From the NCBI GenBank assembly GCA_027922465.2, contig BQMF02000283.1, forward strand, positions 248,001 through 312,000: DNA of 64,000 bases, in the 5' to 3' direction. The position numbers were made by a program, and so were the translations under genes. Shown here piece by piece: positions 1-64,000 of the stretch. Under the pieces are notes generated by a model, which saw only the letters and a list, made by a program, of their open reading frames with translations, searched no databases and was not told the origin of the DNA. Position 1 is the first letter of the stretch. The number at the start of each line of letters is the position of its first letter. The stretch comes from Turritopsis dohrnii. Lineage: Eukaryota; Cnidaria; Hydrozoa; Anthoathecata; Oceaniidae.

Positions 1-462
1 TTTCTATTGTTCTAGAATGACAGTCTTTCGTTAACAATAGGAAATTAATTTCCAGCATATTGTCGTACACAAATACAATTCCCTTAAGGTAGACCTATTC
101 TTATAAACAGAAGCATTTCAAACAAGAAAAGAATGGATAAAGTCATTCAGATATCTTGAAAATCAGCCTAAAGCAATTTTCTCTAGGGCTGATGCAGAAA
201 TTGTTCAAGCCTAATGTCTTCCTAGTTATCTTTAAAATAGTAAAAATTAAAACAGTCTAGAAAAAACAATCAGTACAAAAATAATTATTAGAGGAAACCA
301 ACATCATCCAGTTTGAATGGTTTACAGCAGAAATCCTTGTGACTGTAGAGGCATTTCATTTGCTAACACATACAATTACAGCTTCACACATTACTTTTTA
401 TTCCCTGCCAGAAGGTCTTAGAAACTTGATTGCTCTGGATATGACAAAAATAAACTACTTAC

Positions 463-2883
463 AGGGAGACAAACCAAATTAGCTCCGTTATTCACAGCTT
501 TTTGAACAAAGTCTTTGACTTTTTGCAATGTTTGACGCTTCTCAGGGAAAACTTTTATTTGAAGCAGTGCTACACGCAGTTCTAAACAGGATTTTTGCAA
601 AAAATAAAAAGATGTAAAAATATACTGATCAGGAACTTTCTTTGTTTCAAATGAAAAATAGAGAATCTTCTGCCTAAATCGTGAGTGAATGTCTGAAACG
701 TCGAACAGGAAGTAACAACCTTACAACTTGTAAAGTTAAAAAAAAATATTCAAAAATTGAATGGAGTGGTCCGTGTATGACCTATGGCTTACAGGAAGAC
801 ACATGAAAGAATTCAATGACATTATACCCATCAGAAAAATTTTGGTGCCATATCCTATTCTCTACCTTTATTCTCTTCTTTAAGTGAGGTAAAGGCACAG
901 AAAATGATACTCCATTGCAGTGTTCTTCTTATCCTAGGCAATGAGAGTATCAGAGAATAAGTTAATTTTCGAAAACAATTTATTTTGCCATGCTTTATTT
1001 TCCATGAAAAGATAATGGTTTGAAAAAGAGTTTTTAGGGAATTTCTATTGATGGGTAAACAAACAACCTGACTCTTTTTTACAGCAAAAAGAAGATCATT
1101 TATTGCTACCGTCTATCGTCCTAACTTCGGACATCCTTCCAAACTTCGGACATAAAAAAAACATATCTGCAAAATACAAACCACATCAGTAAAAGTCCAT
1201 ACTGCACTGTGAATTAAACTATGAATCTAAAACTTGTCATAACTAAACTTAACAAAAATGAAACACTTAAATTAGTTGACTGTACCCTTGAGACGAACAT
1301 GATTTGTAATTACTACGCGTTTAAAGGCGAATATCCAATATGGATAATTGTCCACGGGCTGGACCGAAACAATAGACCATGTGAACATATTACGTAGCAT
1401 TACGCAATAATTATCCTAAGTAGATATTCCCTTTAAAACTCTATTTAAACAACAGAATTCACGCAGGTGTTTCAGGTAGCACATATATATTGTGTTCTTA
1501 GGCATTTTAAAGCATTTTTTGAAGAATGTCTAAAAAGCGCATTTTACTTTTTAAGTAATGGGATTTTATTTAGAAGGCATCAATGAAAGTCCTGGGAATG
1601 AAGTGATATTAGAGAACTTACACAACTGCGATTCTAGGCGGCAGTGTGAACCAGATGATACCAATCCGCCGTGTGGATTCCACGACGAAAAAGTAATGAA
1701 TTTACCGTGACCGTAGAACTATGCAGGTGCTCATTACGTAGAGAAGAGTATTGTAAAATCATCATACGCAATTGGTTAGTATCAAGGAAAAAAGTTGAAA
1801 AAAATGCAAACAAAACATTTCCACTAAATGATATTCAATGCTTGGTTCTCTGGTTACTGGTTCTCATTCAGTTACAGATAAAAGATGCAATAGTTATTTC
1901 AAAAGTTTATACAAGTAGAAACCGTCTGCTATAATACTATTTAAAGTTGTTCGACAGGATTGCTATTGCAATCCCTTGAGGATGACGTTTATCGTTATTT
2001 TCAAATCACTATATAATTTTCTACACGCTTATAGCACTTCACGCTTTATTTACGCTTCACTTTATTACGTTTCAACACATTATCTTATCAGCTTTATCTA
2101 ATATTTTAGTAGTTATTGTGACTTGGTTTGATTGGTTATGTACATTTCGTTTACCAGACAGGTCTATCCACTTAATAACATCACTATATATATATATAAC
2201 TGAAATGAATCACAAGTTGTGAGACATTTAACATGAATCAATAAGATTCAAACATTCAAATGGTATTAAATTAGATCAAATTTTCACTGTCACCACTGTT
2301 TCTACATGAATAATATTTCTAATATATATAATATATTAGAATAAAATTATAATTAAAAAACCAACTTCTATATAAACCATTAGTGAAGGAATTCACACCA
2401 TGAGTTGTTCTTATCATGAATTGTTCTTATTTATAACAAAATTCTGGCTTAAGCTATTCTTAATTTTTGGAACAGGTTGTTCTTATTTTGTTCTTATTTT
2501 TTAGCCAAATCTGGAGGTTTGTGTTCTTAAAAAATTGTTCTTATAAAAAAAAGCGTGTAAAGAATTTGGATGCTTGGAAGTTTAAATTAAACCTAGAAGA
2601 TCGTATTTCAAAATTTTCTATACTGAAAATAGAGGAAAATCTGATGACAAATCAAGTTCAGATGTCTTTGTTTTTTTTAGTGAAGTATTCTTTTTACTTT
2701 AAAGGAAATAAAATTCACAGGAACTAAATTTTGTGGGAATTTAATTTCGCGGATGGGTAGGCACATTTATTTTCATGGGAATTTTTGCTCTTGCTCCTAA
2801 TAATGTCAAGTGTAATGATCAGATATCTAACTAATAAACCCAGTACATAAAAACGTTTACTCACTCTCCCCCAGGGCCGCCAT
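463..2883 (-). CDS. Nitrilase-family (C-N hydrolase) gene, first two coding exons, partial
   Basis: Coding exon 1 is 2883-2865 (M-A-A-L-G-E plus one base, donor gtgagt). Exon 2 is 581-463, preceded by ctgtttag and followed by gtaagt. The phases join exactly (A + AA), giving K-LRVALLQIKV and so on, ending in NGANLVCLP. This is the first beta-strand and first helix of carbon-nitrogen hydrolases, just before the family's catalytic Glu, which should open the next exon off the left edge. The spacing and the LRVALLQIKV block look closest to omega-amidase (NIT2-like) proteins, which deaminate the omega-amides of 2-oxoglutarate and oxaloacetate. NIT1 or another branch cannot be excluded from 45 residues. 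The 2.3-kb intron 582-2864 holds a dispersed repeat. Family call good; subfamily weak. Confidence 0.7.
1330..1411. repeat. Dispersed repeat, inverted partner at 24038-24115
   Basis: About 80 bases from AATATCC to TACGCAATAA match the reverse complement of 24038-24115. Shared blocks include GGATAATTGTC, AACAATAGACCA and ATTACGCAATA. The rest of 582-2864 (the nitrilase intron) shows no coding exon. It contains TA-rich runs near 1488 and 2185 and two copies of AACTTCGGACAT near 1125-1150. Confidence 0.6.
2380..2560. repeat. Dispersed GTTCTTAT-rich repeat, copy 1
   Basis: This segment contains seven or so GTTCTTAT-like words and aligns with 16360-16540 in the same order: GAATTCACACCATGA, then CAAGCTATTCTT, GGTTGTTCTTATTTTG, GCCAAATCTG and AAATTGTTCTTAT. 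It is a dispersed repeat with a copy in CHEK1 intron 1. The ORF across it has no recognisable domain. Confidence 0.6.
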
Positions 2884-2960
2884 ATTGGATGCACGTGAAC
2901 ATTGAATGTTTTCCCGCTACATCCTGCTGATTCAACATTATAACTACAAAATGTGTTTTG
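2840..2960 (-). promoter_or_regulatory. Start-codon region with YY1-like motif for the nitrilase-family gene
   Basis: On the minus strand the start codon sits in CCAATATGGCGGC. This matches the YY1 core (AANATGGCGGC) often found at +1 to +30 of TATA-less animal promoters, with a CACGTG E-box directly upstream. The stretch is more GC-rich than its surroundings. Motif calls only; no transcription start is visible. Confidence 0.35.
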
Positions 2961-5869
2961 TGGAGTGAAGATGTTGGCTGCATTTACAAAGCCTTTTATA
3001 TTTTATTTGTTCTGTTTCTATTCGACTTAATTGCTGGCAGTGTTTTCTGTTTTGTTTAGTTTATTTGTTGGGGGTCTACATCTGTTGTATAATTTTTCCG
3101 TAGGCTTGACTGGATGATTTTCAAAATATTCACTTGGCAAACAAAAAATTATTAATTGCAGTTTTCATGTTCCCTCTAGTTTGCATCATCAGTGGCACCA
3201 TGAAAATTAATGTTTGGATAATGGGCCAGGTGCATTAATCATAAAAAATAGTAGGGTAAATTGGCACTCAGTTTTTTGCAAATCAATATCTTGAGTTTTG
3301 ATGACTAATGACTAAGGTGATTTGTTATATTGTGGTGCAGGTGATATCTTCTTTCTACTATGTATATAGTGTACAAAACAAATGTAAATATAGTGGGAAA
3401 TCAACCCTTTAAACTTAGCAGTTCTGATTTGCTAAAACTAAGAATTACCCAGCCGGCAAAAAGGCATCTAAAGACGTGTACAAAGGCTGCTTCAGCCATG
3501 AGGGAAAATAAAACATCTAAGTTGAATTAAAATGTTTATATTCTTTCGAATGAATCAGTGCTTCTTCATACATAATACAACAAAATAACAAAATAGAATT
3601 ATACAGAAAAAAGACTTCAAGCATTAGCTCAGGTTCTTGCTGAAACATATAACGTTTGAAAAACACTGTATATATTTCGTACACTTGCATTTAAAATCAT
3701 CTTTGTTATTATTTCTTCCATATCTTATCATCCTGAAATGAAATAAAGTTAAATACAAAAGTAATGTAGGGAAGGCTTCTGTATATATAGAATAACATTT
3801 ACTAAACCAATACATTTACACGTTTTGCATTACAAAAACCATTACAAAAGCATTGAAAGAGAATAAAAATGCTTACAAAAATCCAAATCAAAAGTTTAAA
3901 TCCAAATGATCAAGTATGTGAATCTGTAAACATAATGAAGAATATACACCCATCATTTAAGATTAACCAAAGGTTTTTGTCCACTCTAGCAAAATTTTAA
4001 AAGCAAAGCAACAAAATTGCTGAATATACTATAAATGTTATTACCCTAGTGAAGCAACCAAATAGTTTACAAAATTTCATTCATATTGGAAGTTCAAGAT
4101 TAAAAGATTTACTTATACAATTTTTTGTAAACAGCACAAACAACCTCTTTTCAAAGGAACATTTTTGAAACTGCTTAAAAATTATTTTGGTTCAGATTTG
4201 ATAATACGTTATAATACGAATACGTTGCAGGATATCATAAATATCGAAAAAACTAAGCATCAATTATGATCATATAAAACCTTTTATACTAACATTAATT
4301 CATTTGTCCTCGTAGTTTGACTGAAGTAACATAGATAAATTATTAAACTAAATGTTTCACCCTGTCATGAAATTGAATATTAAACATTCGAAAATCAAAT
4401 AAAGCGGGGAGAATAAAAAAAGACATAAAAGACATCTTTAATATGTCTTGAGATGTCTTTTTAAAGGTGTTTTTAGAAGTACCAATAAAATACGTGTTTT
4501 TAAAAACGATTTTTAGACGTCTTTTAGACGAGTTAAATTTTTCAAGATATCTTAAAGACGTAGATAGACGTCTTTCTAAAGATGTAACTAAGACTTTACT
4601 TAGACTTATAAAAGACGTCTTGTACATGGAAAGTATAATCTGATTTTGCTATGGTACATGTAGGGGTATTTTTTAAATTTCCAGCGTTTTAGTTTAATTG
4701 ATGCTTTAACTGAAACTGAAAAAAGGTTTAATCTAGATCGAAGAAAGTAGGCAATGTGGTAAATGTAGGAAAGGATTAAGTTTCCTCAAGCCAGGCAACA
4801 ATTTTGATGGATGTTTTTAATGTTTTTAATTTTTTTCTTATTTGCAGGGTTAATTTGTATATAAAAATGAAAATTTATTTCTATGTATATATATATAAAT
4901 TCAGTCTTGTCTTTTTATGATCACACATGCCCATACATGCCTAGACTTCATGAATAATAATATTAATAATAACCAACTTCTTCTTTAGTTCCCTTTAAAT
5001 CAATCCAGGTTATCTAGATGATTAAAAAAGAAAGGTGCCTGTATTTTTAAGTAATAGTAACTAAATACAAGGTTTTTAATTGTAAGTTTTGTTATTAATT
5101 TTAATAAGTAAAGCAAAAGTAAGCAAAACCGTTACATATTAGAAACTTTTCAGTATATTTTTCTAAGTTTTATTGCTTTGTGTAATATTATTTTTTATCA
5201 TCCACATGTTAAATGAATAGAAATTCGATGCACTTAGGATGATATAATGAACTCAATCAAGTGGAATTCTTTTTCAATTAATTTTTCAATTTTTTTCGTT
5301 TCTCTTCTTTACTCTCTTTTTATTACAAAACTTTTTTTCTTCTCACACCCCTTCGTTGTGACTTTTTGTCAGAAAATTGAGTGCTGTTTGGAAATTCAAT
5401 CATAGAATCATTGTGTATTTCTTGGAAGAAAAATTGTGAACAAAATAAGATTTGTAATCACATAAGCTTGCGATTAATCGAACGCCTTGCAATTTCTTCA
5501 TTGACAACACTGAGGTTAAATCTGTACATACCCTTTTGGTTTTAATATGAAGCCAATAAAACACTTTTCTTGAAACTTAAGCAATCTCATTATGGTGTTG
5601 ATCAAGGGAATTGATCTTTAAAGAGAATTAACTTCAGAAAAAAATGTCATAATTTTTTAAAAAAATCAATTCTATATATAAAAATTTGCGAAAACTTTTA
5701 GTTTATTTTCATTAATAATTACAGAGTAATAAGAGTTTAAAGTTTTTTGAATGCACGATATAATCTCATATAAGATTGTTTGGAGCATTGCTGACATAAA
5801 TTTGTTAAATCTGAGTTCAATGGGTTTCATTTTGTAACTTTAGATAACTATCAATTCTTATCACTGCAA
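2884..5869. other. Intergenic region between divergent nitrilase-family and CHEK1 genes
   Basis: Three kilobases of AT-rich sequence with no convincing exon. It should hold the CHEK1 promoter and 5' UTR, but I cannot place them. The stretch 4425-4620 has several AGACGTCTTT / AAAGACATCTTT words of mixed orientation. ORFs of 63 and 94 codons on the minus strand here look like chance. Confidence 0.6.
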
Positions 5870-8800
5870 ATGTCTATATATGGACCTTTTGTTGAAGGAT
5901 GGGATTTTGTTGAAACTCTTGGTGAAGGTGCATACGGAGAGTAAGTATTAAACTCTAGTTTTTTAGGCCTCAACATGTATTATCGTTATCACAAGAAAAT
6001 TATCGTTTCACAAGAAAATTGATTTGATAAATTTTCATATTATATGTTTTGCTCTAAAAGGTCTACAGATTTTATTATTAGATTATTTAAGTAACATTGG
6101 TGGAATCATAGGATAATATTTCAAACCAACAAAACAACTGTGGAAGATTCTTTGTGTTGTTCTTGTTGCAATCAGAAGAGCTATTCAGGAGCAAAGTTAG
6201 TGAGATTGACCACAACTTATAGTTAAAGTAGTACTATAGAGTTATGAATATCACCCCCAAGTAGCTTATTTCTAAGAAACACCCATTGAAAACGATTTCT
6301 GCATGTATGGAATGTTGCAGATTCATGTTGTTTCTCTCCTCAAATAATTACTCAATTATTCTAAAGCTTGGTTTCCATTGTGAAATAAGGTGAAATTAGG
6401 TGAAATAATTTTTGAGAATAATTTCTTATTTCATGACAGAAAATTAATTATGCATAGGTTTCCACTGCACTCACTATTATTTCATGTTGTTTCAAGAAAC
6501 TCATTAATGGTATGGAAAGTATCCCAGATGTCTTCTTAATGTTGTTGCTAAGATTTTGGATAAGAAATATATTCCAAAAAAGGGAGGAACTTGGTGAATA
6601 TCACCGTCTTATCAAGGAGCTTCGTAAATGAAGACAGGGAATATTTCTTCAGGTAATGCCATTGGATGCATTGATAGAAAACACGGAGTGAAAACTAAAC
6701 AGAACACTTTATTAAACTTATAAAAAGTTCCTTAGTGTTTTCTAATAGCTGTTTGCGTCGCGAACTGCTGCTTCACGCTTTTTGACGGTTCCAACAACGA
6801 CAGTGGTGTTCTGGCAAATTCAGAAAGGGCAAAATGTTTGAAGATGATTTCCTACATGTCCCAGTTGATAGAAAATTAGCTGAAAGTCATGAACAAACCT
6901 TACCATACGATCTACTTGGAGAATTTACAATTACTGCAGACCACGCATTGTTAACTACATCCTTCTCTTTATATTCTTTGCACTGTTTCTCATATAAGCC
7001 AGGGTTTTATTTTTTCTGCTAAAGTTTCTTCTTCACGTAAAGAAATGCTTGCCATATCAACTTTTTTTACGACACACACACTGACAGTTTTCATCGAAGC
7101 CTTTTCAACTCACATATGCATGTCGCTATCCTTTGATGTTCTCTTATTTCATGAAATAACGTGAATTTGAAATCAAAAATTTTTGATATTTAGTTCACGT
7201 TATTTCATGAAATAAGACGTTGGCGAACTTGAAATAAGAAGAGTTGAATATGTTTCCACTGTGAAGTAACATGAAATAAGAAATTATTCTCAAAAATTAT
7301 TTCACCTTATTTCACAATGGAAACCAAGCTTAAGGGAAAGTAGTAGAAACCTAATATAGGAGGATATGCTAAAACGCAAATGGGTAAGGGTGCACCTTTT
7401 AAGTATGAGTGTAGGTGGCATTGCACATAGATTATTGTGTATCAATTTTTTAAGTCATTCATTCTGCTAGCAATGAAATGAATTGAAGTTTTGGTCAGTA
7501 ATGTTTCCAGTCAGAAGAACAGTTAGTTTAAGTGTAATGAGCTACTCACAACTCACAGGAAATTGCATAATTTTGTTATCATACCAAATGTAAACTAGAA
7601 ACCTCATGGCTTGAATAATTTCTGCTTCAATCCTAAAATAAATTGCTTTATGCTAGTTTTCAAGATATTTGAATGAAAAGTTGATATCAGAATATGTCCA
7701 TCACAATGAGCAAAATTATAGGAAAAAAGGAAGTTTCATGGATTGAAATCTCTCACAATTTTATAGTCTTGACACTATTACAAGTCTATTACAACAAAAT
7801 GATTTTAAATAGGTCAAACTTGTATACAGATTGAAGGCCTCTGCCAGTTTATTACACTCCAAATTTTCACAGGGTCAAGGCTGTGGTCAATTTTCTATTC
7901 AAGTGAATATATCTTACACTCCAATTATCATTAAAAGTTTCTTTTCTTCACATGTGTATTTATATCTAAAAATAAATCATTGTAACTCTAACAAGTGGTT
8001 CTTAGTGAAAAAGAATCCATGATGGAATTCCCCAATTTCTGTCTTTAATTTAAACTTAATCTCAACCACTTTTCAATTCAATGCAACGAAGATTAGAAAG
8101 TGCCCACCATCCAGACCAAATGGTTGCCATGTTTCATCTCGCAAGCGAGACTCTCGTGTTACCAGCGTTGCCCAAATTCAAATCCTGTATTGCCCCCTGA
8201 TAGCAGTCAGTATGAGTGTAAGGAAGCAACAAAACATTTTTTTATTTAGTTTTCATCAGTTCTTTCACAGGTCGATGTAACTTGCTTTCAAGTTCATACA
8301 TTGATTAGAAAATTTCATGCATTCATTCATTAGATGTATTCACCAGAGATCTTGATATTGCATATTTGTTCTGGATGTTCTCACTGTAGATTTTTATTTA
8401 TAGCTAAACCTTCATTTTCCACTTCCTTAAGCATGTTTCCAACAAATACCAATATTTCCTCTCTAAGAAATATTCTCATGATAATTAGATTACAACGGTA
8501 GTTGTAAACAGTAATTTTAAGTTTCTTCTTCGAAACTTCACAAATCCACTTCTATAACTGCTTCAAAACAGAAATGAAATCGGTTCACAAAATGATTCAT
8601 GTTTTATGTGTTCATATTTTAAGGACTAGTAATTAAAATTTTAAAAGTTTGAATTGGAAATTGTTTAATCTAAAGCTTCCTAAATAACTTCCAAAAGTAG
8701 TTAAAATAAGTTTTTTGAAATTGAATAAATGCCATGAAGTTTGGCCAGCAAAAACAAATGAAGAACTGCAGTGAAGAGTGGTCTATTTTTATGTATTTGT

Positions 8801-11800
8801 GTCTAATCTTTATTCCTTTTAACTGTTACAGCAAAAGTTGGGACTGCCTCTTTTAAAGAAGTGTTAAGCCTGTACTTTAAAGTATAAATTTTCAATAAAT
8901 AAACGCTCGCTAGGGATTTTCAATGGCTTCATATTATTAGCAAAAATTGTTTTTAATGTTTAATCTCTCAGTGTCGCGCCCAGACCGAAAATGATAATGT
9001 TGAAGTGTTATGGGTGCCCAAAAAATGTCCTCAAATAGTAACCAAAAGAAAAAATTTGTGAACTAATTAACAAAAGTAATTTCGAACAATGCCAAATTAG
9101 TTTAAACGTAACAAAGGCATTTCACACGGTTTAAATTTGTCTGGTCTGTTAAATAGTAATTTAGAGCTTCTCTCTTGTGCAGTTTTTAATTATGCAATCC
9201 GTAACCAAATTCGAAGTATACTTCATAAAACATGCTATTAAGTGATTAATTGGCTCTTGAAAGAACTAAAATGTCAGACCTTCCAGAATCATCACAGTCA
9301 CCTCAAACCCCTCTGCTGAAAATCGATGTCCCCATAAATGTTCTGGATGGGACACTGCCTCTTATTCCTGAAAAAGGGATATAAATCTAGAATTAAGTTG
9401 GGATTGTTTTGTCAGTTATACCTTGTCCTACCAAGCCCATCAAGTGTATGTAAGTAGACATATCTTAACTTAAATCATTGCAAAAATTATAACAAACATA
9501 TTGGATACTATAGAATCATCAAAATTGGTTTTTATGTGTTTTGTAAGCGCAAAAGTGAGCAATTTTGTGATCTCTTTTGCACATAGTGTCTATTTGAAAA
9601 TTAGATGGACAAAAAGATGATACATATAGATATAATAAGGTTTTTGCTTGTTTACAGTAAGATTAATTACTATTTCTACCTCCATTGAGTCTACTTGGCT
9701 AAACCATGATTATATACCTTTCTAAAGTGAAAAAGTAAAAATGATAGGAAGATTTTGATTGCAAAACATGATCATCAGCCAAAATAAGTAAAATTCTGGA
9801 TATTTAATACTATACTTCACATTACATAACATTGTGTTATGTCTTTGACTTAAAAATTGAATTTCTTTGTCAATTTGCTGTTATCCTCTGAAAATTATTT
9901 GAGGATGGAAAGTTGGACTATTAACTATTGATGTTCAAAAAGGGACTGGAAAACCAGTTGATTACAAGCAATTGGCTAAATATATATCCAGATCCTACGA
10001 CAAACCAGTATAGAAGTACCTAATGAAAGTGTAAAGACCAAAACAAGCGAGTTGATGGCCTAATGGCTAGGAAATCGGATATTGCCAGGGTCTAGTCTAG
10101 GCCAAAAAAGTGTCCGTTGATCAGACGCTGCCCTCTGTGTTTTAGTTTTTTTTTAAATTTATTTTACTTTAAAAACTTCAATAATCACTCTTGTATGGGG
10201 GGTCACAGGTTTGACTCACCGAAATAAAGCTCAGGTTGCCCTTTTTCCCTTCTGCCAGACGCTGCCCTTTCATTCTAGATAAGACCCTGATTGCTTTTCT
10301 TGTAAATTTAATAATACCAGTCACTGTATTAAATCAATGTATTTTGTTTCTCTTTAGTTTACTCATAGGCTTAAAATGTGCTGATACTCTTGGGTTAAGT
10401 AGGTTTTATCATGATCAGAAATTTTTATGCATCCACTGCACTTGATCTGTGCTTTTGCATCTACTTTTTGCAATATCTTAAATCTTATCAAATTAAATTG
10501 ATCCATATGATTACCATAGAAATAGATTACTTCAGGATTGATAGCAGGTCTCCTAAAATTCCCCCAATGAAAGTCATTGTTCCATTCCACTTGATTAGTT
10601 TGGTTTTTACATTGTTGTTGAAGAAAGATTTAATCCGTATAGGTTGGTATCAGGTTTGAGTCAAGCGATGGTTGTTGTTGACCACACTTGTTCGGTTGTT
10701 GTTGACCATAATTAAGATCAGGCCAGATTTGATTCAAGTGGTGGTTGTTGTTGACCACGCTTGTTCGGCCGTTGTTGACCATAATTATTATATCAGGACA
10801 GATTTGAGTCAAGCCCAGTTGTCCTTGACTGGGCTTGTTCGGTCATTGTAGACCATCATCTAAGTTTAGGGTGCATTCCCTCTGTCCCTTTATTTGGCCA
10901 ATCCTTGTCTTTTTATTGAGTCTTACCTGTTTGTATCCCGAACGCATACAGTTAACTATAAATAATATCTCAATTTTTATGTTATAGCCAGCATATGAAG
11001 TTCAAAATGATAGCAATGATATTGAATTAACAGTGTGTTGAAACAATTCACAAAAAGTAAAGTACTGTAAATGCATAAGGCTGTTGAAGGTCTTCTAATC
11101 TATCGCACACCTGTTTTGAAAAAGTAGCTACAACAAAAAGACTTTTTAGTGATTCACTTTTGCAAGCTATAGATTATTCACTTCACTTCATTGTAAGGGT
11201 GTGACATTCTGTAAATTCCCACGATAATAAGCCCGTCAAATTTGAAATATATGCTTTCTAATAAAGAATTCTTTATTCTCTTCATTTCTCTGATTAAAAA
11301 AATCTTCAAAATATAGGCTTTGGAATATGTCACAATTTTCCAGCAAGTCTGACAAAGAAAGTTTTGATAAATCAAACAATTTGCAAATGGTATGAAAATG
11401 TTTAAAAATATAAAGAATGACACTAATTATCCTCAGCTGATACATTAAAGTAGAACATTAGAATTAAATATGGTTTCATCAATTTTTTTAGCAGATTACT
11501 TATATGGAACTTGTTTTGCTGAACGAATTTTCTAAGAAAGTATGGTAGAGATGCAAACTAGTACTATTATTTTGATGCAAGTTCAGATAAGATGTATAAT
11601 TGATAAGAATTGGAAAAGTCTTGCCTTAAACAGACAAAAACAACTTCGCAGCTCAGCCATCCTGCACAAAAATTTCTCAGGTATACTAAATAACTTCAGG
11701 TATTATAACAGGGCGTTATAACTATCTACTATCTTTAAATAACCGTAAGGCTTTAGGATTACGGGGAATTGGCAAAATATATATTAGAAATGCCAAGGAA

Positions 11801-14800
11801 ATGGAGAACTGGAAACGGAATTCTAGTAAATTAGGTAAATTGTGTTAATTTGAATTCAATTCTTAATAAAAACATGAAAATGTCTATCTTTATCATTGTT
11901 TACTTTGTTGAAATAAGTCCAAATGACAATGTTGTAGTAGTAGCAATGTGTAAGTGAGATGAAGCATATATAATAGAAAATAATGTCGTATTTAAAAATG
12001 CAGCACTGTGGTTTCAGTCTAGAAAGTCACATTGAATTGAAAATTAATGTTGTGTCGTAATAATTAAACCAAATACAATTGAGACTACAGTGTGACATTA
12101 TATTTTTATGTGATACTATTTTCTACTACAGGCATTATGTTTCAACTATAAACATCGGTAATGGGATCTTCCTTAATTGCTTTAACCTTTAACATGTGAA
12201 AAAACCTGGCTAACATTTCATCCAATATGTTGTGAAGTTTTGGATGAAATTTTTGTTCTATTTTCATGCTTTACAACTTGGAATGCAGAATCAAATAAAA
12301 TAATAATGACAATTGAAAGTTTGAACTGATCTTAACTTAATCCAGTATGTGTCCATCCATCAACCTTCAACAATAACACGAAGCCAACATTTTATTTGAA
12401 ACCGTGTTGAGTGGATGTTGGACTCGTTTCACAAGCCATTAACAGACAGTGTCTTTCAAATATCAATTAGATAACTATTGAGTTTTGTCTATTTGGAGAA
12501 TCTGCTAGAGGCATTGGCCAGCTAAAAATGACACATTTCAGTTGAAACATTTTACTTATTTTAATATATTTCTTTATTTTGATGGGAATTATTTATCTTT
12601 AAGTTTCGGGATTTTGATAACAACTGTATAACTGTTTAATTCTTTACAGTCAATATCCCCTGGAACGTCCCAAATATCCCACTTTAAAATGATTTTTCAT
12701 TATAACATTTCACATTGTTGCTTTTGAGAGGTCCACTTTTTTCACTCCATTTATCCCCACCATTTTTCTACAACAACAAACCTTCTAAGAACAAATTAAA
12801 GAGGCATTGGCCGGCTTAAAATGTAAATACTATTCTCACATGATCAAAACATTCAAAATCAAAACAATTATGGCGCGAAGTTCGGAATCACTTTAAACAT
12901 CGTTTATTGAACTGTGAAGTGAGAAAATATAATAATAAAATAATAGAAACACATGACTTTAAATAACAGAAATACACCTGACATATGTATCTTGTGACAT
13001 ATGTATCAATGTGAAGAGAGAAATAATATTTTACACAAGGATTACACTTCGATTTTTGATACTTTTTTAAAAAATCTGTTCCTTCCTAAAGAATCCAGCA
13101 GTGTGGGGACGGGAAGAGACATGATAACAACAACAGTTCAATTTGCCAAATAATGTTTTATCTCAGATTGAATCAGTGTTCTTCTTTCTTCATGATGCAC
13201 ACAATGAAACCAGCCATGACCATATTGGAAATCATATAGTTGAATGAATCGAAAAGAAAAATACAAGAAATACAAGAAAAGAAAAATGTTTATAAACTAA
13301 ATCATGCATGGAGCCATCATAAGCATATGATAATTCTTTCATATCCAGTAAGTAATCAAATGCCCAAAATGACCAAAAAAATTTTTTAAAAATTTCAAAC
13401 GTTTAAAATAAAAACACGAGTTATTTTCAATGATTATTCAGATGTAATGTATAAACACGAAAAATTCAGGCACAAATTATAGATATTTCATTCTGACAAA
13501 ACCAAGATTGTGTTCTTATTTAAGTTTTGGAAACAGTAAAAAAGTAAGTTAATGAAAATTAAGAAGAGACAAACAAAGTTAAAACAAATTGTTTCCACAT
13601 ACAGCTTCAAATGTTTGAACTTATTTCATTTTCTCCCTTGACTATGCCTTGCCTTATACAAGGCCCATGTTGAAAAAGCTTCTCTTCAAATCTATTTTCA
13701 AGAAAAACAAAAGATAAGCAAAAGGCTTGGGTAATAGCAAAGCTTAGAGTATTGCTTAAGCTATGATAGAAGTCATGGTTTTCTCCCATTAATAGATTTA
13801 GGGAAAAAAGGTTTTTCCAGCTAAGGCGTGCCAATATGTAAAGTAGACACAAAAGTTGTAGAGCATTCACTTGAAGTCATGCCAGTAATTAAAAAATCTT
13901 ATTCCCTAGGAAATGTTTTTCTGTGATTGTCAGAAAGCAAATGGATTTTCTTTTACATTTTGAAAAATAAAAATAACAGACATCACAAAAATGAAGATAA
14001 AAATTGCAACAAAAAGTTAGATTTTTGCTTCCCATTACTTGAATGTCGAAACAAGAGTGTGGTAGATATATCCAAGTATATCTTTATAATGACATTGGTA
14101 TGTTTAGTACATAGATGTTCTGAGAAGAGGTCAGTAATGTTTCATATTAATATTTTGTCTCTAATAGCAATCAACAACTCTAAAACAAGACCTTGAAAAA
14201 ATAATTCTATCATCAACGAAAATTTTCCATCTTTTTGCTCAAAGTTTATTTTCTTCTCCTCAATAAGTCTGTTTTTTAATAAGTAAATCCGTATAAGTAT
14301 TTGGGTAATCGAGAGTAACTCAAACTCTATTGTTTTAAGCTGGCCAATGCCTCTTTAAGTGAGATGAGGGACATGAAGTTACATGGAAAAGGTACCTTAA
14401 ATGGAGAAATTTGGTGCGGATTTGATTTGGATCACAGCAAATTTGGGATATTTGGCATAGATTTAGTTTGGAACAATTTAGACTTTTTGGTTTTGTGGAG
14501 AAAAATTAAATTTGGCGAAAATTCTGAATAAGAAAATTAATATTTATAAGTCTGAATTAAAGTTTACATTTTTAAAAACAGGGGTATTACAACAATGACA
14601 ACTGAACTATTTGGTCAGTGCGATAGCAGCTGGTTTTTCGTCAGCATTTTGTTCGTCTTACAGATGTTAGTCCACAGTTGTAGGCTGATAGGACTAAAAA
14701 CACAAGCCTTAGTTTTAAGGCTTGAGTAGGGGGCTATTTGTTGATTGTGGCTTAATTCAGAATTGTTTATTCATTCATAATCACAACTATTTTATCAGAG

Positions 14801-17800
14801 TGAGTGCGGCCTACATAAAATTAAAACATCAATTTGCTCATAGAGGAGTTCAAGTTCCAGAAAACACAAATTTACAGCTTATTTGTACCAGAGAAGCAAT
14901 GTAATTCTCAATATGACTGTATGTTGTAAGTGATACTGTGATTATATACTGTTGAGTTTCCTTGCTTGCTATTTAGTGCTGATTTTGTGTTGTAATATTG
15001 GTCAGGAGATATTTGAGCTCTGCTATGTTATATTACATTATGCTTTGTATCTGTTGATATAGTTGCATCCATCAATTAAAGGAGTTTTACTTTTTAAAAA
15101 CTGTCTAAAGTAGAAGCTAAAAAAGTACACTCAAAAATAGGATGTGTGGAGATTAGTCACCCAAATAAACATACAACATCTCAAAGTGTATAAGGCATTT
15201 AGTTGCCTGTGAAGACTCAAAATTGAATTAATCAATGTTCTTCTGTGTTTGTTGTAATGCACTTATCAAGCAATTATCAGGCAATGGGCACATAATGTTT
15301 TCACTTGGAGAATTTATTGTCTAATCAATGGAATCTGTTTTTTTTTTTTTTTTTTTTAATTTCAACACCATTTTTTTGTATCATCTATTATTTTCTACTG
15401 TTTCTCTGCATGACCAGCAATCTCTTTTATTTTCTTAATCTTAAATAATCAGGAGTTGCTTTGCTTACTTCTTTATTTTCAATGAAGAAAGACATACAAG
15501 CACTATTATATTTTAATATTCTCATTTATTTTTAAAGATCTGTAATCATTCCTTTTTGGAATTCATCTGCATAGAGAGTTTGCTTTTGAACCGTTTGTGA
15601 AGATAGTCAAGGTCTGCATAAAACTTTTTGAAATATACTCAAAAATAGCTTATTTTTTTACATTAATACAAACTTTTTTAATCGAAATCAGATTTGCATT
15701 TAGTTAAATTCAGAAACGACCATATTTTGTTACACTGGAAAAAATCTCACATAGTATGGAGATAACCATACATGAAAGTCTTTTAAGTAAATTTTAAATA
15801 TACCCAGATATACAAAGTATACAAATAAGGCATCTTTAATTTCTTTGAATTAAGTTTTGTTCTAATGACACTGGTATATGCACTGAATTTTGAGAGGTTA
15901 CCTGTGTTCTTATTTAATTGGAATGTTTTAATCCTTAACCACTGCCACTTTAGATACCACTCAGAAATTCCTATTTTGACCTTCCTGGAACAAAGGTGTT
16001 CTTCAATTTTTCTTCACAGTTCAACACTTTTCAACTTTGCTGGAAAGGCCTCATGTCCTCTTGTTGTAAGTTTTGATACACGCTTTTTTTTTTTATAAGA
16101 ACCAGTAAAATCTGACCCGAGGCTGGCTGTTCTTATTTTTGGAGTTTTTTTCAGCCTGAATTGTTCTTATTTTGTTCTTTGCTTTAAGAACAAAGTTTCA
16201 AGTTTCAGCCTCATTTTGTTCTTCTTATTTATGGAACTTCCAGTAAAATAGAAATATTTTTTAAAAACAACTGGTAAAAAGTATGGTTGCTTTTCGGTAA
16301 TGACCCATTTGCACATTTATTGGAGGTGAAAAAAAACCAATAAACTTCTAAACCATTTACCAGTGAGAGAATTCACATCATGAACTGTTATTATTTTCCA
16401 AGAAAATCAGGCTCAAGCTATTCTTTTTTGAAACAATGATTTGAGCCTTAGGTTGTTCTTATTTTGTTCTTATTTTTTGGCCAAATCTGAGGCTTGTGTT
16501 CTTATAAAATTGTTCTTATGGAAGAAAAATTGTGTAACTTCAAACAAGTATTTAAATCATTTTGATGTTGATGATTTTTCCAATTTTTTATTGGATTTGG
16601 ACGCAAACAAAATTCAGTCTAGCGAAAAAGACACTCTTATTCTGTCAAATTTTCCAATTAATACTAGAAATCATTGTTTTCTTTATGATAAACTGCTAAT
16701 ATTTAGGGTGAGACTTGCAATAAATAGAAAGACGCAAGAAGCGGTGGCAGTGAAGATAGTAAATCGTGATAAACTAATCAATCAAGATGGAAACAATAAA
16801 GACAGCTTAAAGAAAGAAGTAAATGATGTTTTGATATCACAATCTTAACAATGATATTTCTTCTCTAACACAAACCATGCTGTAATATTTTATATTTTGT
16901 TTCCAGGTTTGTATCCATCGCATGCTGGAAGATTCTCATATCATCAAATTTTACGGACAGCGTACAGAAGAAGATAAAATCTATCTGTTTTTGGAATATG
17001 CTCCAGGTGGTGAACTGTTCGATAGGATCGGTTAGTAAACAGTTGAATAGCTAGGTTGATGTATCTTTTTTGGTATAACTTCCAATGCAAATGTTTTTTG
17101 CATATTTTTGAAGTATGTTGCGCTCCTCCATTTCGCCTGGTCGTTTGTTTTTTGCAATGACTGTACATAATATGGCGCATATGAACATGACCAGACAAAG
17201 AATATTGACACTTACAGGACCAAGAGATTTCAAGAAAAATGTTGATAAGAATGAGACAATCACAATTGCGATCGAACCAATGATCACAATAATCATGCTA
17301 ATTATGCCAGAACATATAGGGTGCATAAGTTCCGATGCATGAGCTAGCCCGACTGTGTAGTAGGACGAGTTGATACTCATAAGCATAATGTACGCTGCAC
17401 CTGGATAAACAAGTCTACTTGATTTCATCAATAGGATGGACCAAGCTACACAGTTAAGTCCACTGAAGAAAAATATTCCAAATGATACTTGTTTATATGC
17501 TTTAGTTTTGTCTATCAACACACCAATACTCAAGTTCGTAAACAGACTTAATAGAAATGATATGCATCCAATTATGCCAATGTATTGTTCTTTCTTTGGA
17601 AATTGGGGTATCATCATTTGATTTAGTAACCCTTGGTACACAACTTCAACAGTTTGTCCTATTGACATCATGCATAGAATTATAAGAAATTGCCTGTTCC
17701 GAAACAGTGATTTCAAGTCTTTTTTAAAAGAGGTTTTTGGTCTTTTTGTCGATTCGGTTTTCACAACCATGTTATCTGTTTCCTCTTTACCACTTTCTGA

Positions 17801-20800
17801 TTGGTGATTAACCAGTCTTTCTTTTTCTTTCAATGATGGAGGTGTAGGAGGACGGCTTATTACTACTATAATATTTGCAATGAATGCTATAGAAGCGACC
17901 ACTAGTTGATATGTTGCGTGTGTCTGCAAACTTTTTTTTGTTTCAGTGGGATTCAGTTTATCTTGACTGGATTTGATAATGGCTGTACTTATCAAGATTC
18001 CCAAACCAGCATTTGATGTATCCAGCCCTATGAAAGATGTTTTTAGTATAAACACATGTTGTCTAAGAAGAAGGCTACACATTTCTTTGTTTGGCTTACC
18101 TACACAAAGAGATGTGGTTTTTCCTACTTGGTGTTCTGCAAACCAGTTTCTTGCTAATTTCACTGGAATGAAAGCATACCCTGCAAATGCTATTGCAGAT
18201 GGTATGGTCCCCACCAACAAAATCAACGCCTGATCTGGACATGTTGAAAAGTATCGGATCAATGCACCAGCTAAGTTGAGAGTTGCTGCTATTTTCATCA
18301 CAACGGCCATTTCATAACGATGTTGAATATAAGCAAACGGTAACGTAAATACAATCAAAGAAATGACATAAACCCACATCATTGAGTTGATATAATATGA
18401 CTCGATACTGTAATATTCCTTTAAGATGCTGGCCACACTCACATAAGAAACTATATTTTGAGAAACAGCAATAGACAGAAGTCCATAGGAGATTAAGATT
18501 AGCCATCTTCGTGGGTACAACTTGTAAATCTCCTTTCTTTCTTCTTCCATCTTTTCCTTCTCAGTGTATGAGATGGGCTGATGAGTTTTTAAATGATTAC
18601 TTCATCTGAAATTCCATCCTCTCAATCATGTGTCAATGACTCATTCATATTTTTGTTCCATTTGAAGCTTTCAACGTGCATCGTTTTTGTTTGACATCAT
18701 TCCTCTCTCTCTTCTGTGTAAATATAAACAAAAGATGTGTGTCACATACTTACCTATGTACATTTGTTTCATTTTGCATCTGATACTATTTATCTTCATT
18801 TGATTACAAACAAGATAAACGGGTGTGATTAACTGAGTTTGTTATCATAGTGTCACTTGACAAAACTTTCACAACGTTTTGAAAGATAATACCAAACTCT
18901 TGTTGCTTAAGTAATCCTAATAGTTTACACATTGTTTTTTTAATCAAAACGGTAAATTTATGCCAAAATTGCCGAACATCTTTTAACCCTAATAAAATCA
19001 TGGAATACTGTGTTTTTATAAGACCACGACTTTCAAAGTGTACTGCATTTTTTGCATGTTTGTGAGATTTGAGACAAAGGAGGTCAGAATTTATTTCAAT
19101 AAATTTTGTGAAGCACCTGCTCATTAGAAAAACGCACCAATTAATCATTGTTTCTTAAGAGACTAAAAGTTATTGGCACTTTATCTGATAGGCAGATGCT
19201 GATATGGAGACAGATTCATTAGATGTGAATTAGATGAAATAAAAATTTTTTCGTTATTCTAGTTATGAAAATGTTAGGTGTTTTGGAGATATTTTTTTCA
19301 TTATTGTTTTAGAGCCAGATGTTGGAATGCCATTAGCACAAGCTAGTCGATATTTTAAACAGCTTATTGCAGGAATAGTATGTCCTTTAGTCGGTGTGGG
19401 ATTCTTGTTTTTTTTATTTCTAAAAAATCTTAAGTAGTTGCGGGTAGCTTGAGCAAACTCAGATGAAATAATATTTTTCTATTATCTTATGCGAATGTTT
19501 GAAATAATTCGTTTCTTCAGCTGTTACTTTTGTATGATAAAAAATAACATTACTTTGATCTTTCGTGTAGGAATACATCCACTCAAAAGGTGTCACTCAT
19601 AGAGACATTAAGCCTGAAAATTTGCTTTTGGATATCGAAGGTACGTTTCCATCTTCAGTTCTTGAATATTTTTTTTTTTACCTGTAGCTGTCAATCATTC
19701 CTGATGTTTGTTTTCTGTGGTTAATTTTATCGTAGACAACTTAAAAATAACGGACTTTGGCCTATCGACCGTATATCGATATAAAGACAAAGAGAGGCTT
19801 TTAGACCGATGTTGTGGTACTCCACCTTACGTAGCTCCCGAGGTAAAAAAATCGAAATTTTATAGCACAGGAAAATGTAAACGCAGAAGTTACTTACATT
19901 AGCATCTTTGTCAGTGAGACAAAATGATGAACGTTGCTCTGGAAGATCATAATCCTGTATATTCTGTTTTTATGTGGAGACGATTTTATAGATTAAGGCG
20001 GGGATAAAATTTCACTGCTGGCGTCAAAGGAGCCTGCCGTCATTTCTGTCATTATATGAAAGAAATTTTAATGGAATGTTTGAGCGGACTGAATATCTAA
20101 TATCTATTCATCTTTCTTCTATCCAATAATAGACCTTTCCCGAATTTATGTTTAAACATCGTGTTATGGCTAAGCCAACAAGTATCGGCTCGTTTTATAG
20201 ATTTTAATTATAATAATTATAATAATAAATAAATATTACCAAGTAATAAGAAATGTAATTAGTTTTCTTTACGGAACTTGTATGATTGTGCTTATGTGCG
20301 ATTCGTGATGTCATCGGAAAACACTGATGTTCTTTAGGTTTGGAAGCAAAAGGAGTATAGAGCACAGCCTGCAGATATTTGGTCATGTGGAATTGTCTTA
20401 ACAGCTATGTTAGCTGGAGGTAAATTTCTTTTTACATTATTGATTACGATTCTATCTCGAATATCAATCAACGTATAATGTTCCATAATCTAGAACTCCC
20501 ATGGGATGAACCCTCTGATACTTGTAAAGAGTATTCCGACTGGATGAATTCCAAATTGATGACGACTCCCTGGACGAAAATCGACACAGTATCTCTAGGT
20601 GGAGTTCTTTCTTTGTTCTTTGCGAAGATTTTTTTTTTCGTATTTAAATTTTTATTCCTTGTTTTTATTCATTATTTATTTATTTTTAGGTTTTCTGAAG
20701 AAAATCTTACACACCCAACCTAATAAACGATGTACGATTTCTCAGATCAAGAAAGATAAATGGTTCATGAGGTATGAGTTCTGATCTGAATTACCTAACT

Positions 20801-22322
20801 ACTTAATGTTCTCTATAGAAAACTGTTAGGTCTCCTTTATCTGATTTTAGATCTTATAGCTCGCTCAAAAGTAAAAGTCCTCGTGGTGCGAGTTTTGGAA
20901 CGTCGCCGACAGATTCACCGGCAATAAAACGACATTGTTCTAATACTGATAACATATCGACTCCTAGAGTTACCAGGTGTGTTTTGTAATCATAACATGT
21001 TTGCTTAAGCATCTTGGTGTTTGTTTTGTTGGACGAATTTTTTTAAACTTAGATCACGAATGTGTCTGTCGCAACCTTCTATGCCATCTTACGGTGAGCA
21101 AGGTGATGACGAAGAAAACGAAAGTGCAACAACTATTTGGTACTCACAGCCGACACATATCGAAGACATGTTGCTGAGCCAAATAGCCTCCACTCCAGGA
21201 TCATCACAAGTAACATCTTTATCTTTTGTAGTTTTGTAGTTTTTTTGTTTTTTTTTATTCTTGTTTAATTTTCCCACGCATGTTGAAAAGCTTCGTCTAT
21301 TGAATCTTAAACTACGTGACTGGTAAATGGCGGCTGAGTTGTTTTTGTCGTCATGGATTGGATTAGATTTCTTATCACCGATTTCGACACGTGTGGTTTC
21401 GAAAAATATTTGATTTCACTTTATTCGTTTGTTGATGTAGATATTAATAATGACATATGTTAATGTTGAACCTATGCAACAGTGTTTTTGAAAAATATAC
21501 ATAAACCAACCTACATGAAAAAACTTTCCGTGTTGCCGGAATTGTTGAGTGTTAAACATTCTTTTCAGAATCCTTTTGCGCATGTTGCAAAACGTATGAC
21601 CCGATTCAACGTTGTACTGACTATGGAACAGGCAGTCAAAAAGCTATCAAAGGTTATGGATGAATCACATCTTCACAATAAGATCATCTCTCAAAACCAG
21701 GTAAATTAGTTTCTCGCAGAATAGCTGCCCTGCGGTTATAGTTGCGTGGGGATGAAACATACCCCACATCACAATTTTGTAATCTGATTGTTCTAGTTTT
21801 TCATCTTATATAATCCGTTTTATTCCATTATATGGTTGTTCGGATTTTTAGAGATTATTCTTTTGGTCACAAGATCAGATATTTATAGAAAGATTGTTTT
21901 CATTCAGTGAGTGGTAGTGATAGGCGTGGAAAACGAGAAATCGAATTAAGTAAAGATTTGTGTGTGTTGTTTTCTTTGAGATGAGGAGGGTTGGTTCATC
22001 GTGGAATTACTTTATCGCAAAACGATTTTCCTGATGGATTTTGACTAATTATTGATGGGTTTGATCATTTTTTCTTTAGATTCGTATTACGACAATAGAT
22101 CGTCGCTCGTGCAAGTTAGCTTTTTTGGTGAACTTGATTGAAATGCCGCAGCGTCCGTTATTGGTGGACTTTAGGCTGTCGAAGGTAATTGCTTTGATTT
22201 TGTTGTTGTTTTTTTCAAAGGATTTTTTGATCAACAGTTTGATGTCTTTTTAGGGTGATGGTATCGAATTTAAACGACAATTCAAAAAGTTAAAGAATGC
22301 AATGGCCGAGTGTCTGGCTTAA
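5870..22322 (+). CDS. CHEK1: Checkpoint kinase 1 (CHK1), complete, 14 coding exons
   Basis: Serine/threonine kinase of the ATR DNA-damage and replication checkpoint. Coding exons: 5870-5940, 16707-16818, 16907-17030, 19313-19377, 19571-19640, 19736-19842, 20338-20419, 20494-20598, 20690-20771, 20851-20976, 21053-21209, 21569-21700, 22080-22184, 22254-22322. All junctions are GT-AG and in phase, giving 468 residues (human 476). Visible: glycine loop LGEGAYG (17-23), VAVK Lys40, HRDIKPEN (Asp136), DFG (154-156), [11 protein letters not shown], then [15 protein letters not shown]. The linker keeps SQ sites ([26 protein letters not shown]) where ATR acts in other animals. The C-terminal KA1-like domain ([13 protein letters not shown] to the end) is intact. 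The start aligns with the family's N-terminus. Intron 1 is 10.8 kb; intron 3 hosts a transporter gene on the other strand. Very secure. Confidence 0.97.
6365..7330. mobile_element. PIF/Harbinger-type element, TAA target duplication, decayed
   Basis: Terminal inverted repeats begin AGCTTGGTTTCCATTGTG and continue through GAAATAAGGTGAAAT and TTGAGAATAATTTC. They are flanked by TAA at 6362-6364 and 7331-7333, the 3-bp target type of PIF/Harbinger elements. Internal plus-strand pieces read [10 protein letters not shown] and [14 protein letters not shown]. The second resembles the ID-x-KH/TH block around a DDE aspartate in Harbinger nucleases, so this looks like a deleted remnant of an autonomous copy and not a pure MITE. 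It lies inside CHEK1 intron 1. Confidence 0.75.
10651..10858. repeat. Minisatellite, three diverged copies of about 68-75 bp
   Basis: Three consecutive units start near 10651, 10719 and 10794. Each contains TTTGA(G/T)TCAAG, a TTGTTGTTGACCAC block, CTTGTTCGG and a second TTGTTGACCATAATTA block, with substitutions and small indels. Located in CHEK1 intron 1. ORFs through it on both strands have no domain. Confidence 0.7.
12800..14354. mobile_element. Non-autonomous DNA transposon with TTAA target duplication
   Basis: Imperfect terminal inverted repeats AGAGGCATTGGCC(G/A)GCTTAAAA stand at both ends, each flanked by TTAA (12796-12799 and 14355-14358). TTAA targets are typical of piggyBac and Kolobok. 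The AGAGG start fits Kolobok-like ends better than piggyBac's CCC start, but this is inference. No transposase-like ORF is visible in 1.55 kb. A third copy of the terminal motif at 12503-12527 (TAGAGGCATTGGCCAGCT) lies just outside and may be the end of a second, deleted copy. Confidence 0.7.
16096..16540. repeat. GTTCTTAT-rich repeat, copies 2 and 3
   Basis: 16360-16540 is a diverged copy of 2380-2560. A shorter, partial copy lies at 16096-16240 and contains GTTCTTATTTTTGGAG and TTGTTCTTATTTTGTTCTT. It ends about 165 bases before CHEK1 exon 2. Confidence 0.55.
17051..18550 (-). CDS. SLC49/FLVCR-like major facilitator transporter, nested in CHEK1 intron 3
   Basis: An uninterrupted 499-codon frame starting [16 protein letters not shown]. 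The YPRRW entry into the first helix, the 12 hydrophobic segments and the long charged central loop (about residues 235-275) fit the major facilitator superfamily, and the N-terminal half looks most like SLC49 (FLVCR1/2, DIRC2). Those proteins move heme, choline or related solutes; I cannot assign the substrate. Residues 151-174 look like a retained 72-nt intron (18099-18028): it starts gtaagcc, ends ttcatag, lies on a helix the family keeps compact, and its removal joins SLCV to [10 protein letters not shown] in frame. The spliced protein would be 475 residues. The gene lies wholly inside a CHEK1 intron, antisense to it. Family good, subfamily moderate. Confidence 0.82.
   Translation of the reverse strand: MEEERKEIYKLYPRRWLILISYGLLSIAVSQNIVSYVSVASILKEYYSIESYYINSMMWVYVISLIVFTLPFAYIQHRYEMAVVMKIAATLNLAGALIRYFSTCPDQALILLVGTIPSAIAFAGYAFIPVKLARNWFAEHQVGKTTSLCVGKPNKEMCSLLLRQHVFILKTSFIGLDTSNAGLGILISTAIIKSSQDKLNPTETKKSLQTHATYQLVVASIAFIANIIVVISRPPTPPSLKEKERLVNHQSESGKEETDNMVVKTESTKRPKTSFKKDLKSLFRNRQFLIILCMMSIGQTVEVVYQGLLNQMMIPQFPKKEQYIGIIGCISFLLSLFTNLSIGVLIDKTKAYKQVSFGIFFFSGLNCVAWSILLMKSSRLVYPGAAYIMLMSINSSYYTVGLAHASELMHPICSGIISMIIVIIGSIAIVIVSFLSTFFLKSLGPVSVNILCLVMFICAILCTVIAKNKRPGEMEERNILQKYAKNICIGSYTKKDTST
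18551..19312. other. CHEK1 intron 3 remainder, upstream of the nested transporter
   Basis: About 760 bases containing whatever promoter drives the minus-strand transporter gene. A 114-codon minus-strand frame at 19148-18804 has no recognisable features and is probably chance. Confidence 0.5.
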
Positions 22323-22965
22323 TCTGCTGCTTACCTGTTGAGTACTTCAGTTCTCAAACATTTGTTCGACCAACCAACTACAAACGCGTAAGCTGTATGT
22401 TCCACCGGCGAACCGCGTTTGTGCTGGATCGTGGATTTTTCTCTTTGGTGGACATGACAAAATTGAATGAACAAAAAAATTTTGCTTTGAAATTCTATAC
22501 ATTCTGTTTTGTTGAACAACAGTATTCGTCTGACTCGCGGCGAATTTCGGACGATTTAGACAAGTCTTGGTTATTTATTATTTATTCGGTGTTCAGAATG
22601 CATTACGTTGTATCATTTTCGTTTTAAAACAAAGTGTACAGATCCTCCGTTTCATATGAAGTGGATTTTAGAATTTGTTTAGATTTTGTACTTGAGAAGC
22701 GGACGAATAAATTCCTCTTTCAACATAGCCTTTATAGCCTTGCTCATCCATCCCGTTCGAAATATATTTTCAATGAGAGCTTTATTTTTACTTGCAATCC
22801 CGCAACAGCATCGTTAGAAGTTAGACGTATCAAGTTAGAACTTTGAAACTTAGATGTGGTTCTACGATTTAGATAGCTGACTATGTTTTTAATCATGTCT
22901 TCATGTCTGTTGGAAGGGTAATGGTATTATCAACAGTATTAGGGATTGTTTACGAATGACGTTTA
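22323..22965 (+). other. CHEK1 3' flank / probable 3' UTR
   Basis: No further exon follows the TAA. An AATAAA hexamer lies at about 22706 and is a candidate polyadenylation signal. The small ORFs on both strands look like chance. Confidence 0.45.
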
Positions 22966-23394
22966 TTGGCGCCGTAGTATAGTGGTTATCACTCTCGTAC
23001 TTCATTCGGGAGATTGGGGTTCAATTCCCCTTGGTGGCGATTCACCATGCGCGAGTGAATGAGCCATAGCGCCGGGTCGACCCATGCCATGTGAGGGAAA
23101 TTGGGTAGATGATACATTGGGTATTGCAGGAGGTCATCCAGAAGAGCACAGGCCCTTGATTGGGTTTGTCACTCATGAGTGTCAAGTACTTCGGAGCCTC
23201 CAACCTAAGCCGTGCCCCTCCTGGAAAACAGATGTAGTAGCAACTCAACCTCGAACCCAGGGTCTCTTGCCTTTTCGGTAAGGGTCTTCTTTGCCACTAT
23301 CCGTATATCGAAAAGGCAAGAGACCCTGGGTTCGAGGTTGAGTAGCAACTGAGTGAGGCTAGCCACGTAAAACAATGCCAAATAAATAAATAAA
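22966..23394 (+). mobile_element. tRNA(Glu)-derived SINE with (AAAT)n tail, interrupted by a palindrome
   Basis: The 5' head (22968-23039) has a Pol III A box (TAGTATAGTGG), a B box (GGTTCAATTCC) and an anticodon-loop remnant CTTCA as in tRNA-Glu. Acceptor-stem pairing is broken, so it is not a working tRNA. A unique body of about 330 bases follows and ends in AAATAAATAAATAAA. Bases 23246-23340 are a separate palindromic insertion flanked by a 10-bp duplication. The SINE itself sits inside a dispersed repeat whose unoccupied relative is at 24258-24300. Confidence 0.8.
23236..23350. mobile_element. Perfect-palindrome mini-insertion with 10-bp target duplication
   Basis: AGTAGCAACT occurs at 23236-23245 and 23341-23350. 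Between the copies, 32-bp arms (23246-23277 and 23309-23340, starting CAACCTCGAACCCAGGG) are perfect reverse complements around a 31-base loop. The arms contain GGGTTCGAGG, close to a Pol III B box. The structure fits a tiny foldback element inserted into the SINE. Confidence 0.75.
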
Positions 23395-23565
23395 CCGTTT
23401 TTTCAAGATTTTTGTTGACAGAAAGTTACGTACATTATAACAACAAAAATAACAGCACCCCAAATTTATGTTAATGATTTTAATAATCGTTTTGTCGATA
23501 CGCCACAATAGCGCAATTTAATTTTACGACCATTATGGAAACTGATGCTAATGTATGTACTGCCA

Positions 23566-23725
23566 GTAAATGTCGCAATATTGCCGGTAGTGTCGCAGCG
23601 AATTTTTTTTCCTTAAATGGTTAGAAGTAACCGTTGATGGTTAGAAGTAACTGGACAGTAAGTGTCGCAAAATCGCCAGTAAGTGTAAGTGATTTTGCGA
23701 CACTACTGGCGATTGCGACATTTAC
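23566..23725. repeat. Foldback repeat built from GTGTCGCA units
   Basis: The outer arms 23566-23597 and 23696-23725 are near-perfect inverted copies (GTAAATGTCGCAAT...GTAGTGTCGCA). The central part repeats AGTGTCGCAAAATC in both orientations, so the whole 160 bases can fold into a long hairpin. No coding content. Confidence 0.65.
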
Positions 23726-24037
23726 AAGGCTTTATTGATTAAAAAGAAAAACCACAAATTATGGGTAAGAAAAATATTCCACTGAAGGAAAGAAGTTGGA
23801 AAGGAGAATACCACCCATTAATAAAGAAATTGAAATTGTATGACCGAACTAGTTTTCTTAAAATAACATTAACTAACTCCTGTGTGTTTTTGTCTTTGTC
23901 TTTGTTTATTTGATTTGTTTTGATTTTCTTCACGTGTTTAGCTACCATTTTTAAGCCCACATCGCGGATAAAAAAAAGTTGAAAAATTTCAATTTGTTTT
24001 TTGCTGCTGGTCAGATCAAAGTGGAACGAAAACCTCT

Positions 24038-24115
24038 CTTGCTATTGCGTAATATTTTCACGTGGTCTATTGTTTAACAATCCGGTCGGTCCGCTGACAA
24101 TTATCCAAAGTGGAT
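24038..24115. repeat. Dispersed repeat, inverted partner of 1330-1411
   Basis: Reverse-complement match to 1330-1411, including TATTGCGTAATA, TGGTCTATTGTT and GACAATTATCC. Mutations and short indels are spread throughout. Confidence 0.6.
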
Positions 24116-24257
24116 ATTAGCCAGACTATGGAGTATGCTTGTGTGACAGGACTCAAACATTACATGAAGACACGGTTCATAAAAGTATTTGAACAAATGA
24201 AGCTAAGCCCGAACCTTAGTCTAATGTTTAAATCCTGTCCCATGAACTGTATTTATG

Positions 24258-24420
24258 TATGGGATTGTTCACAAATGACGTCAGCCATTTTTTCAAGATT
24301 TTTGATCCCCGTCCCCGTCCCCCCTCTGTCAACCTGCGTCAACTTTGCGTTGCCCCCTACCCCTCAGTTGATGCATGGTTTGAGAAGAGACCTCCCTCCC
24401 ACCACCCACCCTCTCCAAAA
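24258..24420. repeat. Dispersed repeat that marks the empty site of the nearby SINE
   Basis: GGGATTGTTCACAAATGACG followed by TTTTTTCAAGATTTTTG matches the sequences on the two sides of the SINE (22951-22964 and about 23397-23415). This copy lacks the SINE. A pyrimidine-rich GC block with CCCCGTCCCC and CTGTCAACCTGCGTCAAC follows, ending near CCACCCACCC. Confidence 0.55.
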
Positions 24421-24878
24421 AAAAACATCTTAGTATCTTATGATATCTTAGTTTTTTACGCATTTTTAATTAGACGTAAAAATATTTGCAATGATTAAGC
24501 AATACGGAAGGACTTTCACACCTGAGTAAAGGGTAAAGCCTTGGCTACAGAAGAGATCAATGCTCCTTTCAAGAAAATTTTCTCCCGCCACAATTCAATA
24601 AAATCTTATATAATTTCAACGTTTTGGTTTTTAGACATTTTATTCCTTGTTGTTGTTCAAGCATAACCATATTTTGTTTATACAGTAAAAATACTTGACT
24701 CTGAACCTGCTGTTCCTTATTTGTTCCAAAATTTTCAGTCTCATAGTTCCTAAACGCTCCTTTCCTTTCCTTTTCTTATTCCTCTATTTCAGCCTCCTGA
24801 TCAGTTCCTTAATTTTCAAGCTTTTTAGTGATAAAGAAAAAATGATAGATACAAACACGTCCGCTTTTTTATTTAAAA

Positions 24879-25440
24879 CTAGCCGCCAAGGCGGCGTCGC
24901 TCGCCGCCCATGTCCATCTGCTCTGTATCACTGTATCAGTAAACGTCAAATTTCCTTATAAACGGCTCGTACAACTTGTGTTCAACCAGAAGCAGATTCG
25001 AAGTCACAACCTCTGGTAAAAGCAATCTTTTATCAGTGTAACAATACACTCAAAACGTAGAGAGAGAAAACTTCAACTTTTTATTACCTTTTGTTTTAAA
25101 AAAGTTACGCGCTCTAACATGGGTGCTATCAAACGTAAGGGGGAAATCGTTTCTCTTCTTAAAAAGATCACACAGGAGGAGAGAAAAAAGGCACGTGCTA
25201 AATGAATAAAGAGAATAAAAAAACGTTCGATCAGAAGCGCTTAACAATTAAAAAAAGAAATTAAATTAAAAGAAAAGCAAATAAATATTTTGTTTCATGA
25301 TACTCTTTTTTTACCTATCGGTTTTTAAATAATTTTGATTGCTCGAAAAAAAGTTTACCCGTCTCAGACAGTCAGGCAAGGATACGTTAGGATACACTGG
25401 CAAACATGCTGCCACGTTCTGCCACTGCTACTTTTTATCC
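24879..25440 (-). repeat. Helitron 3'-terminal region, copy A
   Basis: About 550 bases next to the CTAG end closely match 36591-37275 and 37337-37744, including the hairpin, CAGAAGCAGATTCGAAGTCA, and CCTATCGGTTT further in. Similarity stops near TGCTGCCAC at about 25415. Confidence 0.75.
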
Positions 25441-25480
25441 AAACTGTTTAATCAGTTAGTTTCTTTGTATTTAGTTGATA

Positions 25481-26275
25481 AGGGGCGTACGGTGACAAAA
25501 TAAAAGGGGGGTCGAAATATACTGACGTTACTATCTAAGGAGGGCCCACCATGGTTGGGCCGGACGGGCCAAGAAAATTTTTGAAATTTAGGTGCTCTAA
25601 AGTGCTTAAAATGGACTCCAAATTTTGTTTTTTCTTTAAAAACGAACCTTCTTAGAAGCTAGAAACTACTAGAAATTACAAGCAAATAGTAAAAAAAATG
25701 AAACTATGAATTACATCTCTTGATAAAAAATACAATCAGTCAAATACCAAGTTGGCTAAATGAATTTGGGAAAGTTGGGAAAGGACGATTATACAAACAA
25801 GTAATTTTAGACCTATCATGCTTTTCGAAAAAGGATTTTCATTCGTCAAACATATTGAAATAAATTATAAAATATAATTACCTGAAATAGCTTGTCACCG
25901 TTTTACAGCGCTTCGAAGCTTCATTGAGCTCTTTTTCATGCATCTTCCTTCTTCTGTCTTTGTTTGGCATTTTGTAGTTTTAATCGCAGAGCAAAAAAAA
26001 TCGACACACTTTTCCAACAAACAAGACTAACTGTGTAATATAACTTTCAAAAATAAGGGAAAAAAGCAGAAACACGTGAATACAAAAGTGTGTCACATAA
26101 AAGAGATTTTATATTTAATTAAATGAAGACCCTGCAGTGCCGCAAATGCGACATAAAATTTATCATGTTTTCTTTTCTCAAGTCTTATTATCAATTCATA
26201 ACAATTTTGAAAAGGGGCAAACTTTTGCAAAAGGGGGGTCGGTCGCACCCAACGACACCCCCACGGTACGCCCCT
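25481..26275. mobile_element. hAT-like non-autonomous element
   Basis: Short inverted ends AGGGGCGTAC(G/C)GTG stand at 25481 and 26275. Each is followed within about 25-35 bases by a further inverted match, GGGGGGTCG. The flanks share GTTGAT(A/G) immediately outside each end, a near-complete target duplication. The end sequence fits the AGGGGCG-type ends of animal hAT elements. No transposase ORF is visible. Confidence 0.55.
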
Positions 26276-26330
26276 GTTGATGTATTGTTTTCAAAGCCAA
26301 CGTAGTCAACGTAGTCCTTGGAATATAAAA

Positions 26331-26710
26331 CAAGATGCCCTAACGGGCAGAAAGATTTCTGCAAAATCTGCTGAAGCATGAAAAATGAAATATGTTTAGA
26401 CATTTATGAAATTCGACAGAAAATGTTGCATGATCTAGGTGGGCTCGAACCCTCGTTTATATTTTTGCTGGGATCCCCCTTAAGCGAGGTGTTTTTTTCA
26501 ATATGATCTGAGTTATCCCGTCTTGCCGTGACGAGATAATAATTCACGCGTGCGCAGTAATTACAATTTTTATATAAACAATAACATAAAAACTGTCCTG
26601 GGATGATTTTCATCATGCCGAGACGGGACAAAAATTTCATATGATCACAATGCAAAACTGCCCCGGGGACGATTTTCATCCTACCCTGGCTGGGGATAAA
26701 AAACTTCATA
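26331..26710. repeat. Mixed repeat tract with Helitron-array motif and tRNA-like B box
   Basis: 26331-26360 carries the GATGCCCTAACGGGCAGAA motif that starts each unit of the 30.9-36.1-kb array. Further on, the minus strand reads GGGTTCGAGCCCACC, a good B box, and two copies of GGATGATTTTCATC / GGACGATTTTCATCC-like words. A SINE on the minus strand is possible; I could not find a convincing A box. Confidence 0.4.
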
Positions 26711-27308
26711 TGAGCAGCCCCTAATAGAAAAATATTTTCGGTATTTCCTTTAATATTATTTCTTCTTATTACGAAAAGTTACTAACTCGTTTTTTATGCT
26801 CAGTATTATCTCAATAATTATTGCTCTCACAATAGAATGAGCAGGAAGCATAGAATGCAATACAATTCCGGGAGACCAGAAAAATGTTAATAATAATAAA
26901 TCACGTGATTGCCGAGTAAAAATGGTAACACTCTGCGGACTTCATGGTGACGGGAATAAAAATCGAAATCAAGGAATCTTCCATTGCTAATAAAAATAAA
27001 ACACGTTTACAACTTCCTTGTTTTTAAAATTTTCGTGGCTGAAGTAACATCTTTTTATCATAAACAACTGAAGTTAGAAAATTGTTAAAACCAAACAACA
27101 CCAAGAATGGTTTGAAAACTCAAGACTACTCGAAATACTTCTGATAGTCACAAAACATCAAAAGATTAGAACATGTCTGTCTGCAAAATGAATAAAACTA
27201 CTTTTACTAAGTAAAAACACAAGACTGCTTTTTGTTAGAAAAAGCAAACAAAAAATGACTAAATTAACAGATGGCAAACAAAAGGGAATGTTTTAGTCCA
27301 TAAAAAGA

Positions 27309-28523
27309 TTAATCAAAGTGTTCTTTCACTTCTTGGTTGGCAACATTATGTTGGTCAAGGTCAACAATATTAAGAAGTTCTTGGTTGGCAACGTTATCTC
27401 CAGAAAGTTCTAAAACCTTTAATTGTCTCATGTTAACTTTGGCAAAAAGTTCGTAAGCCAATAAAGCCTTCATGAATTTTATCTTATTTTCAACACCACA
27501 GCCAGCAATTACCAATAACAGTTTCATGGGGATTTTAACTTCATACTTTTTCTTTGAAATGCTTTCAATTATGGTACAGACCACATCATTATTAGATTTG
27601 CATTCTTCAGCATCCGTCATGATAGAACATTTCGAACAAATGGCCAAATTGTCATCTATTTCAACATGTGATGAGCATTTTGGACATAAAATGGTTGGCA
27701 TCAAACTTGCAACATTTACAGTGATGATCTTGCAAGTCATATCTTTTATCAGAGATTCAACGTTACGGTTTTCAATGTCAACATCTGCTATCAATTTGTC
27801 TTCGTTAACGACTGTGATGGTAGAGACATCGCTTGTTTTAATAAGTCGCTCCGATTTATACTTCCCAATATATACATCAGTAATTTTGTATGGTGTATTC
27901 GGTTCAACATCGACAAGTTTGTCTCCAAACAAAGTTATGTCTGCAAATCCGGAGATATCATGGACGACACCTGGCCGTATTTTGACCTGAGTACCATCAT
28001 TATTCTCATGAAAAACTGCATCGGTGAGATTACTGAATATTCCAATGATATGAAAACGCTCATAGAGTGCTTTCTCTGCAACTGCATTTGCAATAGGAGT
28101 TATTATGTCAACCTTTTCATCGACAAGTTCATAGTCAAGTTCAATTTTAGAAATCTGTGAATAGTCTGTAATTAGTACATCTGATTCAATTCGAGCTCGT
28201 TTTATAGATATACCATGTGTTGTACTGTCTTTGATATCAGAAAATAATGAATATCGACTTTTGTCAAAACATACAGCTCTTTTTTTGCCAGTATCTGTAA
28301 TAATGTCCATGTCAAAATACTTCTTGTTTTTTCTTGAGGTTTTAATTGGTGACAAAGATGTCACACGTCCACATATTTCATTTGCTGTGAAAATAAAAAG
28401 GAAGAATGGTATTTGAGATCACTAACAGAAGTATATGAAGGCAATAATGTTTTCTTTCACATATTGAAATGAAGTAAATTAAAAATTACATACTTGTTTT
28501 TTTTTCAGGAGTCTTGGGAGTAA
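27309..28523 (-). CDS. OB-fold / zinc-ribbon protein (RPA1-like), 3' exons
   Basis: The main exon runs from about 28384 to 27309. A 30-nt exon at 28523-28494 (VTPKTPEKKT) joins it in phase, giving T-NEICGRVTSLSPIKTS and so on. The in-frame GTG at 28364 is internal and not a start. CGRVTSLSPIKTSRKNKKYF followed by a beta-rich stretch looks like one OB fold; residues about 138-190 of the 351-residue frame (ISGFADITLFGDKLVDVEP) look like a second. CPKC-x13-CSKC (227-246) is a zinc ribbon as in the ssDNA-binding protein RPA1. Role is inferred: single-stranded DNA binding. The first exon(s) upstream were not found. It has the same strand as the Helitron ends around it; RPA-like proteins are known cargo of Helitrons, so it may belong to the element. 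Confidence 0.62.
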
Positions 28524-28713
28524 CTATTAAAATAAACATAATTACAATAACTTTGTCTGCTAGAAAACATACCGTAAAAGATACCGTATTATATAATATA
28601 TATATATATATATATAAATGAAATTGTTGATGGTTGCGTATGTGCCGAAAAATGTCGAAAATTTGTTGAAGAAGCTGTTGTTTTTAATTGTTTTTATATA
28701 TATATATATATAT

Positions 28714-29420
28714 GTTACGGGGAATATGATAAATTGGGAATTATGCATATTCTCTGATTATTACTAAATTATGTAAAACAAGAGCCAGATGGCGCAAAAC
28801 GGTAGCAGCAATTGTACTTAAAGTTATGAAAAGTTATGAAAAGTTACTACAAAGCTCTTTGAGGCTTGTTTTTTCTTTATATCTCACTGATGATAAACAG
28901 GCATAAATATATTAAAATGATTAGTTAGTGTAAATAGGGTCTAATCATAAAGCACTAGAAATTAATTTATTAAAATGACAAAAGAATTATACATGCGTGA
29001 GCCATACATTTTTTTTATAAAAAAGTTTTTTAAGACCATATGTAGAAAAAAGCCACGCGTTTTAAAAAAAATATATATATGTTTCTAAATTTATAATTTC
29101 ATGAAACCAAAAATGAATTCAATTTGATTTATATTCATTCTTTCATGAATTATTTCATATAATATCAAAGAAAACATCTTTTTAAATGTTTGATATGTAA
29201 AACCTTTTGAAGGCTGCGTTCCTTCATTAGAATTTGGATTACGTTATTAGCAGAGTCTCGCGGACTCTAAATCGCAGACTAGTTGCCATTTCGGCCGGAG
29301 TAGGAGGAGTAGTAGTAGTAGGAGGAGTCCACGGGTGTTTTAATACGGTATTCGCTTGCGCTGCTACCGTAATAACTGGTTAATATGCATAATCTCTGAA
29401 TTTATCACAACCCCTGTAAC
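28714..29420. mobile_element. TIR element (MITE-like) with GTTACRGGGG ends
   Basis: GTTACGGGG...ATGATAAATT...ATTATGCATATT at 28714-28752 matches the reverse complement of 29381-29420. It is inserted in TA-rich flanks, which fits a TA target. Inside lie a GGAGGAGTAGTAGTAGTAGG tract (29304-29324) and no ORF. Confidence 0.5.
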
Positions 29421-29964
29421 ATATATAATACTATCTCAGTTTACAAGCGTAATGGTAACTGCAAGAAATAAGTTATATTAATGCAACACACTTACACTTA
29501 GAAGAATGTGGTTGCTGCATTGTGTCACCTAGAGAAAGGAGCAACAATTACACAAGAATCTTTACAACAACTGCATCATGGTCAGAAAAATAAAGAGGTT
29601 CAACAGAGACAACATGATGCATCAGAGATTTCATGGTTGAAGCAACATAAACATGAGTTAAATATGAGTTGGTTCAGAAATTAATTGAGCATAGCCATTA
29701 TCAATGAAAAGTTTAGAAAAATTTACAGAGTCAAATGCCGAAGTTTGAGAAGAGAATTTTCGATTTCTTTCTTACCGCAGTCCAATTATACAACCAGTCG
29801 CTGGAAATTTCTCGTGGAAGAGACCTCGTGCAACCGAAAAATGCCTTAATACGCATGCACGTAATGAATGCATGTAAACAAACGCACAAAATATACAAAA
29901 AATCGCTAGGTTTGGACAGCAGAAAAAGAAAAACAAAGCCGGTTGTAATAGCTTTCTTGCTTTC

Positions 29965-30297
29965 GCAGAAATCTAACAATGCATTACATGCACACTGCAT
30001 ACCAGCACTTTCACCAAACATATGATTTCCTTGATGGAAAGATGCCTTGGTCAATTTAAATATGTTATATGTCGGGCCAGGGTTACTTTCAACATCACCA
30101 TCAACAAGAAGTTGAATATTTTTCAGGAAAGTTAGATCAATAATAACCGCGATGAAGTAAATTAATCGCAATGTAACAATACAAAAATTGTGCATAAATA
30201 ACAATAACAGTTTAAAGTGGTTTACATACACAACGTCTGCACGAACTTTACAATAAAAAATGCCACATGCTGCACGCCATTGCTCAACAGTAATCAT
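29965..30297 (-). CDS. 2A ribosome-skipping peptide plus cysteine-protease-like N-terminus, partial exon
   Basis: The frame starts MITVEQWRAACG. After a hydrophobic stretch it reaches LLVDGDVESNPGP (30073-30099 covers GDVESNPGP), an exact D-V-E-x-N-P-G-P 2A motif, which makes the ribosome skip the last Gly-Pro bond. The next segment, SFHQGNHMFGESAGMQCACN, has the QG-N...G..AG.QC..N layout of the active-site Cys region of viral and transposon cysteine proteases (OTU- or herpes tegument-like); this family call is tentative. The exon should end at LLDFC: elsewhere in the array the same bases continue GTAAGCAAG, a donor, but here the donor reads GAAAGC. Beyond that point the frame is intron and repeat. 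No later exons found. Confidence 0.6.
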
Positions 30298-30869
30298 GAT
30301 AATATAAGATGTAAATGCAAATAAAAAGTACAGGAATATTAGCTAAGTATTATTACTGAGTATATGATAATGTTAATGTCTGCAGTCAGTTAAAACTGGC
30401 AATATAATGCGGTTATATATATTATATATGTATGGTATACAATATGGTATATTGCAATATGTTTGGTATTTCAATAGGTAGTTTGGTATTTCAATAGTTG
30501 GTTTGATATTTCTCAAGTTTGCTTCAATGCTTTGTTTGCTATAATGGTCAGCTAGGGGCTTGCTGACAAACCTCACAAAGACCTCACTTTTACTTCGATA
30601 CCCCTGGATATAAGCCTCCGAGAAAGCAAATGGAGGATAAATGAGCACTAAGAAAGCCTACCAAAAGAAAGAAGTTTCAAATACTGAAGTCGTTTACTCA
30701 AAATAATTTTTACCTTGCGTAATTACAACCGTTCGTTTAAAATTTCTCGTGGGAGAGACCTCGTGGAATGAAAAAGAAAGCTTAACACGCATGCACGATT
30801 GGTTTCATGTAAACAAACGCACGAAATATACCAAAAACCGCTAGGTTTGGACAGTAAGAAGAAGAACAA

Positions 30870-33800
30870 GATGCCCTACCGGGCAGAAGGATTTCTGCAA
30901 GCTTTGTTGCTGAAAATGCCACAAAAATGCAACACTAGCACACTAGTCCTGCAAAACTAAGACAGTCACATCATTCAGCTCGAGAAGCATCAGCATTAAA
31001 TAAACAAAAATATTGATGCGACTGACAATGTTTTCGTCAAGAAAGTCAGCCTACCATAACATAAAAAAGGGGCTTTTCTTTATGCTATCGCGGAGATCAT
31101 TTATGAAGATCTGTTTTTTTGTACGAATAAGCTGAATGATTGTTACTGGATATTTGCCACCCACGTACTCCAAAAAAGTGCATCGACACAATACGAAACT
31201 TTAATTTAACCACATTAAATATAACGAATCCTATAAAAAGATTGTGTATACTGGCGGTAACCAACATATCGTTTGGGCAGCACAAACTAATATATAAAGT
31301 TTCTATATTGATCTCTCCTCAGAATGAAAAATATAAATATCACAATAATAATTACTTAGAAATTAAAGCTCATATCTAATCTAAAAGTTAAAAAAATACA
31401 ACATACGTAGGGAGAAAAGAGATAAGCTGATATAGCCAGAATACATCCAAAAATTGCTACTAAATATAGTATAAATAGCTGTATAAAGTGCATATGTTGG
31501 TGATGTTGGGGAGGAGCTGAAAGGAAGCTAAGCTGAGCTTTAAAAATCCAAAAGCTTCTAAAAATTGACTTCAAACATGCATACACATACAAAATACACG
31601 AAGGTCTTTCATATTTAAAAAGGCTTGGAGCAAAAATAAAACAAGAAATACCTTTTCTTCCACACACCATGTATTGGCACTGTTTTCATATTTTAAACTT
31701 CAAGAAAACTTCTTTCAAAAAACAGAATAACCACACTGTAATTTAATTTTGTGAACATGATAAGTTCCCAACAGTAACGCAATTCTTTATATAAAATTAT
31801 AAGCTGTATTAACTTCTTTTAAAGCCATATTTCCATCAAAGAAACTTTTAGCAAACTACACACGTTCTTTCGCTGCCATTTTTAAAACGTTTTGTGGACG
31901 ATCACATGGCATGGCGAAAATCAGCCAATGAACTATCGCTATTGAAGTTAGGGTGGCTATATTAGCACCCTTTCGTAGAAATCGGGCATTATGTACCAAT
32001 CACGATTGAGACAGCTTTTTTATGAACCAATCAAATTGGAGAAACAAATATGACTAGGTTTGGACAGTAAGATGAAAAAAAAACAAACAAGATGCCCTTG
32101 CAGGCATAAGGATTTCTGCAAAATCAGCTGAAGTATGAAAAAAGAAAGACTATGACATTCTTGAAATTTAAGAAAAGTTTAATCCGCAATATATATTTAT
32201 GAAATTTCTGATCATGTACTCCCCAAAAATCTGGAAAAAACATAATTGTCACTATGCAAAACTTTATCTGAATGACAAGTTCTTCATTTTGGTGGTACGA
32301 AATGATATTAAGGATTCAGTGATCAATTCAGATAAGACAATGAGTATGCACGTAAGTCATTGTAAATGTTATGAATTTAATACGTCTTGTCAATCTTCCT
32401 AACAGAATTCCTAATTCAGAAGGAGAAAAAGGAAAGCATAGATTTTAATGATACGAAATACACCTATATACATACAAAATCAACATACATAACTGAAAAC
32501 AGAAATTTGTGCTTTAATTAGAGTAACAATATGTCATTGCCATCTTTTTAATTTAAAAGCATGCATTACCAGAACTAAATTTCATGAAAAGATTATAAAA
32601 ATTTATTCAGAAACTTAAAAAACAATAAATTTTTAATTACGTATACACGCCAGGGCATCATGAAAGCATAACTGACACAATACGAACCTTACATTAACTT
32701 CTAATAAACTTAATGAACAAAATAACATCAAATTCATATGCTTTCAGATATCACAGTGATTACGTATGTACGGTCAATCTTCCTAATTACGAAAAGACTT
32801 CCCAAACACAAAAAGTAAACAAAGATTAGGATTATGAAAAATATGACCTAAACTTAGCTACCAAAATTAGCAAACATAACTGAAAACAGAAATTTGCGTT
32901 AAAAGATGTCCAGTATTTAGAATTTACAGACAATCAAGGTAAGTTTCAATTTGCTATCGAAAATAGTAAGTCCCCATTCCTAATTCAGTAATTGATAATA
33001 CAGCCAAGAACTATACAAGTATATAATAGGCTAAAATAGCTAGAGAAACATCAAACATAAAATGAGATGCACAGCCACAGACAGAGCAGAGGGTAACAAG
33101 ACATTCCTTGTATGTTGTTGGAGCTGAAGAGGAAACTGAGCTGAGCTGTATGTATCCAGAGCTTAAAAAGCACTACAGCCCACACATGAAACAAACAGTA
33201 TTTTGCATCTAGAAAGGCTTAAAAAAATCGCAGACATTTTGCAAAACATAAAAGCTGCACACACTGTTTTCACAAAACATTGAGAACTTGTTTTTAGAAA
33301 AGAATGAACGTAGTAGAATCATTGCAAGATAATTATAAATTTCTACCCTTTACTTTCGGTTTTGGAAGTGCAAATCTTCTTACTTTTGGAAATTTAAGGT
33401 TTCTTCGGTCACGCTGTGGTATACCATTATGCGAACGGCGTGCAAATGTAAAGTCGAAAAATACCCGGATGATCACATGGCGGAAATAATCAAGCCAATA
33501 AACTAAGCGCTATTAAAGTTTATTAGCACCCTTTCGTAATAGTGGCGCTCTATGCACCAATGAATTTTGAGTCGGCGGCTGTATGAACCAATGAACTTCG
33601 AGATAAAAAAATCGCTAGGTTTGGACAGTAAGATGAAAAAAAACTAAGAAAAACGACGAAAGTAAAGGCTTTCTTGCTTACGCAGAAATCCAACAAGATG
33701 CCCTACCGGGCAGAAGGATTTCTGCAAGCTTTGCTGCTGAAAATGCCACAAAAATGCAACACTAGCACACTAGTCCTGCAAAACTAAGACAGTCACATCA

Positions 33801-36115
33801 TTCAGCTCGAGAAGCATCAGCATTAAATAAACAAAAATATTGATGCGACTGACAATGTTTTCGTCAAGAAAGTCAGCCTACCATAACATAAAAAAGGGGC
33901 TTTATGCTATCGCGGAGATCATTTATGAAGATCTGTTTTTTTGTACGAATAAGCTGAATGATTGTTACTGGATATTTGCCACCCACGTACTCCAAAAAAG
34001 TGCATCGACACAATACGAAACTTTAATTTAACCACATTAAATATAACGAATCCTATAAAAAGATTGTGTATACTGGCGGTAACCAACATATCGTTTGGGC
34101 AGCACAAACTAATATATAAAGTTTCTATATTGATCTCTCCTCAGAATGAAAAATATAAATATCACAATAATAATTACTTAGAAATTAAAGCTCATATCTA
34201 ATCTAAAAGTTAAAAAAAATACAACATACGTAGGGAGAAAAGAGATGATATAGCCAGAATACATCCAAAAATTGCTACTAAATATAGTATAAATAGCTGT
34301 ATAAAGTGCATATATGTTGGTGATGTTGGGGAGGAGCTGAAAGGAAGCTAAGCTGAGCTTTAAAAATCCAAAAGCTTCTAAAAATTGACTTCAAACATGC
34401 ATACACATACAAAATACACGAAGGTCTTTCATATTTAAAAAGGCTTGGAGCAAAAATAAAACAAGAAATACCTTTTCTTCCACACACACCATGTATTGGC
34501 ACTGTTTTCATATTTTAAACTTCAAGAAAACTTCTTTCAAAAAACAGAATAACCACACTGTAATTTAATTTTGTGAACATGATAAGTTCCCAACAGTAAT
34601 GCAATTCTTTATATAAAATTATAAGCTGTATTAACTTCTTTTAAAGCCATATTTCCATCAAAGAAACTTTTAGCAAACTACACACGTTCTTTCGCTGCCA
34701 TTTTTAAAACGTTTTGTGGACGATCACATGGCATGGCGAAAATCAGCCAATAAACTATCGCTATTGAAGTTAGGGTGGCTATATTAGCACCCTTTCGTAG
34801 AACTCGGGCATTATGTACCAATCACGATTGAGACGGCTTTTTTATGAACCAATCAAATTGGAGAAACAAATATGACTAGGTTTGGACAGTAAGATGAAAA
34901 AAAAAACAAACAAGATGCCCTAACGGGCAGAAGGATTTCTGCAAGCTTTGCTGCTGAAAATGAAACAAAAATGCAACACGAGCAGCCTAGATTCGTCCTG
35001 CTAAACTAAAACAGTCACATCATTCAACTCGAGAAGCATCAGCATTAAATCAACAAAAATGTTGATGCGATTGACAATGTTCATCAAGAAAGTCAGTCTA
35101 CATTAACGGAAAAAAGAGGCTTTTCTTTATGCTACGGTAGAGATTATTTATGAAGATCTATTGGTACGAATAAGCGGAATGATTGTTACTGGATATTTGC
35201 CACCCACGTACTCCAAAAAGTGCATTGACACAATACGAAACTCTAATTTAACCACATCAAACATAATGAATTCTATAAAAAGATTCTGTGTATACTGGCG
35301 GCAACCAATACATCATTTGGACAGCACAATAATTATATAAAGTTTCTACATTGATCTCCTCAGGATGAAAAAGATATGTAATATCACAATAATTGTTACT
35401 TAGAAATTAAAATTCATATCTAATCTAAAAGTTAAAAAAAACCCAACATACATAGGGAGCAAAGAGATATGGTGATATAGCCAGAATACATCCAAACATT
35501 GCTAGTAAATATAGTATAAATAGCTGTATTAGAGTAATTATGTTGGTGATGCTGGGGGGAGCAGCTGAAAGGAAGCTAAGCTGAGCTTTAAGAATCCAAA
35601 AGCTTCTAAAAATTGACTTCAGACATGCGTACACATACAAATACACAAAGGTCTTTCATATTTAAAAAGGCTTGGAGCAAAAATAAAACAAGAAATACCT
35701 TTTCTTCCACACACCATGTATTGGCATTGTTTTCATATTTTAAACTTCAAGAAAACTTCTTTCAAAAAACAGAATAACCACACTGTAATTTAATTTTGTG
35801 AACATGACAAGTTCCCAACAGTAATGCAATTCTTTATATAAAATTATAAGCTGTATTAACTTCTTTTAAATCCATATTTTCATCAAAGAAACTTTTAGCA
35901 AACTACACACGTTTTTTCGCTGCCATTTTTAAAACGTTTTGAAGACGATCACATGGCATGGCGAAAATCAGCCAATGAACTATCGCTATTGAAGTTAAGG
36001 TGGCTAAATTAACACCCTTTCTTAGTAGTCGGGCATTATGCGCCAATGACGGTACAGACGGCTTTTCTATCGACCAATGAAATTCGAGAAACAAATATGC
36101 GCCGGTTTGGACAGG
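30870..36115 (-). repeat. Four tandem promoter-like units of 1.2-1.6 kb
   Basis: Units begin at 30870, 32091, 33697 and 34914, each with GATGCCCT...GGGCA...AGGATTTCTGCAA (two small hairpins). Each ends in CTAGGTTTGGACAGTAAGATG or a close variant. Units 1 and 3 are almost identical, differing by a few substitutions and small indels. Unit 4 is more diverged and unit 2 much more so. On the minus strand the units carry several ATTGG (CCAAT-box) words around CATTGGCTGATTTTCGCCAT and then ATGGCAGCGAAAGAACGTG with an early stop. The 62- and 79-codon ORFs repeated at 31097 and 33919 are by-products of the duplication. Confidence 0.75.
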
Positions 36116-36144
36116 ATGAAAAAAAAAAAAATCAGAAAAACACG

Positions 36145-36389
36145 GACGATCGTAAAGTATTTCTTGCTTACGCAGAAATCCAAAAAAAACAAAGACGATC
36201 GTAAAGGCTTTCTTGCTTACGCAGAAATCCAAAAAAAACAAAGACGATCGTAAAGGCTTTCTTGCTTACGCAGAAATCCAAAAAAAACAAAGACGATCGT
36301 AAAGGCTTTCTTGCTTACGCAGAAATCCAAAAAGAACAGAGCCGGTTTTAAGGTATTTCTTGCTTTCGCAGAAATCCAACTAACAATAA
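36145..36389 (-). repeat. 49-bp tandem repeat, about five copies, each with a splice donor
   Basis: GACGATCGTAAAGGCTTTCT recurs at 36145, 36194, 36243 and 36292 (period 49), with a diverged fifth unit from about 36340. On the minus strand each unit reads TTGGATTTCTGC then GTAAGCAAG. This is the end of the protease-like exon (LDFC) plus its intron start. A related single copy lies at about 33650-33690. Confidence 0.8.
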
Positions 36390-36590
36390 TAATAAAAACA
36401 AAACGTTATTCCTATTAGTTCATCAGCCAAAAAAAGTCACGTTCGATTGTGGGGTTGCAATGTATTGCTTCGAACTCACGTCGCACACAAAAAAAGATAT
36501 AATTTCGCTCACAACTCAATCTACCATTTTGCGTGACTTACAAACAAACAAACAGACAGACAGACAGAGAATCGGCTATTAATATATAGA

Positions 36591-37336
36591 CTAGCCGCCA
36601 AGGCGGCGTCGCTCGCCGCCCATGTTCAGCCTGCGTTGTATCACCACCTGCTCCAAATTATTGCACTTAAAAGCAGCGATAAGACTTCCTTTGCTGCTGG
36701 CTTTATCGCTAAATAAAGCTCGTTTGCACGTGAAGAGAAATACGTTCCTGGTGTTTCAAGTCTTGCATGTTCTTAACTCAGCCGTTTATTGTCATGGTCG
36801 CATTTAAAATGTCAGCAGACTTTCTTGCTTTACACAATGCATTCCGAACGTGAACTTCACGTGGTTTTTCTTTACGATTTTAAACCAATCAAATATCAGT
36901 TTAACAATACACTCAAAACGCAGAGAGAAAAAACTTTTCAACTTATTATTAGCTTTTGTTTTACGACCTCTAACATGGGTGCTGTCAGAAGTAGGTGAAA
37001 AAAATGGTGTCTCTTAAAAAGATCACGCGGGAGGAGAAAAAAATGCACGTGCTAAATGAATGAAGTGAATAAAAAACGTTCGATCTGATTAAAATAGATT
37101 AAAAGAAATCGATTAAAAGAAATTAAGACAACTATTAAGACAAAAGCAAAAAAATATTTTGTTTCATGATACCCTTTTTTTACCTATCGGTTTCTAAACA
37201 TTTTGATTGCTCGAAAAAAGTTCACTCGTCTCTGACAGTCAGGCAAGCGTTAGGATACACTGGCAAATCGCACATGCTGCCACAAACAAACAGACAGACA
37301 GACAGACAGACAGAGAATCGGCTATTAATATATAGA
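36591..37336 (-). mobile_element. Short Helitron-type element in tandem, complete ends
   Basis: On the minus strand it starts TCTATATATTAATAGCC at 37336. It runs through (CTGT)n and ends with the GGCGGCG-AGCGA-CGCCGCC hairpin and CTAG at 36591, with the next TCTATATATTA starting at 36590. It is 746 bp, non-autonomous, and joined head to tail with elements on both sides. Inner sequence matches the 24879-25415 region. A (CAGA)n microsatellite at 37278-37314 is part of its 5' end. Confidence 0.75.
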
Positions 37337-37744
37337 CTAGCCACCAAGGCGGCGTCGCTCGCCGCCCATATCCACCTGCTCTGTATCACTCTATCAATGA
37401 ACGTCAAATTTCCTTATAAACGGCTCGTACAATTTGTGCTCAACCAGAAGCAGATTCGAAGTCACAACCTCTGGTAAAAGCAATCTTTTATCAGTGTAAC
37501 AATACACTCAAAACGTAGAGAGAGAAAACTTCAACTTTTTATTAGCTTTTGTTTTAAAAAAGTTACACGCTCTAACATGGGTGCTATCAAACAGGGGGAA
37601 AATGGTTTCTCTTCTTAAAAAGATCACACGGAGGAGAGAAAAAAGGCACGTGCTAAATGAATAAATAGAATAATAAAACGTTCGATCAGAACGCTTAACA
37701 ATTAAAAGAAGAAATTAATTTATTAAAAGAAAAGCAAAAAATAG
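37337..37744 (-). mobile_element. Helitron-type element, 3' part only
   Basis: The same 3' hairpin (one change, CCACC for CCGCC) and CTAG end at 37337. It is very similar to copy A (24879 onward) for about 400 bases, then stops abruptly at 37744 in AAAAGCAAAAAATAGT. Its 5' end is missing. Confidence 0.65.
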
Positions 37745-38114
37745 TCAGGCCTATTTATAAAGGCAAGGAATACACGTTTTTTTTTATAAACAACACGTTT
37801 ATAAGCAACACTAGTAAATTTTAGCAATAGTACTACAAGGATGGTACATAAATTCGCAACATGAAATTTGAAATCATGCAGCATTAGCATTTCCTAAAAT
37901 TGTTACATTAGGTGGCTCCACTAGGTTGTAGTATTATGTCTTAGACTTTTTACTTTAACTTACACAAAGGTTTTCAAGACTGGAAATACATATTTTTTCA
38001 ATAAATATTTAGCAACAAATTAAGCAGCATTACTATACTAAAAAGTGGTTATTTTTTAAGCAACATTACTACTAAGGTCTGACCTTGGTTGCTTGTAAAA
38101 AAAACATATATTAG
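37745..38114. other. Gene-free stretch upstream of the MADF-type exon
   Basis: Contains repeated TTTATAAGCAACA / AAGCAACATTACTA-like words at about 37800-38080, suggesting decayed repeat sequence. No exon seen. Confidence 0.4.
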
Positions 38115-40016
38115 CAGTAATATGCCTGCACAATTTATAGATGATGAAGTAAAGGTCAAGATCAACACACTGCGTACATACTATTCAAAAGAATTGGCCA
38201 AGTCAAAGGACTCTAGTGAGAACACTTTTGAATCTAAGTGGCCACATTTTACATCGATGGAATTTATCAAAGACACTATAAACCCTAGGAAGACAACATC
38301 ATCTTTGGTATGTGTAATTTTACAGTTCGATTTTTAAGTATTTTGCCAAGGGTTTACCTTGCGTGCTGTTAAAGTATTGTCCTTCACTGTTTTAGTGTAA
38401 GTTATGTCTTCCACTAACAATAATCTCTTCAAGTTCCAGATTGCATCTCCAATCTCCTCTTTCAATTTCCCTGTATTCTAAATCTTCTTGATCGAAACTT
38501 AAAGATGGTGTATAACTTGTACCGTATTTCCTCAAATAAACGCCGCTCTGCAATAAACGCAGCATCTTGAAAAATGTTTATTATTATTGGTCTGTTTTCT
38601 AATAAACGCCGGAAACAAGAAATGGTTTAGATTGTTTAATAGCTTTATTTACCTTCTATCAACAAATTCTTCAACGTTTGGATTAATTTTGAGTGTGTGT
38701 AATTTATTGCGCAGGAACTTTCAAACCATAATTTCGTATTATAAAAAGATGCTACAAGTTTAAGCAGTTCTATTAGTAAATGTCTCACTAAAGATTCCCT
38801 TTCTGATATCTTCTTGTACATTTCAAACGCACATTCAGGATTCGTCTTTTTCGACTGTCGCTACAAATGGAGCACTGGATTAAAGGCAATCTTCTGAAAA
38901 TCCTTTTCAAATTTTCGATTCTAACGGCAGCGAAAGCTTTGAAACTTTTCAGGTCATAAAAGAGGACGGCGACAGTGATATTGATTTTCATTTAAATTGT
39001 GTAATGTGAATGTATCTTTTGTTTAAAACATTTTCCTACAATCTTTCGTAAAGTTTTTAAGGGAATGAAAACATTGTTGTTTAAAGTCTGCTTTTATATC
39101 ATTTCTCATTTTGTAATAAACGCCGTCCTCTTATAAACACTGCATCCAATTTTTAAAATGGAATTTTTAATATTAGAGGAAATACGACAGTTACTTTTTC
39201 ATGCAGGACTCGTGAAGGACACAGTTACCTAAATTTACCTTTTTAACAGACTTAACTGTATGGGTTAAGAAATACTCGGAAGCGGTACCATGATCCCAAA
39301 TGCGTTCGCTGAAAATCTTCATGCGCGTGAAATTCTGTAATTTGTGATTTTATAAGGCTTTATAAAATTTTTGCTTGAGGGGAAAAGCATCATCTGTCAC
39401 AATGACGTCAGGTAATACGAAGGATCCCACTTGTCTGGGTGCTGTTATTCCCGAAATGTTTTCATTAATTGCAGTTGATAGTGATAAGTTTCAATAGGAG
39501 TCACTGTTTTTGGGAGTTTCATAGTCATGTGTTTGCCGTAATGCAATTTGGAGACTTCCAGTAATTTTCGAACCTAATTGTTACAATTTGCCATTGCTAT
39601 TCAGAACATGTAGTCTAGATGACCTAAATACTTGAATTTAGGATAACCCAAAAGTTGATTATGTAGATGAATATTGCAATGAACTATCCCAACACACACT
39701 GGCGAAGCTGCTCAAAGTTGGTGAAGTGGAAGAGCCAGAACCTGGTCATACACTCTCTACAAAATGCCCAACCAAAAAGCGTAAATGTGAGCCAAGTAAA
39801 ACAAATGAAGATGAAGCTTTGGACCAACCAATTACCACCCTTCAGACTGTAAAAAATCGACAAAAGATTTGCGATGAAGACGATATTTAAGAATCACATC
39901 CAAGCAACGGCGACAACTATACTAACACAGATGGTTCACAGTATTCTCTTCGTGCAATTGAGAATCATCTGGCTAATGGAATTGTTGAAAGGAAAAAAGG
40001 AAATAATGATGAATGA
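38115..40016 (+). pseudogene. MADF (Myb/SANT-like) domain gene, partial, with in-frame stop
   Basis: Exon a is 38115-38307 (after tatattag, donor gtatgtg): SNMPAQFIDDEVKVKINTLR, then TYYSKELAKSK and SKWPHFTSMEFIKD. This matches the second half of a MADF DNA-binding domain (basic helix, then W-P and the final helix). Exon b starts at 39642 after tttag, in phase, encoding DNPKVDYVDEYCNELSQ and an acidic/basic tail with KKRKCEPSK. A TAA at 39888-39890 follows ICDEDDI. The same frame then stays open for 41 plausible codons (YSLRAIENHLANGIVERKK) to TGA at 40016, so the TAA may be a premature stop. The first half of the domain was not found. MADF proteins are common both as host factors and in transposons. 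Confidence 0.55.
38523..39186. mobile_element. TIR element with CGTATTTCCTC ends
   Basis: CGTATTTCCTCAAATAAACG at the left pairs with GAGGAAATACG at the right end. Both ends carry AATAAACGCCG-type words inside. It sits in the intron between the two MADF exons. No transposase ORF. Confidence 0.55.
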
Positions 40017-40320
40017 TCACTAGTATTTGTGATGTAACGATGTAAGCCTTTAAATGCTTTGTACTCTTCTTCCACGTTTAAACGTTTCTTTAAAATAAAG
40101 TACGGAAAAAATAATTGTAAAGAAAAATGATTCTGCGAAAAATTTCTGCAATTGACAATTCAAAGAATCCGAACAAGTAATTCTTTACAAACAGTTTTCG
40201 TATGTTTACATAAGTTGTGAATACATGAAATGCCTGCATCATTTACCAGCAACGGAGCATTGTTTTTGTTCTGGTGGTGTGGGGGTGTGAAGGGCGACAA
40301 GTTTCATTTATAACGCCCCA

Positions 40321-40660
40321 CACTGCATGAAATACCCGAGAGTACGACAGTATAATCTAGCGGATATTGTCGTATACGTACACGTATGCGTTAGTATACA
40401 TCAGTATGCGATCTAGCCGTACCCGACAGTATACATGTCGTATATGTACTTTTTAAGCACGACAGTATACGACCGTCGCATACCCAGCGTATACAACTAG
40501 CGTATACGGTGCCATACGGCTGGATACTTTTGGATTCTGTCGCGCACTCAGTACATACTCCTATGGTATACTTCGTTATACGCATATATATTGTCGTATT
40601 CTGAATGCGTATAGTATCGTATACATGAAGCGTATATCGTATATATTCTCCGTGGTAACC
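40321..40660. repeat. Left subterminal GTATAC array of the CACTG element
   Basis: Eight exact GTATAC words plus many one-base variants (GTATGC, GCATAC, GTATAT) lie in about 310 bases, in changing spacing. In DNA of this composition far fewer than one exact copy would be expected by chance. This resembles subterminal binding-site arrays of CACTA elements. Confidence 0.75.
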
Positions 40661-41312
40661 GAATTTGCTCTTAGAACACTGGTGTAACAAACTCCTTTTC
40701 TTTTAACAATACACATCCATTTCTCAGAAATATGTATTTATTTCCTTCATTATTTTGTAATTTTTAATATATAAATTCAACTATATATATCAATAAATAA
40801 ATAAATTTACAATTAAATAAATAAACATAGACTATATAATAATAATATTATTGTGTTCAATTAAAACTTCTTTCTTGAAGGTTTAACAACATTTTTGGTA
40901 TTGCAAAGTAAATTCAAAGAAAAGCCTGGTGCTACGAATGCTTTCTTGTAACAACTAATTTTCAACCCGGATACACCTTTCCCAAATTTCTGATTAAATG
41001 CCGAGTTAATGCTTAGTTATCAAGTTTAGCCTCGTCTCTATGTCTTTCATTGTTTTTCTAATTTCAAAATGTTTTCAGCAAGTAATAGTTATTTGTTCTT
41101 TCAGTTCTTCAGTGGAATAATTAGAAGTAATTAAGAGTATGAAAAAGAGGGGAAATTAGAGGCCAGGCTATAACACGGCGTTTAAACAGAATTCGGGAAA
41201 GGTCTGTTGGTGAAATAGAAACACGCCATGACAAAAGTTCTTAAAAAATAGACTATATTGACTAAAACATAGAGAACTTTTTGTTTAAACTTTGAACTGT
41301 AAATAATAATGT

Positions 41313-42480
41313 CTAATCGTCTTCCTCTTCCAAATTCTCTTCGGTAACAAAGTCATTAATGAATTGTGGCTTTATCAAATTCACCGGCACTTTGCTACTT
41401 GGCCCACGTGATGTATGCTCCCCGTATATATACGTTACATTCCGAGCACGATCACTTTCCCGACACAATTCTGTGACCGCGTCGACTCTCCACAAAACCG
41501 ATCTTTTAACTTTGTTGCCATATCCATCCTCTTCGCTGTCGCTCATTAATTCGGCAGGTATATGGCTCCACACCTCCGAATCGCCAAATTTGCTACGTGC
41601 GTTCTTCAACTAACAAAACATGTTAAAAAGAAAAAATATTAGTATACCCTTTTTCGTGTAAACCACCAAAGAGAAAAGTTGTAATAGTAAAATAATAACT
41701 TACTCTGTGCCTAGCGGAATTTTTCCTTTTTTCTTCTTTTATTTGGTCGTAGTTGTCATCCAGTTTGTCTTTCTCTGATCGTGACAGAGTCTGGAAGTAT
41801 CTGCGACAGGCTTCTGTATAAATTGATATAATTGTGTTATTAGTTTTTCAGATCAACAGTATTGTTATTATAGATTTGAACACGAATTATCAGCCCAACA
41901 TTTAACATTCCTCTGTAAAGATAGATGATGGAATACAGCGATTTTGAACTCAAAAATGGTTAAGGTGTCATACTTCGAATAGTTGGCAAAGGGAAGTCGG
42001 ACGAGTCAGGAAACTTGTCTTTTATCATCGTGACGATATTATTAGTCACGGAAATGTTATGGGTCGAATTAAATCTAAGACACAAAAGACATGATCATAT
42101 ATTTTTATGGTACACAATATCGTAACATTGGCACATATGTTTGGCTGACACACTTTTTCCAGAAATTACCACCAACCTTTCTCCATCTAATTTCCACTGA
42201 CTATCCTCATCAATGGCTTTATAAGCGTCGTGAATCATTTGCTATGTATGAATTTAAATTCTTGAGTACAGATTTTAAAAAGCAACTAAAAAACAAATTG
42301 GGAATAAATTGCGGCATTACATACAGAAAGTTCAACAGGCAAAGTTTCTTGTCTGGATGTGTTGTTGTTATTGGCAGATCTAACGTCATCTAATGCTGCT
42401 GCCAACTCATCTACCATGGCCTGCTGCTTCTCTAAAGTACGCTGCAGTGTGTCTAACTTCTTATTAAACTGGTCACTCAT
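41313..42480 (-). CDS. Accessory protein of the CACTG element, 5 exons, complete
   Basis: Exons (minus strand): 42480-42325, 42241-42177, 42074-41974, 41813-41704, 41609-41313. All junctions are GT-AG and in phase, giving 242 residues. An acceptor (tttttcag) 15 bases before the ATG implies a 5' UTR intron. The N-terminus MSDQFNKKLDTLQRTLEKQQ is a coiled coil. The middle (MIHDAYKAIDED, then ACRRYFQTLSRSEKDK and a KEEKRKN basic patch) looks DNA-binding. The C-terminus has KRSVLWRVDAVTELCRESD and an acidic tail EENLEEEDD. I do not recognise a named domain. The ACRRYF and VLWR patterns recall the second ORF of animal EnSpm elements, so I infer a terminal-repeat-binding partner of the transposase (TNPA-like role). 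Confidence 0.65.
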
Positions 42481-43118
42481 GTTGACTATTGCTCTGAAAA
42501 ATACAGTCAAGAATACAAACAATAAACAAAAAGAAACGACACTTTTATCTTTTTATCCTTTTATCCTTTAAGTCAGCGAAAATAAAAAGAATTAGAACCG
42601 AGAAGATATTCTTTATCTCTACTACTTGTTACCATTTCATTCTAATTGTCCCATTTGTGAGTTTGTGATTGAACTTTTCTCGTTCATTTGGAAATTGCTT
42701 TTGATCAGTCCGTAAGGGCTTTAACAGAAATTTCAAAAAGGTACGAAACGAAATACATAAGTAAACCAATAAATGGTCTTTATTCAACATCACCATTTAC
42801 AATTTAAATTAGCCTAAGAAAATATCGAATACATAAAAGGCCTTAGTAGTGGATACAGAGCAAAGCCAAACTTTGTGGAGTAATCCAAAATTATTTTTAG
42901 GACAGAAAAAAAGAACGAGCACTGAATACTTGTGAGAGTGAAAGGGAAATTACAAGGTTCGACTGGGCGTACTATGTTGCTTAAAAAAGAATTAAGCAGT
43001 AATGCAAAAATGAATAAACGGTGTTCCATGACCATAATGTTAACATGTAGCAGAACTGTGAACTATTACGATAAAAACTAAACAATTGATTAAATAATTA
43101 AACAAAATCAAATGGCTG

Positions 43119-46100
43119 TTAATTCTTTTCAAGTTCTTTTTCCAAGAATTCAATAGCGGTTTTCAAAGTGTATCTTTTGGCAGTTTCAATAGCTTTCATT
43201 TTTCTTCCTAACTCAAACAACATCTCAATCTTTTCATAGTGACCGATGTATTTTAACAGGTAACCAAGAGAATAAGTGTCAGTTGCAAAAGATTGCTTCG
43301 ACCCTGGCACATTCCTCAATTCATGGGCAAGATATCTATGTCGTTTATTGTAGATCTTCTTTGATTCTTCAGACAAATTGTAGACTACAGGCATTTTTAT
43401 CATCGTAGCTTTTCCAAAATCTATAACTTTGGGGATATTTTGGCATGTCAACAGCACATTGTTTGCTTTAATATCATTATGGAGGATTGATAAACTGTGC
43501 ATATAATTAATTGCTTGACAGATCTGATGACAAATGAATTTCCATACTTGAGGAGATATATGTTGCTTCCCCATTTCTCTTTGGACTGTTCGAACAACTG
43601 CACTTTCAAAACCATTTTTCCCGCCGATCAATTGGTAGGCTATTTGGTTGGGTTTTATGAATCCATAACAATAAGGGAAATTTGGGTGTCCACTGAGTGC
43701 ATGAGAAACCTTAACTTCAGCCAAAATGTCCACTGGCTTACTAAATTCCATAGAAACAAACTTGATAGCAAGTAAATCATTCGTAATGTGAGGTATTTTT
43801 CCAAGTTTAACAGTACCAAATGTGCCTTCACCTAGCTTAGTGTCTATCATTTTCACAGAAGACGACTGTATGTTGCAAGGAAAAGAAGGCAAGAACATTG
43901 ACAGTTCAGTTTTACATTTCCCAGTTGCTTTTCCAATCAAATATCCTGTGTTACAAGTGAATAATTTGGAGGTAGCTGACATTTTCCCTACTCTTTGACT
44001 TGATTTATTAGCTAAAATTTTGGTTTGTAGCAAAGTTGATTTTCGCTTTTCATTGTCATTGGAGTTGCAATTTATCAAGACCTAAAGACAATGACTAGCT
44101 GATGTTCTGTTTTTTGTCTTTGAACACTTTATTACATGCAGAACTTTTAATATAGCCTAAGTTATTATAAACAATACTGGTTCAATAAATAAATTCTGAA
44201 ATCATAACACCCTTGTCACTATAAATCCCAAGTCAATCAAAAAATCAAAATTTAGATGCCATTTTCACAAGTGAAATCATTGCAGGGAGAAAAAGATATC
44301 ATAATTTTAACTAAACAGAAAGCCAACTTATCTTGGTCTAACCAACACATGAAACAAATTTATTGCTGATAGAAAAAGTATTCTTTTGTAACTTGATTTT
44401 AAAAACTAACAAAGTATCAGACAACATACCTCAGTATCTGATTCTCTTGTGGCATATTCAATGCTTCTGGATGATTGTTCGGTGTAAAAATTCTGAAATA
44501 GGTAGAAAAAAAAACAATCAGATCAATTTGCCTATTAAATGCTTAAATTGATTCCAAGCAAGGTTTGATGAGTTTGATGTAATTATTAGGGTTAACTTAG
44601 ATTGCTTATTACAAATTGGCAATTTGTTAATATATACACATTTAGTATTAAGTAGGCCTACCCAGTATTGGCAGGAGAGTTGTTCACACTTCTCTTTTTT
44701 GGTGGTGGAGGTGTACAAATAGGGCTAAAAGAGTTTGAATCAATCAAATCATCTGAAATGGAACTTACTAAATCTGACTTACATATTGATGATTTCACTA
44801 CCAGGAGGAAAGGATTTTGTATTGACTTAAAGACTTCCCATCCTGAAATGTTTTGAGTTTTTCAGAATGTTTTGGGCCCAAAAAACATCAGGTAATATCC
44901 TTAATTGATCCTATTCCTGAACGAACAATTTCAAGCCAAATCAGAAGAACTATTTCTTTTCAGAATTTTATTCACAAATTCTATCAACAATAAATCTTAT
45001 TTCAATAAGAAAATCACTAATTTGGTAAGAAATTGACAGAAAGCATAATGATACTAATTCATGTAATAAAATACCCTGTTCCTTGATTAAGAGAACATGC
45101 TCTATCTTTATTGGTGGGTGATACGAAACTAAATCTATGAAGTCAGAAAATTGTTACATTATACAATCCTTATAATGTACTTGCAGATAGTGATTATATA
45201 TGACTTACTTAGTGGCACCAGTAACATTCAATGTGTTGGGAGAAGCATGTAGATGAAGCAATCTACAAATTTATAATCAAATCAAGTCACTTAGTAAAAA
45301 TTTGTTAACAAAACTTTTGAATTGCTACTTGAGAGTTGCACAAAATTAACTTCATACAATAATACATAAAGCCATATTTATGTAACACTAAAAGAAAATG
45401 CTTTGAAAGGTATTGACAGAACTATATATGTTTTTTTTTATAAATTTGCATTTTGTTATAAAACACCTGTTCTGGTTTGTATACCTACATAAAATCATTT
45501 TCAGAGTATAATACTGCAGTTTATACTTTTTTGCATTGTTACCTATATACTTCATTATATATAATATTCAGTCAGAAATTACATTCTTTACATTTCAATT
45601 TCTCTTTGTCATCATTTTGAAAACCTAACGAAACCTGCACTTGGAAAGAATATATCCTTAATATATATAACCTACATATTTTTGAAACAATTGAGAATTT
45701 TTTCGACTTGGCACTAATGCACCTGGTCTAGAACTGTCTTTAGCACATAATGCGCCTAGATTAGTTCAAATTCACAAATTGTATTCCAAATATAATACGT
45801 TATATATACACCAACATTTTCTTAATATAAAGGGTACTTTCAAAGAATTAAGCAGTCCTGTTTTCCATTTTACTTTGATTGTTACATCTCTTAAATATGT
45901 GAGCAAACAACTATAATGCAAAAAGTATCACAGTAAAAAGGATAATCTTTTGAAAAAAAATCTAAGCACTTAAAATGATGAATATAATAGCTTTCATGAA
46001 ACTAATTATGAAGGCATATTCTACAAAAAGGCATGAAAAAAAGAATTTTACCCCCGAAGTTGATCATTTGACGCAGCAAAAGTACTTTCTTCATCTCTTG

Positions 46101-46671
46101 GAGATGGTTGGGCACAAGAAGAACTAGCAGTAGAAGTCCTGTGTAAGAAAAGGAAATAAATATTGAAATAAAAACAACAACAAAAACTAAGCTTTCAAAT
46201 CTTTTTCTTTTTTTTTTTTAAAAAAAAAGTATTATATTTAATAGAATATAACTAAAATAGCTTCTGCAAAATAGAAACTTTGTTAAAGCTGCTATAAACG
46301 ACATGCCATAACTAGTACGAGCAACAACGTCGTTTCTTAGTTTTGATAATGTTGATAATGAGAAAGATAATGTTGTTCCTCTTGTGTGTGTCGACCGAAA
46401 AATGAAAACTCTTGTTTACAAAATGAACTACCATTTCTAACTACGTTCAGCGCGAAATTCAATTTTTAAAATTTTTTTATAAACAGCTTTGTTATCTCCC
46501 CAATACCGTGTGATTGTCTCCAATTGCCGAAAAATCTACATGATCAAACCATTTCCTGATTTATTCTTTGCTTGTTTAACGTACCATAAAACAAACATCT
46601 TACCTTGCTGAATGATCATTCCCCTGATTTTTCGCAAACTTGCGTCGAACAATGGTAAATTTCTCGGCCAT
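43119..46671 (-). CDS. Protein kinase gene carried by the CACTG element, multi-exon
   Basis: Exon 1 is 46671-46604 (MAEKFTIVRRKFAKNQG). Then 46138-46052, 45262-45209, 45134-45075, 44724-44662 and 44492-44430 encode a Ser/Thr/Pro-rich leader (SSSCAQPSPRDEESTF, CTPPPPKKRSVNNSPANTG). All five internal junctions are phase 2 and join cleanly. The last exon, 44081-43119, holds the whole kinase domain: LGEGTFGTVKLG, LAIKF Lys, ILHNDIKANNVLL (HND for the usual HRD; catalytic Asp kept), VIDFGKAT and YLAHELRN. Catalytic residues are present, so activity is plausible. The join from exon 6 (phase 2) to the kinase exon (open in phase 0) does not fit. Either a small exon was missed, or there is a frameshift, or translation starts inside the last exon. 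Substrate unknown. Confidence 0.68.
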
Positions 46672-47420
46672 TTCAGAAAAAGTATAGCAGATGATGACAG
46701 ACACTTGTAATTTCAGTAGGTTAACAGGCAAGTGATGGGACAAGGGGAAAAAAGGACTACGTACTGACTAAGAGTTCGAAATGTTCGCGCCAATTACATA
46801 CAAAGGAGGTCATAAAAAAGAGGCTTAACAAAAATCTACAGTTAATAACGATAGGTATATACATAAAAATTATCCTCATCAAGTAAACGGGCAAAAACAT
46901 GACGGAATGAGTACAAACTTTATTCATTGCAAGAGATATTCTACAAATATAATGGTTAATACAAAAGAAAAACACCCCCGTTTTTGGGAAAGAAATATAT
47001 TGGACATTCCAAACCTTTCGGACTAGCGTACACGTTAATATACATACGTATACGTCAGTATACCCACGTATACGTTCAGATACGCAAGTATGCGGTATAT
47101 GACATTTCCCGCGCTTAAACTTTGAGCCGGGGGAGGATTAACTAAATTTGCATGCAATATGTGTAAAGTAAAAACTGAATATCGTGTTTATGATTCTGAC
47201 AATTAGCAGTAGTTTTATTAGAAAACATGAAAAGAATGTCTGATGAAAAAAACCATTATTATAAAAATTCCAACAGAAGTAAAACCAGAACACCTAAACT
47301 CCTATATAGCGTCTGGGTTTGTGAAAAACAACTAAAGAAAGTATACATAAATATACGCCCATACACGACAAAAAAAAATTATAAAGTTTTCATAAAGTTG
47401 AATCTCAGTTTCATTAGAAA
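46672..47420. promoter_or_regulatory. Bidirectional promoter region with central GTATAC cluster
   Basis: It separates the divergent starts of the kinase (46671, -) and the transposase (47421, +). At 47020-47105 it contains three exact GTATAC words and close variants (GTACAC, ATATAC, AGATACG, GTATGC), spaced about 11-14 bases apart. The same motif fills both ends of the element. A transposase or accessory protein that binds the ends could therefore also control both genes. Motif is seen; function is inferred. Confidence 0.6.
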
Positions 47421-50400
47421 ATGAATAAATTAGTTCAGCAAAAAAGAAAAAGAAAATTTTGTCCACATTGTCAAGAAAACATTTCACACTCTGCCTTTTA
47501 TGAACACAAGAAATTATTTTATAAGAATGGATGGTCCAAGCACTCAGAAGATTATAAAGAGACAAGAGAAGGTCAGTATGCTTTCATACAAACCTTCACA
47601 AGCCCTTGGCTACAGGTTGTTATTTAACTAATGAATAATGAATTATAAAACTATATATAACTTGGTCAGGAGTTGCATGCTTGTGAATCTTTTAATCGCA
47701 ATATTCCATAATACCTAGATAAAAATTAAGTAAAATTTTATTAACATCTGGATAAGTTTAGAGATTGGATTTCCAGTAGACCAAAAACTTCAGAGGGCCG
47801 ATATAAACTAAATTCATTACTAACACAATGGATATAGATGGATATTAACATAATAGATATACATTTTTAGTATCTCCAAAATTTTTGCTCAGTTGAACGT
47901 AAACTATATCACAAAACTATTTCAGGTGTAGTCCTCATTATAACAATGTGTTAATTTGACTTAATATGGAAACACAATACACCATAATAAATCCAAATAC
48001 ATTAAAACTATTATATATATAATACTACTTTAGAACTTTAGGAATACTACTTTAGATTTTGGCTGACAAATTCTAAGAAGCAGTAATTGTCTATCACAAT
48101 ATCACAAAAACTAAGTAAATGCCTTCATACCAACTGTTTGAAAAACTGAAAAGGGGAAATTTATTTTCATTGATGTATTTATATTCAGAGTTGTTTTAAA
48201 ACCTTATTGAAGGATTATACTGCTGATTTTATAGTCCTAAATAACTGAAATAAAAGTGAGAAGAACAGTTGTACTTACCATAAAATTCAAATTGTTTATC
48301 ATCTAAAAACAAATGAAAACAGCAGTTCAATACAGTCTAATATTTCAACTTTTGCTAGTCTTTATCAAGTGTAAAAAAACACTACAGACAAGGAGTATTT
48401 ATATAGTGTAACATAACTTCTAACATAATGGAAATTAACAAGAGAGTTACAAAAATTAAACTAAGATAAAAAGAAAGTAGTTAGTAAGTACAAAAGAGTG
48501 CGAGTAAAATGTACAGTGGTTAAAACATGTGCTAAAAATAAAAATAAAACAACGCATCATTAAAATAATTTTGAAATTTTAAAATGTACAACTAAAAGGA
48601 AACTCATAAAAGCATTTTATAAAAAATAATTACAAGGTTATTTATAATTTAAAAGATCACAGCAGTGGTAGAAAATTAGTTAAAGATAAAAAAGAATTCC
48701 ATTGATGCAGTTGGTTTAAAACGTTAAAGAGCACACTTATAGCCTCTCCTCTCTAAAGGCGATAAGACATAAAGGAAAACACGTTAAGCTATAAACAATA
48801 TACAATAGAGAATACTCTAGGTATATATACTCAGTGACATTTACAAGTATTTTGAGAAAAAAGGTCAAATTTTTAAGATCATGAAACAAAATAGTTGTCA
48901 ATTACAAATGGGCCAGATAAATAAGCAAAACCTTCACTTAAGTGAAGTGAAGTGAAGTGATTTATTTCCTAAAATAAGGAAGGAGATCACCCCAAAGCTA
49001 TAGCTAAACCCAAGAGGTTTTTAAAAATTTAAATGCTCAAATAACAATAAAATAAAATAAATAAATAAATAATTAAAACAATTACCATGATATATATTAA
49101 ATAAATATATATTAAAACTTGAAAGTCTTGAAAGTTAAATAAATATATATATCTATATATATTTTTACTTAAGAATACGACATTCATCTATATATAATTT
49201 AACTTTCAATACTTTCATTAGCTAGTTCATGTATATATAAGAGTTTAAAAAGGTATAGAGGAGTTTCTTAGTGACGTAATGTTTATAAACACCAGTGTTC
49301 TTTGCTCGATAATTACGGTATATTGCAACATAGAATATCATTAATCAAGTCATTTTCCTGTGAGTATGCGCACGCAGCCTCGCAGGAAATAAAAGTCTCT
49401 TTATAAATATATATACACTTCAAAATGTTGTCTAGAAAGTTTCAATACACATTAGCACTTCCTATCTATTTTCGTACATTGTATTTGATTTTTAGTATGT
49501 ACAAGGTATAAAAATTTAATTAACATTGGAAACTCGTCTATATATATAGTGGTTAGTGGAGGTTAGTTTTGATAAGGAAATGCTAGCAAGGTATGCATTT
49601 GGGGTAGTTTGCTGAAGGGAATTCACTGCTGGATTGAAAGGTGAGGAGGCCATGAAGAAGTTTGAAGAAGTTTCATAAACCAGACAGAAAAAACCCAACA
49701 AATATGTGCTAACAACAATTCCATGAAAACATAGAAACACTTTTTTCAGAATGATATACTTCACACATATAAAAGTATTTATACTAACTTTGGATCCTCT
49801 TATTTTGAATTCTTTCTTACAACCATTTTCAGAATAAAATATAAACAAACTAAAATTTAAATTTAAACTTGATCTTCTCTTCTGGGCCAAAAAAGTGACC
49901 TTATGATTAGATTTGATACACAATATATCTATTTTCTTGTTTAAAATATTTAATTCTCTAAAATACAATCTAATATAATTAAAAAAGTTGTTGTATTTCT
50001 TTTTTACAAAAAAGACGTTACATGATAATAAAAAAATCTTTTTAACACAAACAGCAGATGTTCGCCACAAAGCCTCCCTGTTCAGATAAAAGAATATTAC
50101 AAAATGTTCATATATATTTCATATACATATATAAACAAACAACAATCGATTAAATTTTAAAAAACAGAGAAGCATAAGTAAATTTCTCACACTGTTATTT
50201 TAAGCAACAGTCAGACCTCACAATGTTCGCCATTATTAAATCCATGTGTTTCGCGTAATCAGAACAAAGTTGGGCGTACATAAACAAAAAACGCCCCATT
50301 TATCTGATTTTTAACTCATTCGCTGTCGGAAGCCACGTGTGGTACAACAACGCGATGAAAATAACGCAAAAAATGAATAAATAAAGCTAACTAGCCGGGT

Positions 50401-53400
50401 TTTTATAAATTGTATTTGTTAATTTTGTTTACATGAAAAATGTAAGTTAAATCAGTCAATGAGAGTTAAAACTGAATTCTTACTTAAATTAACTGTTCTA
50501 TTCAATACTTCAATAGAAAAGTATTTATACAGAAAAATGTTTTTAGAACGAAGCTGACATCTTGTTTTCTTTTATTTGATTCTACGAAATTAGCTCAAGA
50601 AAACGAGACCAGTGATCTGCTGCCGGCTCGTGATGAAGATTTTTGTATGAACGGAAATAACAACATGTCAATTTGTTATGATGACGATCATGATCACGAT
50701 GATGACGAGTTTGACGATGATGATGATGATTGCGATAAAAGTTCTGAAGATGAAAACAATGACACAGTAAGGATTAAAGCATAAATATTTGTTGATAAAC
50801 GAATAAATTTGTCATATTTCATATTCATCATATTTAGATGTTTGATAACGATCTGAATGCCGATTCAGATGTTGATGTGTTAGATAGTGATATTGATGTT
50901 AGTATCGATGATGATAATGAGCAGGAAGATGAAGTGTTTGATAATGCTACAGCATGTGATCACAGAATTTCCACAATTATTTCTACAACAGTTCGTGCGC
51001 TGTTCCTGATTCAAACGAATTTGTTCATATCAGATGCTTGTCTGGAATACATTCTTGGACTTGTTAGACTCGTTTTATTTCTGATTTCAAAGGCAATTTC
51101 AAATGAATTTATTTCAAATTTGTATATCGCATTTCCGGTTTCAATATATAAAGCAAGGAAATTTTGCCGGATAAATCGAGACGCATTTACGAATTTTGTT
51201 GTTTGTAGCTCATGCCACTCTTTGTATGAACTAAAGGACTGTTTTGAGCGAATGAGAGATGGAAAATTGGTTAGCAAACACTGCACATTTGTTCAGTTCC
51301 CCAACCATACGCAGTTGCCACGTCGAAAACCATGTGGAAACGTCCTCCTCAAATCAGTGATATCTAAGAAAAGGGATAACATTAACTTGCATCCAATGAA
51401 AAGTTATCCCTATCAACACTTATCAAATGCCTTGGAGGAGTTGCTTTTCAAACCAGGATTTTTAGATCTACTTTTGTCAGACAGTGTGAACGGAAACCTC
51501 GACAGAATGTTTGATATTACTGACGGCAATGTTTGGAAAAACTTCAAAGATGATTCTGGACAGTGCTACTTCAATGACAAACGTAATCTGGGTGTTTTAT
51601 TGAATGTAGATTGGTTCAACCCGTATGAAAACTCCGAATATTCACTTGGCGTCATATATATGACCATAGCAAATTACCACGAGAATATCGCTTTTTATGG
51701 GAAAATACCATAGTCATAGGGATAATTCCAGGTCCGAAAGAACCGCCATTACACATCAATACGTATCTTAAACCATTCGTTGATGAAATGTTAGAGTTTT
51801 GGCATGGGAAAGTAGTTAGGGAACCAAGTCCGATTGGGTTTGGGATGTATAAAATCGCAGTGATTGGTGTATCCAACGATTTGCCGGCGACCCGAAAATT
51901 TTGTGGATTTCTGAGCTTCAATGCGAAAAGAGGTATTCTTCATTTATCTATTTTGTCACAATAGTTTTCGTTAGCTATACATAGAATTTATAAGGAAATT
52001 GTCAAAACCCACTTTACAAAATATGTGTTCTCTTAACAAAAGTCATTCTTTTTAGGTTGCAGCAAGTGTTTTACTAAATTTACTCGCCTTGATAATGTCA
52101 CAAATTACTCGGGATATGACTATCAAAACTGGGAGATGAGAGAATATGAACAACATAAGACTCTTGCTTATCAAACATTGACTGCCAGAACAGCTAAAGA
52201 ACGCCAAGAAATGGAATCCGAATGGGGAGTAAGATACAGCGAGTTGCTTCGTCTTCCATATTTCGACCCGGTTAGAATGCATACCGTGGATCCCATGCAT
52301 AATCTTTTTCTTGGTAATAATTCTCATTTCCGTTGTCAATATTCGTTGTTCAAAACACGACATTCTAACGTCTTGTATTTAATCAATCAGGTGCTTAATC
52401 TTTATAATAGTTGATGCTAAACTATAAAATAATAGACGAATAATTGATATTAAAGGTACCGCAAAACACGTGCTCGTGCGATGGATAGAAGAAGATATCC
52501 TATCAGACGTTAAACTGGTGAAAATCAATGAGCGAATAGAAGAATTGAAAGTTCCTCGTGATATTGGTCGAGTACCAGGTATTAATAAAGTATATTCATC
52601 TTACCAATGTTTTTATGTATGAGGTAACTACATTGTTGCTTACAAACGTTTTAGGCAAAATATCTGAACACTATAAACGGATGAAGGCAGATGAATGGAA
52701 AAATTGGGTGTTAATCTATTCGTCGTATTGTCTTCAAGGAATTTTACGCCCGCGTCATTTTCTTATTTGGTCGATGTTTGTTTCTGCATGCAAGTTACTT
52801 TGTCAACGTTCTATTTCTATAAACGAAATAGAACAAGCTCACCAACTTTTAAAGATGTTTTGCATAAGTTTTGAAGAAGAAATGGGTAAGAGAAATTGCA
52901 CCCCGAATATGCACATGCACTTACACCTTCGAGATTGTTTGATGGATTATGGGCCAGTATACAGTTTTTGGTGCTTTAGCTGGGAACGTTTTAATGGCAT
53001 TTTGGGATCGTATACTTTGAATAATCATGATATCGGTGTTCAGTATATGCGCAAATACTTGACTGGCAGTCAAACAAGAAACAAGATGCTACTTGAAGAT
53101 GACATCCTCAAATTCATACGTCTCAAAAATGACCAGCGTACGATGTCGATAAAAAACATCAGTAGTTTATGTCGAGGCCAGCAGCCCATTACATCGGCAG
53201 AATTAGAGTTTGATGAAACTCAAGTAGTTTTGAAAGTTTCAAAAGGCTTTGCAGCATTGTCTGATATAGATTTTGGCCATTTGGAGGTTTTATTAGAGAA
53301 ACTGTACAAACCACTTCAATTTCGGATGTCTCGAAGTGTTACAGAAATTAAAAAGATCTGTCTTGGCAACGAAACATTGTCTTCTAATGAATACAAACAG

Positions 53401-53769
53401 GGTTTCAGACACGGTACCTGCGTAAAAGCAAGGTGGATTGGCAAAGACATCGACCTGTCATCTGCAATTATACGACCAGCAATAATTACGAACATGTATG
53501 AATTAAAACTGTTTTCTGCTGGTTCCTCTTCAGTAATGATCGTTGCGAGAGTGAAATGGTTTCGAGCACACCTTAAAAAGAATTTTTACGGACAGAATTC
53601 ACCAACGTTAATTTGGAATACGATCTACGAAGACTATGGTATCACAGAATTCCTACCTTTGAAACTTATATTGGGAAGATGCGTCTACATCACTAAATTG
53701 TTGAAATTTAGCCAATTTGAAAGTGACAATGTTAATATCGTTATTTCTCTGCCCTCCAAGTCAATGTGA
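47421..53769 (+). CDS. Tnp2-type (CACTA/EnSpm) transposase, 6 exons, one-base deletion
   Basis: Exons 47421-47571, 50594-50766, 50838-51932, 52056-52313, 52456-52578, 52655-53769; about 971 residues once exon 3 is allowed a single missing base. Exon 1 has a zinc-finger-like KFCPHC...FYEHK. Exon 2 and early exon 3 are very acidic (DDDHDHDDDEFDDDDDD). The transposase core follows: NVDWFNPY, GPKEPPLHINTYLKPFVDE, TVDPMHNLFLGTAKH and CFSWERFNGILG, which supply candidate D, D and E catalytic residues of the Tnp2 family. Near 51677 the frame breaks in what should be I-A-N-L-P-R-E: AATTACC stands where AATTTACC is needed. Exon 3 is 1095 bases, one short of what its phases require. All other junctions are in phase. 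It excises and moves elements with CACTG ends. Confidence 0.85.
47572..50593 (+). other. Transposase intron 1
   Basis: A 3-kb AT-rich intron with a short (AAGTG)n tract at about 48936-48960 and TA-rich runs near 49140-49180. A 184-codon minus-strand frame at 50070-49516 has no recognisable domain and low-complexity composition; I do not call it a gene. Confidence 0.6.
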
Positions 53770-54009
53770 ATCATTTTAGATACCGTTAAAGTAAGGGTCA
53801 GAACTAACAAATTTGATTACGGATGTTTATGTTCCAATTAATAATGCTTTGTATTTGTGATATTTGTTCTACATTTTGCTTCTTGTATTTTCATTATTTA
53901 TCTACCCTAGAGAAAATAATAAATACAAATGCATTCGACAGTACAAACTTCTTCGTGACAAAGGTTTTTAATGTTAGGGCCTTTGTAAACTCCATAAGGG
54001 TTAAGAGAA

Positions 54010-55525
54010 AACTTCAACCAAAATACATAGAATTCTAAACATCCTTATCAGGTTCAATGGGCTTCTGCGGATTAAGGAACACAAAAATGGGGCAAAATGG
54101 ATAACTTCAACCAAAATACATAGAATTCTAAACATCTTTTTCAGGTTAAATGGACTTCTGCGGATTAAGGAACACAAAAATGGGGCAAAATGGATAACTT
54201 CAACCAAAATACATAGAATTTTAAACATCTTTATCAGGTTCAATGGACTTCCTGCGGATTAAGGAACACAAAAATGGGGCAAAATGGATAACTTCAACCA
54301 AAATACATAGAATTCTAAACATCCTTATCAGGTTCAATGGACTTCTGCGGATTAAGGAACACAAAAATGGGGCAAAATGGATAACTTCAACCAAAATAAC
54401 TAGAATTCTAAACATCTTTTTCAGGTTAAATGGACTTCTGCGGATTAAGGAACACAAAAATGGGGCAAAATGGATAACTTCAACCAAAATACATAGAATT
54501 CTAAACATCTTTATCAGGTTCAATGGACTTCTGCGGATTAAGGAACACAAAAATGGGGCAAAATGGATAACTTCAACCAAAATACATAGAATTTTAAACA
54601 TCTTTTTCAGGTTCAATGGACTTCTGCGGATTAAGGAACACAAAAATGGGGCAAAATGGATAACTTCAACCAAAATACATAGAATTTTAAACATCTTTAT
54701 CAGGTTCAATGGACTTCTGCGGATTAAGGAACACAAAAATGGGGCAAAATGGATAACTTCAACCAAAATACCTAGAATTCTAAACATCCTTATCAGGTTC
54801 AATGGACTTCTGCGGATTAAGGAACACAAAAATGGGGCAAAATGGATAACTTCAACCAAAATACATAGAATTCTAAACATCCTTATCAGGTTCAATGGAC
54901 TTCTGAGAATTAAGGAACACAAAAATGGGGCAAAATGGATAACTTCAACCAAAATACATAGAATTTTAAACATCTTTATCAGGTTCAATGGACTTCTGCG
55001 GATTAAGGAACACAAAAATGGGGCAAAATGGATAACTTCAACCAAAATACCTAGAATTCTAAACATCTTTTTCAGGTTCAATGGACTTCTGCGGATTAAG
55101 GAACACAAAAATGGGGCAAAATGGATAACTTCAACCAAAATACATAGAATTCTAAACATCCTTATCAGGTTCAATGGACTTCTGCGGATTAAGGAACACA
55201 AAAATGGGGCAAAATGGATAACTTCAACCAAAATACATAGAATTCTAAACATCCTTATCAGGTTCAATGGACTTCTGAGAATTAAGGAACACAAAAATGG
55301 GGCAAAATGGATAACTTCAACCAAAATACATAGAATTGTAACCATCTTCATCAGGTTCAATGGACTTCTGCGGATTAAGGAACACAAAAATGGGGCAAAA
55401 TGGATAACTTCAACCAAAATACATAGAATTCTAAACATCTTTTTCAGGTTCAATGGACTTCTGCGGATTAAGGAACACAAAAATGGGGCAAAATGGATAA
55501 TTTCAACCAAAATACATAGAATTCT
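54010..55525. repeat. 93-bp tandem array, about 16 copies, open on both strands
   Basis: The period is 93 bases (31 codons): AACTTCAACCAAAATACATA, then a CATC(C/T)TT(A/T)TCAGGTT block, a GGACTTCTGCGGATTAAGG block and CACAAAAATGGGGCAAAATG. Copies differ by a few substitutions. Because 93 is divisible by three and the unit lacks stops in one frame per strand, frames of over 420 codons run in both directions. They are repeat artefacts. One extra C near 54249 shifts the frame. It begins 240 bases after the transposase stop, inside the CACTG element. Confidence 0.9.
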
Positions 55526-55533
55526 TTAATTTA

Positions 55534-58120
55534 GGGGTCAGTCACAAATCGATTTTAGGTTTACTAACGTCATAATGACGTTAATGGGTATGTGGGTTAA
55601 TTCAAGTTAAGAAACTTATAAATAGAAACATTGATTTTGAAAGGGATTTGAATGATTTAAACAAAGAATCTTTAGTTCATTTTCTTTCAAGATTTCTTGA
55701 TTGTGGTAATTCGGGTTATTTTCCATTTTTATTGTCCGGCTTGGCTACGAGTGTATGTTGTTGTTGTTGTATTTCCGAAATATGACGTTATGAGTGTTGG
55801 GTGCAGGGGCGGATTTAGGATTTTTTTTGACTGGTGTAAATGTCAACTTAATTGACTTAGTCGTATTGGGGGCGTTTGGAGCCACCCAAATAGTCCAAAG
55901 CCCTTTGTGCATTAATATGAACTGTAACAGGCCCAAACACTATTGTTTCCTCCCATGTGGTTGTGGTACATTGACAGTATATACAAAGCAACTGAAAGAA
56001 GTGAAATAGTGAAAATACATCCAGAAGATCAAAAAATTTCAAATTGTAAACATAAAAGGTAAAAACAGAGATTAACATTGGTCATAAGCATCAAGTAGGA
56101 CTAAATTTAAAATTTTCAATTTCAACTTATTACATACATTATGAAATACCAAGCTTTCTGCTATAATAACTAATTGATCAGGAAACCAGTCCATTTATTA
56201 AAAAATGCTCAAAGGAGCTGGGTGTCTGTCAATCATTTAGGCATTACAGAACCTATTTTATTTCTGAATGTTAAATAATGCATGTGTGATGTAACAAATT
56301 GACACAGTGCAACACAGTTAGATATTCTGCAGTCTCCCACAAAAAATTATGATTATAACATAAGGAATTGACTCCTACATTTTTATAAGAAGCAATGGAA
56401 GCTTATCAAAACAGAGACTTGAATAAAGAGAAGGAGAGCTGTTTGTCTGATTTGTGGCAAAAAGATAATATGAATTGAATGAACAAAAATTATAATACAT
56501 TTCTAATAAAGATAATGCATGAACTGTTATGAGGGCTGACAGAAAACATAATTTAACAGTTTTCTTAATGGAAATTGTTTCTTTGAGAGTTCCTTAGCGA
56601 TTGTGATGTTTGTCAACTGCTCAATGAGGGTTCTCACTGACATCAGTAATCTGCAACCCTCAGCTCAGCTTATAATAGTTCATAATCATCTTTAAGTTAC
56701 ACAAAAAAGATCACTACAGTCCCAGAATTACCACTGCACTGTGAGTACTCCTACAAGTTTGTTTGTGTATATATACATCTAATGCTATGAATTGCCAGTC
56801 CATAATGTTTTCAAAACAATCAAGTTCAGCAACTGAGATGTGATCAATCATGATAGTAAAGAAGCTAAAAAAAATAATAAAAAATAAATTATATATAATA
56901 CAACCAAATTAGAAAATAGGAAAATAAACAAAAAAAAAATCTGTTTACAAACCCACCTCACTACGGTAAAGATTTCATTATATATAATAAAAATTCAGGC
57001 TGATGCTAATGTTTCTCCTTCATTTCAAAACTGATTATCAGCTAGCTGGTTAAGTGGTTTTCGAATGGGTAGTTTCATGTTTCAATGTAGGTACAAGTCA
57101 AAAGGAAGTGGAACAATCCATAATACATAAAACGCTACAAAGCAGCAGATCTAGAAAAAAAGGCTTAGCTATTAATAAAGTAATTCACTTTTAGTTTCTT
57201 CTCACTATCACACTAAACGTTTTGTAAACAAAAAGCTAGAAAACTTTTCTTACCAGTAAAGAATAATACAAAACCATTTAACTTATTGTATATCATTTTG
57301 AAATAGTTCACAATAACATTTAGAGGTTCTGCATACATGCTATCTTTCAGCATAAACGTGGAATAAAAAAGACATGTGGAGACTTACCGTGATAAAAAAA
57401 CTTGGAAGTAAACAACATAAAAAAATGCTGAGTTTCATATAACTAATATTATTTTTGTACATACATTTTCTTGAATTAAACTTCCCAAAGCAAGAAATAT
57501 GATGCAAGATGTCTATTGAACAACCAGTCTTCAGTTTTGGCATCTCTTCTTCCAACTTTGCAGCATTTTCACGCTGCCATGATAGAACTGGGCTTTCGTT
57601 TGCTTTCGCTAGAGGGTATATAATTATCTAGATCGGCATGCCGTACACTTTTCTATTTACACCAGTCGAGCTTACACCAGTCAGACGCATCTCAAAACTT
57701 CCCCTAGAACTCTGCATCTTTACACCACTCGAGTGGTGTAAAAAGCAATACCGGCAACCGACCTACTGAACGTGTATTTTCCGAAGCGGCACCCCGTTTC
57801 ATACTTGCTATGCGGGCCAAATATTTCAAAAATAAAATTATCGACCGAAACAAATTCCGTGAAGGCGAAAAATATCGCAGCAGCGCAATTCGAAAACAGT
57901 ATTTCACAGTTAGGAAAGAAAAAAGGAAGTGTCAGATTAAAAACTGTATTAACTGAAGGAATAATAATTCCATACTTTAGGTTCAATTAAATGACCGAAT
58001 TTCACTGGTGTAAGTACACCAGTACACCAGCCTAAATCCGCCCCTGGGGTGGGGGTAGGGTACTATTCGTAATGTCATTATGACGTTATTTGAACCTAAA
58101 ATCGATTTGTGACTGACCCC
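55534..58120. mobile_element. TIR element with TA target, split by a second element
   Basis: 28 bases starting GGGGTCAGTCACAAATCG are identical in inverted orientation at both ends, followed by a near-palindromic AACGTCATAATGACGTT. TA flanks both ends (55532-55533, 58121-58122), so a Tc1/mariner-like target is likely. Without the inner insertion it would be a MITE of about 340 bp. It inserted at the edge of the 93-bp array. Confidence 0.75.
55804..58046. mobile_element. Nested element with CAGGGGCGGATTTAGG ends, 2.2 kb
   Basis: CAGGGGCGGATTTAGG at 55804 is inverted at 58031-58046, and GGGTG directly flanks both ends (55799-55803 and 58047-58051), giving a 5-bp duplication. ACTGGTGTAA / TTACACCAGT words lie inside both ends and again near 57658-57740. 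CAGGGGCGGA ends are common in animal hAT elements, which normally make 8-bp duplications, so the superfamily is unsure. No transposase ORF is seen; the 60-90-codon ORFs look like chance. Confidence 0.7.
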
Positions 58121-58779
58121 TACAGACGGTTGGAATGATGTTTTGATCCTTGTCTGTAATAACGAAGGCTGTCCGTAATAATTAGGAACATAGACAGTAT
58201 TTACTTTACTATTGAACTTACTAAAAAAAGTGGGTTGAAATGGATAACATCAAGTTACATCATGAAGTTCTGAGCCTTTTATTAACCACAAAACTTGGGT
58301 AAAATGTAAATGTACCGTTCTTCAGCAAGTAGAAAGTAAAATGAAAAAAAGTGTGACATTACGTAAAGCAGTTAGTTATAAATAACTAAGGATCCAACCA
58401 GCAGAGTTCGCCATACATACTTTTTTTCATACACAAGGCCTGTAGAAAAACTCGTTGTTGAACACACATCATTCTTTTTGAACGCACGAGAGACTTCACA
58501 CTTTTACCTTCCTCCTCACAGAACCATGTTCTTTCAATACAATATTGTAATGTAAACAAGATCTTTTTCTGTTATTTTGCATGAAGCAAGTAAAGAACAA
58601 CAACAAATCCCATCCATCCATCACACATGCAAAATTGAAACTACCATATTTTTCTTGAATTCATTGGTGTAAAAAACAGAACGAAATGCGAGATGAAATT
58701 TACAGGTGAGATTTAATGGGGAAGTTATAGAGAAATGTGCAAATTTTTCAATTCGGAAGCTAGTCATTAGGCTTCTTCG

Positions 58780-58968
58780 CTCCATTCATACGCTCACGAT
58801 ATACAACATCGTATATTGGACCATACGCATACGTAACAAAATATACAACTGTGTACCACAGTATACGGCGATGAAACTAAATTTAACCGTATGGCATCGC
58901 ATACTGCCGTACACTATTGAATATCACGACATCGCATACTATGGTATTCCCGCACATTTTATGCAGTG
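58780..58968. repeat. Right subterminal GTATAC-like array of the CACTG element
   Basis: ATATAC, GTATAT, GCATAC, GTACAC and one exact GTATAC occur about every 10-20 bases up to the terminal ...TTTTATGCAGTG. The array is more decayed than the left one but has the same words and the same position relative to its CACTG end. Confidence 0.65.
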
Positions 58969-59189
58969 CTGAACAATATTATTTTTTTATACAAACCAAT
59001 GAAGTCATTCATCCAACATTTTATCAGTCCTGGTGGATCCTTTCCTTCAAGTACATAATAGAGAGCCACATCTCTGGGATCAGTTTGATCTTTGTGATGA
59101 CGTTTTGATTTTCTCTAAAAAATCATTATAATTCATAATCAAATCAAGTCCAAACATTCAGCCACTCTTACGAGCCTATATGGATATCT

Positions 59190-59851
59190 TTAATGTTTAC
59201 ATTTTTGTACGCTTGTGCGATGCATGCGCACAAGATGGCAGGAATAAAAACAAGCTTGAGAGAGATGCGGTGAGAGCATTATGTGTGTGTTTTCACAATA
59301 TTGCTTCAGTTCTTCGTTGCTGAAATTCATTACTTGATACTCAAATAAGCTGTTTAGTGGCTCTGGGATAAAAGTTGAATCATCCCCATCTGCTGTGTCT
59401 CTGGCACTTGTGTCATAGTCACCGTTTGCTTCATCAAATAAAGTTGTACTTGTAAGCACAGCAGCTTCTAGAGCTATAACCTTTAGTTGTTCTAATTTCT
59501 CTTGAAAAATATGAAGCAGCTTCTTTGAGGGATCTACTGCACTGAAAGGTCTCAAAGGTTTATCCGTTTGTGGCGCAAGGTCATCTTTCTTTGCCTGTCC
59601 AAATTTTTTTTGCAACCAAGGGTACAGGATTTGCATGCTTTCAAGATTTTTTCCATTAAGAATCTCATAACTAACATCTTCTACGTGTCCACATACAAAG
59701 AAATTATAACCTTCTAAGGACTTGTACGCTTTAAGAGATTGCTGTGTGAAACTGCTGGGTGTGTTGATCAGGTAGTGGTACATGTCGATCCAAGTTACAT
59801 CTGATGGCAATCTAACGTCAAATCCCCAACAATCCAACAATGAAAACGAAT
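59190..59851 (-). pseudogene. SWIM/YqaJ-type transposon-associated protein, one exon
   Basis: The frame opens after the acceptor actgtcag at about 59852 with WISNSFSLLDCWGFDVRLPS. It continues DVTWIDMYHYLIN, QQSLKAYKSLEGYNFFVCGH, a charged middle and ELKQYCENTHIM. The LKAYKSLEGYNFF-x-GHV block recalls the N-terminal part of cnidarian SWIM-zinc-finger/YqaJ-nuclease proteins found in mobile elements. The last 25 codons (SPHLSQACFYSCH onward) do not fit and are probably read-through into an intron. Neither the SWIM finger nor the nuclease domain is in the window. It lies just outside the right end of the CACTG element. Confidence 0.5.
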
Positions 59852-60429
59852 TAGATATCCATCTGACAGTCTTAATTTGTTTTGATATTGCTTTTTATCT
59901 TCACTATCTAATCTCATAAAATAATCTGACATACATACTTCACATGGTTCATACAAAAGTTTTTATTTTTTTAATTTTTTTTACAAAGAAAATATTTATC
60001 AAAATTCTTTCTTTTTGATGTTGACAAGTTCTTAAGAGAATTCCATATTGTATGTAAAGTTGCCGACGGCAATTATCCTTAAAGGAGAATTAACGTCAAA
60101 AAAAATGGTTGTTAAATTTGATAAATTTCATTTCCAATAAAACGGTTAGGACAAATCAACCTAGAGTGACAATTTCCGGGGTTTTCTTTGATTCTGTGAA
60201 AAAGGCATTACAAGAAATTCAATGTAATAAATATGAATGATGAAATTTTTCTTGCTTGGCCTCCGAAGTCGCTTAAAAGAATGATAGAAGTATAATGATT
60301 TTCTTTTTTAAAATGTTTGTAACTTTTTTATTCTGTTTTAAGATCATTTATGGCTTCATTACTCATTTTGTGCGCAAAAAGTTTTTTGATTAATGCACGT
60401 TTTACATCATCAATTGTTAGTTCCTTTGA
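59852..60429. other. Gene-free stretch
   Basis: AT-rich sequence with no exon that I can support, presumably intron or intergenic DNA between decayed mobile genes. Confidence 0.4.
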
Positions 60430-60843
60430 AGTCCATTGTGTAGAAGAGAAAGACAGAGTAAATCCAAGCGCCAAGCCGTACAACATTCTCGGCAAGTCAT
60501 TGTTATCCTGAGGGATAGCAGCAAAAAGACTTTCGACTTCAACAACCTTTTTGATCGAAAATGTCTATGTGATTATTGGTTGATTAACTTCGAATCAATA
60601 CGTACTGCCGGTACAGTGAAGAGTTACCTTCACTCATTGAGATTTTTCTACCGGTTCATTCAAGCGGAACAGCCGACTGAACTGCTTAATTTCGAAGCTA
60701 AACTTGCTGGTGTCATCGTTGTAATAGATGACTGGATATCTATTTATCACCAGAAACAATCAAAAATGAAATGGAAAAACGAAATGCGCCAGTTAAAACA
60801 AATCCTTGAAGCTTTGTCCAGACATAGGTGGATCATTAAATAA
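60430..60843 (+). pseudogene. Tyrosine-recombinase-like (SAM-like N-domain) fragment
   Basis: About 135 codons without an ATG at the front: TFDFNNLFDRKCLCDYWLIN, TAGTVKSYLHSLRFFYRFIQ, then KWKNEMRQLKQILEALSRHR and a stop. GTVKSYLHSLRFFYRFI looks like the core-binding helices of Crypton-type or phage-like tyrosine recombinases encoded by animal transposons. No catalytic Arg/His/Tyr segment follows in any frame. The TCCATTGTG start follows a weak acceptor (cctttgaag). Confidence 0.42.
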
Positions 60844-60989
60844 TCTCTCACTGATACAAACTGCTTCATCGAAAGAAAACGCATAGTTACATGGTGTTTT
60901 AATATTTTCTTCACTTCCAAAACGATGTCAGATTCGTCAAATTTGTTTATGTCTTTTACGCCGACCAAGCTATAGAAGGGTACCTCCCT

Positions 60990-61772
60990 CGCGCTCGCTT
61001 TGCTGGCAAAAAATGTTTTTTGGTTCGTGTTCTTTATCCTATTGATAAACTTCTAATAAACGCCCCTGGGACGAGTTTAAGGGAGTTTATTAGAATCTGA
61101 CATATGTATGTGTGAATTCAATTTTCATTCTTTTTTTAATAAATATGGGAAACGTTCTACCCACTTTCTCTCTTTTTATGATGAACTTATAAAGTTTTGT
61201 ATTTATTCTTCAGCTTCTTTAATTCCTCGTCTAAAACGGACGAGGTTCGTTTGCCACTAGTGAAGAGATGAAAGAAAAGAGAATTCCTTCATTAAAAATA
61301 AACACCTCCTATGACAATCAGTATTAAAGAGTGCAGGGTGCCTACCCCAAATTTAAAACAAAAATAATAATTTGCTAGGCTACACTCATTTCACTTTTGA
61401 AAATTATGAGATGTAAGTTAATTTCATATGCTCTTCTTCAAAACAGACTGAATTTTGTATTTTTGGTTTAGGTCACATTGAATAATAATTAGCGCCTAAT
61501 TAACGCCCACTCTTTTTTAACGCCCTTTGTAATAAACACCCATTCTAAAATCTCGAAAATTCAATAAACGACCCTTTCATTGATTTTGTTAAAACCTTTT
61601 TTTTTCATAATGATTTGCTATTAAAAAGAAAAACGAAACTATTGAAGTAATCATTTTTTTCAAATGAAGGCTCCTCTCTTTTTAACGCCCTTTTCCAATT
61701 AACGCCCATCCCAAAATCTCAAAAAATTTAATTAATTTAAGGGCTTCAGAGAAAATATGGTACTGCCCTTAC
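60990..61772. repeat. Decayed repeat tract with TAAACGCC / TTAACGCCC words
   Basis: Contains AATAAACGCCCCTGGG, TTAACGCCC (several) and AATAAACACCC at irregular spacing. They are related in style to the ends of 38523-39186. No ORF. Confidence 0.4.
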
Positions 61773-62315
61773 CCAGTTTCTTTTGTGCCGCATGATACAT
61801 TTTTTTTATTAGCCAATCTTCATCTTCCGAATCATCCGAATCAATAGGAACTCCATCAAACTTCTTAACGTATGCTTTGTCGTGAATCAGAATCTTCTTG
61901 AATTGTCTGTACTCCGACTCCGACTCTGAGAACTCTGATTCTTCTGCCTCCGATTCCGTACCCCAATCGTCTCGGATAAACCCCCCCCCCCCCCCCCCCC
62001 CCCCCTTGCTTCTTTAAGAAGGCGCTGATATTTTTCGTCGTCTTCAATACCATGTGTATCACGCAGATGACCCCAAATTTTCGCTGGTCTTTTGCTCCAA
62101 TCCACAACAGGGCAATGTACCCTTTCGTAGCATCTTCGTTTAGATTTTCTTTTGTTGTCGGGCAAAATCTTTCGTTTCTTGTGTAACCCAAATTGGCTTT
62201 TTAGAGCCGCAGCGTTATCGTCTGAAAGGCCATGCTTTTTTTTGGCATGTTCTTTTAGGTTAGTTCTCATTTTTCCACAGAAAGAACATTTAAATGTAGG
62301 GCATTTTGGTTTCGG
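61773..62315 (-). pseudogene. C2H2 zinc-finger exon broken by a 25-base poly-C run
   Basis: After ctttcag (62316 side) the minus strand reads PKPKCPTFKCSFCGKMRTNL, EHAKKKHGLSDD, then RVHCPVVDWSKRPAKIWGHL-RDTHG. This is two zinc-finger-like units, C-x2-C...H-x4-H and CP...H-x4-H. The frame enters a run of G (plus strand C, 61981-62005). Beyond it, a different frame continues as obvious coding sequence: DDWGTESEAEESEF, KKILIHDKAYVKKFDGVPID, EDEDWLIKKMYHAAQKKLG, then donor gtaagg at 61772. So one exon is interrupted by a homopolymer that changes the frame. The fingers resemble those of recombinase-type mobile genes. Function unknown. Confidence 0.6.
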
Positions 62316-62370
62316 CTGAAAGTAAAAAGAATCATTTGAATTAAAATGGCTATTGAGATAACCTACAGAC

Positions 62371-64000
62371 GTGATGATATCGTGTGCAATATCGTGTGAT
62401 GGTTGTACAAGATGGTGTCATATCAAGTGTGGAAATGTCTCTCCAAAGGCATACGAAGAGCTCAAAAACCAAGAGTTACTGAACTGGCTATGTCCTAAAT
62501 GTACCCAGTTGAAGTCATCTCTGGACAGTACCAGCACTAACAGTAATACTCTTGCCTTCAAGGAACTGTCCGACGAATTAAAAAGTACCATTGGAATTTC
62601 AATCGCTCATCTGAATATAAATGGGCTCTGCAAGAAGATTCATCAAATCAAAGTTCTTCTAGCAGAGACCAATTTAGACATCCTGGCCATTTCTGAAACT
62701 CATTTGAAAAGTGAAATCTCAGATGATGAGATCAAAATTGAGAACTATGGTTTATTGCGAAAGGATAGACATGACGACTCTGGTTGGGGTGGTGTTATCT
62801 TGTATTTTCGTGACTCTTTGAACGGTATTGAATATACAAAATTGGATGTTATGGATCTAGAGATGATCCTCTTGGAATGATCTGTCAGGTCCCAAAAGCT
62901 ATTGATATCTTGTGTATACCAACCACCAAAGCTTCATCCCCAGTTTTTAAAAAAATTCGATCTGGTATTAAATTCAATTGTAACTAAACGAACTAACTTG
63001 ATATTTCTTGGAGACTTTAACATAGACTTACTGGCTGACAACACTCCTACCAACAATATTCGCAGATCTTTTAACAATATACTAAACAGGCATAGCCTCT
63101 TCAACATTATCAAGGATTCTACCCGCATAACAGACTCTTCAAAAACGCAAATTGATCATATTATCATTCAAACAAGCTGTAAAGACAAAATTACAAATTG
63201 TAACCCAGTTGACTTGGGATTGTCTGACCACCACCTCGTCCATTGTACCTTTAAAGCCTTCTCTTCTCGCAGAAGGAAACCACTATTCAGAACGGTTAAG
63301 AACCTCAAAAACATTGATATTGACAAATTCAGATCTGATTTTGATGCAGTACCTTGGCAGATATGCGATATCTTCAATGATGTTGACGATACTGTTGACA
63401 TCTGGGAAAAGCTATTCAAGTCAGTAATGGACGACCATATCAAAGAAAGGAAGGTGAAAATAAGAGCCAAATGTCACCCTTGGATGAATGGCACAATCAT
63501 GAAAGAATTAAAATAAGCTCTTTTAACTACTAAAGAGAGCCCAAAAAACACCTAAAGGCTCTCACGAGTGGCTGGTTTACAAACAAGCTCGTAACAGATG
63601 TACCAAAATCTTGAGATTAGCTGAATCATCCTACTGGAAGGACAAATTTAGAGGATTAAAATCATCAACTAAAGCTTTCTGGAAGTGCATAAACGAATTT
63701 ACTGGTAAATGTAAAAGCAGCTACATTGGACCACTAGAAGATGTTAACGGCGACATCACTACCGACAATTTAGTTAAAAGTAATTCCCTCAACACTTACT
63801 TTGCGAACATTGGGAAATTGCATAAAGATATTAACAATGCTAAGCAACTTAATCACATATATAGAGTAACACCAACAACTAATGAAATTGACTATAGTAT
63901 TGACAAGCTCTCTTCAACTATTCCGAAAGTCTTTAAGAACGGGAAGGCAGGTGGTCATGGTAATATCAACGCCAAAGTCGTCAATATGATTGGTGATAGT
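62371..64000 (+). mobile_element. CR1/L2-like LINE, 5' part, decayed
   Basis: One frame reads a zinc-binding CDGCTRWCHIKCG motif (PHD-like, as at the front of some LINE proteins). An apurinic-type endonuclease follows: IAHLNINGL, ILAISETHLK, GGVILYFRDS, CVYQPPK, LIFLGDFNIDLL, IDHIII, LGLSDHHLVHC. The start of the reverse transcriptase region is KNGKAGGHGNINAK, at the window's edge. An in-frame TGA at 62878, a TAA at 63514 and a shift near 63525 break it, so the copy is dead. It extends beyond 64000. Confidence 0.85.

Follow-up and report, generated by a model that had tools for sequence, protein, structure and literature searches.

A protein kinase gene carried by CACTG-ended CACTA/EnSpm elements in the genome of the hydrozoan Turritopsis dohrnii

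We analysed a stretch of 64,000 nucleotides from Turritopsis dohrnii (C283:248001-312000, here called the window) and used its parts to search the assembly of this species, which consists of 891 contigs and 435,911,712 bases; all genome-wide match counts given here are lower bounds. The window contains a transposon of the CACTA/EnSpm type, a copy of what we call family A. Between its ends lie a Tnp2 transposase gene, an accessory gene and a protein kinase gene (Table 1).

Table 1. Features of the family A element in the window (positions are those of the window).
Feature	Position	Strand	Remarks
Whole CACTA-type element (CACTG-ended CACTA/EnSpm, Tnp2), family A copy	40321..58968	.	18,648 bp; ends common to copies at other loci
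Left end: CACTGCATG terminus and GTATAC-type subterminal array	40321..40660	+	40 genome matches to the left-end query; enriched hexamers CGTATA/GTATAC
Accessory gene, five predicted exons, the last DUF4616-like	41313..42482	-	Exon translations; conserved in family B; homologous to accessory exons of families D and E
Main kinase exon, about 180 bp short at its upstream end here	43119..44081	-	Pkinase E 2e-25; 376-aa frame in C672, C615 and C472
Upstream kinase exons (uncertain; predicted ATG at 46671)	44420..46671	-	Splice motifs judged by eye; family B conserves blocks 45701-45768 and 46592-46802
Region between the divergent genes (promoter), holding a GTATAC array phased at 10 bp (~47028-47093)	46673..47420	.	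Array conserved in family B
Tnp2 transposase gene	47421..53769	+	Exons from 47421-47571 (first) to 52657-53769 (last); reading frame disrupted near 51,674
93-bp tandem array, 16.3 copies	54010..55525	.	Also in other family A copies
Nested insertion, 30-bp perfect inverted repeats	55532..58122	.	A second insertion (55804-58046; 16-bp inverted repeats) lies within it
Right end: subterminal array and ATGCAGTG terminus	58740..58968	-	28 genome matches to the right-end query

Both element ends carry CACTGCAT, at 40321 on the plus strand and at 58961-58968 on the minus strand. Taken alone this 8-mer is not significant: it occurs four times in the window against a mean of 1.67 in shuffled sequences, and 10 of 100 shuffles hold four or more. 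The edges are instead backed by other copies, which start exactly at 40321 and stop at 58968. GTATAC is found 28 times in the window, compared with a shuffle mean of 9.7, and none of 100 shuffles reaches this number. A degenerate form of the motif clusters at both ends and between the kinase and the transposase. The CACTG ends with GTATAC arrays that an earlier, sequence-only reading of this DNA had described are thus both present. CACT-type terminal inverted repeats are also seen in other families (CACTGCAT in the family E element of C47, CACTGC in family B), and subterminal repeat arrays are a CACTA/EnSpm trait.

The same reading had placed a Tnp2 transposase, an accessory gene and a kinase inside the element, and all three are confirmed. 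The kinase has a clear Pkinase match and the accessory gene has several exons. In the window, with its broken frame, Tnp2 (PF02992) reaches 15.8 bits, below the cut-off of 28.6, and six family A copies at other loci score above it, with 47.9-55.9 bits. Also as described, the kinase on the minus strand diverges from the transposase on the plus strand, and the predicted first ATGs are about 750 bp apart.

The window copy is a damaged member of its family. Compared with other copies the main kinase exon has lost its upstream end, apparently including the splice acceptor. Set against three other copies, which all bear lesions themselves, the transposase reading frame is disrupted, and the right part of the element contains nested insertions. 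No target duplication surrounds this copy, as the flanks, CCA and CTG, differ.

The 93-bp array varies in length among copies, with 16.3 units in the window and about 4.4 kb in C615, and in C472 and C672 it reaches the contig end. The outer nested insertion, whose 30-bp repeats begin with TAGGGGTCAGTCACAAATCG, is at least partly present in C615. The inner one has 16-bp perfect inverted repeats, CAGGGGCGGATTTAGG, and its ends resemble those of hAT elements. Two frames to the right of the element, at 59190-59894 (minus strand, 234 aa) and 60430-60843 (plus strand, 137 aa), have no Pfam match.

That ends, arrays and genes form one unit had earlier been proposed from the window alone, and copies elsewhere bear this out. 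When kinase-bearing regions at other loci were compared with the window by blastn, C672, C615 and C472 proved near-identical to it, starting at the CACTG of 40321 and showing 98.1-99.8% identity up to 55525. C615 matches further, to 56858 (the end of the fetched stretch), at 58562-58626 and in the right end at 58740-58966, where the last two bases are absent; its flanks differ from those of the window on both sides. It is collinear with the window over every part read, that is, outside 151001-152700 of its contig. In C461 the kinase, the transposase and both ends are present, the left CACTG being altered. C80 contains an element of 6,680 bp that has both ends and is flanked by a CTA duplication; it has no kinase or transposase match and is therefore read as a deletion derivative.

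Family B comprises seven loci (C106, C122, C200, C24, C297, C441 and C641), whose conserved blocks are about 70-84% identical to the window. The gene order is that of the window, with accessory gene (-) and kinase (-), followed by transposase (+) and right end wherever the contig extends far enough and these parts are undeleted. Perfect 3-bp target duplications flank C200 (ATT) and C641 (TTG), and C106 has none at its ends; the elements measure 16,183 and 16,078 bp. Copy alignment had been proposed as a way to find element edges and target duplications. The edges were found, and 3-bp duplications are present in four of the eight copies read at both ends (C200, C641, C80 and, with TAC, C47); they are absent from C106, C461, C615 and the window copy.

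A kinase at a conserved locus without the transposase or the CACTG ends would speak against a single unit, and this is not what we found. Among the best 20 kinase matches (67-100% identity) 14 have a Tnp2 match within 25 kb. Four of the other six (C441, C297, C557 and C56) adjoin a recognisable element end, and C6, a scattered copy, has a right-end match at a distance of 26 kb. For the last, C691, which has internal stops, neither a Tnp2 match within 25 kb nor an element end was seen.

Genome-wide, the kinase query gave 129 matches and the last transposase exon 115. To count proximity we used 110 and 100 of these, respectively, after removing small fragments and additional pieces from a place already counted. 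More than half of the kinase matches (56 of 110) lie within 25 kb of a Tnp2 match, where about 1.2 would be expected from the 1.1% of the genome that is this close; the matches are not independent, since a single family contributes many copies and C310 enters with two kinase fragments. Only two orientations occur among the 56: 37 pairs are divergent and 19 are tandem with the transposase upstream. Starting from PF02992 instead (140 of 166 matches, second-exon pieces and unlisted matches being left out), 53 have a kinase match within 20 kb, with 33 divergent, 18 tandem, one convergent and one with the kinase upstream. The other 87 have no kinase match within 20 kb.

Recurrence of kinase and transposase between CACTG ends at different loci, which the sequence-only reading named as support, is seen even in families whose kinases are only about 31% alike (A and E). 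In family E, C47 holds a complete element of 10,124 bp (848767-858890) with CACTGCAT ends. Its left edge is common to matches on C71, C830, C109, C15, C113, C770, C478 and C372, and C215, C421 and C124 match the flanking retroelement up to this edge. The C47 element (L038, L040) sits in a reverse-transcriptase ORF (RVT_1 E 2e-21) of that repeated retroelement. Family G has a CACTGCG right end at which matches on C297, C85, C207 and C149 also stop. Guessing the ends of D, E and G from a single copy did not yield a reliable pair; copy comparison defines both E ends and one G end, and those of D are not so defined. Kinase queries from family G and from a nemertean returned largely the same loci.

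The kinase is thus located inside the element ends, multiplies with the element and recurs in many divergent families, and it is almost certainly a structural gene of the element. The earlier reading of a single kinase-bearing element stands, but it understated the case: there are many families, a third conserved gene and two gene orders.

The third gene is the accessory one. Its last exon in the window resembles DUF4616 below the Pfam cut-off, and the family D counterpart is above it (30 against 27 bits). Homology among the accessory genes is further supported by alignment scores of 115 for A and E (maximum of 500 shuffles 44), 81 for A and D (maximum 49) and 65 for D and E (maximum 46). The genome has 82 DUF4616-like matches, of which 31 are within 12 kb of a kinase match (about 0.5 expected), and 29 of these 31 lie downstream of it on the same strand. 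In families A, B and D the order is accessory gene and kinase on one side and transposase on the other (accessory - kinase / transposase). In family E it is kinase - transposase / accessory, the accessory homologue being at the other element end and facing away from the transposase. At seven DUF4616-like matches a transposase match is nearby but no kinase match (C575, C392, C482, C812, C112, C618 and C406, where a kinase match is about 22 kb off). Given these loci and the many Tnp2 matches with no kinase match nearby, the kinase is not needed for this kind of element. The simplest reading is that a divergent two-gene element gained the kinase in two positions, through two gains or through one gain and a move; kinase losses in some elements are possible.

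The resemblance covers the C-terminal part of DUF4616 (L037:6921-7220, L040:1088-1339 and 41316-41609 of the window). We take DUF4616 to be the family of vertebrate C14orf93, and C14orf93 might have descended from such an element.

The kinase itself is of the eukaryotic type, with a Pkinase match above the cut-off and the catalytic Lys, Glu, HxD, Asn and DFG all kept. Across 22 aligned relatives both glycines of the Gly loop, Lys163, Glu178, HND 257-259 (H257-N-D259), Asn264 and DFG 277-279 are invariant, as is ELRN 310-313 near the expected position of the APE motif. HND in place of HRD makes it a non-RD kinase. Between families A and B pS is 0.633 and pN 0.133, giving a dN/dS of 0.105 over 364 codons: the kinase is under purifying selection. 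Its 367-aa frame is open in all nine family B matches. For the transposase exon pS is 0.774, which is saturated, and pN 0.120 (370 codons); the 374-aa exon that corresponds to the broken one of the window is open in all four family B copies examined.

No kinase subfamily stands out as a clear best match. Against solved structures the single sequence is closest to Chk1 and then to other Ser/Thr kinases. The profile is closest to an EGFR entry, BTK and STE20-like kinases, with alignments that stop near DFG. In NCBIfam matches are found only far below the cut-offs, and assignment to one subfamily is not possible from these structure and NCBIfam matches.

Relatives that carry a species name belong to Clytia hemisphaerica, Hydractinia symbiolongicarpus and Lineus longissimus, and weaker ones to anthozoans; most of the listed proteins are unnamed. 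Two metagenome proteins, a kinase (P0018) and a transposase (P0079), are each listed on a contig of 54,185 bases, and trees built from six kinases and from six transposases place each of them next to family D (support 98 and 100). The two may thus belong to one element, which these observations support but do not prove. Protein P0060, from a 3.9-Mb contig, combines a PHD finger with the tail of this kinase family and would be either an error of the gene model or a fusion in the host. The Lineus longissimus gene model P0059 has a C-terminal CxxC/H pattern that recalls the transposase N-terminus, and BLAST gave no support for it, so it was set aside. Among viral contigs 112 pattern matches were found and none was confirmed as a relative. 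Members of the kinase family are publicly listed as host-like hydrozoan kinases, for example under a BTK-like name in Hydractinia, and their occurrence in elements bears on such annotation.

At the ends of families A and B the enriched hexamers are CGTATA and GTATAC; in family E it is ATACGG. Besides the two end clusters, A and B have a third one, between the first exon of the kinase and that of the transposase. Family A has central sites, with at most one mismatch, at 356, 366, 376, 386, 396 and 416 of the intergenic region, three of them exact; family B has exact sites at 237, 247, 257, 267 and 287. Counting all exact sites in the central region, A has four, a number reached by 1 of 2000 resampled sequences, and B has six, reached by 0 of 2000. 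Family E has its motif at the ends and few copies inside, so the central array is established for A and B and not for the tandem families.

It is natural to suppose that one protein might read both the ends and the promoter; in En/Spm the subterminal repeats are bound by TNPA, which also regulates its own activity, according to the available part of PMC2613891. We consider it probable that the elements are three-gene autonomous cut-and-paste units of the CACTA/EnSpm type (Tnp2, DUF4616-like accessory protein and kinase) in which the kinase licenses or limits transposition. The accessory protein or the transposase would bind the CGTATAC-type arrays at both ends and so bring the ends together. 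The same protein would bind the motif between kinase and transposase and thereby set the output of both genes. The target of the kinase would then be the transposase or the accessory protein, or with lower probability a host factor, and phosphorylating it would license or limit transposition. That its targets are the element's own proteins we hold to be slightly short of an even chance. Kinase activity and its substrates, DNA binding by the accessory protein and autoregulation are all postulated from sequence, and from the same evidence we infer a role of the kinase as element regulator. There is a precedent for a kinase that acts on a transposase: in the available part of PMC3902898, PKA regulates the Mos1 transposase, blocking paired-end assembly and nuclear import. 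The case for a universal shared-promoter circuit is weaker, since tandem families have their kinase behind the transposase, at a distance from that promoter.

The kinase could also act on the host, phosphorylating silencing, chromatin or cell-cycle proteins and so opening a window for transposition. It is conserved while its neighbours change order, as expected of a factor acting in trans, and VANDAL elements of plants carry an anti-silencing gene, VANC. In A and B, however, kinase and transposase form a divergent unit that includes an array, an arrangement that indicates dosage control within the element, and we regard action on the host as rather unlikely. Still less can be said for the kinase as passive cargo, a host gene that was captured and does nothing for the element. 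The many Tnp2 matches without a nearby kinase do tell us that elements can live without one, but the low dN/dS between A and B, the invariant catalytic residues, the recurrence in many families with fixed orientation and the open frames of family B largely rule this out and make it very improbable. Finally, the two ends could come from different copies, or the kinase could be a host gene adjoining the element. The missing target duplication of the window copy speaks for this. In general it is ruled out, to the point of being scarcely credible, by the collinear copies, namely by the same order amid different flanks in C615, C461 and family B and by the kinases inside the duplication-flanked C200, C641 and C47.

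A broader proposal, to which we give even odds, is that hydrozoan CACTA elements are an old lineage with a dedicated element-encoded kinase. The gene is flanked by shared promoter and accessory gene in some families and follows the transposase in others. It would have persisted through great divergence because phosphorylating element proteins, or host silencing proteins, would be a working step of transposition. In general, the data suggest that kinase-bearing elements control themselves or their host by phosphorylation. If this is true, there are DNA transposons that carry their own phosphorylation switch. Host kinases are known to modulate transposases, and an element with a kinase of its own under selection could escape, or reprogramme, that control. 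A natural kinase with likely substrates in the same element would offer a way to study the licensing of animal transposition, and the circuit suggested by the phased array between the kinase and transposase genes can be put to the test.

Some DNA transposons carry an extra enzyme, such as a Ulp1-type protease or a TET/JBP dioxygenase, and likewise keep an enzymatic passenger gene; to our knowledge no protein kinase is among them. The closest known systems are the CACTA/EnSpm elements with Tnp2 (maize En/Spm, Antirrhinum Tam1 and soybean Tgmt*), which, as far as the available part of PMC2613891 describes them, share the CACT-type inverted ends, the 3-bp duplication, Tnp2, family-specific subterminal arrays, an accessory gene and sizes up to about 20 kb. 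The jellyfish element differs from them in having a protein kinase as third gene, CACTG rather than CACTA at its ends, a DUF4616-like accessory gene, and an array also in the divergent promoter in the middle of the element. No precedent for a CACTA element with a kinase appeared in the literature searched, which did not extend to Repbase and subscription papers; in the available part of PMC4158355 both mentions of a kinase concern SnRK2, and in that of PMC9835754, on the T. dohrnii genome, the words transposon and kinase do not occur. With Mos1 mariner (available part of PMC3902898) the jellyfish element would share kinase control of transposition; there the kinase is the PKA of the host, whereas here it is encoded by the element and its substrate is a presumed one. 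Because ends, duplication, transposase and arrays all fit, the jellyfish element is a CACTA element, and the kinase as its third gene is the part without a precedent in the literature searched.
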